In this document: piece after piece, positions 1-64,000 of the stretch | Layout of the letters: every line of letters begins with the position of its first letter | Position numbering within the stretch: position 1 is the stretch's first letter | DNA from: Brevinematales bacterium | Lineage (GTDB): Bacteria; Spirochaetota; Brevinematia; Brevinematales; GWF1-51-8 | Length of the DNA stretch: 64,000 nucleotides | Direction: 5' to 3' | Assembly (NCBI GenBank): GCA_020059465.1 | Contig: JAGVBZ010000008.1 | Coordinates: 62,001 to 126,000, forward strand | Translations under genes and position numbers: made by a program | The notes under the pieces: model-generated | Told to the model about the DNA's origin: nothing | Databases searched by the model: none | The model's input: only the letters and a program-made list of their open reading frames with translations

Positions 1-1282
1 CGGCATCTGTTTGCCCGAATTCAGCCGCCAGCATCAACGCCGTCCAGCCAAAAATATCAACACTATTAATATCAGCCTTCGCCGTTATTAACGCGGTTAA
101 TGTGCCGGAATACCCATGACCTGCCGCGATTATCAACGCAGTCGCTCCGTCTTTTTTTGCAGCATTGACATTAGCCCCCGCCGCAATCAGCGCATTTACT
201 GCATCCGTATGCCCATTTTCCGCCGCGAACATCAACGCCGTCCAGCCATCGTTATTGCTCGCGTTAACATCAACCTTTCCCGCAATTAGCGTTTCTACTA
301 CGTCTGTATGTCCGTTCTGCGCGGCAACCATCAAGACGGTGGTGCTGTTTTTTGTTTCCGCGTTTATATCAGCTTTCGCGGCAATCAGCGCATCTATTAT
401 GCCCATCTTTCCGCTGGCGGCCGCTGACATTAGCGCCGTCCAGCCGGATTCGCTGACCGCGTTAACGTCAGCCTTCGCATTAATCAGCGTCTTTACAGTA
501 TCCATATGTCCGCCATACGCCGCATTCATCAACATTGTCCATCCGGTTTTATTAACCGCGTTAATATCGGCCTTTGCTGCGATCAGCGCCTTAACCGCGT
601 CTGTATGTCCTTTTTCAGCCGCAATCATCAATACCGTCCAGCCGTCTTTATCAACCGCGTTGACATCAGCCTTTGCCGTTATCAACGCCCTTACAATGTC
701 CGTATATCCTTTTGCCGATGCTTTTATCAACGCCGTCGCACCACCCTTTTTAACAGCGTCAACATCGGCTTTCGCGGCAATCAGCGCCTTTACAGCGCCT
801 GTATTCCCTGTGTCCGCCGCGATCATCAATGCAGTCCAGCCGTCTTTATCTACTGCGTTGACATCAGCCTTCGCTATAATCAGCATCTTTATTATGTCCG
901 TACTTCCGTTCTTCGCAGCAAACATCAATGCCGTCGCGCCCTTATTATTACCCGCGTTTACATTAGCCTTCACGGCTATCAGAGCCTTCACTGTGTCCGT
1001 ATGTCCTTTTTCCGCCGCAAACATCAATGCCGTTTTATTGTACTTACTGATTATGTTTACATCAGCCTTCGCTGAAATCAGCGCATTGATTACATCAACA
1101 TTTCCTTTTTCAGCCGCAATCATCAACGCCGTTTCACCGTCCTTATTTAGTACTTCGTTTATATCCCCCTTATAATTCTTAATAAACTCGATATCCCCTT
1201 CCTTCGCCGCGTCCAGCAGATTATCCGCAGGGAATAACATCGCCGGAAATAAAAATAGTATCAACACTATGAATTTCATCAT
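1..1282 (-). CDS. Secreted ankyrin-repeat protein (3' end outside window)
   Basis: Reading the minus strand from an ATG at 1282 gives an open frame of about 427 codons that runs off the left edge. It begins with a hydrophobic signal peptide (MMKFIVLILFLFPAML) and continues as about a dozen near-identical 33-residue ankyrin units with the pattern DGxTALMxAAxxGxxDxVxxLIxAKADVNA. The repeats suggest a periplasmic or surface protein-binding scaffold; the partner is unknown. A GGGGG-type ribosome-binding site lies about 6 bases before the first of two adjacent ATGs, so 1282 is preferred to 1279. The units are so regular at DNA level that long antisense frames open on the plus strand; those are shadows. 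A second secreted ankyrin protein lies at 34.6 kb. Confidence 0.85.
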   Translation of the reverse strand, partial: MMKFIVLILFLFPAMLFPADNLLDAAKEGDIEFIKNYKGDINEVLNKDGETALMIAAEKGNVDVINALISAKADVNIISKYNKTALMFAAEKGHTDTVKALIAVKANVNAGNNKGATALMFAAKNGSTDIIKMLIIAKADVNAVDKDGWTALMIAADTGNTGAVKALIAAKADVDAVKKGGATALIKASAKGYTDIVRALITAKADVNAVDKDGWTVLMIAAEKGHTDAVKALIAAKADINAVNKTGWTMLMNAAYGGHMDTVKTLINAKADVNAVSESGWTALMSAAASGKMGIIDALIAAKADINAETKNSTTVLMVAAQNGHTDVVETLIAGKVDVNASNNDGWTALMFAAENGHTDAVNALIAAGANVNAAKKDGATALIIAAGHGYSGTLTALITAKADINSVDIFGWTALMLAAEFGQTDA

Positions 1283-1612
1283 ACGAAGCCCCCTATTAAA
1301 TCATTTAAAACTATTGTAATTCCAGTAAACTATTCTGTCAATGAATCGTTTTTTTATCCGCGTATCCGATCAATCCGCCGGCCCCATTATCACACGGATT
1401 ACACGGATTGCGCCGATTCGCGCGGAAACCGGAGGCCGAGTGCGAAGCATATCGAGGCGGGCTTATCATTCATTATCATTCGCGTTTATTCGTGTTTATT
1501 TGCCGATGGTTTCCTATTTCACTTTTTACTTTACACTTTCAACTTCCTGCTGAACAAAAAAACCGCCCGCAGGACATACCCACGGACGGCCGATTATTAC
1601 CTATATTCAGCG
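1283..1612. other. Intergenic region between two minus-strand genes
   Basis: This 330-base gap holds the putative lemA terminator at its right end. Its middle contains degenerate direct repeats of the type cacggatt (around 1390-1410) and cgcgtttattcgtgtttatt (around 1480-1500), a style of filler repeat seen in many genomes. Short plus-strand frames exist, but they have no ribosome-binding site and no recognisable product. I see no RNA gene. Confidence 0.5.
1554..1589 (-). terminator. Putative Rho-independent terminator of lemA
   Basis: On the minus strand an imperfect GC-rich stem (arms 1579-1589 and 1563-1573, with several G-U pairs) is followed by a run of seven T residues. It lies about 25 bases past the lemA stop codon. 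Confidence 0.6.
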
Positions 1613-2176
1613 TTAAAACTCGACCTTCACCCCTTCCCGCATCGTCACCGATTCGATCTCGTAGTACGGTTTCTTTACAAACCCGCCCATACCCGCGATG
1701 ATCGCGCCGGGGAACATCTGGGTCGCATTGTTGTAATCGCGTACGACCGCGTTGTAGTAACGTCTCGAACGCTCGATCTCGGTCTCGATCTGCTGGAGCT
1801 GTTCCATCAGTTCATTGAACTGCTTGTCGGCCTTGAGATCGGGATAGCTCTCGGTGAGAGAATAGACGCTCCGGAGGGTCTGGGTCAGCATGTTCTCCGC
1901 TTCGATCTGCTTCTGGACGTCGTCGGCCTTGATATTAATCGCCTGGTTACGCGCCTGTATGACACGTTCGAGAGTTTCGCTCTCGTGTTTGGTGTACCCC
2001 TTCACCGTAGCGACCAGATTCGGGATCAGGTCGTAGCGTTTGCGGAGGAGAACATCGATATCGCTCCACGCGCTTTCGGTGGAATTCCGCAGCGTGACCA
2101 TTCTGTTGAAAGTCACAATCGCCCAAAGTATCAGCAGTACCGGAATACCGATCACAATAATGAGAATAACTGTCAT
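1613..2176 (-). CDS. lemA: LemA family protein
   Basis: The 187-residue product has one N-terminal membrane helix (residues 2-22) followed by the family signature: NSTESAWSDIDVLLRKRYDLIPNL, then long amphipathic helices with QARNQA, ENMLTQTLRSVYSLTESYPDLKAD and RRYYNAVVRDYN. Length and architecture match full-length LemA proteins, whose molecular role is poorly defined; they are membrane-anchored helical proteins facing the periplasm or cell exterior. It is divergent from cimA and has its own promoter. A GGAGGG ribosome-binding site precedes the ATG. No partner such as a TPM-domain or HtpX-type gene is visible here. Confidence 0.93.
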   Translation of the reverse strand: MTVILIIVIGIPVLLILWAIVTFNRMVTLRNSTESAWSDIDVLLRKRYDLIPNLVATVKGYTKHESETLERVIQARNQAINIKADDVQKQIEAENMLTQTLRSVYSLTESYPDLKADKQFNELMEQLQQIETEIERSRRYYNAVVRDYNNATQMFPGAIIAGMGGFVKKPYYEIESVTMREGVKVEF

Positions 2177-2216
2177 AAAACCCTCCGTTATAGAGTTTTC
2201 ATTAAACCTTGCTTCT

Positions 2217-2245
2217 ATTATAACGTTATTTTAATTTCAAGTCAA
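2217..2245 (-). promoter_or_regulatory. lemA promoter, sigma-70 type
   Basis: Minus-strand TTGACT (2240-2245) and TATAAT (2217-2222) are separated by exactly 17 bases, a near-consensus housekeeping promoter about 40 bases before the lemA start. Confidence 0.75.
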
Positions 2246-2253
2246 CCTATCTT

Positions 2254-2282
2254 TTGACAGTTACTGGAAAAACGGGTATAAT
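2254..2282 (+). promoter_or_regulatory. cimA promoter, perfect sigma-70 consensus
   Basis: TTGACA (2254-2259), a 17-base spacer and TATAAT (2277-2282) match the consensus exactly. Its -35 box sits only 8 bases from the divergent lemA -35 box, so one bound protein could affect both. No operator or leader is evident in the short leader before cimA. Confidence 0.85.
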
Positions 2283-2315
2283 TTATCTCATTGAAATACT
2301 ATAATGGAGGTCAAA

Positions 2316-3905
2316 ATGTCTAAAGTAGTCATCTATGACACGACTTTACGTGACGGCAAACAAGCTGAAGGAATCAATTTCTCGATGATTGACATGATCT
2401 CCATCGCCAAGAAACTCGACGAGTTCGGTATCGATTATATCGAATGCGGATGGCCGGGCGCGCTTCCGAAGGATAAGGCGTTTTTTCAGGAAATCCAAAA
2501 GGTCGAGTTGAAGCATACGAAAATAGCCGCGTTCGGCAGTACCCGTCACGCCAAGAATAAAGTGATCGAGGACAATAATATCAAGGAACTGATTGCCGCG
2601 AAAACCCCGACTGTCACCATCTTCGGAAAATCGTGGGACCTGCATGTGCGCGATGTATTCAATATATCGCTTGAGGAAAATCTTGAGATGATACTCGATT
2701 CGGTTTCCTATCTCAAGGATTCCGGGCGCGAGCTGTTCTTCGACGCCGAGCATTTTTTCGACGGGTATAAAGAGAATCCCGAATACGCGATAAAAGTACT
2801 TGAGGCCGCGGTCAAAGGCGGCGCGGATAATCTCGTGCTCTGCGATACTAACGGCGGTACGCTCCCGCATCAGATAGAAGATATTATCACTCAGGTGAAA
2901 AAAGTAATCTCCATCCCATTGGGAATACATGCGCATAACGACGGCGATCTCGCTGTCGCAAACAGTCTCAGGGCGATACTTTCGGGGGCTGTTCAGGTGC
3001 AGGGTACTATGAACGGTATCGGCGAACGTACCGGAAACGCTAACCTGTGCTCCATTATACCGAACCTGATACTGAAGATGGGGTATACCGCCCAGCATAT
3101 CGACAGCGTCCACTTGAAAAAACTTGAAGAAACGTCGCGGTATATCTATGAAATAGCAAATATGAACCCGGAGACAAAACAGCCCTTCGTGGGACTCTCG
3201 GCGTTCGCGCATAAGGCGGGAGTTCATGTCAACGCCGTACAGAAAAATCCGCGTACTTATGAGCATATCCTTCCCGAACTGGTCGGGAACCGTCGGCGTA
3301 TCCTGATATCCGAACAAGCCGGCAAGTCCAATATATTGGCGAAGGTGCAGGAACTCGGTTTGGAGATGTCGGCCGAGAAGATCGCAGAATTGGCAATGCA
3401 TATCAAAGAATTGGAAAATACCGGATATGAATTCGAGGGTGCGGACGCTTCGTTCGAAATACTTGTAAAAAAACTCACCGGGCAGTTCAAGGAACGCTTT
3501 CAGGTGCATTCGTATAAAATGCTGACATTCAACCGTGAAAACGTCGACCCAGTCGTGGAGGGTACAGTCAAGATCAGGGTGGGTGACCTTGAGGAACTGA
3601 CGGTTGCCGAGGGCGACGGGCCTGTCAACGCGCTCGATACCGCGCTGAAACTTGCCCTGTCGGTTTTCTATCCTGTAGTAAAAGATATTCATCTAATGGA
3701 TTATAAAGTGCGTATTCTCGATCCGTCGTCCGGAACTGCCGCTGTAACCCGCGTACTGATCACTTTCCGCTATCACAGCTACGAATGGGGTACGGTGGGC
3801 GTGTCGGGAAACATCATCCAGGCAAGCTGGGAAGCGCTGGTCGAAAGCATGAACTACATACTGATGAGACTCGAGCATGAGGAGGACAACGTTTTCCATG
3901 GATAA
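2316..3905 (+). CDS. cimA: (R)-citramalate synthase
   Basis: The enzyme condenses pyruvate with acetyl-CoA to give citramalate, the entry to threonine-independent isoleucine synthesis. The 529-residue product begins with the HMGL/LeuA-type TIM-barrel signature VVIYDTTLRDGKQAEGI, carries the HAHNDGDLAVANS motif with metal-binding histidines, and ends in a LeuA-like dimer domain (about residues 380-529). The long GKSWDLHV and IECGWPG segments favour CimA over 2-isopropylmalate synthase. An in-frame ATG at 2304 exists, but GGAGG at 2306-2310 is the ribosome-binding site for the ATG at 2316, so 2316 was chosen. It overlaps murI by 8 bases. Homocitrate synthase is a less likely alternative. Confidence 0.93.
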   Translation: MSKVVIYDTTLRDGKQAEGINFSMIDMISIAKKLDEFGIDYIECGWPGALPKDKAFFQEIQKVELKHTKIAAFGSTRHAKNKVIEDNNIKELIAAKTPTVTIFGKSWDLHVRDVFNISLEENLEMILDSVSYLKDSGRELFFDAEHFFDGYKENPEYAIKVLEAAVKGGADNLVLCDTNGGTLPHQIEDIITQVKKVISIPLGIHAHNDGDLAVANSLRAILSGAVQVQGTMNGIGERTGNANLCSIIPNLILKMGYTAQHIDSVHLKKLEETSRYIYEIANMNPETKQPFVGLSAFAHKAGVHVNAVQKNPRTYEHILPELVGNRRRILISEQAGKSNILAKVQELGLEMSAEKIAELAMHIKELENTGYEFEGADASFEILVKKLTGQFKERFQVHSYKMLTFNRENVDPVVEGTVKIRVGDLEELTVAEGDGPVNALDTALKLALSVFYPVVKDIHLMDYKVRILDPSSGTAAVTRVLITFRYHSYEWGTVGVSGNIIQASWEALVESMNYILMRLEHEEDNVFHG

Positions 3906-4701
3906 ACGGCCTATTGGAATATTCGACTCTGGCGTCGGCGGATTGACGGTCGCAAAGGAAGTGATGGACTTGCTTCCCAACGAGGCGATCGTGTACCTCG
4001 GCGATACCGCGAACCTTCCCTACGGGGATAAGTCCGCCGAAATCGTCCAGCGCTATTCGGTGGATAACACCGAATTCCTGCTGAAACACGATATCAAGCT
4101 CCTGGTGGTGGCGTGCAATACAGCAAGTTCGGTCGCGCTCGAACATCTCAAATCGAGCTTTCAGCTTCCCATTGTCGGAGTGATCGAACCGGCGGTAAAA
4201 GGCGCGATATTCGCCACCCGGAACAAGAAAATCGGCGTGATCGGCACGAACCGTACGATCAAGAGCAATGTTTATCCGGATATGCTGAAAGTGATGGAAC
4301 CCGAGTGCCAGATTTCGTCGAGGCCGTGCCCGCTGTTTGTCCCTCTGATCGAGGAGTTTTTTATCGACCACGAGGCGACCCGGCTGATAGCGGTAGAGTA
4401 CCTGAAGGAATTCAAGGAACAGGGTTCGGATACCCTGATACTCGGATGCACTCATTATCCGCTGATCAAGGAAATTCTCGCGGAGATACTGCCCGGAGTA
4501 AAACTGGTGGATTCGGCTTTCTCGACCGCGCGCGATATACACAGCCTGCTGGACACACACCAGATGCTGGCGTTAAACCGCGCTGACGGGAAACCGCCTC
4601 TGCACCGGTTTTTTGCGACCGATATTACCCCGAAGCTGAACGATCTGGCGAACCGGATACTTGGGATGAAGATCGATTTCGAGGAAGTGAGCGTTAAATA
4701 A
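3898..4701 (+). CDS. murI: Glutamate racemase
   Basis: Interconverts L- and D-glutamate for peptidoglycan precursors in the cytoplasm. The 267-residue product shows the N-terminal GIFDSGVGGLTV motif with the catalytic Asp, then VACNTASS and LGCTHYPL containing the two catalytic cysteines, in the expected order and spacing. The frame is open from 3877, but GAGGAGG at 3880-3886 fits the ATG at 3898, which overlaps the cimA end and suggests translational coupling. Full length for the family. Confidence 0.95.
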   Translation: MDKRPIGIFDSGVGGLTVAKEVMDLLPNEAIVYLGDTANLPYGDKSAEIVQRYSVDNTEFLLKHDIKLLVVACNTASSVALEHLKSSFQLPIVGVIEPAVKGAIFATRNKKIGVIGTNRTIKSNVYPDMLKVMEPECQISSRPCPLFVPLIEEFFIDHEATRLIAVEYLKEFKEQGSDTLILGCTHYPLIKEILAEILPGVKLVDSAFSTARDIHSLLDTHQMLALNRADGKPPLHRFFATDITPKLNDLANRILGMKIDFEEVSVK

Positions 4702-4744
4702 AGGATGCCGGTAGGGTTAAAAGAAGATTTTTTAGCACTGATGT

Positions 4745-4764
4745 TTTCTCGTCACTGCGAGAAA
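4745..4764. repeat. Small hairpin in a dispersed-repeat-like segment
   Basis: TTTCTCG (4745-4751) and CGAGAAA (4758-4764) form a perfect 7-base stem with a 6-base loop. The surrounding text (cactgcgag...cgaagcagtca) resembles the short interspersed repeats of the 'gtcattgcgag/cgaagcaatc' type found between genes in many bacteria. There is no T-run, so it is not a classic terminator. Confidence 0.4.
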
Positions 4765-4852
4765 CGGAGTTACGAAGCAGTCAATCACTGTGAGATATCA
4801 TTTTGACCGGTGATAGGCTGTACCGAATTTAGATTTTTTTGAGGAGATATAG

Positions 4853-5938
4853 ATGAAAAAAGCGTTGATTGTTGCCCTACTTCTGTCCGCGTTCATCCTA
4901 AGCTATTCCGCCGACGGAGTTCCGGTAAACTGGGTAATCCTGACTATCGGGAATAATTCGCTGACACTGAACGATTTAGAGCGTTTCTACGAATTCGAGA
5001 AAACCAGCGGAGACCCGAAAGCGACCATGGAATCGGCATTCGACGAGCTTCTTTTCCTCTACGGCCTTAAGGGTATCGCCGAAAAAAATCCCAATATCAA
5101 ACTGCAGTCCGACCCCCAGCTTGTTCTGGGTGCGATCACCAATCTTACGAACACCGAAGCCCAGCAGATCCGCCTGAAACTCTATAACGAATTTCCCGAT
5201 CAGTTCATTCTATTGATGGAAAAGGAGCAGATTATCGATAATCTCTTTTTCTATGAGGAGAACCTGAAAACCAATATGAATATCGAAATCTCGGAAGAAC
5301 AGAGAAAGCAGTATTTCGATAAGAATAAGGACAAATTTATCGCTCCCGCTAAGCTGGACTTTATCGTGTTCGCGGCGCATCCGGTCGACGATACCCTCGC
5401 GCAGTTATCAATGTTTGAGAATAATATGAAGGCAATTGCCGCATATCTGAGTAAAAGCGATAAAGCCGATTATATATTCAATAAGTACAAGTCGATGAAT
5501 TTCACCCCATACTCCGGACATAGCGGTCTGAAATATGCCTACGAGCTTGTGAAAGACGGCAAGTATCCCATGGAGATACTCGGCGTGGCATTCGAGGAAA
5601 AAATACAGATCACCGCCACCGAGACGATCAAGATTAAAGAGGGAAAAGCCTTCTATATCCCCCAGCCTATCAAGCTGAAAAACACAAAGAATCCGGTATA
5701 TATCGTCATGAAGATCATCAAACGTGAAAAAGACAAACCGATGACGTACGACGAGGTCAAGGCTATGAAGGATCCCAACGGGCAATCTCAGATCGACCTG
5801 ATACTCAAATCGGAGTACCGGATGAAGATGCTGCGGAACTATGTAATAAAAAAGATAAAAACCGGTCAAATCCTCGTCACACTTTTTGACCAAAATTATC
5901 TTAAGCAGTATAATACTTTTATCAATTCGGATAAATAG
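4853..5938 (+). CDS. SurA-like secreted chaperone
   Basis: The 361-residue product has a signal peptide (MKKALIVALLLSAFILSYSA) followed by a SurA/PrsA-like N-terminal region (VNWVILTIGNNSLTLNDLERF) and a segment resembling the linker to parvulin domains (ISEEQRKQYFDKNKDKF). The usual parvulin signature is not obvious, so it may be a chaperone without isomerase activity. A periplasmic role in outer-membrane protein folding is inferred from these family features. A GAGGAG ribosome-binding site precedes the ATG. It lies 15 bases before ribH and may be co-transcribed with it. Confidence 0.6.
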   Translation: MKKALIVALLLSAFILSYSADGVPVNWVILTIGNNSLTLNDLERFYEFEKTSGDPKATMESAFDELLFLYGLKGIAEKNPNIKLQSDPQLVLGAITNLTNTEAQQIRLKLYNEFPDQFILLMEKEQIIDNLFFYEENLKTNMNIEISEEQRKQYFDKNKDKFIAPAKLDFIVFAAHPVDDTLAQLSMFENNMKAIAAYLSKSDKADYIFNKYKSMNFTPYSGHSGLKYAYELVKDGKYPMEILGVAFEEKIQITATETIKIKEGKAFYIPQPIKLKNTKNPVYIVMKIIKREKDKPMTYDEVKAMKDPNGQSQIDLILKSEYRMKMLRNYVIKKIKTGQILVTLFDQNYLKQYNTFINSDK

Positions 5939-5952
5939 GCACGGAGGATCGG

Positions 5953-6417
5953 ATGAAAACATATGAAGGGAAATTGGATGCGGCCGGGCTGAAAATCGGC
6001 GTGATACTCGGAAAGTTTAATTCGTTCATCGGCGATAAACTGGTCGAAGGCGCGAAAGACGCATTTTATCAGCTCGGCGGAAAGGACGAGAATATAGACG
6101 TTTACCGCGTACCCGGTGCATACGAGATCGCGGGAGTCGCGCGTAAACTGCTGAACGCCGGAAAGTACGACGCTATTGTCTGTCTGGGAGTCATTATCCA
6201 GGGAGAAACCCCCCATTTCGATTACGTCGCCGGAAACTCCGCCAAAGCGATCATGGAACTTTCCTCCGAGGGCGGTAATCCGGTTGTCTACGGTATTGTC
6301 ACCGCAGGCGACCTCGAGCAGGCGATAGACCGCGCCGGGGTGAAGATGGGAAACAAGGGATATACATCGCTTATGACTGCTGTCGAAATGGCAAATTTAT
6401 ATAAGGACATGAAATAA
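5953..6417 (+). CDS. ribH: 6,7-dimethyl-8-ribityllumazine synthase
   Basis: Catalyses the penultimate step of riboflavin synthesis, condensing the aminouracil intermediate with 3,4-dihydroxy-2-butanone 4-phosphate. The 154-residue protein has the family motifs KFNSFIGDKL, VPGAYEIAGVARKL, GVIIQGETPHFDYV (catalytic His) and DLEQAIDRAGVKMGNKG. It is followed after 6 bases by nusB, a common ribH-nusB arrangement. No FMN riboswitch is recognisable upstream. Confidence 0.95.
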   Translation: MKTYEGKLDAAGLKIGVILGKFNSFIGDKLVEGAKDAFYQLGGKDENIDVYRVPGAYEIAGVARKLLNAGKYDAIVCLGVIIQGETPHFDYVAGNSAKAIMELSSEGGNPVVYGIVTAGDLEQAIDRAGVKMGNKGYTSLMTAVEMANLYKDMK

Positions 6418-6423
6418 GTTATC

Positions 6424-6960
6424 ATGGAATCCGTCAATATCCGGGATTATAGCCGTCTTTTAGCATTTTTTACCCTGTACGCGTACGATATCGATGCCGC
6501 CGCGTTATCTTCTCTGCAATCGTTCGACTGGTACGAAGAAGCGTCCTTATTCGAGAAGGGCGATATTCTTCCCGTCATACCCGATTCCATTAAGCACGAA
6601 GTATTTCATTTCGCATGGGAAATGATCAGCGGGACGCTGTCCAATCTTCCGCGTATCGACAGGCAGATCGATGAATTCCTCGTGAACTGGAAGTTCGAAC
6701 GCCTCCTCCCGGTCGATAAGGCCATTCTGCGCATCGGGGTCTACTCGCTCATGTACCGTTTCGATATCCCGTGCGAGGTTACGATCTACGAATGCAACGA
6801 ACTTGCGAACGATTTCAGCGACGAGAACACCTATAAATATATCAACGGCATCCTTCATAACGTCAAGCTCCGTTTCCGGCGTAATTTCCTGATGGATAAG
6901 ATTCACCCAGCCGAGGCGCCGAAGAAGAAATTTAAAATCAAGAGGACTGGCAGCGCATGA
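6424..6960 (+). CDS. nusB: Transcription antitermination factor NusB
   Basis: NusB binds boxA RNA with S10 and supports processive rRNA transcription. The 178-residue helical protein shows the C-terminal hallmark VDKAILRIGVYSLMYRFDIPCEVTIYECNELANDFS...YINGILHNV. It has roughly 30 extra residues compared with typical NusB, including a basic C-terminal tail. The ATG follows the ribH stop closely with only a weak ribosome-binding site, consistent with coupling. The stop overlaps the mazG start (ATGA). Confidence 0.93.
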   Translation: MESVNIRDYSRLLAFFTLYAYDIDAAALSSLQSFDWYEEASLFEKGDILPVIPDSIKHEVFHFAWEMISGTLSNLPRIDRQIDEFLVNWKFERLLPVDKAILRIGVYSLMYRFDIPCEVTIYECNELANDFSDENTYKYINGILHNVKLRFRRNFLMDKIHPAEAPKKKFKIKRTGSA

Positions 6961-7613
6961 AAGAATTCGACAGGCTATTCGAGATTATCCGCACTCTCCG
7001 AAGCGAAAACGGATGCCCGTGGGACAAGGAACAGACCCTGAGAACTATGCGCGACAGCCTGATCGAGGAGACGTACGAGGTGGTCGATTCGATCGACCGC
7101 GACCATACCGAGGATCTCCGCGAGGAACTCGGCGACCTCATGTTTCTTTCGCTGTTTCTCGCCTATCTCGGCGAACAGGAGGAGCGTTTCACCGTACCCG
7201 AGGTGCTCGCGCTGATTTCCGAGAAACTTGTGCGCCGCCACCCCCACGTATTCGAGGGGCACGACGTCGACGATATCCCGGATATCCTGAAGAACTGGGA
7301 GGCCATCAAGCAGAGCGAGAAAAAGAACGCTGATAAAGGGCTTTTCGACGGCATACCGCGTTCGCTGCCGGAGATTCAGCGTTTCTCAAAAGTACTGCAT
7401 AAAATCGAGAGGAACGGGGGCGATCTGAAAAGTTTCGAGGAAATCCCGCTCGGTCAAGCCTGCATGGATGCGGCGGCCGATCTCAATGACGAAACCGTAT
7501 CCCGGCTCATGAAGTCCCTGCTGATCGAATGTTTTATCAAAAAGATCGATACCGCCCACCTGATCCGTTCTGCCACGGATGATATTATGACTGCATATTT
7601 AAAAAAGAAGTGA
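6957..7613 (+). CDS. mazG: MazG nucleoside triphosphate pyrophosphohydrolase
   Basis: Hydrolyses (d)NTPs to monophosphate and pyrophosphate, probably for house-cleaning of nucleotide pools. The start NGCPWDKEQTLRTMRDSLIEETYEVVDSID and the metal-binding EELGDLMF followed by KLVRRHPHVFEG are typical MazG. At 218 residues it is shorter than two-domain E. coli MazG; the second domain is degenerate. Overlaps nusB by 4 bases. Confidence 0.93.
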   Translation: MKEFDRLFEIIRTLRSENGCPWDKEQTLRTMRDSLIEETYEVVDSIDRDHTEDLREELGDLMFLSLFLAYLGEQEERFTVPEVLALISEKLVRRHPHVFEGHDVDDIPDILKNWEAIKQSEKKNADKGLFDGIPRSLPEIQRFSKVLHKIERNGGDLKSFEEIPLGQACMDAAADLNDETVSRLMKSLLIECFIKKIDTAHLIRSATDDIMTAYLKKK

Positions 7614-7700
7614 TAAAACGCTAAAGAATCCCCCTGAATAAATCGATATATATAATGAGTTAACAGTTTTCGTGCATGCCAGAATTCCAAGGAGGGAATT

Positions 7701-8024
7701 ATGGAGATCAATATCAACGGATTGAGTCCGGGAATACCTCAACACGACCTGAAAGCAGAATTCGAGAGAAAAGCGGAAATTGCCGCCGAAGCTAAAAAGG
7801 AAGTCGAGCAGAAAGTTCAGCAGCAGGAGCAGGCTGCTCCCGAAAAGGAAGAGCAGAAAGAAGAGCCCAAGAAAGAAAGCATGGATATGTCCAAATTCGT
7901 CATGAGCTCGACCGATATGAAAGAACTGCTGCTTCTGATGGGATCGCGCGGCAAAAGCGAAGCGATTGAAAGGATGGTCGAGGTCGTGAAGAAAGAACGC
8001 GAGATGCTTGCGAAGAACAAGTAA
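7701..8024 (+). CDS. Small charged coiled-coil protein, unknown
   Basis: I do not recognise this 107-residue product. It has an N-terminal MEININGLSPG stretch, a Glu/Lys/Gln-rich segment (about residues 18-60) likely to be coiled coil or disordered, and a short helical C-terminus (STDMKELLLLMGSRGKSEAIERMVEVVKKE). No signal peptide or membrane helix. AAGGAGGG precedes the ATG. Its stop overlaps the prepilin-peptidase start by one base (TAATG), so the two are probably translated together. Confidence 0.7.
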   Translation: MEININGLSPGIPQHDLKAEFERKAEIAAEAKKEVEQKVQQQEQAAPEKEEQKEEPKKESMDMSKFVMSSTDMKELLLLMGSRGKSEAIERMVEVVKKEREMLAKNK

Positions 8025-8656
8025 TGGAGTTCGTTTTATCAACAGTTTTGGGAGCGGGGTTGTTCTTGATTTTGAATTATTACTTTAAAAACGGGAGGAG
8101 TACTCTCGTTTTTTGCGTTATCGGGGCATTTGCATTATCCGCGTTCTTTTTCCTCCTCTTTCACAACTTTCCCCTGATCTTATTCATCGTTCTGATCGGT
8201 TTCTATTTCAATCTTGTGCTTCTTTCCCTCGAGGATATCAAGAACCTATCGGTAACCGATTGGCAGATCGCGGCGTTCGGGGTAACCGCGCTTACCGCAA
8301 GGATATTTATCCCCCTCCCCCTTGTGAGTAATATCCTTTCCGTCGCAGCGGGATTCCTGATGTTCTTTATCCCGTACTTGATTACACGGAAAAAGGGTGT
8401 GGGAATCGGGGACGTACTGGTATTCACGGGATGCGCATTGCTCTTCACGCTGACGGAGACCATCCTTGTCTTCCTGTTCACCGGGCTGACCGCGCTGATC
8501 TACGCAGTACTTCGGTATGTTTTCCTCAAGAAAAAGGATCGTATCCCGCTTATCCCGTTCATCGCCCTATCTACCGTTTTGACTATGGGTTTGCGCGATT
8601 TTATCATTCCCCTGCTCGGCCTGTCCGACTTGTATAATATGCAGTTCCTTTATTGA
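8024..8656 (+). CDS. Prepilin peptidase-like A24 aspartic protease
   Basis: The 210-residue polytopic membrane protein contains the two aspartates expected of type IV leader peptidases: one in LEDIKNLSVTD after the second or third helix, and one in GVGIGDV (GxGD motif). It lacks the N-terminal cysteine-rich methyltransferase half of PilD/TcpJ, so it resembles the short archaeal/TadV-like forms. No pilin or secretion genes are nearby, and its substrate cannot be inferred here. Confidence 0.75.
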   Translation: MEFVLSTVLGAGLFLILNYYFKNGRSTLVFCVIGAFALSAFFFLLFHNFPLILFIVLIGFYFNLVLLSLEDIKNLSVTDWQIAAFGVTALTARIFIPLPLVSNILSVAAGFLMFFIPYLITRKKGVGIGDVLVFTGCALLFTLTETILVFLFTGLTALIYAVLRYVFLKKKDRIPLIPFIALSTVLTMGLRDFIIPLLGLSDLYNMQFLY

Positions 8657-8739
8657 GAATCGCCGCTTTATTTGCTAAAATCCATGCCTTAATTTACACT
8701 ATATTATAATTTAGAAATATGTCGAAATTTGGGGGTTTC

Positions 8740-11046
8740 ATGCGGTTTCGGGACATTTCAGCCGCCATTTTTACTTTTCTTACTATATTTTTCATCAATC
8801 CCGCGTATTCCCTGCCTAAGCTGGCAACTCTGGAAACCCGTTTTCCGCTTACGAATTTTTATATCATGGAGACGGAATTCGACCTGTCGAAAACCGGGGA
8901 ATATCTTGCGGTCCCGTTCACCGACCCCGGCTATAAGATTTACAACGGTAAACCGCTGCCGAAAAACCGGACGTATGACCGTGTGATGTATACGTTTGCG
9001 ATGCCGCTCCAAATTGACAAATCGCTTGCCGGGCAGGAACTCTGCCTCTTTGTAGGCAACATCGACTGGCCGGTTAATCTGTATCTCAACGGCTCGCTGA
9101 TATTTAAAAAAGGGTCGATCACCCCGAGCAATTACAACTCGATGAATTACGGTTTCGATAATGTAATTCTCCCGGCAGGGCTGATCGATTTCAGTCCCGG
9201 CAGCGTGAACATTATACAGGCGCAGGGATTTCCGATGAGAGAAACATACCCTCTGCCGGAAATGTTTATTTCAACCTACCGCGATGTGGAATCGTTAAAA
9301 TTCCTGCGCAATCTTTTTACTATCCATCTGATTCAGGGCGCTGTGGTCATGGGAATTATTCTGTTTTTCTATTTCTCATTACTCTTTCTGGGAATGAAAA
9401 AACGGGATATGAAATACCTGTACATAGCGCTTATTTCCCTTTTCTATTCCATGGGACAGATGAATATCGCGCTTTCGCAAAATTTCAGCAACGAAGTATT
9501 TTTAGAGCAGTTATCCCGCACGGGACTCCCTCTTTCATCGATAACCCTCGCATTGTTCCTTTTGGAGTTCGCGGGATTCCTGAAGAAAAAGGTTGTAATA
9601 AAATCGTTCATTTTCATCCCGCCTGCGCTCTTTTCTCTGGTCACCCTTTTCATGGATACCAAACAGTCGATCAGCGATTATTTCAATCTATCGACCTACT
9701 TTGTCATCCTGCCTATGCTCTTTTTCACTATCTCTGTATCCTTGATCGCTATCTTCCGCAAGCCTGAGAGACGCAGGGATATTTTAGTAATACTGGGTTC
9801 CATATTCCTGCTGATCGCCGCGAGCGTTCACGATTTCATTTTCTTATGGAGCGCGGGCACCCCGTTCGCATGGCTGAACCCCTACGGTTATATCCTTCTT
9901 GTATTCACCCTTTTCTTTATTCAAGCGCGCGAGCAGGCAAAACTGTACGAGCAGTCCATCGTTCACTCGGTCAGGATCGGCGAACGGAATGAAATATTAT
10001 CGAAGCTCATAGAAAACCTGAAAATGATTTCCGAAAACCTGAATAATTCCAGCGGAAAGCTGAACAATAATATTGAAAGCTCCTCCGACCTGCTTGATTG
10101 GTACGAGAGCAGCACGGAACAGATTACGGAAATAATGCAGAATAAATTTGTCGATATTAAAAGCCTCATCTCGGGAATTACCGAGACCATTAAGCGATCG
10201 AGCGAACGTGTGCCGAAAGCGATCCAGAACCAGACATCCCTGATCGGGCAGGTCAAGGCGACGATCGCGGAAAACGAACGCCAATCGATCAATGTTACAA
10301 ACTCGGTCATCGAAACCAACCGCGCCGCCCAGGATCTTGCGCATCTCGCCGAGAGAAGCGTCGAAGTACTGAACGATTCCCGGAAGGCGATCGGAAAGAT
10401 TTCCGAATACTCGTCGTTTATCCTGAATGTGCTCAAATCGATGGAGGAGATCACCGACCGCAGCAGTACGCTCGCGATCAACGCTTCTATCGAGGCGGTA
10501 AAGGCGGGGAGAGCCGGCGAAGGATTCTCGGTCGTCGCGAAGGAAATGCGTAATCTATCTAAAGAAACTAAGGTCAATCTTGAATCGAGCGTCAAGAAGA
10601 TTAAGGAACTTGCGGGTACGGTTTCTAAAAGCATCGAACTTTCCGATCAGGTAGGCGCAGCAATCAAGACGATAATCGAAAGCACCCGCGAATCCGCCCG
10701 GATGATCAATCAGGTGAACGAACTGATCGGCAGACAGCGCGAGGATTTTTCGGGGATTACCGACGCAGCGGTACACCTCTATGACGACGCCCTCACGATA
10801 AAAAAACTTTCCGAGGAAGATGTCGCCGAGAATAACCAGATTGTGGAAACAATGCAGGAATTCGGGGACTCGTTCAATTCGATTATCGATATGCTGACCA
10901 ACCAAAAGAACATGCAGATCGAATTGGAAAAGTCCATGACCGGGATTCGCGGGGTCATGGAGGAAAATATCAGACTGGTGGAAGTACTGAACGAGAACAT
11001 ATCGCTCTCGGACGGCACCGCTGCCGCAATTCGTGAGAAGGACTGA
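8740..11046 (+). CDS. Chemoreceptor with 7TMR-DISM-like membrane sensor
   Basis: The 768-residue product has a signal peptide (to about residue 25), an extracytoplasmic beta-rich domain (about 30-185) with a jelly-roll-like LYLNGSLIFKKG segment, about seven membrane helices (about 195-400) as in 7TMR-DISM receptors, then a long cytoplasmic coiled coil. Its tip (EITDRSSTLAINASIEAVKAGRAGEGFSVVAKEMRNLS) is the methyl-accepting chemotaxis protein hairpin that contacts CheA/CheW. An alternative start at 8719 exists; 8740 is preferred because GGGGG lies just upstream and it starts a normal signal peptide. A role in taxis or related signalling is inferred. Confidence 0.88.
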   Translation: MRFRDISAAIFTFLTIFFINPAYSLPKLATLETRFPLTNFYIMETEFDLSKTGEYLAVPFTDPGYKIYNGKPLPKNRTYDRVMYTFAMPLQIDKSLAGQELCLFVGNIDWPVNLYLNGSLIFKKGSITPSNYNSMNYGFDNVILPAGLIDFSPGSVNIIQAQGFPMRETYPLPEMFISTYRDVESLKFLRNLFTIHLIQGAVVMGIILFFYFSLLFLGMKKRDMKYLYIALISLFYSMGQMNIALSQNFSNEVFLEQLSRTGLPLSSITLALFLLEFAGFLKKKVVIKSFIFIPPALFSLVTLFMDTKQSISDYFNLSTYFVILPMLFFTISVSLIAIFRKPERRRDILVILGSIFLLIAASVHDFIFLWSAGTPFAWLNPYGYILLVFTLFFIQAREQAKLYEQSIVHSVRIGERNEILSKLIENLKMISENLNNSSGKLNNNIESSSDLLDWYESSTEQITEIMQNKFVDIKSLISGITETIKRSSERVPKAIQNQTSLIGQVKATIAENERQSINVTNSVIETNRAAQDLAHLAERSVEVLNDSRKAIGKISEYSSFILNVLKSMEEITDRSSTLAINASIEAVKAGRAGEGFSVVAKEMRNLSKETKVNLESSVKKIKELAGTVSKSIELSDQVGAAIKTIIESTRESARMINQVNELIGRQREDFSGITDAAVHLYDDALTIKKLSEEDVAENNQIVETMQEFGDSFNSIIDMLTNQKNMQIELEKSMTGIRGVMEENIRLVEVLNENISLSDGTAAAIREKD

Positions 11047-11061
11047 TTATCAGGGGGAATA

Positions 11062-11589
11062 ATGATTTCCTATGAAAACCCGCCTGCCCAGCCGATGATA
11101 CCGCCGGAATTCGCCTATATTGAAAACATATTGAAATCCTCCCGAACGGGATTAAAAATCACCTCTGTCATTTCCCTGCTGTTGTCCGCCGTAGTTATCA
11201 TCGGGGTTTTCGTTTCTAACTTTCATATGATAGTTATTGCAGGTTCCCCCCTATTCTTTCTCCTTCTACTGGCCGCAGTTCTTTTGGTAAAAATATCTCA
11301 GTACAAAAAGGATTTATCGGCAGGGATGAAGACTGTTGATCATGGTGCGGTCGAAAAAAAGTATTTCACTACCGGAAAAGGGATTAAGACCCATACCGTC
11401 GAGATGAGCGGAAAACGGTACATCGTGCACGGAAAGTTTTACGAGACTGTTTCGGAACACGATCTGATGGATGTACATCGCGCCCTACATTCCGGCCTGA
11501 TTCTCTGTTTTTACGATGTTTCACGGAATACTAAGCAGGAGTTATACGATCCGGAGATTCGGGGTACATGGTTATCTACCGGACGGTGA
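11062..11589 (+). CDS. Two-helix membrane protein, tandem family member 1
   Basis: Unrecognised 175-residue protein. After a short Pro-rich N-terminus and an amphipathic segment come two membrane helices (about residues 32-55 and 59-80), then a cytoplasmic domain with the pattern GAVEKKYFTTGKG...HTVEMSGKRYIVHGKFYETVSEHDLMDVH. The same plan recurs in the genes at 12200 and 12715 and more loosely at 11650. It starts 15 bases after the chemoreceptor stop, so it may be cotranscribed with it. Confidence 0.75.
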   Translation: MISYENPPAQPMIPPEFAYIENILKSSRTGLKITSVISLLLSAVVIIGVFVSNFHMIVIAGSPLFFLLLLAAVLLVKISQYKKDLSAGMKTVDHGAVEKKYFTTGKGIKTHTVEMSGKRYIVHGKFYETVSEHDLMDVHRALHSGLILCFYDVSRNTKQELYDPEIRGTWLSTGR

Positions 11590-11649
11590 ATAGATCATCT
11601 TACACTTATTCATGAATCGGGGGAGTATGTATATTTCCGGAGGGCGGAT

Positions 11650-12111
11650 ATGGAAAACGGGACCAGAATGAATAAGTTTCCCATGCCGGAAAATGAGGCG
11701 GAAAAGGTAAAACAGGAATTCCGGAAGCTCAGGCTTGTGTATATTTATTCCACTATACCTGTCTTTTTATTCATTGTAGCCATCGTCTTCGGGTCTATCA
11801 ACCGGACATTTCCGGTAGTCGTCATGGCGGCAGTTTTTTTAGCAGTATTCGCAGCGGCGGGTATAAAATTCAGATCCAAGTATATTCATCTGAAAATCGA
11901 TATGCGGGAAAAAATGATGTATTCCGAGTCGGGAGTTCTGGACGACATATCCGTTTCATTCGGGAACGGCCCTCAGTACATTTACTTTGTGAACGGACAA
12001 ACCGGTACCGGAACCAAGGAGATGCACGATACGCTGAAGAAGGGCGACCGGATAGAACTTTATTTCGCCTATCATTCTAAAATCCTCGTCGGGTTTAAAA
12101 AGGTCTCCTGA
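11650..12111 (+). CDS. Two-helix membrane protein, tandem family member 2
   Basis: Unrecognised 153-residue protein with two membrane helices (about residues 30-48 and 53-72) and a C-terminal soluble part containing YIYFVNGQTGTG and GDRIELYFAYHSKILVGF. It is the most diverged of the four tandem proteins; the shared features are helix placement and a short beta-rich C-terminal domain. GGAGGG precedes the ATG at good spacing. Confidence 0.7.
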   Translation: MENGTRMNKFPMPENEAEKVKQEFRKLRLVYIYSTIPVFLFIVAIVFGSINRTFPVVVMAAVFLAVFAAAGIKFRSKYIHLKIDMREKMMYSESGVLDDISVSFGNGPQYIYFVNGQTGTGTKEMHDTLKKGDRIELYFAYHSKILVGFKKVS

Positions 12112-12139
12112 TCCCGCGGAAAAGTCCCCGCAGGATCAG
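12109..12139 (+). other. Strong hairpin at a gene end without T-run
   Basis: Arms 12109-12119 and 12129-12139 pair over 10 of 11 positions around a 9-base loop, starting in the stop codon of the preceding gene. There is no U-tract, so it is more likely an mRNA-stabilising or processing structure between two family members than an intrinsic terminator. Confidence 0.5.
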
Positions 12140-12199
12140 CCGGATGTTCTGACATTGAATCAGGCGGCAATAATAGAAATATTATATAGCGAGGAATAA

Positions 12200-12718
12200 A
12201 TGAATTATTACAGCGGTTCGTCCGAACAGCCCTTCACCTCGGAGGAACGGGTATATATTGAAAAAGAGGCCAAATCGATTAACACAGCCCTCCGTGTTAT
12301 TATCATTCTCATCGTCCTTTCCTCCGTCGCGTTCTTATGCGGCATCGTATTCCAGAATTATATCCTGCTGATCAGCATCGGTCTGGTTTTGCTCATGCTT
12401 CTTATCCCCTTCATCGTCCTGCTCGTAAAAAATATCCGGCTCGGCAGAGACGTTTCTGATATGGTTAAAACCGTTATCGAGGGGATAGTCTCAGAAAAAT
12501 ACATGTTTCATCGTAAAGATTTTACATCGCATTACTTTATTATGAACGGGAAAAACTATTATGTAAAAAAAGAGTTCTACGATTCGATGTCCGCGCAGGA
12601 AATCATGGAAGTTCATATCGCGCGCGCGTCGAAAACAGTCTTGACTATCAAAAACCTTTCCCGGAAAACGGAGCAGAAATTCTATGAGAAAGAAGATAAA
12701 TTTGGAGCGGGCATATGA
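12200..12718 (+). CDS. Two-helix membrane protein, tandem family member 3
   Basis: Unrecognised 172-residue protein with two membrane helices (about residues 32-54 and 58-80) and a cytoplasmic domain with the pattern GIVSEKYMFHRKDFTSHYFIM followed by NGKNYYVKKEFYDSMSAQEIMEVHIA. It aligns by eye with member 1 over this whole domain. The stop overlaps the ATG of the next gene (ATGA), indicating translational coupling. Confidence 0.75.
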   Translation: MNYYSGSSEQPFTSEERVYIEKEAKSINTALRVIIILIVLSSVAFLCGIVFQNYILLISIGLVLLMLLIPFIVLLVKNIRLGRDVSDMVKTVIEGIVSEKYMFHRKDFTSHYFIMNGKNYYVKKEFYDSMSAQEIMEVHIARASKTVLTIKNLSRKTEQKFYEKEDKFGAGI

Positions 12719-13179
12719 ATAATTCGAAGCAATTTGCGCTTCAGCCGATGTCTCCCGTGGAAACGCGGCTGATCGAAAAAGTTTACAGAACCTGCAGGGG
12801 GTTATTTATATTTTTCTCGGTTTTTCAAATGGTCTGGACAGGAATGGCCGCCTTCGGGATTATCTATAATGTTCTCGCGCTGATCATCTGCGGGGGGATA
12901 TTTTTCCTGATGTATTTCCTGATCATCGTGTATTACCTCCGGCTGAATAAAACTCTGCGGATGGATACTCTCGAACGGATGAAAATGATCGTCATCGGCA
13001 CCGTCGTTTCGAAACGTTCCAAGCCCGCACGCATACATCGTTTTTACTTTATCCGCGTAAACGATATAAACTATCGTGTTCCCCGGTGGTATTATGAAAA
13101 TACGGAAATAGGCGGCATAGCCGAGTTCCCTGTGTCAAAAAATGCGGGAATCGTTCTGTTAGAACCGAATCGTAATTAA
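12715..13179 (+). CDS. Two-helix membrane protein, tandem family member 4
   Basis: Unrecognised 154-residue protein with two membrane helices (about residues 29-50 and 55-75) and a domain with GTVVSKRSKPARIHRFYFIRVNDINYRVPRWYYENTEIGGIAEF, matching members 1 and 3 in order (G-x-V-x-x-K, a basic His-containing turn, N-x-x-Y-x-V, F/W-Y). Overlaps member 3 by 4 bases. Function unknown; chromosomal tandem duplication is the likely origin. Confidence 0.75.
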   Translation: MNNSKQFALQPMSPVETRLIEKVYRTCRGLFIFFSVFQMVWTGMAAFGIIYNVLALIICGGIFFLMYFLIIVYYLRLNKTLRMDTLERMKMIVIGTVVSKRSKPARIHRFYFIRVNDINYRVPRWYYENTEIGGIAEFPVSKNAGIVLLEPNRN

Positions 13180-13201
13180 GTTTTATCTTTCCCCGCCGGA
13201 G

Positions 13202-13230
13202 TTGTGGAAAATCGGAAATAATAGTATAAT
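13202..13230 (+). promoter_or_regulatory. lnt promoter, sigma-70 type
   Basis: TTGTGG (13202-13207) and TATAAT (13225-13230) are 17 bases apart, 20 bases before the lnt ATG. It separates lnt from the membrane-protein family upstream. Confidence 0.6.
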
Positions 13231-13250
13231 AATTCTCAAAGGAGTGACGC

Positions 13251-14852
13251 ATGCGACCTATTTTCGAGAAAAGCTCCAAGCTCTGGCCTCATATGATATG
13301 GCTGATATGGGCCGTGGGCTATGCATTCTGTTTCCCCACATATAATATGCCGTTTCTCATCTGGTTCATTTTCGTCCCCGTACTCTTATTCGCGTACCGG
13401 CAGCCGTATAACAAAACCGTCTTCTATGCATTTTTCTACAGCATGCTGTTCTGGGTTATGACATTGTTCTGGCTTCTGGCGTTCCACGAGATCAGCCTGC
13501 CGTTCCTGACCCCTGCCTACTCCGTCTATAACGCATTTTTCTTCTTCTGCATAGCGTTTGTCGCGAAGAAACTCCCCAAACTGCGGGTATTCGCGCTCCC
13601 GGTATTCTGGGTCGCCAACGAACTGATCCGCTCCACCGGTTACACCGGCTTTCAATGGAACCTGATCGGCGATACTCAGTGGCAAAGCCTGTATTTCCTG
13701 CAGAGCGCCGACATCTGGGGAGTGTACGGAGTCAGCTTCCTGATCCTGCTCGTCAATTCGGTACTTGCCGAAGTAGTCGACTCATGGATAGAAACGAAAA
13801 AACTCGGCGAGGCGCTTCTGAAACAGCGCACGCTTCTGATAGTTACCGGCGCCATAATGGCGGCAAATCTGGTATACGGGATAATAACCTTTCATTACTA
13901 CGACGACCTCGCTAAAAAGTCGGAGCAGGCGAAAGTCGCGCTGATGCAGCCGAACACCGGATCGTTCGACGACTGGTGGGGCGAGCGTTGGGAGAACTAC
14001 GGCAAGCTGTGGAAGCTCAACGCCGAGGCCGCGCTGCAAAGCCCCGATATCATCGTATGGTCGGAGACTATGCTCCGGAACCGTGTGTGGTTCTATCTCA
14101 GACATTACGGCGCTGACCAGGAAATTAACGTGTTTACGCTCCGTTTCCTGAAGATGCCGTACGAATTCGATACGCCCATACTCTTCGCGCACCCTGAAAC
14201 GGAAAACAACGGACTGAACTATAACACTGTCGATTATATCGACCCGCATCTGCCGGGATATGTCACCTATAGAAAAATACACCTGACCCCGTTCGGCGAA
14301 TGGCTCCCCTACTATCAGCTGATTCCGCCGCTGAAGACCATGCTCGAGACCCTCGGTGCTGCAAGCTACTCCCCCGCGAAGGACTTCGTCGTATTCACCG
14401 GGAGAAAGGGTAAATTCGCGGCAATGATCTGTTTCGAGGATATCTTTTCGATACTCGCGAGAAAGTTCATCCTCAAGGGAGTCAATTACTTCCTGAACGC
14501 CACCAACGACGGATGGGCGTACCGTTTCCAGATCGGCGGGCCGTTCCCGCTATGGCAGCATATCGCCGGGGTGACAGGGGTCGCGATTGCGGTCAGACGC
14601 CCTATCGCGCGCGCGGTCAATACCGGGGTGAGCGGGGTGGTGATGCCCAACGGCACTATCGATGTTTCTCCCGTACCGATCTATCAGCAGGGATTCTATG
14701 TCACAGACGTCCCGGTCATCGACGAGCATATTGTGACAATCTATGTGCGGATCGGGTACCTATTCCCCTATATCATGATAATTCTCGCGCTCGCAGGTAT
14801 GGCGTTCGCGGTCTTCGGGGTCAAGCATGAGCCCCATAAGGAAAAAGCCTAA
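13251..14852 (+). CDS. lnt: Apolipoprotein N-acyltransferase
   Basis: Inner-membrane enzyme adding the third acyl chain to lipoproteins. The 533-residue product has about six N-terminal helices, then a periplasmic nitrilase-like domain (about 220-490) with the catalytic triad in place: Glu in IVWSET, Lys in YRKIHLTPFGEWLPY, Cys in MICFEDIF. A last helix closes the protein. The GAGEW-like loop and NATNDGWAYR motif are typical of Lnt. It supports a diderm cell envelope, in line with the lipoproteins in this window. hisZ follows after 11 bases. Confidence 0.93.
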   Translation: MRPIFEKSSKLWPHMIWLIWAVGYAFCFPTYNMPFLIWFIFVPVLLFAYRQPYNKTVFYAFFYSMLFWVMTLFWLLAFHEISLPFLTPAYSVYNAFFFFCIAFVAKKLPKLRVFALPVFWVANELIRSTGYTGFQWNLIGDTQWQSLYFLQSADIWGVYGVSFLILLVNSVLAEVVDSWIETKKLGEALLKQRTLLIVTGAIMAANLVYGIITFHYYDDLAKKSEQAKVALMQPNTGSFDDWWGERWENYGKLWKLNAEAALQSPDIIVWSETMLRNRVWFYLRHYGADQEINVFTLRFLKMPYEFDTPILFAHPETENNGLNYNTVDYIDPHLPGYVTYRKIHLTPFGEWLPYYQLIPPLKTMLETLGAASYSPAKDFVVFTGRKGKFAAMICFEDIFSILARKFILKGVNYFLNATNDGWAYRFQIGGPFPLWQHIAGVTGVAIAVRRPIARAVNTGVSGVVMPNGTIDVSPVPIYQQGFYVTDVPVIDEHIVTIYVRIGYLFPYIMIILALAGMAFAVFGVKHEPHKEKA

Positions 14853-14863
14853 AGGAGCAGAAA

Positions 14864-17157
<2,294 letters not shown>

Positions 17158-17251
17158 ACACGAAGAGTGTTTATAATTCCCCGATTTTTCGGGAGGTTTG
17201 TCAGCGAATGAAAATAGAACGAGCCGGGATGCTCCCGTGGGCGGATGGAAC

Positions 17252-17293
17252 GCACAATTATTGTGCTTAATGTGCATTGGTCTATTGCACATT
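17252..17293. promoter_or_regulatory. Two adjacent perfect dyads, operator-like
   Basis: GCACAAT-T-ATTGTGC (17252-17266) is a perfect 15-base palindrome. Three bases later AATGTGCA (17269-17276) and TGCACATT (17286-17293) form a second perfect dyad with a 9-base gap. Both share the TGTGC/GCACA half-site, which suggests protein binding sites, although a cruciform or RNA hairpin cannot be excluded. Confidence 0.35.
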
Positions 17294-17468
17294 GAGCAAC
17301 AGTCTGCGCACAAAGAACAATTAATAACCCTTTTGTTTTGCAGATACGTCCTTTTACAGTCGCCGTTATAACAATTACAGATGCGACTGTATGCGGCCGC
17401 TTCTTCGGATGATACGAGCGGCTGCTTGTATATGCGGCTGTCTATAGTAGTTGCAGACGAAATATTTT

Positions 17469-17582
17469 TGTCATTGCGATACCGCGCTATAAAATTTTTC
17501 TAATCGCGGTAGAAGCGGCATATTTTATTACCGTATAAGGAATAAAAAAGACAGCTTCAACGTATCGCGTCCCGCAGTGACA
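17469..17582. repeat. Imperfect palindromic intergenic repeat, MITE-like
   Basis: TGTCATTGCG (17469-17478) and CGCAGTGACA (17573-17582) are terminal inverted repeats with one mismatch. Inside, TACCGCG (17480-17486) pairs with CGCGGTA (17505-17511). The whole unit is about 114 bases, non-coding and AT-rich in the middle, as expected of a small non-autonomous repeat. Sequences of the tgtcat type also occur at 4.75 kb and 34.6 kb. Confidence 0.4.
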
Positions 17583-17650
17583 GAATAATGTTCTGTTTCC
17601 GAATTCGTATTCGTCCTATAGGCGCTCTTTAAAAAAGTTATAAGCGCTAC

Positions 17651-17679
17651 TTGATATACGTGATGTTTCGTTTTATTAT
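17651..17679 (+). promoter_or_regulatory. Promoter of the HD-GYP gene
   Basis: TTGATA (17651-17656) and TATTAT (17674-17679) with a 17-base spacer, about 25 bases before the ATG. Confidence 0.5.
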
Positions 17680-17703
17680 GTACCCGCTGAAACGGAAGGT
17701 TTT

Positions 17704-19299
17704 ATGGAAAAGGAAAACGGGAAAAACAATATCAACGTGAGTTTTGACGAGCTGAACTGGCAGTACTCCTTGGATGATCTTGATTCATTCAAAGACCTGA
17801 CCCACCTTGTCAATCTCTCATTGCAGAAAATCCGCGAAAACATCGAAGGTTCCACGGGGTATTTTTTTGTTCTCCAGCCGGAGTTCCATGAGTACCGCGA
17901 AGTCGTCCGCGAGGGAAAATTTTCCATCCCCGAAGATTCCGATCTGATCACTTATCTTGCCATCAAGAATGAAACGATCAGCAAACATAACATTTCCGAG
18001 GACGTGTTTTTTAAAAACCAGGACGAGGAAATTCTAAATTTTCTGTTCTCAAAGGAGATGGGCGTCAATGTCATCGTCCCGATCGTCTACCGTTTCCGGA
18101 TGCTCGGATTTATCGCCATCTCCCTGAACCAGCGAACGGGCGAAGCAAACAGCGAAGAGATTATGTTCCTGAAGCTCCTGAAAGAATCCCTGAAAGTCAG
18201 CCTGTTTGCCGCCATACTGATCGACAAACGTTTCCATGACCTTCTCACTCTGGTCGACCTCTCCCGCAAGATGGAGGCGTTCGAGACCTACGAGGACGTC
18301 ATCGACAGCATTGTTGATCTCGCATCGCAGGTCGTGAATTTCGATAAGGCGGTGTTCTACGAATACGACCCGTTTATGATCAAACTCTACCCGCGTTCGT
18401 CAAAAAATGTCGACGATGCTGTGGAGCTCGACGTCGGGTCGGGAGTATCGGGGTACATTTTCGAGAAGAAAAAGCCCGCTATGATTAATAAAATAAAAGA
18501 CCATGTATTCTTCAACGATATCAACAAGGAAAGTTTTATTAACTTTTCGTTCATATCGGTCCCTCTGATCGCGTCCAAACGCGATTTCGGGGTACTGACG
18601 ATCGCGAACAGCAAGAAGAACGAGGAGTTTTCAGTCGATCATCTCTATCTGTTAAAAATAGTCGCATCGGTCATTGTGGACGTGCTGGAAAACAAGATAC
18701 TTTATCAGCGGCTGGAAAAGAGTTACTTCGAGACCGTCAGTTCCCTCGCGACAGCGCTGGAAGCGAAGGACAAGTACACCCGAGGGCATTCCGAACGGGT
18801 CATGCAGTACTCAGTGGGGATCGCGGAAGAACTATCCCTGCCCCGCGATACTTTACGCGAGATTAAATACGCCGCGGTACTTCACGATATCGGAAAGATC
18901 GGCATCAGCGAAAATATTATCACCAAGCCCGGCCAGCTGACCGACGAGGAGTATCTGGTCATCCAATCGCATCCTGAAATCGGCGCGGATATCCTTTCAT
19001 CTGTGGACTTCCTGAAAAACGCCAAAGAGTTCGTCCGTTTCCATCACGAGAAGCTTAACGGGTCGGGGTACTATGGGAAAAAAGAGGGGGAGTTTCCATA
19101 CGAGGCGATGATTATAGCGCTCGCGGATTCGTTCGACGCGCTGACCAGCGACAGGCCGTACCGGAAGGCGACCCATCCCGAAATCGCGCTGAAAGAATTG
19201 AAAAAGTCGGTCGGAAAGCAGTTCGACCAGCCGACATTCGATGCAATGGTACGACATCTAAAAAAGACCTCGGTAGTCCGCCAGACCCTGATATTATAA
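17704..19299 (+). CDS. GAF-domain HD-GYP phosphodiesterase
   Basis: The 531-residue cytoplasmic protein has two GAF-like sensor domains (about residues 20-170 and 180-335) and a C-terminal HD-GYP domain (about 345-531). The metal-site motifs are present: HSERVMQY, LHDIGKIG, HPEIGADIL, RFHHEKLNGSGY. The name-giving GYP is GYY in this copy. Family knowledge makes cyclic-di-GMP hydrolysis the likely activity; some HD-GYP proteins act on other dinucleotides. The gene is alone, downstream of the dyad-rich region, and convergent with the next gene with a 12-base gap. Confidence 0.88.
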   Translation: MEKENGKNNINVSFDELNWQYSLDDLDSFKDLTHLVNLSLQKIRENIEGSTGYFFVLQPEFHEYREVVREGKFSIPEDSDLITYLAIKNETISKHNISEDVFFKNQDEEILNFLFSKEMGVNVIVPIVYRFRMLGFIAISLNQRTGEANSEEIMFLKLLKESLKVSLFAAILIDKRFHDLLTLVDLSRKMEAFETYEDVIDSIVDLASQVVNFDKAVFYEYDPFMIKLYPRSSKNVDDAVELDVGSGVSGYIFEKKKPAMINKIKDHVFFNDINKESFINFSFISVPLIASKRDFGVLTIANSKKNEEFSVDHLYLLKIVASVIVDVLENKILYQRLEKSYFETVSSLATALEAKDKYTRGHSERVMQYSVGIAEELSLPRDTLREIKYAAVLHDIGKIGISENIITKPGQLTDEEYLVIQSHPEIGADILSSVDFLKNAKEFVRFHHEKLNGSGYYGKKEGEFPYEAMIIALADSFDALTSDRPYRKATHPEIALKELKKSVGKQFDQPTFDAMVRHLKKTSVVRQTLIL

Positions 19300-19311
19300 T
19301 CGTTTATCCTA

Positions 19312-22203
19312 TCAGAAATTATACGGTAACGACCCCATCTTTTTCCTGAAACTGTTCCGCAGTTCTTTAAGCAGATTTTCCTCCGCTTCTGACGTCAACG
19401 CCGCCTGAGGGTCTTTAGAGATATCCTCTACCGACGGCGACCATGCAGCGCCGTATCCGTACCCGGTCACATTCCAAATCGTCCCGCCGCTTGGCAGGAA
19501 AAGTTTCAGATTCAGGAAGTGGGATTCCGAATAGACTAAGTCCATCCCGTCGGGGCCGGTGATTTCCTCCGGCTCGCCCAACTGCTGGCGGGTGTATTCG
19601 CCGGAAAGAAATATACTGCAATCCTTATTCTTCGCGTCATCAGCATTTTTCATCGAATAGCAGTCAAATCCTTTCATCGCGAGAACGTTGAGAAGGGGGG
19701 TATATGTATAACCGAAATAACCGAGCTTTTTATATTTCTTCTTTTCCGGCATAAACCGCGATATTGCCTCGGTAACCGCGAATGAGAATGGTATTTTTCC
19801 GAGATTTTTTACCAGCATATCGTACTCTTTCAGTTTCCCTAAAGCGATACACGCCGAATAATATAGGGATTTATCGGAAAGGAATTGAGCGATATTTCCG
19901 GCGGCGGCTACGGCTCCCAAATCTCCGAGCGCTTCAATTACCGCACGTGTTAAATCATTCGACTGCGTCATTTTTTTCCCGGATTTCGACCCGTCGCCGA
20001 AAAATAATTCCGCCATTTTTTCGCCGGTACGGGAATCTCCGGAAAGCCCGAGAATTTTTACACAATTAATACGCACATCGAGCGGTACGTCATCCCTGAT
20101 TAGAGTCTCCAGCAAATCGCCGATAAAATCCGCGAACACGGCCTTATCCTGTATCTGGGTCAGCGAATTCAGGATCGCGGGATGGAGTTCCGAGAGTCCG
20201 GGATTCCGCATAAACTGGATAAACAGTTCTATGACATTTTTATCGGTAATCCCTGAAAAGATTTCTATTATCGTGCGCATGGACTTGACCGGAAACCCCT
20301 TTGTCCGCAGAAGTAAAAGAAGCGGGATAAACTGTTTCCTGTCGATATTCTCTATATATGAAATCCGTTTCAGTACGCTCAGAAGTTCGTCGGTCTGGGG
20401 ATGGATCTGATTGGGGACTGTTAGCAGGCCGATCAGGGACGCTATCGAGTTTGTTCCCATTGCCACGAGAGCATCCTTCTCCAGAACCAGAGGGTCGCGG
20501 GTTACAAGTTCGTCGATAATTTTAACCAGATTGGAATCGATATTATTCAGCAGAAGAAACTCGCGCGCTAACTGGGGATGGGATTTCGATAAAAATACCG
20601 TTGCGGCCTTCATGGCGGTCTGACGCGACTGCCAGTCTAATTGCTCGATCAGGTTTGTTATCCGCTGAAAGTAAGGTATGGTATCGAACGAAACGATCTC
20701 CGCAAGATGTTCGAGAATAATGGATATTTTTGTCACGAACATGAAATGAGACACGTTGGTATCGGGAGCAATGAGATCGGAAAAAATGGACTTCGCGCCG
20801 GAAATATCCTTCTCGGATAAATGCGCGGCAAACTCGCAGAGAAAATCGGACTCCTCCACAGGATCCTGAATATCCCCGGTTTTTGCGTAAATGTACGCCT
20901 TATCGGGATCGATCGGCGCGAGGGCAAGCGCAATTTTTCGCAGCACGGCGTTCTTATTGGTAATAAAATTCGTCATTCCGAATGCGATCTCAAGGTGTTT
21001 CTGGAAACCCGTGGGGAGTTTCAGCATCAGAGAGGTCACGTTTTGAATGACATCCAGCTTATAGTTTTCCTCGATGATCTGGTTGACAAAAAACACCGAA
21101 CGCTGGGGTTTGCTCTGCACTAAGGATACCGCAATCGCGGATAGCAGGTCTGAATATGTCTCGTCATTATCGTACAGTTCGTCCAGATACTCGATTCCCG
21201 ATGTGATATCGTCGTTCACCTGATATTTCGCGATCGATACAAGCTTCAGGCTTTTCTCATAGGGGTCTTTGAAAGAACGCGCGTTCTTAACCGCGAGATC
21301 GAAAATACTCTTTCCCTTCTTGGAATCGATATTCCTGAAAATCCCGGAGAGTTCCAGAAGCAGGTCGATGTTTTCCCGGATCCGTAACGCATACTGATAT
21401 GCCTTTTCCGGGTCGCTTAACAGCATTCCCCTGGCAAGATGGAAAAACGCTTCATCTGTATATTTTCTCTTATCTATATGAGAGATAACAGATTCGATAT
21501 CCTTAAGATGTTTGCTCTCCTCCTCATCGTCCATCAGCAAACCCACGATTTTCGATACCGCCCGAATAAAGTCCAGCCGGTATCTATCCTTCGACAAATA
21601 CTCAGTCAGAAGGAAAGCCTGATTAATCAGCTCCAGCCCTTCCTTTTTCTTTAAGGTATAATAGGAGCTGCCCAGTTCCATCATCAGGATCGATTTCATA
21701 GCCAGAGCGTCCTCTCCCTGGAGGGAGGAAACATGCTTATTCAATTCGCTCATAATTTTCCAAGAATAATCGGGATCGAGCTTGATAAATAACGAAGTGA
21801 TCTCGATTCGCGCGCGAAGCTGAAGAACGGGATCGCGGATGAAGTCCGAAAGTTTCAGAGCAACCATGAGATTGCTGACCTGCCGCATCTTTGAATAATC
21901 GATATTTGTGATCAGTCCGATTAGAGGGAGGACGGAAAACTCCACTGAATTGATAAGCCCGGTCTCGGCCGCAAACGCTACGGTATGATTACCGGAAAGA
22001 AGCGCCTGAAGCAGGAATGGGATTTCATCGGCGGAAAAACGCAGGGGATTCTTCGATTCAATAATTTCCTGAGCGGCCTGCATCGCTACAGATTTTTTAT
22101 GAGAGTTCAGCCGTTCAGCAGGGCTTCCGCACGATACGAGGCCCATGCCGGCGGAAAGCACGGCTATTTTTAGAATCACCTTAAATACATGCTTTATCAG
22201 CAT
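19312..22203 (-). CDS. Large HEAT/TPR-like lipoprotein, unknown
   Basis: The 963-residue product begins with a lipoprotein signal (hydrophobic helix then LVSC-G, residues about 22-27). The rest is almost all helical: a first part (about 30-600) of TPR/HEAT-like pairs such as SDPEKAYQYALRIRENIDLLLELSGIF and IDPDKAYIYAKTG, then HEAT-like units including VRINCVKILGLSGDSRTGEKMAELF and AVIEALGDLGAVAAAGNIAQFLSDKSLYYSACIALGKL. A distinct C-terminal module (about 840-963) is richer in beta strands (SHFLNLKLFLPSGGTIWNVTGYGYGAAW). A role as a lipid-anchored scaffold is inferred only. GGGGGCG precedes the ATG. Confidence 0.8.
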   Translation of the reverse strand: MLIKHVFKVILKIAVLSAGMGLVSCGSPAERLNSHKKSVAMQAAQEIIESKNPLRFSADEIPFLLQALLSGNHTVAFAAETGLINSVEFSVLPLIGLITNIDYSKMRQVSNLMVALKLSDFIRDPVLQLRARIEITSLFIKLDPDYSWKIMSELNKHVSSLQGEDALAMKSILMMELGSSYYTLKKKEGLELINQAFLLTEYLSKDRYRLDFIRAVSKIVGLLMDDEEESKHLKDIESVISHIDKRKYTDEAFFHLARGMLLSDPEKAYQYALRIRENIDLLLELSGIFRNIDSKKGKSIFDLAVKNARSFKDPYEKSLKLVSIAKYQVNDDITSGIEYLDELYDNDETYSDLLSAIAVSLVQSKPQRSVFFVNQIIEENYKLDVIQNVTSLMLKLPTGFQKHLEIAFGMTNFITNKNAVLRKIALALAPIDPDKAYIYAKTGDIQDPVEESDFLCEFAAHLSEKDISGAKSIFSDLIAPDTNVSHFMFVTKISIILEHLAEIVSFDTIPYFQRITNLIEQLDWQSRQTAMKAATVFLSKSHPQLAREFLLLNNIDSNLVKIIDELVTRDPLVLEKDALVAMGTNSIASLIGLLTVPNQIHPQTDELLSVLKRISYIENIDRKQFIPLLLLLRTKGFPVKSMRTIIEIFSGITDKNVIELFIQFMRNPGLSELHPAILNSLTQIQDKAVFADFIGDLLETLIRDDVPLDVRINCVKILGLSGDSRTGEKMAELFFGDGSKSGKKMTQSNDLTRAVIEALGDLGAVAAAGNIAQFLSDKSLYYSACIALGKLKEYDMLVKNLGKIPFSFAVTEAISRFMPEKKKYKKLGYFGYTYTPLLNVLAMKGFDCYSMKNADDAKNKDCSIFLSGEYTRQQLGEPEEITGPDGMDLVYSESHFLNLKLFLPSGGTIWNVTGYGYGAAWSPSVEDISKDPQAALTSEAEENLLKELRNSFRKKMGSLPYNF

Positions 22204-22297
22204 TTACGCCCCCTTTTCAACACCGGCTCAAATATCAATCCCAATATTTTATTTCAGATTCTTCTAAAAGTCAAGATGAGTTCCTCTGGGCGATTCT

Positions 22298-22326
22298 TTG
22301 ATTATATCGCGGTTTATTGTTACAAT
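22298..22326 (+). promoter_or_regulatory. Promoter upstream of the 22.4-kb secreted gene
   Basis: TTGATT (22298-22303) and TACAAT (22321-22326), 17-base spacer, in the divergent region after the lipoprotein gene. Confidence 0.5.
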
Positions 22327-22380
22327 ATGCTTCACTGGGCGCTTTATCCCCGTTAGGACTATCCCCGGGAGGTTGAATTA

Positions 22381-22956
22381 ATGATCCGTTTCGCAGCCGT
22401 AATAATCCTATTGTTTACAGTCTCCGTCTATCCCCAGACCGCCCCGGCCCCCCCTCCCGTATTCGGAACCCCTTTAAACACGACCGAGGCTGAAAAAATC
22501 GTTTCCGATTTGCTGACCTCTACCCTCGGGAAGGCGAAGGCGGAGATTATTGCGATGGAGCTGAAGCCCGTGTACCTGTCTCAGGAGGAATACTTCGGCA
22601 TCCTGCTGACATTTCTGCATTTTCTATCCGTCCATCCAAATCTGAATAATGTAGGTTTGCTGACACAGGCCGCGCGTTTCTATGTGAAAAACTATTCCCT
22701 TATTGTGGGCACGCTGCGAGAAAAAGATATCATTCTGCTCCGCGCCGCAGAAAAACTGCTCTTCCTGTACTATAAGAGCCCCGCCGGCGCCGGCGCCGAT
22801 CCCAATACTGAAAATATGTCGTTCCAGAAGAACAGCGCGTATTTAAAAAACCAGATCCCCGAAAAACTGGTCGATCTGCGGGGAATTGTTCTCATGCTTA
22901 ATTTGTTCGATTTCGTAACATCGAAGTGGGCTTTTTATCCCAAGCTGAAGCCTTAA
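22381..22956 (+). CDS. Secreted helical protein, unknown
   Basis: I do not recognise this 191-residue protein. It has a signal peptide (MIRFAAVIILLFTVSVYPQT), a short Pro-rich stretch after the predicted cleavage site, then a mostly helical domain. GGAGG lies 8 bases before the ATG. It ends about 25 bases before the following beta-barrel-like gene, with which it is probably co-transcribed. Confidence 0.7.
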   Translation: MIRFAAVIILLFTVSVYPQTAPAPPPVFGTPLNTTEAEKIVSDLLTSTLGKAKAEIIAMELKPVYLSQEEYFGILLTFLHFLSVHPNLNNVGLLTQAARFYVKNYSLIVGTLREKDIILLRAAEKLLFLYYKSPAGAGADPNTENMSFQKNSAYLKNQIPEKLVDLRGIVLMLNLFDFVTSKWAFYPKLKP

Positions 22957-22981
22957 GTATCGCAGTCAACCGGAGGAAGTG

Positions 22982-23980
22982 ATGCGCCGTTTTTATATGA
23001 TATTATTCGGTCTTATTACAGCAATAACAGCCCCCCTTTCGGCGGGGAAATTTTTCGTGAAAGTCGGGGGAGGCGCCGGATACGATACGAATCCCATGCT
23101 TTCCCTCAGTTCCGCGGGCGGTATTTTCGGGACTGCCCATCTTTTTGCGGAGGGGCTGACCGGCGAGAAACCCTACGAAGTATACGGATCGGCAGATATC
23201 ACCGGTGTGCTGAATACAAACTATGTTCTTCTCGACGGCGAAGGCACCATAGGTATCGTATATAATCCTTCGCTGTTCACTATCCTGCGCGCGCTGTTAT
23301 CCTATCGTTATCAGGTGGACATCAATAACGCAATAAAAGCGATGTTCGACCTGCGGCATGATCTGGGCAGTATCTTTACCGGGCATGCAGGATACGAGTA
23401 CGACAGCGCTTATACGCTTGCGGGTATCCCCCACGAATCCGTGTTCAGCCATAAGCTGATTATCGGGGGGAATATGGATTTCTTCAGGATCGGGTATTTC
23501 GATTTTGAGTTTAATTATATGCAGAGGAATTACTTCCAGTTGACAATCGCCAGCAATACGCTGAAAAACGACCTGCTGAAAGGCTCATTGCTGTTTTCGA
23601 TATATCTCGACTATTCGCTGACACTGAAGCTCGGCTACGGGATTTCAAGGTACATCTCTTCCGGAAATACTTTGATTGTTTATTCTACGACCAACCAGAT
23701 CATCCGCTATAATACGGGATGGAAGCAGTCCGCGGTCTTAGGGCTGGAATGGAACCCCGCCCCGGAATACCAGCTCAGTCTGATCGGGCTGGTCGAGTAT
23801 TCCTCGATGGATATCCCTCAGAAAGGGGAATTGGTGTACTCGGCGGGAATCCTGAATTCTATTTATCTGACGCCGTCGTGGAAAATAGAGATACCGTTGA
23901 CCTACTCCGCCCGGAAGAGCGAGCTTGTACCCGAGTTCGAACGTATCCGCGCGGCCATCGAAATATATTTTCTATACTGA
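22982..23980 (+). CDS. Outer-membrane beta-barrel-like protein
   Basis: The 332-residue product has a signal peptide (MRRFYMILFGLITAITAPLSAG) followed by alternating amphipathic strands (for example YEVYGSADITGVLNTNY, SLTLKLGYGISRYIS, AVLGLEWNPAPEYQLSLIGLVEYSS) and ends in a tyrosine-containing strand (AAIEIYFLY), as outer-membrane barrels do. A GTG at 22979 is in frame, but GGAGGA at 22972-22977 fits ATG 22982. The last 9 bases overlap the convergent methyltransferase gene. Confidence 0.7.
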   Translation: MRRFYMILFGLITAITAPLSAGKFFVKVGGGAGYDTNPMLSLSSAGGIFGTAHLFAEGLTGEKPYEVYGSADITGVLNTNYVLLDGEGTIGIVYNPSLFTILRALLSYRYQVDINNAIKAMFDLRHDLGSIFTGHAGYEYDSAYTLAGIPHESVFSHKLIIGGNMDFFRIGYFDFEFNYMQRNYFQLTIASNTLKNDLLKGSLLFSIYLDYSLTLKLGYGISRYISSGNTLIVYSTTNQIIRYNTGWKQSAVLGLEWNPAPEYQLSLIGLVEYSSMDIPQKGELVYSAGILNSIYLTPSWKIEIPLTYSARKSELVPEFERIRAAIEIYFLY

Positions 23981-25090
23981 TCCCTCACCCTGTTTTTCGC
24001 TATCAGCGGGAATAATTTCCCTGACGTACTTTTCCCGAAGTTCGTCTAAAGGGCGCAATTCGCCGCCGTCGGAATAATTCCAGAATACCCACCCGTTGCA
24101 TTGCCTCGCGCTTTGGACATGCGCCCCCGCCCGGTGAATCGATCCCCGGAACCCGTCCGCGATCAGCGAGCCGTCCGCGCAGACCTTCGCGCTTGCCTTT
24201 CCGCCTCCGCCGCAGAGCAAATCCCCCTCATGCAGGTATCCCGCCTCGATGAGGTTGCCCAGCGTCACACGGGGGAAATCCCGCCGGGATGGCGTATGAT
24301 AAAGCTCCCGATCGGGGAGAGCGCCTGATATAGAATCGATGCGCGAGCGCGCCGTAGCGATATACTCCGCGTTCCGCTCCAGTCCGACCCAGTTCCGCCC
24401 GAGTTTCTTGGCGGCCGCGCCGGTAGTGCCCGTACCGAAGAACGGGTCGAGAATGATATCTCCGGGATTGGTGGACGCGAGTATCGCGCGCCGGAGTAAC
24501 GATTCGGGCTTCTGGGTGGGATGCGCCTTTCCGCCGCCGTTCCGTTCGCGCTCGGAGCCCGAACAGATCGGGAGTTCCCAGTCGCTCCGCATCTGTTTCT
24601 CGCCGTTCAGCATCTTCATCGCCTGATAATTAAACGTATACCGTTTCTGGCCGCGGGATTTTTTCGCCCAAATCATCGTCTCATGGGCGTTGGTGAACCG
24701 GACGCCGTTGAAGTTCGGCATGGGATTAGCCTTCACCCATATCACATCGTTCAGTATCCAGAAACCTATATCCTGCATGATTTTACCGACACGGAAAATG
24801 TTGTGGTAGGAGCCGATCACCCAGATTGTTGCGTCGTCCTTCATCGCCCTCCGGCATCCGTTCAGCCAGCGCAGGGTGAAGTTATCGTAATCCTCGAAGG
24901 AATCGAAACGGTCCCACGCTTCGTCGACAGAGTCGACTTTGGTCTGATTCGGGCGATAGAGGTCGCGGTCAAGCTGAAGAAAATACGGGGGGTCGGCGAA
25001 TATCATATCGAAGCTGTTTTCAGGGAGAGTATCGAGAAGCTGAATGCAGTCGCCCTCCAGAATGGTGTTTGTTATCTCATGAATCGTCAT
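23972..25090 (-). CDS. CcrM-like adenine-N6 DNA methyltransferase
   Basis: The 372-residue product is a beta-class N6-adenine methyltransferase: catalytic DPPY (FADPPYFLQL) comes first and the SAM site FFGTGTTG later. Long stretches match the CcrM pattern as I know it (TIWVIGSYHNIFRVGKIMQD, FWILNDVIWVKANPMPNF, NAHETMIWA, QMRSDWELPICSG, KAHPTQKPE). The C-terminal about 85 residues (FPRVTLGNLIEAGYLHEGDLL...) correspond to the RAMA-type domain of CcrM. CcrM modifies GANTC; the same specificity is inferred. No restriction endonuclease gene is adjacent, so it looks orphan and possibly regulatory. Confidence 0.9.
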   Translation of the reverse strand: MTIHEITNTILEGDCIQLLDTLPENSFDMIFADPPYFLQLDRDLYRPNQTKVDSVDEAWDRFDSFEDYDNFTLRWLNGCRRAMKDDATIWVIGSYHNIFRVGKIMQDIGFWILNDVIWVKANPMPNFNGVRFTNAHETMIWAKKSRGQKRYTFNYQAMKMLNGEKQMRSDWELPICSGSERERNGGGKAHPTQKPESLLRRAILASTNPGDIILDPFFGTGTTGAAAKKLGRNWVGLERNAEYIATARSRIDSISGALPDRELYHTPSRRDFPRVTLGNLIEAGYLHEGDLLCGGGGKASAKVCADGSLIADGFRGSIHRAGAHVQSARQCNGWVFWNYSDGGELRPLDELREKYVREIIPADSEKQGEGSV

Positions 25091-25123
25091 GGTTCCAACC
25101 GCGCGAAGTAATCGAAGGAAAGT

Positions 25124-25432
25124 CTATTCGCTGTATTCAAGAAAGGAGAGTTCGGCGAAATCAAGTATCCGCCGTACTTTAGGCTGAATATGTTTTATCT
25201 CGAGCTTTCTATCACGCGCGTTATTGTACTTTCCGGCGATAACCAGCAGGCGTATCCCCTGCGAATCGATATAATGCACGCGGGAAAAATCGAAGGTGAA
25301 AAAATCACATTCCTCTTTCTTTGCCTCGTCGGAAATATCGGTATCAAGTGATTCCATCGTAAACGCGGTGATCTCACCGTTTGGCCGGTATAAAAGCGAA
25401 TTGTCAGACAGTTTTTCTTTGTAAAACTGCAT
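25124..25432 (-). CDS. STAS-domain anti-sigma factor antagonist
   Basis: The 102-residue protein has a STAS fold pattern with DFSRVHYIDSQGIRLLVIAG; the serine in DSQG is the usual phosphorylation site in SpoIIAA/RsbV proteins. A role in partner-switching control of a sigma factor or other effector is inferred from the family. No anti-sigma kinase is adjacent; the RsbW-like gene at 55.2 kb is a possible but unproven partner. The gene follows the methyltransferase start region by 33 bases on the same strand, upstream of it. Confidence 0.82.
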   Translation of the reverse strand: MQFYKEKLSDNSLLYRPNGEITAFTMESLDTDISDEAKKEECDFFTFDFSRVHYIDSQGIRLLVIAGKYNNARDRKLEIKHIQPKVRRILDFAELSFLEYSE

Positions 25433-25525
25433 ACCCCGTTCCTTTTTAAATCGTTTCCAATACTTTAAGTCTATTCGGAAAAAATATCAAATAATTCCAC
25501 TTTTTCGAATCTGTCCTATTCCGAA

Positions 25526-25554
25526 TTGCCTTTCCCGGAAATTTTGATTATAAT
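25526..25554 (+). promoter_or_regulatory. Promoter of the RseC-like gene
   Basis: TTGCCT (25526-25531) and TATAAT (25549-25554) with 17-base spacing, 18 bases before the ATG. Confidence 0.6.
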
Positions 25555-25572
25555 TATTGTTAGGAGGCGGCA

Positions 25573-25989
25573 ATGGAAAAACGCGGTGTAATCATCGGGA
25601 TAGAACATAATAAGACCCTGATTCAACTCGGCTCCGGGGAGGCGAACAACTGCGGCGGCTGTAAGCTCCACGGGATATGCAGACCCGATAAAACCGGCGC
25701 AGTCATCGAAATCCCCGGGAGCACGCATTATTCCATAGGCACCGAAGTCACTCTCACCATGAACGAAACCGGCTCGATTGTCGGGGCGTTTTTCCTTTTT
25801 ATCTTCCCCGTCATCTCGGCAGTCATAAGTTTCATCCTTTTCCGCTCGCTCAATTTTGCCGAAGGAATTTGTATTCTGATCAGCTTCATATCCATGATAG
25901 CCAGCGTCGCTCTCTTTCTCCTGTTCGAACGGTTATTCCTCGGCCATATCCGTATAAATCCTGTCGAAGACTCGGAAAAACTCCCATAA
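25573..25989 (+). CDS. RseC/MucC-family membrane protein
   Basis: The 138-residue protein has an N-terminal soluble part with a cysteine cluster (NNCGGCKLHGICRPDK) followed by two membrane helices (about residues 70-92 and 97-118), the architecture of RseC/MucC (SoxR-reducing system) proteins. These are linked in other bacteria to Rnf electron transport or envelope stress control; neither partner is seen here. GGAGG gives the start. It precedes the flagellar operon but is separated from it by that operon's own promoter. Confidence 0.75.
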   Translation: MEKRGVIIGIEHNKTLIQLGSGEANNCGGCKLHGICRPDKTGAVIEIPGSTHYSIGTEVTLTMNETGSIVGAFFLFIFPVISAVISFILFRSLNFAEGICILISFISMIASVALFLLFERLFLGHIRINPVEDSEKLP

Positions 25990-26034
25990 TTCCAAAAAGT
26001 TTCGCACATTACGCACATTTATTTCAGATAACTC

Positions 26035-26063
26035 TTGCATATTTTTTCTATATGTAGTATAAT
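26035..26063 (+). promoter_or_regulatory. Flagellar operon promoter before fliP
   Basis: TTGCAT (26035-26040) and TATAAT (26058-26063), 17-base spacer. This housekeeping-type promoter probably drives fliP and the following genes. Confidence 0.6.
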
Positions 26064-26136
26064 GATATAGGGAATCGAAACGGCGAATTTGCGTGCTTTA
26101 CGCACAGATTTTGCAGATATTTTTCGGGAGGGGAGA

Positions 26137-26904
26137 GTGAGAAACGGAATCTGGAAAGGGGTTCTGATAACGTCCTTTATTCTGATATCCGGCGGGGTCG
26201 GTTTCGCCCAGAATGCCGGACAAATCCCTATTCCGACCATCGACTTTAACGTACGGCCGGCGCAGAACCCGCAGGAGGTAGCGACCGCCCTTCAGGTGCT
26301 TTTCCTCATCACTATCATCTCCCTCGCGCCGACCCTGCTGATTCTCCTGACATCGTTCATCCGCATCTATATCGTTCTGTCGTTTGTCAGCCGCGGTCTT
26401 GCGACTCAGACTATTCCCCCGAACCAGGTCATCGTCGGACTCTCCCTTTTTATCAGTTTATTCACTATGTACCCCGTGTTCAGTAAATCATACGATACAG
26501 GCATCAGGCCCTATCTCGACGGGAAGATCACCCTGAACGAGGGCTATGAAAAAGGGATAGAGCCTATCAGGGAATTCATGTTCCATGTTACCGCTCCGAG
26601 ATACATTTTCCGTTTTGTCCAGCTCGCCGGTATCGAGCGCCCGAAAACGCCCGCCGAAGTCCCCACACATGTCCTGATACCCGCGTTTATCCTGAACGAG
26701 CTGACGATCGCGTTTTATATGGGAATGCTTTTACTGATTCCGTTCACGGTGATCGATATCGTTGTCGCCAGTACCCTCATGTCCATGGGTATGATGATGC
26801 TGCCGCCGATCATGATATCGTTCCCGCTTAAGATACTCCTTTTCGTCCTCGTGGACGGATGGAACCTGCTGGTCGAGAAACTGGTGATGAGTTTCAGGCT
26901 ATGA
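26137..26904 (+). CDS. fliP: Flagellar type III export protein FliP
   Basis: FliP forms the core of the export gate with FliQ and FliR. The 255-residue product has a cleavable-type signal peptide (ending near GFAQ), then the family signature LLTSFIRIYIVLSFVSRGLATQTIPPNQVIVGLSLFISLFTM and late PAFILNELTIAFYMG and LMSMGMMMLPPIMISFPLKILLF. The open frame extends up to a TTG at 26089, but a strong GGGAGGGG sits just before the GTG at 26137, which begins the normal signal peptide. fliO is not recognised upstream. Confidence 0.93.
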   Translation: MRNGIWKGVLITSFILISGGVGFAQNAGQIPIPTIDFNVRPAQNPQEVATALQVLFLITIISLAPTLLILLTSFIRIYIVLSFVSRGLATQTIPPNQVIVGLSLFISLFTMYPVFSKSYDTGIRPYLDGKITLNEGYEKGIEPIREFMFHVTAPRYIFRFVQLAGIERPKTPAEVPTHVLIPAFILNELTIAFYMGMLLLIPFTVIDIVVASTLMSMGMMMLPPIMISFPLKILLFVLVDGWNLLVEKLVMSFRL

Positions 26905-26914
26905 GGGGGCTGAT

Positions 26915-27184
26915 ATGAGTCAGGGATTAATACTCCAGATCGCGAACGAGACAATATATATCATCATGGTACTCCTGCTTCCGTTATTGGGGGTGGGAAT
27001 GATCGTCGGTCTGATTATCAGTATATTTCAGGCGACCACTTCCATTCAGGAACAAACCCTGACCTTCGTGCCGAAAATGATCGCAATTCTTTTACTGTTG
27101 GTATTCTTCGGGCCGTTCTTCATGAACTCGCTGATCGATTTCACGAACCGGATGATGAATATGATCGCAAACGCGAAGATGTAG
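26915..27184 (+). CDS. fliQ: Flagellar export protein FliQ
   Basis: The 89-residue protein has two membrane helices and the FliQ signature LPLLGVGMIVGLIISIFQATTSIQEQTLTFVPK. It lies 10 bases after fliP and 11 before fliR, in the universal fliP-Q-R order. Confidence 0.95.
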   Translation: MSQGLILQIANETIYIIMVLLLPLLGVGMIVGLIISIFQATTSIQEQTLTFVPKMIAILLLLVFFGPFFMNSLIDFTNRMMNMIANAKM

Positions 27185-27195
27185 CGGAATAAGGA

Positions 27196-27969
27196 ATGAT
27201 ATACGATATATTTATAAACAGTTTTCAGGTGTTTCTGATTGTGTTCACACGCATTATGGGAATGTTCATTACTGCACCGTTCTATTCCGGTATGGCGATA
27301 CCCATGACAATGCGGCTTGGGTTTACGTTTTTCGTCTCTCTGGTCTCAGTCCCGCTGGTTATATCGATGAACGTGCAGGCCGCGCCGAACCTGATTGAAT
27401 ACGGAGTGCAGTTGGTCTCCAATTTTATTCTTGGAGCGGGCGTAGGTTTTTTTGTTTTTATTATTATCAGCGCGTTTCAGGTATCGGCGCAGGTTTTCAG
27501 TATCCCAATGGGACTGGGTATGAACGAAGTCGTCGACCCGATGTCCAGCATTGAAGTCCCGGCAGTGGGCAATATTCTCGGTATTTTGATCCTGTTCCTG
27601 CTGATCAGGGTTGACGGGCATTTTTATCTCATACACCTGATTGTGAACAGTTTCCGTACAGTGCAGATATTCAGCTTCCAGTCGATACAGATACTGGAGC
27701 AGGGAATGTCTTCCGCGATCATGATTATGTTCGATACGGGACTGAAGATCGCCCTGCCGATTATCGCAATCACGCTCATGCTCGATATGGCGATGGGTTT
27801 GATCTCGCGGGTCGCTCCGCAGTTTGACGTGATGATTATGGGATTCAATATAAAGCTGATGGCAGGTTTTTTTATTCTGTGGCTTGCACTGCCCGCTATT
27901 GTGGATTTAGGGACATTGATTATCAACGGGGTATTGAATACAGCCAAGGAGCTCTTGACCCTGATGTAA
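27196..27969 (+). CDS. fliR: Flagellar export protein FliR
   Basis: The 257-residue polytopic protein shows FliR features: FTRIMGMFITAPFYSG near the N-terminus, GLGMNEVVDPMSSIEVPAVGN in the middle and a hydrophobic C-terminal hairpin. With FliP and FliQ it forms the export gate. AAGGA precedes the ATG. Normal length. Confidence 0.94.
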   Translation: MIYDIFINSFQVFLIVFTRIMGMFITAPFYSGMAIPMTMRLGFTFFVSLVSVPLVISMNVQAAPNLIEYGVQLVSNFILGAGVGFFVFIIISAFQVSAQVFSIPMGLGMNEVVDPMSSIEVPAVGNILGILILFLLIRVDGHFYLIHLIVNSFRTVQIFSFQSIQILEQGMSSAIMIMFDTGLKIALPIIAITLMLDMAMGLISRVAPQFDVMIMGFNIKLMAGFFILWLALPAIVDLGTLIINGVLNTAKELLTLM

Positions 27970-28013
27970 AACGAGGGGTATGCGGATAAGGGAGGGGAAT
28001 CTTTCTGCTTACC

Positions 28014-28036
28014 TCTCACCTATTTTTGAGGTGAGA
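28014..28036 (+). promoter_or_regulatory. Hairpin containing the flhB ribosome-binding site
   Basis: TCTCACCT (28014-28021) and AGGTGAGA (28029-28036) form a perfect 8-base stem with a 7-base loop. The 3' arm contains the GAGGTGA ribosome-binding site and ends directly before the ATG at 28037, so in the mRNA the site would be base-paired unless opened. Confidence 0.6.
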
Positions 28037-29203
28037 ATGACTGATGTATTGAATGAACGGCTCGGCTTATTTTTGGGCTTGCGCGATGCCGATTTTTTAT
28101 CCGCGTACCGCTACGACCTGCAGAGGTTCGCCGCGGAGGACGAGGGACGTACCGAAGAACCGACCCAGCAGAAACGCCGCAAGGCCCGCGAGGAGGGAAA
28201 TGTCCCGAAATCGCAGGAACTTGTGTCGATTATCGTATTCCTGCTGAGTTTCTGGACGGTATGCCTGATCGCGGAGATGCTTTTCGATACGTTTACCCGT
28301 ATCATGAATTATTATTTTCAGAACTTACTTACTATCAAGATTACAAAAAACAGCACCGACGCGGCATTCGCGGACATATTGGCAATGATGGCTCAGGCTC
28401 TCGCCCCGGTTATGGTAGTGGGAGTCATATCGGCGCTTCTTGCAAACCTGATTCAGACAGGGTTTATTTTTACCACTAAAAAGATTACTCTGAATTTCGG
28501 TAAAATTATTACCAATATCGGCCCGAACCTGAAAAAAATGTTCTGGTCGAGCGAAACTTTGTTCAACCTCATCAAGTCGATCTTCAAGGTGATTGTTGTT
28601 TTCGCGCTGGCGTTTATGATTGTTAACGCAAATCTCGGCCAACTCCTGCAAATCCCCAGGATGAACGTCATGAATACCATGACTATGATCTCGGGAATGA
28701 TCTTTCAGTTCGTGTCGTTCGCGGGGATACTTCTGCTGATCTTTGCGCTGGCGGATTATGCGTTCCAGCGCTACATCTTTACCCAATCCTTGAAGATGAC
28801 CAAACAGGAAGTCAAGCAGGAGATCAAGGACACCGAGGGCAACCCGGAGATCAGAGCGCGTATCGCCGAAATGGGGCGCAGGCTTCTCCGTCAGAATCTC
28901 GCCCGCGAGGTTCCGAAGGCCGACGTAATTATCACCAACCCGACTCATATCGCGGTCGCGCTTAAGTATGACCCGAACTATATGAACTCGCCCATTGTTA
29001 TCGCAAAGGGTGAAGGTGTTTTTGCGCAGAGGATCAAGGATATAGCTAAAGACAGCAACATAATGATCATAGAGAATAAGCCGCTGGCGCGCGAACTGTA
29101 CGCGAGAGTCGAGATAGGCGAACAGATTCCGTTCGAATTCTTTCAGGCGGTCGCGCGGATATTGTCCATTGTCTATCAGACCCGTTCCAGCGTAGCGGCT
29201 TAA
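28037..29203 (+). CDS. flhB: Flagellar export specificity switch FlhB
   Basis: FlhB controls the change of export from rod/hook to filament substrates. The 388-residue product starts with an extension ending in DLQRFAAEDEGRTEEPTQQKRRKAREEG, a form I associate with spirochaetal FlhB, followed by four membrane helices and a cytoplasmic domain with the self-cleavage motif NPTH (IITNPTHIAVALKYD). The open frame starts at 27980, but GAGGTGA precedes the ATG at 28037, which was chosen. A stand-alone homologue of its C-terminal domain is encoded at 63.7 kb. Confidence 0.94.
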   Translation: MTDVLNERLGLFLGLRDADFLSAYRYDLQRFAAEDEGRTEEPTQQKRRKAREEGNVPKSQELVSIIVFLLSFWTVCLIAEMLFDTFTRIMNYYFQNLLTIKITKNSTDAAFADILAMMAQALAPVMVVGVISALLANLIQTGFIFTTKKITLNFGKIITNIGPNLKKMFWSSETLFNLIKSIFKVIVVFALAFMIVNANLGQLLQIPRMNVMNTMTMISGMIFQFVSFAGILLLIFALADYAFQRYIFTQSLKMTKQEVKQEIKDTEGNPEIRARIAEMGRRLLRQNLAREVPKADVIITNPTHIAVALKYDPNYMNSPIVIAKGEGVFAQRIKDIAKDSNIMIIENKPLARELYARVEIGEQIPFEFFQAVARILSIVYQTRSSVAA

Positions 29204-29224
29204 CAGGAAAGCAGGAGGTAAACT

Positions 29225-31342
29225 ATGGCGGATAACTCATCAACGACACCCTCAGCCCGGGGAACCAATTTCTTCGCGCTGATCACCAAACGGATGGACA
29301 TCGCGCTCGCAGTCGCGGCGATCATGGTCGTACTGATGCTAATTATCCCTCTGCCTACGTTCCTGCTCGACGTATTGCTGGTCATCAACCTGTCCATCTC
29401 GCTTATGATTCTGCTGTCCACCATGTATGTAAAAAAGCCCGCGGACTTTTCGTCCTTTCCGGGCGTTATCCTGATCACCACGATTTTCAGCCTCGCGCTG
29501 AACGTCTCCTCGACACGTTTGATTCTCTCCATGGGGCCTGCGTTCGACAGCCGGATTATCACGGCGTTCGGCAATTTCGTGGTTGGCGGAAACTATGTAG
29601 TCGGGCTGATCGTGTTCGTCGTGCTGCTCGCCATCCAGTTCCTCGTCATCACGAAGGGCGCGTCCCGCGTATCGGAAGTGGCCGCGAGGTTCAGCCTCGA
29701 TTCCCTGCCGGGAAAACAGCTTGCGATTGACCAGGATTTAAGCGCCGGGCTGATAAACGAAGAGGAAGCAAAAACCCGCCGCGCGGAACTCCGCCTCGAA
29801 TCGGACTTCTACGGGGCGATGGACGGTTCGTCTAAATTCGTGTCGGGTAACGTCAAGGTCGCGCTGGTTATCGTCCTCGTGGATATCATCGGCGGACTGA
29901 TCGTCGGGCTTGCCATGGGTCAGGTGGCGTCGCTCGAAGAAGCGGCGCGAACCTATATCCTGTTCACAGTGGGCGACGGCCTGATTTCGCAAATCCCCGC
30001 GCTTTTAATTTCCACCGCGACCGGTTTAATCGTGACACGTTCCGCCGCCCGCGAAGAGTTCGCGAGGGATATTATCTCACAGATCGGTTCGTCTCCGCGC
30101 GTGCTCTATATTGCGGGTATCGCCATATTCGGGCTGGGATTTCTGCCGGGTTTCCCCACCCTTATTCATATCATGGTCGGCGGTCTTTTGGGAGGAGTGG
30201 GATATCTGATGAACTCCTCAATCCGCGAAGGTGAAAAGAAGAAACGCGAAGCGTCGCAGGTCAAACCTGAAGGCGAAGCCGCGATGACGATAGAGGATAT
30301 TGTAAAAATAGATCCTATGACCCTCGAGATCGGCTATAATCTTGTGCCGCTGGTCGACAAGGAACAGGGCGGCGACCTTCTCGACCGAATCAAGCTGATC
30401 AGGAAACGTATCGGGCTTGACCTCGGCATCCTCGTCCCGCCTATACGGATTATCGATAATGTCAGCATAGACGCATCCGAGTACCTGATCAAAATACGCG
30501 GGACTGAGATCGCGCGCGGGAAGATTATGATCAACCGTTTCCTTGCGATGAATCCCAAGCTCGACCTGAACCAGCTCGACGGGATCGAGATAAAGGAACC
30601 CGCATTCGGGCTGCCCGCAAAATGGATCGCCGAGCCGGAGCGCCAGAAGGCAGAATCGCAGGGATTCGACATCTTCGATCCGCCCTCGGTGGTCGCCACC
30701 CACCTGACCGAGCTGATCAAGCGGAACGCCGCCGAGATACTGACCCGTCAGGACGTACAGGCGATGTTCGACGCGCTCCGCAAAGAGTACCCGTCGGTGG
30801 TCGATGAGGTAATGAAAATACCCGGAGCGGTCGGGGAACTCCAGAAAATACTCCAGAACCTTCTCCGCGAAGGGGTCAAGATAAGAAATATGCTTGTCAT
30901 CCTCGAAACGTTCGCGGACTACGCGGGGACTGTTAAAAATATCGATATGCTGACGGAGTTTATCCGCCAGTCGCTCGGCAAGCAGATTACGACCAATTTC
31001 GTGGACGAGACGTCCGGTTCGATACGCGGAATTATTCTCGACCCGGAACTGGAGCAGATGCTGTCCGATTCGATTCATGAGAAACCCGAGGGCCTTGTTT
31101 CGACACTCGACCCGTCCATACTGCACAATTTTGTCGACGAAGCGGGCACAGTGATCGAGGAATGCCTCAACAGGGGTATCCAGCCCGTCATACTCGCGTC
31201 GCAGAAAGTACGCCGTCTGGTTCGGGAAATGCTCGAGCGTTCGTTCCCGTCGATACCCGTGCTTTCCTACTCGGAAATCCCGTCGAAGGTATCGCTGGAT
31301 CAGGTGGGAATCATACGGTTGTCGATACTCGCCGAAGTGTAA
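29225..31342 (+). CDS. flhA: Flagellar export gate component FlhA
   Basis: The 705-residue protein has about eight N-terminal membrane helices (to about residue 335) with the FHIPEP core SRVSEVAARFSLDSLPGKQLAIDQDLSAGLI and GAMDGSSKFVSGN, then a large cytoplasmic domain docking export chaperones. AGCAGGAGG precedes the ATG. It follows flhB by 21 bases. Complete and of normal length. Confidence 0.96.
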   Translation: MADNSSTTPSARGTNFFALITKRMDIALAVAAIMVVLMLIIPLPTFLLDVLLVINLSISLMILLSTMYVKKPADFSSFPGVILITTIFSLALNVSSTRLILSMGPAFDSRIITAFGNFVVGGNYVVGLIVFVVLLAIQFLVITKGASRVSEVAARFSLDSLPGKQLAIDQDLSAGLINEEEAKTRRAELRLESDFYGAMDGSSKFVSGNVKVALVIVLVDIIGGLIVGLAMGQVASLEEAARTYILFTVGDGLISQIPALLISTATGLIVTRSAAREEFARDIISQIGSSPRVLYIAGIAIFGLGFLPGFPTLIHIMVGGLLGGVGYLMNSSIREGEKKKREASQVKPEGEAAMTIEDIVKIDPMTLEIGYNLVPLVDKEQGGDLLDRIKLIRKRIGLDLGILVPPIRIIDNVSIDASEYLIKIRGTEIARGKIMINRFLAMNPKLDLNQLDGIEIKEPAFGLPAKWIAEPERQKAESQGFDIFDPPSVVATHLTELIKRNAAEILTRQDVQAMFDALRKEYPSVVDEVMKIPGAVGELQKILQNLLREGVKIRNMLVILETFADYAGTVKNIDMLTEFIRQSLGKQITTNFVDETSGSIRGIILDPELEQMLSDSIHEKPEGLVSTLDPSILHNFVDEAGTVIEECLNRGIQPVILASQKVRRLVREMLERSFPSIPVLSYSEIPSKVSLDQVGIIRLSILAEV

Positions 31343-31390
31343 TTTAGGTAAGGAATTGGGGAGTTATATTCCCAGTAAACATATTTTATA

Positions 31391-31419
31391 TTGCGATAAA
31401 GTTCAATAGATGTTAAAAT
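31391..31419 (+). promoter_or_regulatory. Possible internal promoter before flhF
   Basis: TTGCGA (31391-31396) and TAAAAT (31414-31419), 17-base spacer, in the 104-base flhA-flhF gap. It may let flhF-flhG be expressed independently of the export genes. Confidence 0.45.
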
Positions 31420-31446
31420 TATTTACGATTTTGAGGGGAGTCGCCA

Positions 31447-32667
31447 ATGGAATATCTCATTTTCGAGGGTCCGACCTACAAGGACGCTATGAATCAAATG
31501 TACACGATGGGCGTGCAGAAAAACATGCTCGACCAGATGCAGATCATTAAGAAGGTCGAAGAAGAGAAAAAAAGTTTCTTCGGGCTGAAAAAGAAGAAGA
31601 ACTGGAAGATCATAGTCGGCGTATTCGAGGACAAGCCTGTGAAAAAACAGAAGGCCGCGTACGCGCAGGATTATGCCACTCCCGACCTTTTCCCCAACTC
31701 CAATCCGCATCTCCAGAATCAGGCCCAGCAGGAAAACGCGAACCTCAAAACGGAAATACTGGACATGAAAAAATCCCTCATGGAAATGATCAATTCCCGC
31801 ATGAACGAGATTAAGGACAACCTGATACAGGACAAGATCGGCCGCGAGATGACGCAGGAGAACCAGATACTCGAGGATGTCGAGATATCCAAGAAAAACC
31901 TCGAATGGGTCGAAAAATTCCTGCGCGACCGGACGTTCGCCCAATTCCTGATCGACGATATACTGGAACATCTCCGCCGCCAGAAGAACGACGTCCGTAT
32001 CGAGAAGGCGCATATGCTCGGCGCGGTGCGCGAATTTCTCACATCGAACCTTGTCAGCGAAGAGATATCGATCGATAACTATAACTTCGGGAACATCGTC
32101 CTGTTCGCCGGTCCGACGGGCGTCGGCAAGACGATCACTCTGGTAAAGATGGCCGCGCATGTCGCGGAGATGCGCCGTAAGAAGATGCGTTTTATTTCGG
32201 TCGACCGTTATAAAGTCGGCGCCGACTCCCAGCTCAAGACGTACGCCGAACTCCTGAAAGTTCCGTTCTACCCCATCCATAAACAGGAAGACTTTTTCGA
32301 CCTCATAAATATCAACGAATCCGATTTTACGTTTATCGACACCGCAGGGAAAAGCCCCCGCGAGACGATTGCGATCAAGGAACTCGGCGACTGGATCAAG
32401 CGCACCGGTAAAAAGATCGATATTCATCTGGTAGTCAGCGCGACCACCAAACCGCAGGATTTGGACTATATTATAGAAAAGTATTCCGTGCTGGACTATC
32501 ACCATATTATCGCAACTAAGTTCGACGAGACCCGTCACATGGGTTCGGTGATATCGGCGGTCTACCGCGCGAAAAAACCGCTGTCGTTTGTCACTAACGG
32601 GCAGGAAGTACCGCAGGACTTTAAAATAGCTAATCTAGAATCAATTATTGCCGATTCTATTAAGTAG
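31447..32667 (+). CDS. flhF: Flagellar placement GTPase FlhF
   Basis: FlhF is an SRP54-type GTPase that directs where flagella are built. The 406-residue product has a divergent basic N-terminal domain (about 1-150), then the NG domain with G1 FAGPTGVGKT (about residues 219-228), SVDRYKVGADSQLKTYAE, G3 FIDTAGKSPRE and a G4-like motif (IIATKFDET). Typical partner of flhG, 21 bases downstream. AGGGGAG lies before the ATG. Confidence 0.93.
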   Translation: MEYLIFEGPTYKDAMNQMYTMGVQKNMLDQMQIIKKVEEEKKSFFGLKKKKNWKIIVGVFEDKPVKKQKAAYAQDYATPDLFPNSNPHLQNQAQQENANLKTEILDMKKSLMEMINSRMNEIKDNLIQDKIGREMTQENQILEDVEISKKNLEWVEKFLRDRTFAQFLIDDILEHLRRQKNDVRIEKAHMLGAVREFLTSNLVSEEISIDNYNFGNIVLFAGPTGVGKTITLVKMAAHVAEMRRKKMRFISVDRYKVGADSQLKTYAELLKVPFYPIHKQEDFFDLININESDFTFIDTAGKSPRETIAIKELGDWIKRTGKKIDIHLVVSATTKPQDLDYIIEKYSVLDYHHIIATKFDETRHMGSVISAVYRAKKPLSFVTNGQEVPQDFKIANLESIIADSIK

Positions 32668-32688
32668 GAAATAACGAGGGGATTCCGC

Positions 32689-33594
32689 ATGGCATCATCA
32701 GTATTATTAGGGCCGGATCAGGCCGAAGGATTACGGAAAATGATGGGGGATTACCCCCAATCGCAGACGAAAATTATCGCTGTGACGTCCGGAAAGGGCG
32801 GAGTCGGTAAAAGCAACTTCGCGGTCAATCTGGGCATCACGCTCGCTAATATGAAAGACCCGCATAACCCCGACACCCCCAAGAAGAAAGTCCTGGTTAT
32901 GGACGCCGATCTCGGCCTCGCGAACGTCAACGTACTTCTGGGAATCATCCCGAAATTCAACCTCCTGCACGTCCTGCGCGGCCAGAAGAAGCTATCCGAG
33001 ATCATTATCAAGACCGATCTCGGAATAGACATCATCGGCGGTGCGTCCGGGTTCAGCCAGCTTGCGAACCTCACCGACGACGAGAAGCGCCACTTTATCG
33101 AGGATATGAAGGATATCAGCTACGCCGATTACCTGATCATCGATACGTCGGCAGGCATCTCGTCCAATGTCATCTCGTTCATCCTCGCGGCGCATGAGAC
33201 TGTCGTGGTCACCACGCCGGAACCCACAGCTATCACAGATGCGTACGGTATTATCAAATCCATCGTCGTGGAGTCAGAGATACCGAATATTAAACTTGTC
33301 ATCAACCGTGTCCGTAGCGCAAACGAAGGCTCGAAGGTATCGAAGAAGATTATCGAGATCGCGAGCCAGTTCCTCAACGTCAAGATCGAGAATATCGGAT
33401 ATATCTACGACGACCCCGTTGTAAGCGAGTCGGTCAGACGGCAAATCCCGTTCGTAGTGATGGCGCCGAAGTCGAATATTTCCCTCTGCGTGAACCATAT
33501 CGCGCGGCGAATTATGAATATCGAGGTATCCGAGGAGCATTCGGGGCTGAAGAAATTCTTCTCCGCAATGTTCGGAGGTTCCAAATCTGAATAA
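32689..33594 (+). CDS. flhG: MinD-like flagellar number ATPase FlhG
   Basis: FlhG/FleN/YlxH limits flagellar number and stimulates FlhF GTPase. The 301-residue product has the deviant Walker A SGKGGVGKSN, MDADLGLANVNVLLGI, and a C-terminal amphipathic helix region. The N-terminal GLRKMM-type segment resembles the FlhF-activating helix (DQAEGLRKMM). Last gene of the operon; a terminator follows. Confidence 0.92.
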   Translation: MASSVLLGPDQAEGLRKMMGDYPQSQTKIIAVTSGKGGVGKSNFAVNLGITLANMKDPHNPDTPKKKVLVMDADLGLANVNVLLGIIPKFNLLHVLRGQKKLSEIIIKTDLGIDIIGGASGFSQLANLTDDEKRHFIEDMKDISYADYLIIDTSAGISSNVISFILAAHETVVVTTPEPTAITDAYGIIKSIVVESEIPNIKLVINRVRSANEGSKVSKKIIEIASQFLNVKIENIGYIYDDPVVSESVRRQIPFVVMAPKSNISLCVNHIARRIMNIEVSEEHSGLKKFFSAMFGGSKSE

Positions 33595-33617
33595 CAAAGC
33601 AGTTCCGAATAGATTCT

Positions 33618-33645
33618 AAGGCTGTCTCGATGACAGCCTTTTTTT
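33618..33645 (+). terminator. Rho-independent terminator of the flagellar operon
   Basis: AAGGCTGTC (33618-33626) and GACAGCCTT (33632-33640) form a 9-base stem with a 5-base loop, followed by a T-run. Confidence 0.9.
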
Positions 33646-33709
33646 ATATCAAATGGATTTCGATTTGCTAAATTTTCATTTTTAAAGGTTTTTAAGATAT
33701 AATATCCGT

Positions 33710-34471
33710 ATGAATAATATACCTACACTTTATGAAGACGTAAATTCAATCGTGCTCCTACTCTTAGCAAAATCCAGGGATATCCTGAAAAACAATTTAT
33801 TAGCAATGTACCTTCACGGTTCAATTGCAGCCGGTGATTTTAACCATGATAAAAGCGATATCGATTTTATTATTGTAATCGAAGAACAAATATCGGATAA
33901 GATTATTCCTAAACTGCGTCAAATGCATAATGACCTGCTTTCCCTTGATTCCGTATGGGGAAAAAGGCTTGAAGGCTCGTTTGTATGCCGGGATTTATTA
34001 AAACACATTGAACCGCCTATTGAACCTCGTCCGAATATAAACGGGGCAAATTTCAGCATTGTACCGTATGGGTATGAATGGGTTTTGGAAAAGTATGTAT
34101 TACGTGAGAAATCGATAGTCGTTACGGGACCGCCCCCTGAAACACTTATCGCCCCGATATCATTTCGAGAAATCAATGAAGCATTGAAAAAGTTGCTTCG
34201 GCAAGATTGGAAACCGTTACTCCAGAAATCATCCCGGCTACATGAAGAAGGTTATAGGGAATATGCTGTGCTTACTATGAGCCGGTGTCTTTTTACTTTC
34301 AGTCAGAATAAAATCGTATCGAAAAAAAAGGCAGCCGAATGGGTGCGAAACAGATTTCCTGAATGGACGGATTTAATAAATTCCGCTTTATCAGGATTTG
34401 ATTATCAGAATATAATTAATTTTGAAATGATTAAGAAATTCATCCGCTTCACCATTGAATTTATAAAATAG
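33710..34471 (+). CDS. AadA-like aminoglycoside nucleotidyltransferase homologue
   Basis: The 253-residue protein has the polymerase-beta-type nucleotidyltransferase motif LHGSIAAGDFNHDKSDIDFIIV (GS...D-x-D) and a C-terminal helical domain with the order of ANT(3'')/ANT(9)-type enzymes (formerly DUF4111), including EGYREYAVLTMSRCLFTFSQNKIVSKKKAAEWV. Adenylation of streptomycin- or spectinomycin-like drugs is possible, but the substrate cannot be read from sequence. The gene is clearly richer in A/T than its neighbours and sits alone between terminator and ankyrin gene, which suggests acquisition by transfer. Confidence 0.8.
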   Translation: MNNIPTLYEDVNSIVLLLLAKSRDILKNNLLAMYLHGSIAAGDFNHDKSDIDFIIVIEEQISDKIIPKLRQMHNDLLSLDSVWGKRLEGSFVCRDLLKHIEPPIEPRPNINGANFSIVPYGYEWVLEKYVLREKSIVVTGPPPETLIAPISFREINEALKKLLRQDWKPLLQKSSRLHEEGYREYAVLTMSRCLFTFSQNKIVSKKKAAEWVRNRFPEWTDLINSALSGFDYQNIINFEMIKKFIRFTIEFIK

Positions 34472-34522
34472 AACAAACGTGTTCAGCCCAATTACATCGT
34501 AGTAAAAAATAATGTATATCCA

Positions 34523-34560
34523 AATAAAAACATCCCGCAAGAAGTGTTTTCCTGCGGGAC
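34523..34560 (-). terminator. Terminator of the 34.6-kb ankyrin gene
   Basis: On the minus strand, GTCCCGCA (34560-34553) and TGCGGGAT (34539-34532) pair and are followed by a T-rich tract (34530-34523). Confidence 0.7.
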
Positions 34561-34579
34561 GTAATTGTTTATATTTATT

Positions 34580-34606
34580 ATCCCTCGACTAAGCTCGGGA
34601 TGACAA
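34580..34606. repeat. Copy of a dispersed tgtcatcccgag-type repeat
   Basis: The minus strand reads TGTCATCCCGAGCTTAGTC then gaggga, a short intergenic repeat form familiar from many bacterial genomes. It lies just past the ankyrin gene stop. Its copy number here cannot be judged from one window. Confidence 0.4.
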
Positions 34607-34612
34607 CATGAC

Positions 34613-35446
34613 CTATTTGAGCATCTGAAGGTAATGCGCCACCTCGAACTTGTTGTTCGCGTCGGCGGCTTCGGCGGGAGTAACACCGTACTTATCCGGC
34701 TTGGCGGGGTTGACATCGAGAGTCAGCAGATACTTCACCGTCTGGAGCTTTCCCGCAAGCGCGGCCCAATACAACGCGGTACGTCCGCTCATATCGGACT
34801 GGTCGGGATCGATTCCCAATTTGACGAAATATTTCATGATATCGATATAACCGTATTGGGCGGCAAGGATAAACGGAGTGATCCCGAACTTGTCGCTCGC
34901 TTTATAGTCCACACCATAATTCACCAGGTATTCGATCAGATCGGGATTACCGGTCTTGATCACATGGTGAAGCACGTTCTGATTGATAGCGTTCTTTGTA
35001 TTCAATTTCGCCCCGAGGGTGACCAGGTACTGCACCACCTCCAGCTTTCCGGCTACCGAAGCCGCAATCACCGGGGTTATCCCTTCCTTATCCATAGCGT
35101 TCAAATCCGCGCCGCGGGTCAGGAGGTATTTGATAATTTCCATATTCCCCTTTCGGCAGGCTTCATGCAGCGGAGTGCTTCCGGTCTTGGACACCACTTT
35201 AACCTCGGCGCCCATATATATCAGCATCTCAACCATTTTCTGATATCCGTTAAACGCCGACCAGTGAAGGCATGTCCACCCGTTAAAGTCCTTCGCGTTG
35301 GGATTAGCCCCCTTGTATATTAGCTGGGTCGCAAATTGAGTGTCGCCCGCTTTGACGGCGCTGAGCAGTTCGTGATTAATATTCGCCGCAAACACTGTCC
35401 CCGCGAATATTACCAGCAGCCCGGCGATTAGAGTATTGTTTTTCAT
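34613..35446 (-). CDS. Secreted ankyrin-repeat protein
   Basis: The 277-residue product has a signal peptide (MKNNTLIAGLLVIFAGTVFAAN) followed by about eight ankyrin repeats (units such as GSTPLHEACRKGNMEIIKYLLTRG and GRTALYWAALAGKLQTVKYLLTL). It should be a periplasmic protein-interaction scaffold of unknown target. The frame is open from 35500, but GGAGG lies 7 bases before the ATG at 35446. It is more diverged in its repeats than the ankyrin gene at the left edge. Divergent from groEL. Confidence 0.88.
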   Translation of the reverse strand: MKNNTLIAGLLVIFAGTVFAANINHELLSAVKAGDTQFATQLIYKGANPNAKDFNGWTCLHWSAFNGYQKMVEMLIYMGAEVKVVSKTGSTPLHEACRKGNMEIIKYLLTRGADLNAMDKEGITPVIAASVAGKLEVVQYLVTLGAKLNTKNAINQNVLHHVIKTGNPDLIEYLVNYGVDYKASDKFGITPFILAAQYGYIDIMKYFVKLGIDPDQSDMSGRTALYWAALAGKLQTVKYLLTLDVNPAKPDKYGVTPAEAADANNKFEVAHYLQMLK

Positions 35447-35553
35447 AGATTCCTCCATATTATTGCACATTTTTCCGTATCCTGTAATTAATAACGGCAA
35501 AAACCCGAAGAGCGTGAGGGTTCAGTTAAAAAATATTTTTACGACCTTACGAC

Positions 35554-35582
35554 TTGACGAAATGAATTGTTTTTATTATTTT
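35554..35582 (+). promoter_or_regulatory. Possible groEL promoter
   Basis: TTGACG (35554-35559) and TATTTT (35577-35582), 17-base spacer. No CIRCE (TTAGCACTC-N9-GAGTGCTAA) element is present between the two divergent genes. Confidence 0.4.
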
Positions 35583-35616
35583 TTATTCTAATAACATTGC
35601 GAAAAGGAGAGGCATT

Positions 35617-37266
35617 ATGGCTAAGGATCTTGTTTTTTCAACTAAGGCCCATCAGAAGATTCTTTCGGGAGTCGAGAAGATGGCTAACGCCGTCGGCGCG
35701 ACCTTAGGACCCCGTGGAAGAAATGTCTTGATTGATAAAAAATTCGGGGCGCCTACGAGTACAAAAGACGGTGTGACTGTGGCTAAGGAAATCGAGCTCG
35801 AAGACAAGTTCGAGAATATGGGCGCTCAGATGCTGAAAGAAGCGGCGACCAAGACGAACGACGATTCCGGAGACGGTACCACTACCGCCACGGTTCTCGC
35901 GAACGCCATCATTAAAGAAGGCTTCAAGAATGTCACCGCCGGAAGCAACCCTATCCTGATCAAGCGCGGTATCGATAAGGCAGTCGATGCGATTGTCGCC
36001 GAGATCAAGAAGATGGCCCGCCCTGTGGACAGCAGCGACGATATTATGCATGTCGCGTCCATATCGGCGAACAACGACCCTTCTATCGGTAAGCATATCT
36101 CTCATGCGATGGACAAAGTCGGTAAAGACGGCGTCATCACCGTAGAGGATTCCAAGTCGATGGACACGTTCGTAGAAGTCGTAGAGGGTATGCAGTTCGA
36201 CCGCGGTTATCTCTCGCCTTATATGGTTACCAACGCCGAGAGCATGGTAGCCGAGCTTGAGGACGCGTTTATCCTGCTCTATGATAAAAAGATCTCTACC
36301 GTGAAGGAACTTCTGCCGTTATTGGACAAGATTTCCCAGAGCGGCAAACCGCTTATGATTATAGCGGAGGATGTCGAAGGCGAAGCACTCGCAACCCTCA
36401 TCCTGAATAAACTCCGCGGCGTGTTGATGGCAGTCGCTGTCAAAGCCCCCGCGTTCGGCGACCGCAGAAAAGCGATGCTCGACGATCTCGCGGTATTGAC
36501 CGGCGGAACGGTTATCACGGAAGATATGGGTATGACCCTTGAGAAAGACGCGGTAATCGGCAACCTCGGCCGCGCGAAGAAAGTTATTATCGGTAAGGAA
36601 AACACCACTATTATCGACGGTCACGGCACCGACGAAGCCCGCAAGGAACGCATCAAACAGATCAAGGCGCAGATAAAAGAAACAACGTCCGATTACGACC
36701 GTGAGAAGCTCCAGGAGCGTCTCGCAAAGCTGTCCGACGGTGTGGCTGTGATTAAAGTCGGCGCGGCGACGGAAGTCGAACTGAAAGAGAAAAAGGCCCG
36801 CGTCGAAGACGCGTTATCCGCGACCAAAGCGGCTGTCGAAGAAGGGATTGTCCCCGGCGGCGGCGTCGCATACCTCAAGGCGCAGAAGATTGTCGAGAAG
36901 CTGAAAGGCGCGAACGAAGAGGAACAGGTCGGTATCAATATCGTCCTGAAAGCCCTCGAAGCTCCCCTTAAGCTGATCGCCGAGAACGCCGGTATCGACG
37001 GTTCGGTTATCGTGATGAAGGCTAAAGAATCTCCCGCAGGACAGGGCTACGACGCCCTCAAGGGCGAATGGGTAGACCTGATGAAGACAGGTATCATCGA
37101 TCCCGCAAAGGTCGAACGTACCGCGCTGCAGAACGCCGCGAGTATCGCGGGAACCCTGCTGACCACCGAAGTCATGGTCGCCGACAAGCCGGAGGAAAAA
37201 GCTCCTTCGATGCCCGGCGGCGGTATGGGCGGAATGGGTGGCATGGGTGGCATGGACATGTACTAA
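35617..37266 (+). CDS. groEL: Chaperonin GroEL
   Basis: The 549-residue protein is a complete Hsp60: [29 protein letters not shown] (N-terminal equatorial domain), the ATP-site [17 protein letters not shown], the apical domain (about 190-375) and the GGM-rich tail. It folds cytosolic proteins with GroES. groES is not adjacent on either side. AAGGAGAGG precedes the ATG and a strong terminator follows the gene. Confidence 0.98.
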
Positions 37267-37313
37267 GCCCCGACCGGCTCGCCGTACAGAATAGCAAACA
37301 ACAGATAGATATA

Positions 37314-37350
37314 AGAAAAGGGACGCGCGATGCGTCCCTTTTCTGTTGCA
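37314..37350 (+). terminator. groEL terminator
   Basis: A 13-base perfect stem (37314-37326 with 37332-37344) around a 5-base loop. The 3' arm itself contains the CCCTTTTCT tract, so it acts as a strong intrinsic terminator. Confidence 0.85.
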
Positions 37351-37371
37351 ATTATAAAACGATGCGATATA

Positions 37372-37402
37372 GGAAAAAAAAAGGCCGCCCGTAGGCGGCC
37401 TT
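37372..37402 (-). terminator. Terminator of the FG-GAP lipoprotein gene
   Basis: AAGGCCGCC (37381-37389) and GGCGGCCTT (37394-37402) pair perfectly. On the minus strand the stem is followed by a run of about ten T residues. Confidence 0.9.
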
Positions 37403-37430
37403 AAATACTGGTATTATTTTTTCTATAATA

Positions 37431-39206
37431 TCAATTCTTAAACATATACGCCGATCCTGTATTTAAACTAGCTCCATCTTCATAACCAGCCCCTACTACA
37501 GTAAAACTTCCATCGGATGAAATTACCACGCTTTCACCAAAATAATCTCCTGACACTCCATCAAACGCATAAACTTTTCCTGCTACCCAATTAAATTTTA
37601 ACTTATAAATATATACCGAGCCTTTACCGCTATCATCATTCTTAGCTCCAATCGCAACGGCTTTCCCTGTTGAATTGATCGAAACACTACAACCAAAACG
37701 ATCTCCAATTATCCCATCAGAGGCAATTATTTTGGTTGGGAAATTCCAAAAATCATTTTTTGTATAAATATACGTTGCTCCTTTACCGCTATTTCCATTT
37801 TCAGAACCAATTGCAATTACACCTCCTGAAGTATTCAAAGAGACACTAATACCAAATAAATCTCCTACTACCCCATCATTATCAATGATATTTGTCCCAT
37901 TCCAAGTATAGATATAGACTGAACCTTGGTCTATATTCGATCCGATATCATTATTAGGAGCACCTACAGCAACAGTATTACCGTCCCCTGATATTGATAC
38001 ACTATAGCCAAATTGATCGTCTGCGACACCGTCTGATGCTGTTATTATTTGATAATCATACCAATTAGTACCATTCCATCTAAAAATATATACTGAACCC
38101 TGGTTAGTATTCGATCCGATATCATCATTTAAAGCCCCGACTACAACGGTAAAACCGTCTGATGATACAGCAATACTGTTTCCAAAATTATCTCCTGATT
38201 GTTGTTCGCCTGTTAATCCAATTCCACCCCAAGTTGAACCATTCCACTTATAAACTAATGCTGAGCCGAGTTCAGAATATCCCGGGTATCCAAATTTTTG
38301 TTTCCCAACCGCAATAGTGCTTCCATCGAGTGAAACTGAAACAGAACAACCAAATTCCTGCCAGGCTGAGTAATTTGCTATCTTTGTTTCGATCCACCTT
38401 ATTCCATCCCATTGTTTTATATATAACGATCCTGAGCCTGAAACATCGCCTGGCGCTCCCATTGCAATTATCCAACCATTCGAAGACATCGAAACACTTT
38501 TCCCAAAACAGTCGCTCATAGTTCCATCTGAGGCGACAAGTTTGTTATATGAAACTATCATAACCTGATTTGTTGCAGAACATCTACCTATTTCATCTTT
38601 TGCAAATATCTTCACAACATTGGTCTTACATACACCTTGAGCTAAGTTTATTGTAGCCGACCAATTTGTGTCCAAAACATTTATGGAATTAGAATAAAAA
38701 GCTGAAGAATTTGTAGAAATGTAAATTCCCTGTAATTCTCCTTCAACCGAAAAATTCCCACCTATTGAATAACTACTCCTCCCGCTTATAAACACATCCC
38801 CCGATGGTGCGGTGATGGTTAAAACCGGAGATGTACAGCTTACTATAACAGTTTGTGTTATCGACGTATTCCCTGCGGCATCCTCGGCATAAACGTAATT
38901 AGTGTGAGTTCCCTGCGTTGTCAGACAAATATTTGTCGTCCAATTTGAAAAAGGAGAACCTACGGGTAAAAAAGCACCGTTATCTAGCTTTACAAATACC
39001 TTCGCAACCCCTGAATCATCATCTGAAGCAGTACCTGAAATCGAATAAACCGATGCAACCTCTTGGCCGTTTGTCGGTGAAACAATAGATACCGTTGGAA
39101 CCACATGATCATTTGAGATAATTACCTGATCGGGAGCACAACCTGAAAGAATAAAACCAACTGAAAGAAAAACCATTGGCAAACCAAATACCCACAATTT
39201 CTTCAT
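37431..39206 (-). CDS. FG-GAP beta-propeller lipoprotein
   Basis: The 591-residue product has a lipoprotein signal (FILSGC-A near residue 22) and two Ig-like/bacterial Big-type domains (about 33-130 and 125-220, e.g. SIVSPTNGQEVASVYSISGTASDDDSGV). It ends in seven FG-GAP-like units, each with DxFGxSVS, ..VAVGAPNNDIG, and GSVYIYxWNG. Seven units would close one propeller. Such proteins are often surface-exposed adhesins or binding proteins; the ligand is unknown. The gene is A/T-rich compared with groEL and its neighbours. Confidence 0.85.
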   Translation of the reverse strand: MKKLWVFGLPMVFLSVGFILSGCAPDQVIISNDHVVPTVSIVSPTNGQEVASVYSISGTASDDDSGVAKVFVKLDNGAFLPVGSPFSNWTTNICLTTQGTHTNYVYAEDAAGNTSITQTVIVSCTSPVLTITAPSGDVFISGRSSYSIGGNFSVEGELQGIYISTNSSAFYSNSINVLDTNWSATINLAQGVCKTNVVKIFAKDEIGRCSATNQVMIVSYNKLVASDGTMSDCFGKSVSMSSNGWIIAMGAPGDVSGSGSLYIKQWDGIRWIETKIANYSAWQEFGCSVSVSLDGSTIAVGKQKFGYPGYSELGSALVYKWNGSTWGGIGLTGEQQSGDNFGNSIAVSSDGFTVVVGALNDDIGSNTNQGSVYIFRWNGTNWYDYQIITASDGVADDQFGYSVSISGDGNTVAVGAPNNDIGSNIDQGSVYIYTWNGTNIIDNDGVVGDLFGISVSLNTSGGVIAIGSENGNSGKGATYIYTKNDFWNFPTKIIASDGIIGDRFGCSVSINSTGKAVAIGAKNDDSGKGSVYIYKLKFNWVAGKVYAFDGVSGDYFGESVVISSDGSFTVVGAGYEDGASLNTGSAYMFKN

Positions 39207-39531
39207 AAACCGCTCCTATAAAATATTTTTGTCTTATAATACTTTTTTTACATGAAATATTAAACCATAATTATAATCCATGGGAATACAATATTCAATA
39301 ATAATACCATATTTTTGAAAGATATATGAAACATAACGTAGGTTTATTTGTTATATTTTCAATAAAATTTCAGTTAATTCTTTTATATATTATTATGAAT
39401 ATTTTTATTTCCTTTATAGATTTTCATGCTATAATTTTTCGAAGCATATTTAAAAATATTATTAACATTTTTCCCTTGCCGGGTGACTATTCCCTTATTA
39501 TAATATAATTATCATATTAAGGGAGGCCGTT
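39207..39531. other. AT-rich intergenic region with promoter
   Basis: This 325-base gap lies between the divergent FG-GAP lipoprotein and the 146-residue gene. It is strongly A/T-rich. A 60-codon plus-strand frame (39326-39508) of hydrophobic residues has no ribosome-binding site and is treated as chance. The only clear signal is the promoter at 39476-39504. Confidence 0.5.
39476..39504 (+). promoter_or_regulatory. Promoter of first 146-residue paralogue
   Basis: TTGCCG (39476-39481), 17-base spacer, TATAAT (39499-39504). A similar arrangement precedes the second paralogue. Confidence 0.65.
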
Positions 39532-39972
39532 ATGGATGAAAAAATATTCGACCTATTGATTCAGCTGGAAGACGATCTGGTACTGCTCTACAAGAAACTA
39601 TCGAACATCTCACGGTTCTCGAACATCAAGGATGTTTTGGAGTACATGATGAAACAATCCTCCGGTCACAGCATGCATATCGGTAAAATACCAGCATCGG
39701 CAAAAAAACCTTCCTTCAATACCTCCGCAGTTCTGGAACTTCACAACAAGTTAAAAGACCAGGTATTTATCGATACCGTTAACGAATCGAATACTAATAA
39801 GTGCTTAGACGGGCTAAGCAGAGCCGAGGAAATCATCGGGGAATTGTATCAGGGGATAGCCAAGTTCTATCAGAAAACAGGGGATTATTATTACAGCATC
39901 GGTTCAATGATTGAAAATCTTTCACAGGAAGAATTTGCTCATCGCGATGCATTACAGAAACAGAAAAGGTAG
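39532..39972 (+). CDS. Helical protein, unknown; paralogue A of a tandem pair
   Basis: I do not recognise the family with confidence. The 146-residue, all-helical protein (MDEKIFDLLIQLEDDLVLLYKKLSNISRF...) is about half identical to the equally long product at 40132. The E-x-x-LYKKL helix, a second helix with a His-rich patch (SSGHSMHI) and a last helix with QEEFAHRD resemble a ferritin/rubrerythrin-type bundle, but most expected Glu ligands are missing. GGGAGG gives the start. Confidence 0.7.
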   Translation: MDEKIFDLLIQLEDDLVLLYKKLSNISRFSNIKDVLEYMMKQSSGHSMHIGKIPASAKKPSFNTSAVLELHNKLKDQVFIDTVNESNTNKCLDGLSRAEEIIGELYQGIAKFYQKTGDYYYSIGSMIENLSQEEFAHRDALQKQKR

Positions 39973-40076
39973 AACAATGCTTTCCCCTTCAATTCTCAGT
40001 ATTTCGCGTCAAGGATATAGTTTTTTATGCTGATAAATGCGAAAACATCTGCACCGAAATATGATAAAATAATTTC

Positions 40077-40104
40077 TTGCGAATAATAATATCATCATTA
40101 TAAT
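40077..40104 (+). promoter_or_regulatory. Promoter of second 146-residue paralogue
   Basis: TTGCGA (40077-40082), 16-base spacer, TATAAT (40099-40104). An ATATCAT/ATGATAT dyad surrounds the -10 box (about 40089-40109) and could be an operator. Confidence 0.55.
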
Positions 40105-40131
40105 GATATCAGGGAAAAAGAGGAGCGCGGT

Positions 40132-40572
40132 ATGGAAGAAAAGATATTCGACGTCCTGATTGAGCTTGAAGAAGATTTAGCGGTACTCTATAAAAAACTG
40201 GGGGGCATTTCCCGCTTCAATTCCGTCCGGGATGTGTTCGAGTTTATGGTGAAGCAGGCCAGCGCCAGAGCCCTTCATATCCGCGCGTTTATGAAGGAGC
40301 TCCAAGCCCCGGGTTTCAATACCGCCGCCATCAAGGAACTGCATAACCGGCTCAAGGACAGCGTTTTTATCGATACACTGAACGAGCCCAACCTGAATAA
40401 CTGTCTCGAAAAGCTCGGCAGCGCCGAAGACGTGATCGGGAAATTATATATGAGTATGGCCGATTATTATGGAAAAGTGTCCGATTACTATATGAAGATC
40501 GGCGCGAAGGTCGAATCCTACTCGCATGAAAAATTCGTCCGGCGCGATATGCTGAAGAAACGGAAACAATAG
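40132..40572 (+). CDS. Helical protein, unknown; paralogue B of a tandem pair
   Basis: The 146-residue protein aligns end to end with paralogue A (MEEKIFDVLIELEEDLAVLYKKL, FNTAAIKELHNRLKD, VFIDTLNEPNLNNCLEKL). It is less A/T-rich. Differences cluster in the second helix, where A has GHSMHI and B has ARALHI. AGGAGCG precedes the ATG. The Nudix gene follows after 11 bases. Confidence 0.72.
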   Translation: MEEKIFDVLIELEEDLAVLYKKLGGISRFNSVRDVFEFMVKQASARALHIRAFMKELQAPGFNTAAIKELHNRLKDSVFIDTLNEPNLNNCLEKLGSAEDVIGKLYMSMADYYGKVSDYYMKIGAKVESYSHEKFVRRDMLKKRKQ

Positions 40573-40583
40573 CCGAAATAAGG

Positions 40584-40988
40584 ATGAAAAAGGTTTCGGC
40601 AGTCTCATCCTCCATTATATTATATAACTCCTTCGGTCACGTATTGATCGCAAAACGTTCGCGGAGCAGCAGGTCTTTCCAGGGTATGTGGGAAACCGTC
40701 GGGGGAGGCCTCCTGTTCGGAGAATCTCCCGTCGAATGCATCAGGCGCGAAGTCCGGGAAGAATTGCACTGCGGTATCGGAGAGCTTCAACTTTTCGGTG
40801 TCTATTCATGGGCGGATTCTTAACATCACCCGGTTTCAATAGTTTATTCGGGCATACCGGACGGAGATATCCGGATGAATCCCCGTGCGATAGAAGAAAT
40901 AAGATGGATTGAATCTTCTCAGATCGGCGAGTACGGTTTCTGCATGAATTTTAACGAAAGGCCCTTCGGAAACATACCTGATCTATAA
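40584..40988 (+). pseudogene. Nudix hydrolase gene with an in-frame stop
   Basis: Residues 1-79 give a good Nudix N-terminal half including the catalytic box (GGLLFGESPVECIRREVREEL, matching G-x5-E-x7-RE-x2-EE). A TAA at 40821-40823 then ends the frame. Past that stop the same frame stays open to 40988 and encodes a plausible Nudix C-terminus (HHPVSIVYSGIPD, PRAIEEIRWIESSQIGEYGF). The whole is 135 codons, the normal length of small Nudix enzymes. One nonsense change has therefore split it, unless the stop is a sequencing error or is read through. Confidence 0.82.
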
Positions 40989-41161
40989 GCAATTCGAAAA
41001 CCCGTGACAGGTGTTTTCGGTTCAGCATTTTTTCTCTAACGGAGAACATCCGACCGTTATTTCGTTCCATTATCCCCGAGGCAGAAAATATATTTTCCTA
41101 TCCAACCTGTGAGTCCCTCAGTAATTACAGTAAAACACAATCCGAATTACATGTATTTCAT

Positions 41162-41190
41162 TTGACTATATAGTTTTTAGGTGTTATATT
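41162..41190 (+). promoter_or_regulatory. Promoter of the radical SAM gene
   Basis: TTGACT (41162-41167), 17-base spacer, TATATT (41185-41190), about 55 bases before the start codon. Confidence 0.6.
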
Positions 41191-41245
41191 GTTAAGCAGA
41201 ATTTAAATTTTACTGACTATTATTTAAAATTTATTGGAGGAAAGT

Positions 41246-43237
41246 ATGGAATTTAACAGTACAAAAGGTAGTATTAAGGTTTTAATGGTTTATCCCAAAG
41301 CCCCTGTGTCTTTCTGGAGTTTCAAGCACGCATTGTCTTTCGTCGGGAAAAAAGCGGCCTTCCCGCCCTTGGGATTAATGACTATCGCGGCATTACTGCC
41401 CGAAAACTATCAGGTAAAATTAATCGATATGAATATAGCCCCGCTTTCTGAAAAAGATATCCTCGAATCGGACATCGTTTTCATATCCGCGATGATCATC
41501 CAAAAGGAATCGTTTCAGGAAATCGTCGCCATGTGTAACCGTTTGGGTAAAAAGGTTGCGGCGGGAGGCCCCTATCCCACCACATCGCCCGATCAGATGA
41601 ACGGAGTCGATTTCCTGATCCTCAACGAGGCGGAACTTACGTTGCCGAGGTTTATCGAGGACTACGAGAACGGCAACCCGAAAAAAATCTATACCTCGGA
41701 CGTGAAGCCCGATATTTCGCTTATTCCCGCGCCCCGTTTCGATATCATCGAGATCGACAAATACTCCACCATGATGCTCCAGTACTCGCGCGGATGCCCG
41801 TTTAACTGCGAATTCTGCGATATCATCGAATTATTCGGGCGTGTTCCCCGTGTGAAAAACCCCGAGCAGTTCGTCAATGAACTGGATGTTGTCTATAAAA
41901 CCGGATTCAGGGGCACTGTGTTTATCGTGGACGATAACTTTATCGGGAATAAGAGAGAGGTGAAGAAACTTCTCCCGCAGGTGATAAAATTCCAGGAGGA
42001 ACGGGGCTACCCGTTCGAGTTTAACACCGAGGCGAGCGTCAACCTCGCCGACGACGAGGAATTGCTCGGTCTGATGGTCAAGTCAGGGTTTAGTATGGTA
42101 TTTTTAGGTCTTGAGACGCCGGTTGAAAAATCCCTGCTGAAAATGAATAAAGCGCAGAATGTAAAAAACGACCTTCTGACCAATGTCATAAAGATTCAGA
42201 CATGGGGAATCGAAGTCACCGGAGGGTTTATCCTCGGGTTTGACGACGACCCCGAAGATATTTTCGACAGGCAGATCGATTTTATCCAGAAGTCCGGGGT
42301 ACCGATGGCGATGGTCGGATTACTGACCGCGCTTCCGAAAACTCAGCTCTACAGGCGATTGCAGGCTGAGGGGCGTATCGTACAGGAATCCTCCGGCAAC
42401 AACACCCACGACCTCAAGCTGAATTTCACTCCGGTCATGGACTTGAATAAACTGATCGAGGGATACAAGCGGGTTATCGGTACTATCTACACGCCGAAGA
42501 TATACTTCGAACGGTGCAATACTATGCTGAAAAACATAGGAAAGTCCTCCAGACCGCCCGCCAAGGTAGCTCCTATGGTTATCCTGCATAATATCAAAGG
42601 GCTGTTTTCCTCGTTCATCCATCAGCTTTTTTCACCCTACGGCCTTGTGTACCTGAAATATATATTCGGGGCGTTGTTTACCCGGCCTTCACTGTTCGTT
42701 CTGGCGGTATCGAAAGCCGTTATGGGCCATCACTTTTTCAAGATTACCGATGAGATCGTGAAATCGGATAAATTCAAGCTCTATCTGGAAGAGAAGCTTT
42801 ACTCGCTCGAGACCCGTCTGGAAAAGATGGATGATACTCTTGTGGAAAAGCCTGTGCTGAAGCTCCTGTCGTTCCATAAGAACATGATCGCTAAAATCCG
42901 TACGAATATCATTAAGCTGAGTAAGAAGACCGACAGTAATCTCGAACACTCGCTTGACGCTTTCTCCGCAAATGTGAAAACCTACCTGAATAACTTTGTC
43001 GAAGTGGTGAGGGAAAAAGCGCGGAGCATAGACCTGAGCGTTTTAAAGGGAAATCTTGAAAAGATCAAGCCGTCGATTGTAGCAAAAATGGATAAGATCA
43101 GGAAAAACTATCATAAGCGCGGGCGTCTGGTCAGAGAGTATTTCCACGATACTTACCAGAAGATCGAGGAACAGATCACTATCCTGATCGATATTATCGA
43201 GAGAAAATCGGCGATACCGGTGGGGGCCGATTCCTAG
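41246..43237 (+). CDS. B12-binding-type radical SAM protein
   Basis: The 663-residue product has a cobalamin-binding-like N-terminal domain (about 12-140; PPLGLMTIAALLP, ADxN-type LIDMNIAPL, GGPYPTTSPDQM), a radical SAM core with the cluster motif CPFNCEFCD (about residue 185), and a DUF4070-like region (about 390-480), the layout of HpnP/BchQ-type C-methylases. A further about 180 residues form long charged helices with no obvious family. A methylation of a lipid or tetrapyrrole is possible, but the substrate is not deducible. GGAGG fits the ATG at 41246 rather than the upstream TTG. Its stop overlaps the convergent gene. Confidence 0.82.
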   Translation: MEFNSTKGSIKVLMVYPKAPVSFWSFKHALSFVGKKAAFPPLGLMTIAALLPENYQVKLIDMNIAPLSEKDILESDIVFISAMIIQKESFQEIVAMCNRLGKKVAAGGPYPTTSPDQMNGVDFLILNEAELTLPRFIEDYENGNPKKIYTSDVKPDISLIPAPRFDIIEIDKYSTMMLQYSRGCPFNCEFCDIIELFGRVPRVKNPEQFVNELDVVYKTGFRGTVFIVDDNFIGNKREVKKLLPQVIKFQEERGYPFEFNTEASVNLADDEELLGLMVKSGFSMVFLGLETPVEKSLLKMNKAQNVKNDLLTNVIKIQTWGIEVTGGFILGFDDDPEDIFDRQIDFIQKSGVPMAMVGLLTALPKTQLYRRLQAEGRIVQESSGNNTHDLKLNFTPVMDLNKLIEGYKRVIGTIYTPKIYFERCNTMLKNIGKSSRPPAKVAPMVILHNIKGLFSSFIHQLFSPYGLVYLKYIFGALFTRPSLFVLAVSKAVMGHHFFKITDEIVKSDKFKLYLEEKLYSLETRLEKMDDTLVEKPVLKLLSFHKNMIAKIRTNIIKLSKKTDSNLEHSLDAFSANVKTYLNNFVEVVREKARSIDLSVLKGNLEKIKPSIVAKMDKIRKNYHKRGRLVREYFHDTYQKIEEQITILIDIIERKSAIPVGADS

Positions 43238-43950
43238 ACCTTCGCCCCCGTCCGGCCTTTCCCGAAAGGGCAGACCGAAACGCATATCCCGCAGAGGCTG
43301 ATCTCCTCGCCGATTCGTTCGCGCGACAGTCTCCGCGCGGTTTCCCTGCACTTATGCGCGTCATAGTACTCATCCCGGTCGGTATGGATATCCCACAATT
43401 TGCCGGCAGCCGCTCCCGCGGGGCATTTCTCCACACAGATATTGCAATTCCCGCAGCGGCTTTCGTCCACCGTGTGCGCGGCAATCTCCCCATTATACCC
43501 GAACAGCACCGTCCCCAGACGCACCCTCGGCCCGAACTCCGGCGTAATCAGCAAGTCCGTCTTCCCTATCCACCCCAACCCCGCGCGCGTCGCGGCCATC
43601 TTATGCGAAACTCCCGTGCGGAGAGTCCTGAGATAAGCGTCGTCGAGTTCAAGGTCGTTCACCGTCGGCTTCACTGCGAACGCGGGTATCCCGTTATCGG
43701 TAAAAACCTGTTCGATACGCGATACAGCCTCACCGAGTTCGCGGTTGACCGCGTGATAATGGTCGAAATATTCGCGGGTCGGCCCGTCGGATACACGGTC
43801 GATAATTGCGTTGTCGAGCCTCCGAAGGAGGGATACCGCATAGTTATAGTCTGCGTACTTTTCCGGTAGAAGCCCGGCGATCTTGCCGATCCCGAACATG
43901 TAGATATTTTCATCAAGAAGGGGGATAATCAGGTTTTCAATATCTGACAT
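43234..43950 (-). CDS. QueG-like 4Fe-4S protein
   Basis: The 238-residue protein resembles the short relatives of epoxyqueuosine reductase: KMAATRAGLGWIGKTDLLITPEFGPRVRLGTVL followed by two ferredoxin-type clusters (CGNCNICVEKCPAG and CGICVSVCPFG). True QueG is longer and has a C-terminal HEAT-like domain, missing here, so queuosine synthesis is not certain; a different B12/FeS reductase role is possible. Ends tail-to-tail with the radical SAM gene (CTAG overlap). Confidence 0.78.
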   Translation of the reverse strand: MSDIENLIIPLLDENIYMFGIGKIAGLLPEKYADYNYAVSLLRRLDNAIIDRVSDGPTREYFDHYHAVNRELGEAVSRIEQVFTDNGIPAFAVKPTVNDLELDDAYLRTLRTGVSHKMAATRAGLGWIGKTDLLITPEFGPRVRLGTVLFGYNGEIAAHTVDESRCGNCNICVEKCPAGAAAGKLWDIHTDRDEYYDAHKCRETARRLSRERIGEEISLCGICVSVCPFGKGRTGAKV

Positions 43951-44009
43951 ACATACTACTCCAACACGGCATCGTTCCAGTGTATGCAGCGATATTCGCC
44001 GGCATCACC

Positions 44010-44570
44010 CTAGATATGGATGATCCCGCAGTTTTGGGGGACATGGTGATAGGCGAAATCTATCGGAATATCCGGGCAGAGCCGGGGTAACACGCACATG
44101 AAGAGTCCCGCATGGGCGACGATTAATATATTGGAATCCCCGCCGTACCTATCCGACTCCAGCCGCCGCATGAAACGGAAAAAACGTTCTTCTATGTCGC
44201 TGCGGCTTTCTCCGCCGGGAATCCTCGTTTCAAGCTCTCCGCGAACCAGCCAATTCTCGAATATCTCCATCTCCCGTTTCAGCGCGTCCGCTCCCTGCTT
44301 GCCCTCTAGCTCGCCCATATCGGCCTCGCAAAGGTCGGGATCATAGTTGATCGGAAGCCCCAGCGTCCGGGAGAGTATTCTCGATGTTTCCCCCGCGCGG
44401 GGTATGGGGCTGGAATAATGCGCGGCGAACGGGGTGTCCTGTAATGTTTTCGCCAATTCCTCGGCCTGTGCGATCCCGGTCTTTGTCAGGCCGTACGGGA
44501 AGTCGCGGTTCGAGATCAGATCCATTTTCGCGAGTACGCATTCCCCGTGACGAACGAAATAGAGATTCAT
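44010..44570 (-). CDS. Histidine phosphatase superfamily protein
   Basis: The 186-residue product has the phosphoglycerate-mutase-like RHG motif (YFVRHGEC), the second arginine in SSPIPRAGETSRIL, a Glu in MGELEGK and the second His in VAHAGLF. The substrate is not deducible; small-molecule phosphatases such as CobC or GpmB homologues share these motifs. It follows the remnant pyrF 3' end by about 25 bases, which implies that pyrF was once directly upstream. Confidence 0.85.
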   Translation of the reverse strand: MNLYFVRHGECVLAKMDLISNRDFPYGLTKTGIAQAEELAKTLQDTPFAAHYSSPIPRAGETSRILSRTLGLPINYDPDLCEADMGELEGKQGADALKREMEIFENWLVRGELETRIPGGESRSDIEERFFRFMRRLESDRYGGDSNILIVAHAGLFMCVLPRLCPDIPIDFAYHHVPQNCGIIHI

Positions 44571-44595
44571 TTAACATTTCCTGAAATGATTTCTA

Positions 44596-44684
44596 TTATC
44601 CAATGTCGTGCAAAATCCGTTCGACCATCTTCGCGGGATTATCCGCCTCGGAGATCGGCCTGCCGACCACGATATAGTCCGCGC
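44596..44684 (-). pseudogene. Remnant second copy of the pyrF 3' end
   Basis: This segment encodes, on the minus strand, GADYIVVGRPISEADNPAK then MVERILHDIG and a stop: the last about 29 codons of pyrF. Over 85 aligned bases (44600-44684 versus 45368-45452) it is gap-free with 10 mismatches. Six of these are at third codon positions; only two residues change, besides one Gly less before its stop. Thus it diverged as coding sequence rather than as a recent duplication. It flanks the toxin-antitoxin-like pair on the far side from intact pyrF. Confidence 0.85.
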
Positions 44685-44708
44685 AGATAATTATTCGTAT
44701 AATATGTG

Positions 44709-44879
44709 TTATTTATGAATGAGGCTTACGGTTTTAAAATTCAGTTTTTCCGCGGTGATTATCGATTTATCCATTCTTTCCTTCAAGGCTCTTTTTAATT
44801 CCATATTTTCGACTTCTTTATAGGCAGTTTCCTTCCATTCCCATACTTCCAAAAGGGCTTTCGATTCTTTATTATTCAT
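44709..44879 (-). CDS. Short antitoxin-like protein
   Basis: A 56-residue frame starting MNNKESKALLEVWEWKETAY and ending in VSLIHK, highly charged and helical. Its ATG overlaps the end of the PIN gene by 8 bases, so they are probably translated together. Size and position fit an antitoxin of a VapBC-like module with toxin first, though I do not recognise a DNA-binding fold. A/T-rich like its partner. Confidence 0.68.
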   Translation of the reverse strand: MNNKESKALLEVWEWKETAYKEVENMELKRALKERMDKSIITAEKLNFKTVSLIHK

Positions 44880-45360
44880 AGATGGCCTCCATCGGAGTAA
44901 CTATTCTCAATGGCCTATTATAGCCTTCGTTTATATTCAAGGCAATAATTTTACTTTCTTTATTGATATTTGCCAAATGCCTATAATTCCAACTTAATAA
45001 TAAGTCTATATCAAGAACTGAACAAATAGCAATATGCAATGCATCTTCAAGTTTATTCCGGGGGATAATACTGTGCTCAATATACTTGAAAGCAAGATTT
45101 TCAATTTCATCCCTATTCGTTGAAATATCTATTACTTCGATGCTGTATTCCTGAATAGTATCTAGAAGCCGCTGTTTCTTGTTTTTATCAGTTGTTTTAT
45201 TGATCTCATCGAGAACAACCGGTGAAATAAAGACTTCATAGATATTGTTCTTCACATAGTTACTAAAAAAATCTATCGTAATACTTTTCTTCTCAGGAGC
45301 ATCATCCGCAAAAATAAAATTGATAACCGATGTATCAAGGTATATTCTTAACTTCCGCAT
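44872..45360 (-). CDS. PIN-domain toxin-like ribonuclease
   Basis: The 162-residue protein starts with the PIN motif RIYLDTSVINFIF (first acidic residue) and has later EDALHIAICSVLDIDLLLSWNYRHL with the downstream acidic residues and the HLAN box. PIN toxins of VapC type cleave RNA using a four-acid metal site. The gene starts immediately after the pyrF stop (TAA then ATG without gap), and the pyrF-terminal GGGGGG can serve as its ribosome-binding site. It is much more A/T-rich than pyrF. Confidence 0.83.
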   Translation of the reverse strand: MRKLRIYLDTSVINFIFADDAPEKKSITIDFFSNYVKNNIYEVFISPVVLDEINKTTDKNKKQRLLDTIQEYSIEVIDISTNRDEIENLAFKYIEHSIIPRNKLEDALHIAICSVLDIDLLLSWNYRHLANINKESKIIALNINEGYNRPLRIVTPMEAIYE

Positions 45361-46077
45361 TTACCCCCCAATATCATTCAGTATCCGTTCGACCATCTTC
45401 GCGGGGTCGTCCGCCTCGGAGATCGGTCTGCCGACCACGATATAATCCGCGCCCAGCTCCGCCGCCATCCGAGGGGTCATCACGCGCTTCTGGTCGTCCC
45501 GTAGGGACTCCCTTCGGTCGTCTGTCCCTCCGGTATCGGGACGTATCCCCGGGGTGACCAGTTTCGCGCCGGGGAATTTCCGCTTCATCATCGCGATCTC
45601 GTGCGGCGAGCAGACAAACCCCCGCAGTCCTTCGGAATACCCCGACTCCGCGAGAGTTTCCACCATCTCGGCGGATGTTTTATCGATATGCAGCTCGTTC
45701 TTCAGGATATCGTCGTTCATACTCGTGAGCACGGTCACTCCCAGTATCAGCGGCGGTTTCGACAATCCGGCAATCCCGTCGAGCGCCCCGCGCACCATCT
45801 CGCGTCCGCCCATCAGGTGAATAGTGAACATATCCACCCCGAGCTTCGACACGGCCTCGCACGCCCCCTTGATCTGGTGGGGAATATCGAAGAACTTCAA
45901 GTCGAGGAAGACGCCCCTGCCCTTTTCTTTGATATACTCGATCGTCCGTTTGCCGTCCGCCGGGTAAAGAGTTGCGCCGACTTTGAATAGGACATCCAGT
46001 CCGCAGACCATATCGACCATTTTCTTCGCTTCGGGAAATTCGGGCATATCGAGGACAACGATTAACTTTGTCGCCAT
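45361..46077 (-). CDS. pyrF: Orotidine-5'-phosphate decarboxylase
   Basis: Converts OMP to UMP, the last step of de novo pyrimidine synthesis. The 238-residue protein has the catalytic DLKFFDIPHQIKG motif, GVTVLTSM, VCSPHEIAMM, VTPGIRPD and GADYIVVGRPISEADDPAK. It lies in a minus-strand run with pyrE, separated by a methyltransferase. Its 3' end is directly followed by the PIN-domain gene. Confidence 0.95.
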   Translation of the reverse strand: MATKLIVVLDMPEFPEAKKMVDMVCGLDVLFKVGATLYPADGKRTIEYIKEKGRGVFLDLKFFDIPHQIKGACEAVSKLGVDMFTIHLMGGREMVRGALDGIAGLSKPPLILGVTVLTSMNDDILKNELHIDKTSAEMVETLAESGYSEGLRGFVCSPHEIAMMKRKFPGAKLVTPGIRPDTGGTDDRRESLRDDQKRVMTPRMAAELGADYIVVGRPISEADDPAKMVERILNDIGG

Positions 46078-46085
46078 TTTTTACC

Positions 46086-46709
46086 TCACGGTTTACAGAT
46101 ATATAAAGAAGTATGTTCGTCGTACGGGACTTCGTTTACCCACTGAAACTCCTCGCGCATCTCCGCGATACCGTTCCGGGAAAAATCCGTGGAATCCGTC
46201 TTCTCGAACCAGTCGTAGAATTTATTTTTGAACGATCTCTTTCCGGTATAATCGATGATAACGACCTGTTTATTTGCGAGACGCCGCGCTTCACGGTACA
46301 TCATCCGGCGGTGTTCAGAATCCATACTGTGCGCGGTGTTCGCGATAAAAACAGCTTCGAAACTTTTATCATCGGCAGGCAAGCCTTCCGCGGCATCCCC
46401 CCAAAGGAACTGGATGAGCAGATTGGTGAAAGGATTTTTTTTCTTATGTTTATGACGGATATCGCGGGCGGCCGTGAGCATCTTATGCGAGGCGTCGACG
46501 CCGTTCACATCATACCCGCGTTCCGCGAGCGCGAGGCATAACGATCCGTTGCCGCACCCCATATCCAATACTTTATCTCCCGGGTTGAGTTCAAAATGCC
46601 GAATGTTCGCCTTGACAAGGGCGCGAAAATAATCCGCCTGACGTTTAAAGAATATCTTATATATTAATGCGGTCTGGTCATACCGATGTACCCGTTCGTC
46701 TAAAGTCAT
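46086..46709 (-). CDS. Class I SAM-dependent methyltransferase
   Basis: The 207-residue protein shows motif I VLDMGCGNGSLCLALAERGYDVNGVDAS and post-motifs AVFIANTAHSMD. Substrate unknown; a ubiquinone-like or small-molecule methylase is possible. The frame opens at 46754, but AAGGAG lies 6 bases before the ATG at 46709. It lies between pyrE and pyrF and is probably co-transcribed with them. Confidence 0.85.
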   Translation of the reverse strand: MTLDERVHRYDQTALIYKIFFKRQADYFRALVKANIRHFELNPGDKVLDMGCGNGSLCLALAERGYDVNGVDASHKMLTAARDIRHKHKKKNPFTNLLIQFLWGDAAEGLPADDKSFEAVFIANTAHSMDSEHRRMMYREARRLANKQVVIIDYTGKRSFKNKFYDWFEKTDSTDFSRNGIAEMREEFQWVNEVPYDEHTSLYICKP

Positions 46710-46753
46710 TTCATACTCCTTGAATCCGCGTCCGGTTGCCACCCGATTAATCA

Positions 46754-47353
46754 CTATTTCTGCGACACGCCCCTGCTGCCCGGTTTGACCGCCGGGGTTT
46801 TTCCCTCACGGCATAACGGACATTCCGACGGATCGTAGGAATTCGCCTTCACCGAGTGAAGCCATTCCGCGCGGATACCGAGCGACTCCGGCTCAGGCAT
46901 ATTCCGGTCGATCAGGCTCGCTACCCCCACAATTTCCGCGCCGGCCGAGGAAACCAGTTCCATCACTTCGCGCACGGATTTTCCGGTAGTGATCACATCC
47001 TCCGCGATCAGCACTTTCTCGTCCGGGCGGATCTCAAACCCGCGCCGCAATTGAAAGACTCCGTCCACCCGCTCGGCGAAAATCCCCCGCGCGTGAAGCA
47101 CTCTGGCGAGTTCGTACGCGATCACGATTCCGCCGAACGCCCCGCCGATCACGACATTGATCTTCACATCCGCGAGCATCCGCGCGAGCTTTTTCGCGGC
47201 AACATCCGCCATCTCGGGGTATTGCAGGAACTTCGCGCATTGGACATACCGGTCGCTGTGCAGTCCCGATGAAAGTATAAAATGCCCCGTGAGAAGGGCT
47301 TCAGATTGGTTGAGAAGGTCTTCAATTCCGATATCTTCTCTGATTTCTTTCAT
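46754..47353 (-). CDS. pyrE: Orotate phosphoribosyltransferase
   Basis: Adds phosphoribose to orotate to give OMP. The 199-residue protein has GHFILSSGLHSDRYVQC at the start (orotate-binding), and the PRPP loop VLIAEDVITTGKS (about residue 113). The shared product OMP links it functionally to pyrF nearby. AAAGAAGG-type site before the ATG. Confidence 0.95.
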   Translation of the reverse strand: MKEIREDIGIEDLLNQSEALLTGHFILSSGLHSDRYVQCAKFLQYPEMADVAAKKLARMLADVKINVVIGGAFGGIVIAYELARVLHARGIFAERVDGVFQLRRGFEIRPDEKVLIAEDVITTGKSVREVMELVSSAGAEIVGVASLIDRNMPEPESLGIRAEWLHSVKANSYDPSECPLCREGKTPAVKPGSRGVSQK

Positions 47354-47367
47354 TGCACCCCCCTTTC

Positions 47368-48072
47368 TTAAATATATTCTTTCAGTTTCTTTCGGATAAC
47401 ATCATAATTCTCCGGCACTTCGATATCCAGGAACGTACCCTCGCAGACATATCCGTAGAGCTTACCGAGCTTGGTAAGAAGCGGGAAAATGTCCTTTTCC
47501 AATGAGATACTCTCATGGGTCTGGATAAAATTCAGGGTCTGTTTATTGAATACATAGATACCGGTATTTACATAGGTGGTCGTATCCGGATTACCCCGCT
47601 GGATGAAACGGTGTATCTGCTTATTCTCGAGGAGTTCGACCGCGCCGTAACGTTCCGGGTGCTCGCTCGACTTCAGCGCAAGCGTCACAAATGCGTCGTG
47701 CGAGACATGGAACTGAAGCAGGTCGTACACCGGAACATCATGGAATGTATCGCCGTTGACGACAAGGAAAGTATCCTTCTCGATCATGTTTTCCGCGAGC
47801 TTAACGCTTCCCGCCGTACCGTGGAGAAACTCCTCGTCGGTATAACGGATTCTCAGTCCCCACGTTTTCCCGTTGGCAAAATAACTTTCGATCACCGGGC
47901 GCATATATCCGCATGAAAGAATAATATCGTCAATACCGTTCTTTTTCAGGAACAGGAGAACAAATTCCAGAAACGGCCTGGCGTTTACTATCGCCATGGG
48001 TTTCGGTGCGTCTCCCAACTGCGCGGACTTCAGGGTTCTGCCCATACCGCCCGCGAGCACTATCGCCTGCAT
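47368..48072 (-). CDS. Sugar-phosphate nucleotidyltransferase, HddC-like
   Basis: The 234-residue protein has the Rossmann-like NTP-transferase start AIVLAGGMGRTLKSAQLGDAPKPMAIVN and VVNGDTFHDV for the metal site. It resembles heptose-1-phosphate guanylyltransferase (HddC) and mannose-1-phosphate guanylyltransferases. The usual GGxGTRL loop reads GGMGRTL here, with the T and R exchanged; the LPKP-type lysine is kept (APKPM). The product would be an activated sugar for surface polysaccharide. Confidence 0.82.
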   Translation of the reverse strand: MQAIVLAGGMGRTLKSAQLGDAPKPMAIVNARPFLEFVLLFLKKNGIDDIILSCGYMRPVIESYFANGKTWGLRIRYTDEEFLHGTAGSVKLAENMIEKDTFLVVNGDTFHDVPVYDLLQFHVSHDAFVTLALKSSEHPERYGAVELLENKQIHRFIQRGNPDTTTYVNTGIYVFNKQTLNFIQTHESISLEKDIFPLLTKLGKLYGYVCEGTFLDIEVPENYDVIRKKLKEYI

Positions 48073-48114
48073 GATTCCTCCTATCGGCTCATGTATAACA
48101 ATTATATTACCGTA

Positions 48115-49212
48115 CTATATATTTTTCAATGTTTTAACCAAATACTCGCATTCTTCCATCGTGCCGAACGTGATCCGCCCGAAACGGTCGCCGTACCCGA
48201 ACTCGCCCAGCGTTCTGATGGAAATCCCCGCAGTTTCGAGCGCGGAAAGCACATCGGCGTATTTTTCGCCAAGATCGAGAAAAACGAAGTTCGCCCACGG
48301 GTCGGTGATTTTGTAGCCCAATTCCTTGAGCGAACTCACCAGAAAATCCCTGCTTTTCGCAGTCTCGCTGAACGTCATATCGAGAAACTCGTCGTCTCCG
48401 AAGGCCGCCGCCGCGCCGCCCTGCTGGACCGTACCCAGATTGAACGGGAGCCGGATCTTTTCGATCTGCTCGGCGAACTCCGGGCGCATGATTCCATACC
48501 CCACACGCAGTCCGGCAAGCCCGTAGCACTTCGAGAACGTATATGTCAGGACCAGGTTCGGATATTTTTCAAGGAGCGGTAAAGCGGTGTTTTCCAGCCC
48601 CGCGAATTGTATATAAGCCTCATCGAGAATTACCGGAATATTCTCCGGTATCCTCGACATGAACTCGTCGATTTTATCGGGTTTATGAAAGGTCGAAGTC
48701 GGATTGTCGGGGTTCGCAAAAATGACCGCTTTGGTATCGGCGGAAATCGCGGAGTCCGCGAGCGACTCTAATTCGACGGAATAATCCTCGTCCCTGAGCG
48801 AAAACACCGGGGTTGCGCCCTTCGGGATTGTCAGGAGCTTGTACAGTATAAAACTGTTAGCGGGAATGACCACTCTGCTTCCTTCGGTCACAAACGCCGA
48901 TAGAAGCATATTGATTATCTCGCCGGATCCGTCGCCGAAAACGAACTGTTCCGGTGCTAATGTGATCCCGCGCCGTTTCCAGAACGATACCGCCGCCTCT
49001 CTGACTGTTTTCATTTTCGAATCGGGGTATATCGAAAGACCGCCAGATACCGCCTCGGCAATCGCGAGCACCGCCTTCGGGGATGTTCCCCAACGGTTTT
49101 CGTTCGACGCGAGCTTGATCATCCTGCCGGATTTTGATTTAGCCGGCATACGTCCCGCCTGATAGGTTCCGAGTGTCAGAACCTCCCGGCGGATCGACTT
49201 TATTGCTTCCAT
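48115..49212 (-). CDS. hisC: Histidinol-phosphate aminotransferase
   Basis: PLP enzyme of histidine synthesis. The 365-residue protein shows KLASNENRWGTSPKA, YPDSKMKTVREAA, FANPDNPTSTF, VILDEAYIQF and the PLP-lysine motif TFSKCYGLAGLRVGYGI. The frame opens at a TTG (49227), but AAGGA precedes the ATG at 49212. NPDNPTS replaces the common NPNNPTG. Class I/II aminotransferases with other substrates are possible alternatives; hisZ at 14.9 kb shows the organism has histidine synthesis. Confidence 0.88.
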   Translation of the reverse strand: MEAIKSIRREVLTLGTYQAGRMPAKSKSGRMIKLASNENRWGTSPKAVLAIAEAVSGGLSIYPDSKMKTVREAAVSFWKRRGITLAPEQFVFGDGSGEIINMLLSAFVTEGSRVVIPANSFILYKLLTIPKGATPVFSLRDEDYSVELESLADSAISADTKAVIFANPDNPTSTFHKPDKIDEFMSRIPENIPVILDEAYIQFAGLENTALPLLEKYPNLVLTYTFSKCYGLAGLRVGYGIMRPEFAEQIEKIRLPFNLGTVQQGGAAAAFGDDEFLDMTFSETAKSRDFLVSSLKELGYKITDPWANFVFLDLGEKYADVLSALETAGISIRTLGEFGYGDRFGRITFGTMEECEYLVKTLKNI

Positions 49213-49230
49213 GTTATTTTCCTTCAATGA

Positions 49231-49932
49231 TTAACCTACCCATTCGGCGATCGATTCGAACAATCCGCGCCCGTCGACAGAACCCATCTCGGTCTCGCTC
49301 GCGCGTTCGGGATGCGGCATCATTCCGAGTACGTTCTTTTTATCGTTGAAAATGCCCGCGATGGACAAAGATGCCCCGTTAGGATTGGTGGTATCGTCCA
49401 CATTGCCCCCGGCGTCGCAGTACTGGAACGCGATCAGGTCATGGTCGAGCGCGTATTTCATGTCGTCGCCCTCGAGGAAGAAATTTCCTTCCGCGTGCGC
49501 AATGGGTATCCTGACAATCTGCCCTTTGTGGTATTTCGCGGTAAACGGCGAATCTGCGGTTACCACCTTCAGATGCTGGTGGCGGCACAGAAAATGGACG
49601 ATCTTATTCCGGAGGAACGCCCCGCGAATCATCCCCGCCTCTGCGAGCACTTGAAACCCGTTGCATATACCCAATACCGGCTTTCCGCTATCTGCATGCT
49701 TCACGACCGATTTCATCACCGGCGAGAAGCGCGCGATCGCGCCCGCGCGCAGATGGTCGCCGTAGGAGAATCCCCCCGGTATGATGACCACATCCAGATC
49801 GTCGATATCCGACTCCGTATGCCATACATAACGGACATCCTTATATAATACTTCCTCTATCACCCAAAAGGCGTCACGGTCGCAGTTTGTACCCGGGAAC
49901 ACGATGACACCGAATTTCAGCTTCGGCACCAA
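49231..49932 (-). CDS. purQ: FGAM synthase glutaminase subunit PurQ
   Basis: Supplies ammonia to PurL in purine synthesis. The 233-residue protein has FPGTNCDRDA at the start, IPGGFSYGDHLRAGAIA, the nucleophile in GICNGFQVL and MMPHPERA for the His/Glu dyad. A GTG start at 49932 has AGGAGG 5 bases upstream. purS and purL are not seen here. Confidence 0.96.
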   Translation of the reverse strand: MVPKLKFGVIVFPGTNCDRDAFWVIEEVLYKDVRYVWHTESDIDDLDVVIIPGGFSYGDHLRAGAIARFSPVMKSVVKHADSGKPVLGICNGFQVLAEAGMIRGAFLRNKIVHFLCRHQHLKVVTADSPFTAKYHKGQIVRIPIAHAEGNFFLEGDDMKYALDHDLIAFQYCDAGGNVDDTTNPNGASLSIAGIFNDKKNVLGMMPHPERASETEMGSVDGRGLFESIAEWVG

Positions 49933-50046
49933 ATCCTCCTTTATCCTGTTCTCGCTTTCTCGATAGGATAATCTCGCAATGATTATAATGGAAAACCGCT
50001 AAAAAATAAAGAATTTTGATTCTACTTTTAGAAACACGCCTATTAT

Positions 50047-50075
50047 TTGAAATATCTTGAAAGAGACGCTAAAAT
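50047..50075 (+). promoter_or_regulatory. dnaN promoter
   Basis: TTGAAA (50047-50052), 17-base spacer, TAAAAT (50070-50075), 36 bases before the ATG at 50112. Confidence 0.5.
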
Positions 50076-50111
50076 ACTATGCTGACAATCGATATTTAGG
50101 TGAGGGATCGT

Positions 50112-51236
50112 ATGAAGTTTACGGTAAACAAGGACGAGTTTATCAGGCATTTGGGGATCGCGGATTCGATTATCAATGTTAAATCGCCGCTTGCGATACT
50201 ATTGAATGTGTATATCGAGGCGATCGACGACGGAACGATAATCATCCTTTCATACAACGGCGAGAACGGCGTAAAAGTCGAGTCGACCGGGGTAGTGGAA
50301 TCTTCCGGCAAGATCAACCTCCTCTCGAAGAAACTCCTTGAAGTCATCCGTAAACTGCCCGGTGAAAAAATCGTATTCGAGAGCAAGACCGATAACGAGA
50401 CCGAGATCGTGATTCACCCTCACGAAAGCGAAAACCCCGTGTTCCATCTGAACGGAGTTGCCGCAGACACGTATCCCACGTTCAACGAATTCAACTGGCA
50501 GAACTATATCAAGATCGCGCAGGAAACCCTCGAAGAACTCATCAAGTCCACCGAGTTCGCCGTTTCGACCGATATCGCGAAGAGCGCGTTTACCGGGACA
50601 TATATCGAGGAGGCTGTGGACGGACTATTATCGTTCGTGACCACCGACGGGAAACGCCTATCGGTTATCACCCGCGATTATGAGGAAAAAACCGGGACTA
50701 TCGAGACCGGAGTCATCGTGCCGCAGAAAATATTCAAGACTATCCTCGAATCACTTGGAACGGGCGATACGCTTTTCTCAGTCCATAACAATCAGGCGTT
50801 CTTTAAGATCGGCAACGTCTATATCTTTACCAACCTTGTGGAGGGAAAATTTCCGAACTATAAGGACGTTATACCCGCCGAGAGAATCAACGTTGTGGAA
50901 ATCGAGAGCGGCGCGTTATCCTCCGCGATCGATACCGTATCGGTGATGAGCGACCCCGACTCCGGTAAGACCAAGATCGAGGTGCAGGAAGATAAGATGA
51001 CCATCTCCACCCAGCACCCGTTGTACGGTACGTCCCAGCAATCGGTCAAGATCGACTACTCCGGCACATCGATCACCATCGCAATCAGCTACCGCTCCCT
51101 TCTCGACTTCCTTAAGGTTGTGCCGGGCAAGACTATCCAGATGATCATCAACTCGCAGAGCAGCCCGCTTCTACTGAAGACCGAAAAGGACGAGAATTTC
51201 CTGTATATCACCATGCCGATGAAAATCAACGAGTAA
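50112..51236 (+). CDS. dnaN: DNA polymerase III sliding clamp
   Basis: The 374-residue protein has three repeated clamp domains; recognisable parts are MKFTVNKDEFIRHLGIADSIIN, ILLNVYIEA, STEFAVSTDIAKSAFTGTYIE, and LLLKTEKDENFLYITMPMKIN at the end (the family's C-terminal MPMR/ML). It makes the polymerase processive and recruits repair factors. The usual neighbours dnaA, recF and gyrB are absent, so this is not a canonical origin region. GTG 50100 is in frame but ATG 50112 begins the conserved MKF. Confidence 0.95.
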   Translation: MKFTVNKDEFIRHLGIADSIINVKSPLAILLNVYIEAIDDGTIIILSYNGENGVKVESTGVVESSGKINLLSKKLLEVIRKLPGEKIVFESKTDNETEIVIHPHESENPVFHLNGVAADTYPTFNEFNWQNYIKIAQETLEELIKSTEFAVSTDIAKSAFTGTYIEEAVDGLLSFVTTDGKRLSVITRDYEEKTGTIETGVIVPQKIFKTILESLGTGDTLFSVHNNQAFFKIGNVYIFTNLVEGKFPNYKDVIPAERINVVEIESGALSSAIDTVSVMSDPDSGKTKIEVQEDKMTISTQHPLYGTSQQSVKIDYSGTSITIAISYRSLLDFLKVVPGKTIQMIINSQSSPLLLKTEKDENFLYITMPMKINE

Positions 51237-51349
51237 TGCAAGACTCCCGCACGATAATCTTATGCAGACAAGACTCCCAAGCTGTTTTAAACTTACATAA
51301 AACTTGCGTAAAATCAAGTTTTGGTTTATTTTATCAGAAAGGGGGAATC

Positions 51350-52822
51350 ATGATGAGATTGAAAATACTCGTAATACTTTTATTTTTCTGCACTACCTCG
51401 CACCCGCTCTACGCCCAGAACGTAAAAAAGATGAAACTCATTCTCGGACAGCCTATCGATCAGAGCGCCGGGAAAAGCGCGGCCGCCGATAAAATCAATG
51501 TTCTGCTCTATCGCACCGTGTATAATTTCACAGCCATCGTGCCGTTCCTCGATGTTCTCGAACCGGCGGCGGCTACCAATCTGCCGATCAGGGAGAATAA
51601 TATGGAGACGGTCGCGGTAAACAATCAATCCGATTTCATTGTCTATTGGAGCTATAAAATCTCCGGGTCTCAGAATAACCCGCAGGCGGAAATCCGTCAG
51701 ATGGTATGGTCGCTCGGGGCAGGGAAAATCGTACAGGAGAAAGTATATACCACAAAATTAGATGTTACGCTGATTGATACGATCGACCTGATGCTCGAGG
51801 ATATTCTGAAACCGGTGCTGAACCTCGGCAGTATCAAGACCGCGTTCCTGCATTTCCAGAACTTCCAGATCGGAAAGGAAACCTACGATCTTTGGATCAA
51901 CTCAAAGTACATCTCCCGTATCGAAGGGGACAATTTCGGGCAGAAAATGAAAGTGCTCGCCGATCAGGTTTATCGGATTGAACTGAAACAGGGATTCAAA
52001 GAAGTGACAAACTTTACGGTGCATGTATTACCCGGCGAAGCGGCGTCTATCAGCTATAAAGCGGTGGCAGCAGTGAAGCTCCTGCCGTTCGAGGGCAAAG
52101 ATGCGTTCAAGCAGTACCTCGCCTTATTCGATAAACATGTCATGCTCGAGGGAGACGTATGGAGCGGAATCCCCGCCGGGAAGGAGTATTTATTCGAGTT
52201 GTACGAGCTTCCCACAAATCAAATCGCGAAAAAGGCGTTTTATCTATCCGACGGAATGGTAAAGGAAATCAATGTCAACCTGAAAGCTTTCCCGCGTTTT
52301 TATACATCCCTGGGATTTGCCTACCATTTCGAGCATTTTACCGGATCGGACGGACTGGATAAAAACACCGGATCCGCAGATATCAGCTTCAATGCCTCCT
52401 ACTTTCTCACTCCAGCCTTCTGGGCGGGAATGTACTTCGATTACAGTTCGGGAAATGGATTGGATCTGAATATTATCGGGAAAATTCAAAATTCTGCCTA
52501 TATGGCGGGATTGGAAGCAGGCTACCTTCTTCTCGGGGATCAAAGGGAAGCGGTAAAATTCGGCGCCGGAATTCATCTGGGGTACAGTTTTTTTGATATT
52601 CAAATGAGTTCCGATAATGTGAAACTCTACGAGAGCCAGAATATAAACGTCGGACTCTTTCTCAATCTGAATATTTCATGGGTACAGCTCAGATTATACG
52701 TCATTTCCGGCATGAAGAGCCTCCAGCTTCAGTATGTGAATTACGTTCAGGGAGTCAATGCCGATATAACATCTGACGTGATAGTCAGAATAAATTTCGC
52801 TCTGCAGGTCCCCCTCTTTTAA
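51350..52822 (+). CDS. Secreted protein with PEGA-like and beta-barrel-like parts
   Basis: The 490-residue product starts with a signal peptide (MMRLKILVILLFFCTTSHPLYAQ). The middle contains a PEGA-like domain (ETYDLWINSKYISRIEGDN...KQGFKEVTNFTVHVLPGEAASI). From about residue 310 alternating amphipathic strands end in VIVRINFALQVPLF, with a terminal Phe as in outer-membrane barrels. The frame extends upstream to the dnaN stop, but GGGGG lies 4 bases before ATG 51350. Function unknown; a strong terminator follows. Confidence 0.75.
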   Translation: MMRLKILVILLFFCTTSHPLYAQNVKKMKLILGQPIDQSAGKSAAADKINVLLYRTVYNFTAIVPFLDVLEPAAATNLPIRENNMETVAVNNQSDFIVYWSYKISGSQNNPQAEIRQMVWSLGAGKIVQEKVYTTKLDVTLIDTIDLMLEDILKPVLNLGSIKTAFLHFQNFQIGKETYDLWINSKYISRIEGDNFGQKMKVLADQVYRIELKQGFKEVTNFTVHVLPGEAASISYKAVAAVKLLPFEGKDAFKQYLALFDKHVMLEGDVWSGIPAGKEYLFELYELPTNQIAKKAFYLSDGMVKEINVNLKAFPRFYTSLGFAYHFEHFTGSDGLDKNTGSADISFNASYFLTPAFWAGMYFDYSSGNGLDLNIIGKIQNSAYMAGLEAGYLLLGDQREAVKFGAGIHLGYSFFDIQMSSDNVKLYESQNINVGLFLNLNISWVQLRLYVISGMKSLQLQYVNYVQGVNADITSDVIVRINFALQVPLF

Positions 52823-52840
52823 CCCGCTGAAAAAAATTAT

Positions 52841-52880
52841 ACACCCCGTACCGATTGACGGTATGGGGTGTTTCTATTTC
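52841..52880 (+). terminator. Strong terminator after the 51.4-kb gene
   Basis: ACACCCCGTACC (52841-52852) pairs with GGTATGGGGTGT (52860-52871) with one G-U pair, then T-rich sequence follows. Confidence 0.85.
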
Positions 52881-52913
52881 TTTACTATACATACAATAAT
52901 ATAATATGTTACT

Positions 52914-52930
52914 TTGGCATATATCTTGCG
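52914..52930 (+). promoter_or_regulatory. Sigma-54-like promoter of a small Cys protein
   Basis: TTGGCATATATCTTGCG has the sigma-54 invariant GG (52916-52917) and GC (52928-52929) exactly 10 bases apart, within TTGGCA and CTTGC boxes. The start codon is about 48 bases downstream. The preceding gene ends in a strong terminator, so this would be an independent transcript. Confidence 0.55.
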
Positions 52931-52977
52931 TAATATATATGTGTGTGAAGAGTTACGACAGGAGACGGAGGCGGAAT

Positions 52978-53211
52978 ATGGCTCAGTGTACTTTTTTGGA
53001 TCGATGCCGGAACAGTTTTTTCAGTTCCGAGTTAGCGGAAGACAGGATTATGACCAATATAATAAAATCAGATTTCTGTATGCATGCCGCTCAATCGTGC
53101 GCGCGTTTGAAGTTATACAAGAAACTCGGCGAAACGGGAGTACCGTCCGATTTTTATCCTTACCAGAGAGAAGACGCGAATAAGTTGATCGATAAAAACA
53201 GCCCAACCTAA
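52978..53211 (+). CDS. Small cysteine-containing protein, unknown
   Basis: The 77-residue product has four cysteines: a CTFLDRC pair near the N-terminus, then CMHAAQSC, followed by the conserved-looking ARLKLYKKLGETGVPSDFYPYQREDA. I recall similar short proteins with a C-x5-C pair and a KALG-x-x-x-VPxDLxPNQ tail in anaerobes; their function is undescribed to my knowledge. A metal or Fe-S site is possible. GGAGGCGG precedes the ATG. A second reading frame overlaps but is a shadow. Confidence 0.72.
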   Translation: MAQCTFLDRCRNSFFSSELAEDRIMTNIIKSDFCMHAAQSCARLKLYKKLGETGVPSDFYPYQREDANKLIDKNSPT

Positions 53212-53246
53212 CCTTTCTTATACAACCTTCCAACCCCCAACCCTAT

Positions 53247-53278
53247 GAAAGCAGGCATCATGCCTGCTTTCTTTTTTT
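53247..53278 (+). terminator. Terminator of the small Cys-protein gene
   Basis: GAAAGCAGGC (53247-53256) and GCCTGCTTTC (53262-53271) form a perfect stem with 5-base loop followed by seven T. Confidence 0.9.
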
Positions 53279-53286
53279 ATGAAAAC

Positions 53287-53315
53287 TTGCGTGTCTCGTG
53301 TTTTTATTTTATCTT
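53287..53315 (+). promoter_or_regulatory. Possible promoter of the 53.4-kb gene
   Basis: TTGCGT (53287-53292), 17-base spacer and TATCTT (53310-53315), leaving a leader of about 95 bases with no obvious structure. Confidence 0.4.
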
Positions 53316-53411
53316 ATTGCATGGCAGAATCTGTCAAGGAGCGGCATCCCGTGTTATCTCTCGAAAGTTTCGGGCATTTTGCCAACTCATAAATATCCAG
53401 GAGGATTTAAT

Positions 53412-54155
53412 ATGAAGAAGAGTATGCTATTTACGATTACTGCATTAGCGTTTCTCGGAATGAATACCTTACACGCAGGCGAAGTCTCGGGGGGAATATT
53501 CCGTATCGGGGGTTATTTCGGGTACAATCCCCAGCCCGCGCTGAACACTGCCATCAAGGCGGCGGGGTATGAAGACCTGACCGGAATGTCTTACGGTATG
53601 TCGATCGGGGGCGGCGGATTGGCCGGAAACTTCTACTTCGGCGGATGGGGCACTGTCATAAACTCCTCCGAGGTGAAAAAATCCGCGGCGTCCGACAGGA
53701 CTATGTCATACGGCGGCGGATTCGGCGGGTTTGAATTCGGTTATGCGGCGGTCTATTCGGACGGGTTTTTGCTCATGCCTTCGGTATCATTCCTTTGGGG
53801 CGGATACGGAATGTCGTTCCAGACCAATCTATCATTTGCGCAATACCTGAACAACCCTGTGGAATACAACCCCGGGATCGGGTCGTCGATTTTCAGCATC
53901 GCCGCAGGTATTACAACAGGAATTATGTTCGCTGACAGGGTTGGATTTCTTGTTCGGCTGAATTATATCTATACACCTGTTCTTTCATGGGAGGGCGCTG
54001 TTTTCACGGGCGCACCCGAATACAACCAGCATTCCCTGTTTGTCTCGATCGAGATGGCGTTCGGTACACTGATGAAGGGGAAAGATATTTCTAAGGAAAT
54101 TAACGCCGACGATCTGCCCAGCGGGCTTCCCGGTGACGACGACTATATCCAGTAG
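53412..54155 (+). CDS. Secreted Gly-rich beta-structured protein
   Basis: I do not recognise this 247-residue protein. A signal peptide (MKKSMLFTITALAFLGMNTLHAG) precedes a glycine-rich, strand-forming region (SIGGGGLAGNFYFGGWG, SYGGGFGGFEFGYAAVYSDG), consistent with a small outer-membrane barrel, but the C-terminus is acidic (DDLPSGLPGDDDYIQ) rather than aromatic. AGGAGG fits the ATG at 53412. A terminator follows. Confidence 0.72.
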   Translation: MKKSMLFTITALAFLGMNTLHAGEVSGGIFRIGGYFGYNPQPALNTAIKAAGYEDLTGMSYGMSIGGGGLAGNFYFGGWGTVINSSEVKKSAASDRTMSYGGGFGGFEFGYAAVYSDGFLLMPSVSFLWGGYGMSFQTNLSFAQYLNNPVEYNPGIGSSIFSIAAGITTGIMFADRVGFLVRLNYIYTPVLSWEGAVFTGAPEYNQHSLFVSIEMAFGTLMKGKDISKEINADDLPSGLPGDDDYIQ

Positions 54156-54173
54156 AAATCGAATGTTTCTATA

Positions 54174-54206
54174 AAGAAGGGGGGCATGTCTCCCCTTCTT
54201 TTTTTG
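54174..54206 (+). terminator. Terminator of the 53.4-kb gene
   Basis: AAGAAGGGG (54174-54182) and CCCCTTCTT (54192-54200) pair, followed by T-run into the convergent gene's stop. Confidence 0.85.
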
Positions 54207-54947
54207 TTAATAGAGTTTTTCCGTTCCTTTCGGGTGCGAATAAAACGGGCAGTTATGCTTCTGGCAATAGGGATTCATCGTTGAGAATTTACAGTCCACC
54301 CCGCCGTGGGTAATAATGACCTTCAAATAATCCCTTAAAAATTCGATGGCGTTGTTAATCGACAGAAAAAGATTCCGTTTACAGCAGCGGGGGATTCCCT
54401 GATGCGCGATTGAATTCAACGTGGTGGATGTGAGGAGATTCGCGAGTTTCCATTCCTCGGCGGCAAAATCCGTATCCTGAAGGATCAGGTTGATAAAAAG
54501 GGAGTTTCCCAACGCCGCGCCGCATATCCCGTACTGGTTGCAGAAACCCTCAGTCAGCCGTTTCGCCCGTTCCTTTGCAAGACGAAGTTTCGTCTTCTTC
54601 AGTTCATAATCCTTGAGTTTATTATAGTAGCAGGTCAGGAGGGACGCGGTGACTAAATAATGATGTACCGGAGAATTGATTTCAATTCGCGGGTTCCGCA
54701 TCAGGGTCATGGCGATCAGAATAGGGTCTTCTGAGGGCGACGAGAGACAGTACTGTTCGATCAGTTCGAGCGCGGCAAGATTATAGCATCCCGCGCAGAC
54801 ATAATGATCGTTCTCGCAGGCTTGTAATGTATCGAAAATTCCGCCGCATATCGCGCAGACTTTCTTCTGATGCGATTTCAGCCTCACCAGTTTTTTATCG
54901 CAAATAACGCAGGTTTCCGCATGGTCGTGATGCTTTGATTGTCCCAT
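54207..54947 (-). CDS. DUF5714-like cysteine-rich protein
   Basis: The 246-residue product matches the DUF5714 pattern: zinc-binding-like pairs (CVICDKK, CAICGGIF, CENDHYVCAGC), then PVHHYLVTASLLTCYYN, NQYGICGAALGNSLF and GIPRCCKRNLFLSI, with a Cys-rich tail. In other genomes this domain is fused to a methyltransferase or encoded near one; its activity is not known. GGGGAGAAATA precedes the ATG at 54947. It is convergent with the secreted gene and near the small Cys protein, which may be coincidence. Confidence 0.72.
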   Translation of the reverse strand: MGQSKHHDHAETCVICDKKLVRLKSHQKKVCAICGGIFDTLQACENDHYVCAGCYNLAALELIEQYCLSSPSEDPILIAMTLMRNPRIEINSPVHHYLVTASLLTCYYNKLKDYELKKTKLRLAKERAKRLTEGFCNQYGICGAALGNSLFINLILQDTDFAAEEWKLANLLTSTTLNSIAHQGIPRCCKRNLFLSINNAIEFLRDYLKVIITHGGVDCKFSTMNPYCQKHNCPFYSHPKGTEKLY

Positions 54948-55090
54948 TATTTCTCCCCTCATTTATTATAGATTCACCCGGAAAATATATCAACCTACCG
55001 AAAAAACGGTGAGCAGGTGTACGCATATATTTCGTGAATGGTATTATTAATACGATAGATAAAGAATATCGAAAAAAAACACATTTTGCG

Positions 55091-55119
55091 TTGACATAAT
55101 GTAATATGGAATATAAAAT
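55091..55119 (+). promoter_or_regulatory. Promoter of the RsbW-like/STAS pair
   Basis: TTGACA (55091-55096), 17-base spacer, TAAAAT (55114-55119), about 36 bases before the ATG. Confidence 0.7.
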
Positions 55120-55155
55120 TGAATCTGAATATCTTTTTGAAAAATAAGAGGATTT

Positions 55156-55671
55156 ATGTTTGACTCAAAGCTTATATCGGCAATCCTGAAGGATTATATT
55201 TCAAGATTTCCCGCCAAAGATAAAGAAAGCCTGAATCTGGAAATTGACGATAGCAGTATCTCGATTTCGCTGGTTGGGGATATTCATTCTTTGCGTATTG
55301 TAAACGTCCTGGTCAATGTGATTTTTAAAAACATAGATATTCAGAACGACGATCAATTTCTGGTATTCGATCTATGCCTCGCGATCGAAGAATCTCTGAT
55401 CAATATATTCAAGCATTCGTATCCTGAGAAACGGGGTTTGGTCGAGCTGAAGGTTAAATTCGAACCCGATAAAATTGTCATCCGGGTATCCGATTATGGC
55501 GCAAAGGGGAATACGTTCAACTATGACGAGCAGTTAAAAAAGACACCCGCGAGCGAATTCTCGGAAAGCGGACGGGGAATGATGATTATTAAGAAGATTA
55601 TCGACGATATCAAGTATTCAACCGATAACGACCGAAACACTCTTCTTCTGATAAAAAAATGGAAGGGCTAA
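55156..55671 (+). CDS. RsbW-like anti-sigma/switch kinase
   Basis: The 171-residue protein has a GHKL ATPase domain in its C-terminal two thirds: N box EESLINIFKHSY, G1 DYGAKG and G2 ESGRGMMIIKKIIDDIKY. That layout is typical of SpoIIAB/RsbW-type kinases that phosphorylate a STAS partner. The STAS gene follows after 4 bases, so a partner switch is inferred. The controlled sigma factor or effector is not adjacent. Confidence 0.85.
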   Translation: MFDSKLISAILKDYISRFPAKDKESLNLEIDDSSISISLVGDIHSLRIVNVLVNVIFKNIDIQNDDQFLVFDLCLAIEESLINIFKHSYPEKRGLVELKVKFEPDKIVIRVSDYGAKGNTFNYDEQLKKTPASEFSESGRGMMIIKKIIDDIKYSTDNDRNTLLLIKKWKG

Positions 55672-55675
55672 ACCT

Positions 55676-56035
55676 ATGGAAAAAATGGATGATTTAGAGA
55701 TCTTTCAGGAAAAAAAGGGAAATATATCTATTCTTCGTCTGAAAGGGATAATGGATAGCTCGACCTGTATGCAATTCGGTATCCAGTTCAAAGAAATCGC
55801 CGAACGGCCGGGACTACTGCTTATACTGGATCTGAAGGAGCTTTCCTATATCAACAGTATCGGTATCGGGACAATGGTCAGTAATATTCGAAAAATTCAG
55901 AGTTCCGAAGGCAGGGTCTGCTTCTTTCAGGTATCGGAGGAAGTGAAGCATGTTTTCGATCTAACCGGTCTCTCCAATATCTTCTTCTTTTTTGACGATG
56001 AGGATTCGGCATTAAAATTTCTGACCGGGAATTGA
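55676..56035 (+). CDS. STAS-domain antagonist, RsbV-like
   Basis: The 119-residue protein has the STAS phosphorylation region LDLKELSYINSIGIGTMVSN; the serine is kept although the usual preceding Asp is Asn. It should be substrate and antagonist of the RsbW-like kinase encoded upstream. No terminator directly follows; the next strong stem-loop is the trp leader terminator at 56.2 kb. Confidence 0.85.
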   Translation: MEKMDDLEIFQEKKGNISILRLKGIMDSSTCMQFGIQFKEIAERPGLLLILDLKELSYINSIGIGTMVSNIRKIQSSEGRVCFFQVSEEVKHVFDLTGLSNIFFFFDDEDSALKFLTGN

Positions 56036-56085
56036 CATATTTTAGGAATGCTTTTAACATAATTCATCAATATGAGGAATACATT

Positions 56086-56148
56086 ATGATTATTCTGACA
56101 GTCTCTTCGAACTCTAACTGGTGGCGCAATATACTCTGTCGAGTTTAG
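56086..56148 (+). CDS. trpL: trp operon leader peptide
   Basis: A 20-codon frame with AGGA 7 bases before the ATG (56086). It contains tandem tryptophan codons (TGG TGG at 56119-56124) in NSNWWRN and stops at 56148. It sits 35 bases before a Rho-independent terminator and 81 bases before the first gene of a trp operon. Tandem Trp in a short leader before a terminator is the classic design of ribosome-mediated trp attenuation. The peptide itself is not expected to have a function. Confidence 0.78.
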   Translation: MIILTVSSNSNWWRNILCRV

Positions 56149-56183
56149 GATGACCTTGGGGCTAATTGTAATATATTTATATT

Positions 56184-56219
56184 CCCGCGGGTTCATGCCT
56201 GCGGGTTTTTTCTTTTTTT
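56184..56219 (+). terminator. trp attenuator (terminator in leader)
   Basis: CCCGCGGG (56184-56191) pairs with CCTGCGGG (56198-56205; one G-U pair) around a 6-base loop, followed by TTTTTTCTTTTTTT. The T-run ends just before the AGGAGG of the phosphoesterase gene. A competing antiterminator may use ATGACC (56150-56155) against GGGTTCAT in the terminator's 5' side, but I could not fix this by eye. Confidence 0.78.
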
Positions 56220-56229
56220 AGGAGGCACC

Positions 56230-57039
56230 ATGAAAAAACTACTGGCACTTTTCCTGTTCATCACCGTCGCATTTTATACCGCCGCCGCAGCGAAAAAGCC
56301 GGCCGCTAATGAAACATTCTACTTCGTTCAGGTCACCGACACCCATTGGGGCAACGATCTGCATACGGCGCGATTGAAGAAGATTGTCGACGCGATCAAC
56401 GCGCTCCCCATGAAGATCGAGTTCGTCGCACATACAGGCGATATCGCGAGCGACGACATGGACAATATGGCGAATCTGTCCAACGCGCTGAAAATATATT
56501 CGCAGTTAAAAGCGCCTCTTTATTTTGTCCCCGGCAACCACGACATCGTAAAATATAAGTTCAACAAGTGCATCGGTATCTATACGAATTATTTCTCGCC
56601 CCTGAATTACACGGTCGAGGTCAAGGGCGTTGTCCTATTATTCACATTCCTCGAACCCCTGCGCGAGAATTACACAATTCCGGGATACGATCCGTACAAA
56701 TGGGTCGAGAGTACGCTGAAGGCGAACCAGAAAAAGCCCGTGCTGATTTTCCATCACTCGCCGGTTATCCCCGACTTTTACAATAACGAGATGCATTATC
56801 CGTACGACCCGAAGGAGACCTCCGACTGGAACGCAATAGTCAACAAATACAAAAATGTAAAAGGAATCCTCTGCGGGCATTTCCACCGGGGCGAAATGCG
56901 CTGGATCGGCGATGTCCCTTGCTATGTCTCGCCGTCGGTCGCCGCGTACTGGGAACGGCAGGCAACGTTCAGGGTGTATGAGTACGACAACGGCAAACTG
57001 AATTATTTCACGGTATATATAGAAGATAAAGAAAAATAA
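56230..57039 (+). CDS. Secreted calcineurin-like metallophosphoesterase
   Basis: The 269-residue product has a signal peptide (MKKLLALFLFITVAFYTAAAA) and the complete metallophosphoesterase motif series: DTHWG (D-x-H), GDIASDD (GD), GNHD (GNHE/D), HHSP and GHFHRG (GHxH). It should be a periplasmic or exported phosphodiesterase/phosphatase; the substrate is unknown. It lies between the trp attenuator and trpE, 9 bases before trpE, so it belongs to the trp transcription unit, which is unusual. AGGAGG gives the start. Confidence 0.88.
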   Translation: MKKLLALFLFITVAFYTAAAAKKPAANETFYFVQVTDTHWGNDLHTARLKKIVDAINALPMKIEFVAHTGDIASDDMDNMANLSNALKIYSQLKAPLYFVPGNHDIVKYKFNKCIGIYTNYFSPLNYTVEVKGVVLLFTFLEPLRENYTIPGYDPYKWVESTLKANQKKPVLIFHHSPVIPDFYNNEMHYPYDPKETSDWNAIVNKYKNVKGILCGHFHRGEMRWIGDVPCYVSPSVAAYWERQATFRVYEYDNGKLNYFTVYIEDKEK

Positions 57040-57048
57040 GAGGCCGAT

Positions 57049-58470
57049 ATGGATGCGAATAATGTTCTTTACCCCGTACACCGTGAGATCGCGGCGGACA
57101 TAGAAACTCCCGTTTCCGCGTTCCTCGCGCTGAAGGAGGAAGGCAGAATGGGGTTCCTGCTGGAGAGTGTCGAGATGGGCGAAAAACTCGGACGATACTC
57201 GTTCCTCGGATTCGACCCGGAGTTGATCTTCACAGCGAAACGCAATAAAGTACGGGTGACGTTCAACGGCGGGACAGAGGAGATTGACGCCGACGATCCG
57301 ATCGCCGAGATCAAGCGTATCGTGTCTTCGTTCCGTGAGGAGCCTGTCGAGGGCCTGCCGCCGTTTACCGCAGGGCTGATCGGGTACTTTTCCTACGACT
57401 CCGTCCGTTACTTCGAGAAGCTCCCCGATATTAAGCCGGACAGACTCGGCCTTCCCGATATATTCCTCGTCCTGCCGAAGGTGCTGATCGCGTTCGACCA
57501 TATCCGGCAGAAACTCATCCTGATCGGGCACGCCTACTCGCCGGATAAAAAGGACGAGGTGATGCAGACGCTTCTGGAATACGAGGCGCGCCTCTTCTCC
57601 GCGAAGCCCCCCGCCCGGATTAAAGAATCGTCCCGGAATAAGATCGACCTGATCTCCAATTTCCGCAAGGCGGATTTCATCGCGGCGGTGGAAAAAGCGA
57701 AACAGCATATTGTCGCGGGAGATATCTTCCAGGTGGTCATCTCGCAGCGCCTGCGCACGGAGATCGACATAGGCCCGTTCGATATCTACCGAAAACTCCG
57801 CATGATCAATCCGTCCCCCTACATGTTCTATATCGACCTCGAGGATTTTCAACTCATAGGATCGTCGCCCGAGGTCATGGTGCGCCGGACAAAGTCCGGG
57901 GATAAGGACGAACTGATCGTCCGCCCTATCGCCGGGACACGCCCGCGCGGGAAGAATAAAAAAGAGGACGAAGCTGTCGAGCGGGAACTCCTGAACGATG
58001 TGAAGGAACTCGCCGAGCATACGATGCTCCTCGACCTCGCGCGAAACGATGTCGGCCGCATATCGGAATTCAATTCCGTCCGCGTCGAGGCTCCGTACCA
58101 TATCGAACGTTACTCGCATGTAATGCACATCGTTTCCGACGTCTTCGGGAAACCGAACCCGCAATATGACGCGGTGGATATCATCGGTGCGACATTCCCC
58201 GCCGGTACGGTGAGCGGTTCGCCGAAGGTGCGTGCGATGGAAATTATCGAGGACCTCGAACCTGAGAAACGCGGGGTATACGCCGGTGCTATCGGATACA
58301 TCGATTTCTCCGGCAACACCGACACCTGTATCGCGATCCGCACCATCATTCACAAGGATAAAACCGCCTACCTTCAGGCGGGCGCGGGTATTGTGTACGA
58401 TTCCGTCCCGGAGCGGGAATACGAGGAGACTATCAACAAGGCTAAAGCCCTGATGAAGGCGATTATTTAG
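57049..58470 (+). CDS. trpE: Anthranilate synthase component I
   Basis: Converts chorismate to anthranilate with ammonia from TrpG. The 473-residue protein shows the N-terminal LLES tryptophan-binding motif (feedback inhibition), FQVVISQRL, the IAGTRPRGK and ELAEHTMLLDLARNDVGR motifs, and YSHVMHIVSDVFG. It is 9 bases after the phosphoesterase gene. Full length. Related para-aminobenzoate synthases lack this context. Confidence 0.95.
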   Translation: MDANNVLYPVHREIAADIETPVSAFLALKEEGRMGFLLESVEMGEKLGRYSFLGFDPELIFTAKRNKVRVTFNGGTEEIDADDPIAEIKRIVSSFREEPVEGLPPFTAGLIGYFSYDSVRYFEKLPDIKPDRLGLPDIFLVLPKVLIAFDHIRQKLILIGHAYSPDKKDEVMQTLLEYEARLFSAKPPARIKESSRNKIDLISNFRKADFIAAVEKAKQHIVAGDIFQVVISQRLRTEIDIGPFDIYRKLRMINPSPYMFYIDLEDFQLIGSSPEVMVRRTKSGDKDELIVRPIAGTRPRGKNKKEDEAVERELLNDVKELAEHTMLLDLARNDVGRISEFNSVRVEAPYHIERYSHVMHIVSDVFGKPNPQYDAVDIIGATFPAGTVSGSPKVRAMEIIEDLEPEKRGVYAGAIGYIDFSGNTDTCIAIRTIIHKDKTAYLQAGAGIVYDSVPEREYEETINKAKALMKAII

Positions 58471-58479
58471 GAGGCGCGT

Positions 58480-60084
58480 ATGATATTGGTTATCGATAAT
58501 TACGATTCGTTCATATATAACATCGTACAGTATATCGGGGAGTTTTACCCCGACGTGAAGGTATTCCGGAACGACAAGCTGACCGTAGACGAGGCGCTCG
58601 CGATGGAGCCCGACGGGATAGTGATTTCGCCCGGCCCGGGCCGTCCGTCCGACGCGGGCATCTCCGAGGAACTCATCCGCCGTTCGGGGGATATCCCCGT
58701 ATTCGGGGTCTGCCTCGGACATCAGGGCATCACCGAGGTATTCGGAGGCGAGGTCATTTCCGCGTCCCGCATCATCCACGGGAAAAGCTCGAATATGACG
58801 CATACCGGAACCGGGATATTTGCCGGACTGCCGTCGCCCCTCAAGGGCATCCGTTACCACTCCCTCGCGGCGAACCGCGCGAATTTTCCCGATACCCTCG
58901 AGATCACATGCGAAAGCGACGACGGCGAAATTATGGGTGTCAAGGCGAAGGGGCGGAATATCCACGGCATCCAGTTTCATCCCGAATCGTTCCTTACCCA
59001 GTACGGCAAGCAGATCGTCAAGAACTTCGTCGATATGGTTGTCGAACGGCAGAAAGCGAAAATATCCGACCGGGTAAAGTCGATTGTCCTGCGGATATGT
59101 AATAAAGAAGACCTGACGCAGGACGAGGCAGCCGAAATGATGGATACCATCATGAACGGGGAAGCCACACCCGCGCAGATCGCGGCCTACCTGACATCGA
59201 TGCACCTTAAGGGCGAATCCGCCGCCGAGATCACCGGGAGCGCGCAGTCGATGTTCCGCGCGGCGCTGAAAGTCAGTACCGGCGCACAGCCGCTCATCGA
59301 CACCTGCGGGACAGGCGGCGACCATTCCGGCACGTTCAATCTATCGACCGCGTCGGCGTTTGTCGCGGCGGGCGCTGGGATTCATATAGCGAAGCACGGC
59401 AACCGTTCCATCACCAGCAAAAGCGGTTCCGCCGACGTGCTCCAGTCGCTCGGAGTAAGGATCGACCTTTCTCCCGAACAGGCCGCACGGTCTATCGAGG
59501 CCGCGGGGTTCGCGTTCCTGTTCGCGCCCGCGTACCATCCCGCGATGAAGCATGTGATGCCCGTCCGCCGCGAGATCGGTATCCGTACGATATTTAATAT
59601 CCTCGGCCCGATCGTGAATCCCGCCGGGGTAAAACGTCATATCATGGGGGTCGCGTCCCCCGCCCTGCTCGAAATGATCCCCGATGTATTCGCGCGGCTG
59701 GGGCATATCCATTCGGCGGTCGTACACGGCGAGATCGGTATCGACGAGGCGTCGGTCGAGGGACTGACGCAGGTACGGGAAATCCGTGCCGGCGAGGTCA
59801 AATCGTGGACGCTCGACCCGTCGGAATACGGCCTCGACGGCCTGATAGAAAATCTCCGCGTATCCGGCGCGGAAGAAAGCGCCCAGATGATCCTCGATAT
59901 ATTCGAGGGTTCCGAGAAGGGCGATCCTTATAAGGCGGTCGTGCTGAACGCCGCCCTCGCTGTGATGGTCGCATCGGATATCCCGATCCACGAAGCGGTC
60001 GGCGTCGCGAGGGAATCAGTCGACTCTGGGAAGGCTATGCGCGCGCTCGAGGCCGCCCGGAACTTCTCACCCGGGACGGAGTAA
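58480..60084 (+). CDS. trpGD: Fused TrpG glutaminase - TrpD phosphoribosyltransferase
   Basis: One 534-residue chain. Residues 1 to about 190 are the TrpG glutaminase (VIDNYDSFIYNI, FGVCLGHQGI with the nucleophile Cys, GIQFHPES). Residues about 200-534 are TrpD (CGTGGDHSGTFNLST, KHGNRSITSKSGSADVLQSLG, PVRREIGIRTIFNILGPIVNPAG). It supplies ammonia to TrpE and transfers phosphoribose to anthranilate. Such fusions occur in enterobacteria and scattered other phyla. Starts 9 bases after trpE. Confidence 0.95.
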   Translation: MILVIDNYDSFIYNIVQYIGEFYPDVKVFRNDKLTVDEALAMEPDGIVISPGPGRPSDAGISEELIRRSGDIPVFGVCLGHQGITEVFGGEVISASRIIHGKSSNMTHTGTGIFAGLPSPLKGIRYHSLAANRANFPDTLEITCESDDGEIMGVKAKGRNIHGIQFHPESFLTQYGKQIVKNFVDMVVERQKAKISDRVKSIVLRICNKEDLTQDEAAEMMDTIMNGEATPAQIAAYLTSMHLKGESAAEITGSAQSMFRAALKVSTGAQPLIDTCGTGGDHSGTFNLSTASAFVAAGAGIHIAKHGNRSITSKSGSADVLQSLGVRIDLSPEQAARSIEAAGFAFLFAPAYHPAMKHVMPVRREIGIRTIFNILGPIVNPAGVKRHIMGVASPALLEMIPDVFARLGHIHSAVVHGEIGIDEASVEGLTQVREIRAGEVKSWTLDPSEYGLDGLIENLRVSGAEESAQMILDIFEGSEKGDPYKAVVLNAALAVMVASDIPIHEAVGVARESVDSGKAMRALEAARNFSPGTE

Positions 60085-60085
60085 A

Positions 60086-60865
60086 ATGAATAAATTACAG
60101 GAAATCATCGACGCGAAAAAATCCGAGGTCGAAGAACTTCACCGCTCCTACGATAAAGGTATCCGTGCCGAAAGCACGCCCCTGCGCCCGTCGTTCCGCG
60201 ACGCGCTCACCGGCGGCGGCTTCCTCAAACTGATCGCCGAGGTCAAACGAAGCTCGCCGTCCATGGGAAATATCAACCCCGCCGCCGACCCTGTCGAGAC
60301 CGCAAGGGTCTACTCGGAGAACGGTGCGTCAGCCGTATCGGTGCTGACCGACCGGAAATACTTCGGCGGAAGCTGGGAATTCCTGCGGAATATCGCCGCC
60401 GTATCCGGACTGCCCCTCCTGTGCAAAGATTTTATCATCGACCCCATACAGATCGACCTTGCCCGCGCCTACGGCGCGTCGGCCGTACTCCTGATCACCG
60501 AGGCCCTCCCCGGCAGCGAACTCGCCCGCCTGTACCGTCATACCGAAGAATGCGGGCTGGACGCGCTCGTGGAAGCGCATCTGCCGGAGAATATCGAACG
60601 CGCGGCCGCGCTCGGCGCGCCGGTAATCGGGATCAATAACCGCGACCTCACGACATTCGAACTCGATACGGAATACGCGCTGAAATACGCGGGGATGATT
60701 CCCGCCGATAGGATACGTCTCGCGCTGTCGGGAGTGGAGACCGCTGATGACGCGCGGAAATTCGCACGCGCGGGATTCGACGGTATCCTCGTCGGAACGT
60801 CGCTCATGCGCGCGAAAAACCCAGCATCGGCGGTACGCGAGCTCTCCGGAATCGGAAGGGTGTAA
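60086..60865 (+). CDS. trpC: Indole-3-glycerol phosphate synthase
   Basis: The 259-residue TIM-barrel enzyme has LIAEVKRSSPSMGNI with the catalytic Lys, LTDRKYFGGS, LCKDFIIDPIQI, EAHLPENIERA, IGINNRDLTTFELD and ALSGVETADD. It begins one base after the trpGD stop. trpF, trpB and trpA are not found downstream, so the pathway is completed elsewhere. Confidence 0.96.
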   Translation: MNKLQEIIDAKKSEVEELHRSYDKGIRAESTPLRPSFRDALTGGGFLKLIAEVKRSSPSMGNINPAADPVETARVYSENGASAVSVLTDRKYFGGSWEFLRNIAAVSGLPLLCKDFIIDPIQIDLARAYGASAVLLITEALPGSELARLYRHTEECGLDALVEAHLPENIERAAALGAPVIGINNRDLTTFELDTEYALKYAGMIPADRIRLALSGVETADDARKFARAGFDGILVGTSLMRAKNPASAVRELSGIGRV

Positions 60866-60903
60866 AACGGAATAGTCAGTTTATTTACCCAATCGTCATC
60901 GAC

Positions 60904-60937
60904 AAATAAAAAAATCCCGCACCTTCCGGTACGGGAT
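60904..60937 (-). terminator. Terminator of the Met-rich envelope protein gene
   Basis: On the minus strand ATCCCG (60937-60932) and CGGGAT (60919-60914) bracket a near-paired ACC/GGT inner stem and run into a T-tract (60914-60904). It may also terminate the trp operon, but no T-run follows on that strand. Confidence 0.65.
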
Positions 60938-60973
60938 ACTGAAAAAATCTATCGTTTATCGGGGGTATTCGGG

Positions 60974-61600
60974 TTATTTACCTTTCCCCTTTTCCTTTCC
61001 GGGGCCCCAATCGGAATCTTTTTTCATACCCTTTCCAGGCCCCATCGGTTTCATGGTATTCACCGCATCGACAAGTTCCTGCATTTTAACAGGATCTGAA
61101 CCGACGACATTAAGCCATTTCGCTATAGCCGCGTCAATTTCCTTCTTACGCTGGTCGTTCAACTGCTTGATGCTGACCATTCCGGCTTCGCGGTTCGCCT
61201 GAATCTTATTCTGTACATCGACCATTTCCTTCAGTACCTTGGAAATCTCTTTCCCGTTCTTACCGGAATCCTTAGAGTAATCCGCGGAAAGCTTGACCAG
61301 CGCGTCGCGGAGTTCCATCAGACGGGTATGAAGGCCGAGATTCTTTTCCTTGGTTTCGAGAAATACCTTCTGAATCTGGATATTATACTTCTCCATGATA
61401 GGGTGGATACCGCTAAGCTTAGCGAATACCATCATGCCCTGCATCATATCATGGTTCATTCCGCCCATATCCATACCCATTCCTGGATGGTCGGAACCCT
61501 TACATGGATTATCGCCGCAGTCGGGCCCGCCCTTTTTAGCGTAAGCGGTCATTGTCCCGAGGACTAAAACCGCAGTCAATACCAAAACTTTTCTGATCAT
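60974..61600 (-). CDS. Secreted Met/His-rich Spy/ZraP-like protein
   Basis: The 208-residue protein has a signal peptide (MIRKVLVLTAVLVLGTMTAYA), a Met- and His-rich stretch with two cysteines (CGDNPCKGSDHPGMGMDMGG), and a long helical region (KEKNLGLHTRLMELRDALVKLSADYS...) as in periplasmic LTXXQ or heavy-metal-resistance proteins. It ends in a Lys/Gly-rich tail. A metal- or misfolding-response role is inferred. It is downstream of the ECF sigma/anti-sigma pair on the same strand with an 18-base gap. Confidence 0.65.
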   Translation of the reverse strand: MIRKVLVLTAVLVLGTMTAYAKKGGPDCGDNPCKGSDHPGMGMDMGGMNHDMMQGMMVFAKLSGIHPIMEKYNIQIQKVFLETKEKNLGLHTRLMELRDALVKLSADYSKDSGKNGKEISKVLKEMVDVQNKIQANREAGMVSIKQLNDQRKKEIDAAIAKWLNVVGSDPVKMQELVDAVNTMKPMGPGKGMKKDSDWGPGKEKGKGK

Positions 61601-61618
61601 TGTATCCTCCTGAAAAAA

Positions 61619-62056
61619 TTAGTACACTGCGAGACTATAATAATAATCGATCGCATTATAATTCGTATTGCTATCCATATCGTAGACCGCCAGCATGTAA
61701 TAGCTCTCGAGGGCATCGTAGTTTTCGTCATAGGTCAATTCTTCCGCAGCGGTAGTATTGTGTTCGGCTGCAAACGGATTGAACACTATTCCCGCTACAA
61801 TCAGCAAAGCCGCAAGCGATCCCATGAGGCTGGCGAAACGCCAACGTGATATCCGTACCCGTTTCGGTGCGGCTGCCTGTTTCGCACGGAAAGCACCGGA
61901 CAGGTCGGGCGTATCGTGGACTATATTCCCCTTGTTCAACCGCTCGGATATCCAGTAATATGCCCGGCATTCCCGGCATATTTCCAGATGCACGCCCAGT
62001 TCGGTATTCCTTTCCCCGCCTCCGTCAATCAATTCCCTCGCTTCATTACACAGCAT
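61619..62056 (-). CDS. ZAS-type anti-sigma factor
   Basis: The 145-residue protein has the zinc-binding anti-sigma motif HLEICREC (H-x3-C-x2-C) near residue 25, one membrane helix (about 77-95) and a short extracytoplasmic part. That part ends in two tandem copies of a Tyr-rich unit (NYDALESYYMLAVY and NYNAIDYYYSLAVY). It overlaps the sigma gene by 11 bases and should hold that factor at the membrane. Confidence 0.82.
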   Translation of the reverse strand: MLCNEARELIDGGGERNTELGVHLEICRECRAYYWISERLNKGNIVHDTPDLSGAFRAKQAAAPKRVRISRWRFASLMGSLAALLIVAGIVFNPFAAEHNTTAAEELTYDENYDALESYYMLAVYDMDSNTNYNAIDYYYSLAVY

Positions 62057-62558
62057 CCTGCTCCTCCAGTCTTTTCGCGAGCTTTAGCTTACCCCGCCTG
62101 TAGAACGATTTCACAGTAGGAAGCTTTTGCCCTAAAATCCCGGCAACCTCTTCAAGCTTCTTCCCGTCTATATCCTTCATGATGATAACGTTCCGCTCTT
62201 CTTCCCGGAGCGCTAAAAGCTCCTTTTCTAATATCCGGTTCTCCTCGCCGATATAAAACGTTTCCTCCGTTTCCCGGCGCGACCCGGCATCCTCAGCCCG
62301 GTCGAGGCTCATCCATCCCAGAAACTTATCCCGTACTAAACGGGTTTTCGCAAGATTGATGCCTGTCCTGACCAGATACCCGATCGGGTTCTCCATTCCC
62401 CGCACACGTTCCCAATGACCGTATACTTTCATAAACGCTTCGGATGCAATATCCTCGGCGGTACCGTTGGAACGGACATACCCGCGTACAACCCGGTACA
62501 GCGATGCCTGATTTTTTTTAAAAAATTCCGTAAATTCGCGTTCCAACTCTTGGTTCAT
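62046..62558 (-). CDS. ECF-family RNA polymerase sigma factor
   Basis: The 170-residue protein shows region 2 (LYRVVRGYVRSNGTAEDIASEAFMKVYGHWERV) and region 4 (ALREEERNVIIMKDIDGKKLEEVAGILGQKLPTVKSFYRRGKLKLAKRL), separated by a variable linker. Typical ECF length. The overlapping anti-sigma gene indicates signal-released control; targets probably include the adjacent Met-rich envelope protein. Confidence 0.93.
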   Translation of the reverse strand: MNQELEREFTEFFKKNQASLYRVVRGYVRSNGTAEDIASEAFMKVYGHWERVRGMENPIGYLVRTGINLAKTRLVRDKFLGWMSLDRAEDAGSRRETEETFYIGEENRILEKELLALREEERNVIIMKDIDGKKLEEVAGILGQKLPTVKSFYRRGKLKLAKRLEEQDAV

Positions 62559-62696
62559 CCTTCACTCCGCGTCTATTAATATGACTACCGAACCCCGAAA
62601 AAGGATGCACTTTTTGAAAAAATACACCTATGCCTATTCTAAAATTCCAAAGTGCCGATATAAACAATAGCAAATGGTTTCATAAAAGGCAAGAAG

Positions 62697-63671
62697 ATGA
62701 TTCGATTAATAGACGCGAAATCATGGGATGTTCGCGGATTGCCGTCCGAAAGAATCGTGAACGTCAGGGTAATAGAACAAAACGGCGAGCGGGCGATTAC
62801 GGATATCAACGGGATGCGGGTGGAGGCAAAAATAGAGGGACAGATACCTCAAAGCTTCCTCGCGTTCGTGGAGCGCACTCCCGATGGAATGAGGCTCCGC
62901 GTATTGAGCGGCATCAAGGACAGCCCCTTATTTTCTCATATCGCGCGGGACAAACTGCTGGATAATCTCAGGATTTTCCTGCTCCAGAACGGGTTCCCGT
63001 TGGAGGAACGCCACCTCAATACCGCGCTGCTGCTTACCGAACGGGGCATCCGTTTATCGAGGGATAACTTCAAACTGCTGCTGACGGCGGAAGCACGCTA
63101 CGGCGGTAAGTTCGCCGAGATAGTCGCGGGTATGATGGGTAAAGGGATTGCAGCGGATGAAGATTTCCCGGATTTCCTTTTCCGGCTCCGGGATATATGG
63201 AGAGGGATTCTCGATGCGGATTTACCCGGGGCGGATCAGGAGATAGCGAAGGATACCGCGGATAAGCTCAAAGCCTTTTTCAGCGCGGTGTACGGCGAAC
63301 GTTATGACGCAAAATTGATGAAGCAGGGCGAAAGGAATTTATTAGTTCAATCGCGGATAAGGGTAAAAAACGATGTCCGCAGGTATATTTTCGATATTTC
63401 GGACAGCGAGACCGGAAGCCTGACAGTCGCCGCCGAAAGCGGACATGAGGGATACCGGATAACGGTCTATATCAATCGGGAGCTTTACAGCCGGATAGGC
63501 GGTAGGCTCGATGTAAGCGGAACAGAGTTTTATGATTCTCTGCGGAAGAAACTCCCCTTGTTCGGGTTCTCGTTATTCTTCCGGGAGACAAGCGACGAGT
63601 TTCTGTTTTACAGAGCGGACGAGGAAGAAGGAAACACGCCCCGTTTGCCGGATTTGGATATTTTTGTTTAA
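62697..63671 (+). CDS. FliK-like or YlqG-like protein, unknown
   Basis: The 324-residue protein has no clear domain match. It opens with an IRLIDAKSWDVRGLPSERIVNVRVIEQNG strand region and ends in GSLTVAAESGHEGYRITVYINRELYSRI, reminiscent of FliK C-terminal domains (hook-length control). It precedes a FlhB C-terminal homologue by 15 bases, the arrangement known from YlqG-YlqH. Not in the main flagellar operon. Moderate confidence only for the FliK relation. Confidence 0.55.
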   Translation: MIRLIDAKSWDVRGLPSERIVNVRVIEQNGERAITDINGMRVEAKIEGQIPQSFLAFVERTPDGMRLRVLSGIKDSPLFSHIARDKLLDNLRIFLLQNGFPLEERHLNTALLLTERGIRLSRDNFKLLLTAEARYGGKFAEIVAGMMGKGIAADEDFPDFLFRLRDIWRGILDADLPGADQEIAKDTADKLKAFFSAVYGERYDAKLMKQGERNLLVQSRIRVKNDVRRYIFDISDSETGSLTVAAESGHEGYRITVYINRELYSRIGGRLDVSGTEFYDSLRKKLPLFGFSLFFRETSDEFLFYRADEEEGNTPRLPDLDIFV

Positions 63672-63686
63672 TCTCAGGAGGAGAAA

Positions 63687-63947
63687 ATGAGTACAAAAGC
63701 CGCGGCATTAAAATATGAACATGTAACGGACAACGCACCCCGGCTTCTCGCACGGGGAATCGGCGCGGTCGGGGATTATATTGTCACACTTGCTAAAAAA
63801 AGCAATATCCCGGTATACCGCAACGAAAAACTTGCCGAATCGCTCGTGCGCCTGAAGGATAACGAAGAGATACCTATGGAGCTATACACAATAGTTGCGG
63901 AAATTTTCGCTTTCGTATATTCTTTAAAGAGCAGTATTGCCGGGTAA
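63687..63947 (+). CDS. Stand-alone FlhB C-terminal-like domain (YlqH-like)
   Basis: The 86-residue protein aligns with the cytoplasmic FlhB domain after the NPTH cleavage point: KAAALKYEHVTDNAPRLLARGIGAVGDYIVTLAKKSNIPVYRNEKLAESL and EEIPMELYTIVAEIFAFVYSLK. It lacks membrane helices and the NPTH motif. Such proteins (YlqH/FhlB) can act in flagellar export switching in some bacteria. AGGAGG lies upstream. Confidence 0.85.
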   Translation: MSTKAAALKYEHVTDNAPRLLARGIGAVGDYIVTLAKKSNIPVYRNEKLAESLVRLKDNEEIPMELYTIVAEIFAFVYSLKSSIAG

Positions 63948-63977
63948 GACGAATTAAAAATTCCGAGGAGCGCAGAA

Positions 63978-64000
63978 ATGCCGATGAAGAAAATCCCTCT
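63978..64000 (+). CDS. Start of a gene cut by the window edge
   Basis: GAGGAG (63965-63970) precedes an ATG at 63978 and seven codons (MPMKKIP) follow. Too short to identify. It is likely part of the operon with the FlhB-like gene. Confidence 0.5.

Follow-up and report, generated by a model that had tools for sequence, protein, structure and literature searches.

A predicted tryptophan-codon attenuator ahead of a metallophosphoesterase-trpE-trpGD-trpC unit in Brevinematales, and similar leaders across Spirochaetota

Organization of the trp leader locus

The window analysed here, a stretch of 64,000 nucleotides from a Brevinematales bacterium, contains a short leader open reading frame, an intrinsic terminator and four closely packed genes on the forward strand (Table 1). 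Upstream lies a gene for a STAS-domain protein, which ends at position 56035 and is itself preceded by a gene for a HATPase_c_2 protein; the -35 box of the leader promoter overlaps the 3' end of the STAS gene. The leader begins with ATG at 56086 and terminates with TAG at 56146-56148, and the spacing of leader, promoter, stop and terminator is right for an attenuator. The first gene behind the terminator encodes a calcineurin-like metallophosphoesterase with a signal-peptide-like N terminus, which among curated proteins comes nearest to cyclic-nucleotide phosphodiesterases, at scores far below the cut-off. From this gene to trpC the spacers measure 1-9 bases, so a single transcript is likely.

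An earlier note on this DNA had pointed to an AGGA site, a frame with TGG TGG, a stop at 56148 and a stem with a T-run, and all of these are present in the sequence. Its placing of a trp unit after the attenuator holds for trpE, trpGD and trpC, but it is the metallophosphoesterase gene, not trpE, that comes first. The genome had seemed spirochaete-like, in agreement with the best named relatives of TrpE: the Spirochaetes bacteria GWF1_49_6 (95%) and GWF1_51_8 (84%), and the Brevinematales DeMMO3_10 (71%) and Ch60 (60%).

Table 1 Features of the leader region and the genes behind it (positions in the window)
Feature	Position	Strand	Evidence
Sigma-70-type promoter, TTGACA-17-TAACAT	56032..56060	+	promoter scan, 10/12 matches
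Ribosome-binding site of the leader, GAGGA	56074..56078	+	sequence; AGGA conserved in congeners
Leader peptide ORF, MIILTVSSNSNWWRNILCRV followed by stop	56086..56148	+	sequence; homologous leaders in L033, L005, L034, L035
Region 1, predicted to pair with 56141-56154 absent a ribosome, masking part of region 2	56101..56114	+	predicted fold only
Tandem Trp codons TGG TGG (codons 12-13), proposed sensor	56119..56124	+	AACTGGTGGCGC invariant in four genomes
Region 2, antiterminator 5' strand, beginning two bases past the leader stop	56150..56161	+	10 pairs with 56184-56196
Region 3, antiterminator 3' strand and terminator 5' arm	56184..56196	+	folding, pairing tests
Intrinsic terminator, stem 56184-56205 (9 pairs, -17.7 kcal/mol) and T-run to about 56219	56184..56219	+	terminator scan, folding
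Secreted calcineurin-like metallophosphoesterase, 269 codons, first gene behind the attenuator	56230..57039	+	Pfam Metallophos PF00149, 9e-17
trpE, anthranilate synthase component I	57049..58470	+	TIGR00564 over cut-off
trpGD fusion	58480..60084	+	GATase and Glycos_transf_3; TIGR01245 and TIGR00566 over cut-off
trpC, indole-3-glycerol phosphate synthase	60086..60865	+	PF00218, 2.7e-74

On the forward strand of the window, this is the only locus where a short ORF with TGG TGG is followed by a terminator at or below -9 kcal/mol; the reverse strand holds one weak and unrelated ORF-terminator case (-9.3). Tryptophan makes up 0.48% of the residues in five neighbouring proteins, from which the chance of a tandem pair within 20 codons is about 4e-4. 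The leader peptides are not recognized by Pfam or NCBIfam.

The trpB gene, a divergent trpB-like gene and trpF are located elsewhere in the genome, and the loci scanned for trpB and the trpB-like gene show no second Trp leader. Directly 5' of the divergent trpB-like gene is a TrpR family gene (L195; contig C25, 168022-168258), with a hairpin and T-run upstream of it; this locus lies at a great distance from the trp operon.

Alternative RNA structures of the leader

Two mutually exclusive folds can be drawn for the RNA between the leader stop and the first gene. In one, regions 2 and 3 pair to form the antiterminator; in the other, region 3 serves as the 5' arm of the terminator. The earlier note had proposed looking for such a pair of folds, and the antiterminator found here (Table 1) supplies the partner that its attenuator reading called for. 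The stop and region 2 are so close, with region 2 starting two bases on, that a ribosome halted at the stop would cover region 2, whereas one on the Trp codons would leave it free. This is the layout known from the paradigm, the E. coli trp leader.

Within the window, the antiterminator alone is modestly better than shuffles (p 0.13). The whole fold of 56086-56230 has an energy of -37.9 kcal/mol and a z of -1.4 against shuffles, which is unremarkable by itself; the evidence is comparative. Across the four genomes of the genus, 95% of the cells in the antiterminator alignment are paired, versus at most 52.5% when the strands are slid by one to three columns. With a ribosome on the second Trp codon and the right arm of the terminator still unmade, the antiterminator is the minimum-energy structure of the free RNA in three of the four congeners, the exception being L034. 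No compensatory double changes occur among the four, whose sequences are too close for such changes to be visible; the pairing is conserved, not covarying. The pairing of region 1 with region 2 is not reproduced consistently in the predicted folds of the relatives. As far as sequence and folding predict, the elements and the two alternative pairings of an attenuator are present, and antiterminator and terminator would contend for region 3.

Conservation in congeners and other Brevinematales

The leader, the position of its stop, the antiterminator and the terminator all recur in three congeners, with the leaders MIILTVSSNLNWWRNISLSS (L005), MIILTVSSNINWWRSITLSSIG (L033) and MNRSYSLSKLNWWRGILIYTLG (L034). 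In each of them the leader is followed by a like terminator and then by the phosphoesterase, and upstream of it TTGACA and an A/T-rich -10 box are conserved. The four genomes of the genus agree in the segment AACTGGTGGCGC and differ in the leader codons surrounding it. Small indels that shift the frame lie downstream of the Trp codons and ahead of the stop, and still every stop is placed at the edge of the GGATRACC motif.

A second Brevinematales family shows a simpler arrangement. In DeMMO3_10 (L035), the leader MSFFTVNFFFWWREYLSIKGLNLNKG, with Trp-Trp-Arg, and a terminator are situated directly 5' of trpE. Each of the four genomes of the genus has the phosphoesterase gene separating the attenuator from trpE, and L035 lacks it at this position, so the gene looks like a genus-level insertion.

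A related Brevinematales family has no Trp leader. Before trpE it carries a promoter and, adjacent to the promoter, a conserved perfect palindrome, GTTTCTATAYATAGAAAC, situated just upstream of trpE in L036 (about 4945-4965) and on the reverse strand upstream of trpE in L008. The palindrome looks like a repressor operator, and one sensing system may have replaced another within the order.

Leaders upstream of trpE across Spirochaetota

The survey covers regions upstream of trpE-like genes in Spirochaetota genomes. A region was counted when it held an ORF of 8-45 codons that begins with ATG and contains a pair of neighbouring Trp codons, with a terminator at or below -9 kcal/mol no more than about 130 bases downstream. 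Such leaders are found in 31 of 107 regions, distributed over 16 families (32 of 108 with a duplicate, since L016 and L090 share an identical leader, apparently come from one genome and are counted once). The genes surveyed may include paralogous chorismate-binding enzymes, which makes 31/107 a lower bound and not a frequency among true trpE operons. The antisense strand, used as a control, yields none in 108 regions, and the best other tandem codon reaches 7 regions.

The surveyed leaders, for example MKITLLTFAINNSWWWWTNMMST, MNFMISLNNYWWWFRD and MKPMVTAHVQWWWNRGTSR, contain runs of two to four Trp codons, and their stem sequences are unrelated. In 15 of 31 leaders tested, a set that does not include L026 and L027, the stretch following the Trp codons pairs better with the terminator's 5' arm than shuffled sequences do (p<0.05). 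Taking the worst value per family, the combined Fisher p for this antiterminator pairing over the 16 families is 5e-8. Two leaders, L029 and L142, have near-textbook antiterminators of at least 10 nearly consecutive pairs.

A comparison of leaders in relatives had been suggested in the earlier note, and the Trp codons are conserved in frame in the congeners, in L035 and in the surveyed regions. Judged by these predicted leaders, the spread of the attenuator is wider than that note had guessed, reaching 16 families of the phylum.

Proposed mechanism and alternative explanations

We consider the region 56086-56219 to be a ribosome-mediated transcription attenuator of the trp operon, with a probability of roughly nine in ten. 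The proposed ribosome stalling, read-through and tryptophan response follow the E. coli trp paradigm. Transcription would start near 56067, and the leader would be translated while the RNA is being made. When charged tRNA-Trp is ample, the ribosome would pass codons 12-13 and reach the stop at 56146, with its footprint over region 2. Region 3 would then pair with region 4, forming the terminator, and RNA polymerase would stop in the T-run near 56219. A shortage of charged tRNA-Trp would make the ribosome stall at the tandem Trp codons and leave region 2 open. Region 2 would pair with region 3, no terminator would form, and the metallophosphoesterase-trpE-trpGD-trpC unit would be transcribed.

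The same terminator could instead belong to the upstream STAS gene unit, with the short ORF arising by chance and the trpE promoter lying elsewhere. The end of the STAS gene puts the terminator in a fitting place, but a TTGACA promoter is already present there, ahead of the leader, and the Trp codons are invariant. A like arrangement moreover precedes trpE in families that have no STAS neighbour, namely in L035 and in the survey, and this explanation is very unlikely. T-box, riboswitch or TRAP-type systems control trp genes in Bacillota. A T-box or riboswitch sensing tryptophan or tRNA-Trp, or a TRAP-type protein, might likewise use the terminator, the presence of which is common ground. However, no Rfam family, T-box included, reaches its cut-off in the window; the genome, about 97% complete, contains no TRAP gene (PF02081; B. 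subtilis control positive); and the invariant in-frame Trp codons would be left unexplained. Control of this kind is hardly credible here. Permissive Rfam scans of the window return SAM-III, the trpB motif and the L10 leader as weak chance matches, far below cut-off.

A repressor of the TrpR type could also be the main control of the unit, leaving a minor role to the leader. The genome does encode a Trp_repressor homologue over the cut-off, yet its gene lies on another contig, where it adjoins the second trpB-like gene, the divergent one, and the segment 56001-56090 contains neither a perfect palindrome with arms of at least 6 bases nor CTAG. The repressor as main control is thus improbable; dual control by repressor and attenuator, as in E. 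coli, is possible alongside the attenuator reading.

Comparison with known attenuators

The enterobacterial trpL attenuator (RF00513) shares with this locus a short leader, tandem Trp codons followed by Arg, a stop at the edge of region 2, an antiterminator that overlaps the 5' arm of an intrinsic terminator, and a trpE operon downstream. In contrast to trpL, the peptide and stem sequences are different here and a metallophosphoesterase gene stands ahead of trpE. The Rfam model RF00513 (Trp_leader) has no match in the genome at its gathering cut-off of 41 bits (E. coli control positive), and none over the cut-off in 149 Spirochaetota genomes; scans of the window, the permissive ones included, do not return it either. 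Sub-threshold matches occur in eight genomes of the phylum; in the four checked (G047, G060, G098 and G136) they lie on contigs other than that of trpE, and are therefore taken as chance.

In Sinorhizobium meliloti, rnTrpL/peTrpL (PMC7298713) likewise has a uORF in which Trp codons follow one another, together with structures that exclude each other, and controls only one among several trp transcription units. Its leader RNA and peptide also have trans-acting roles. The trp leaders of the actinobacteria Corynebacterium and Streptomyces, cited in PMC4833913, have in common that attenuation ahead of trpE or of the trp cluster depends on Trp, in another phylum. According to a paper of 2010, Proteobacteria and Actinobacteria were the only groups in which leader-peptide attenuation had been demonstrated until that paper's own histidine case in Firmicutes (PMC2965389). 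The earlier note had thought the system perhaps undescribed in spirochaetes, and the literature searched, in which most subscription papers are not represented, gives no account of trp attenuation there.

The mechanism is very probably the classical one known from E. coli; its description in Spirochaetota is apparently new, and the main interest is the new, wide taxonomic range. Attenuation of trp genes is probably widespread in the phylum (at least 16 families) and was probably overlooked because no covariance model recognizes these attenuators; this genus has probably also placed a secreted metallophosphoesterase under tryptophan control. Such a spread would imply either a much older origin or repeated invention, a question that the leader set makes testable. 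The trp genes of Spirochaetota gain a regulatory annotation, and the linkage to the phosphoesterase offers a first hint on when the secreted enzyme is made.

Trp-rich short ORFs upstream of trpE are also seen outside the phylum, in Desulfobulbus elongatus and a Desulfobacterales genome (L087 and L095; CWWRSE and NWCWWWSSGG).
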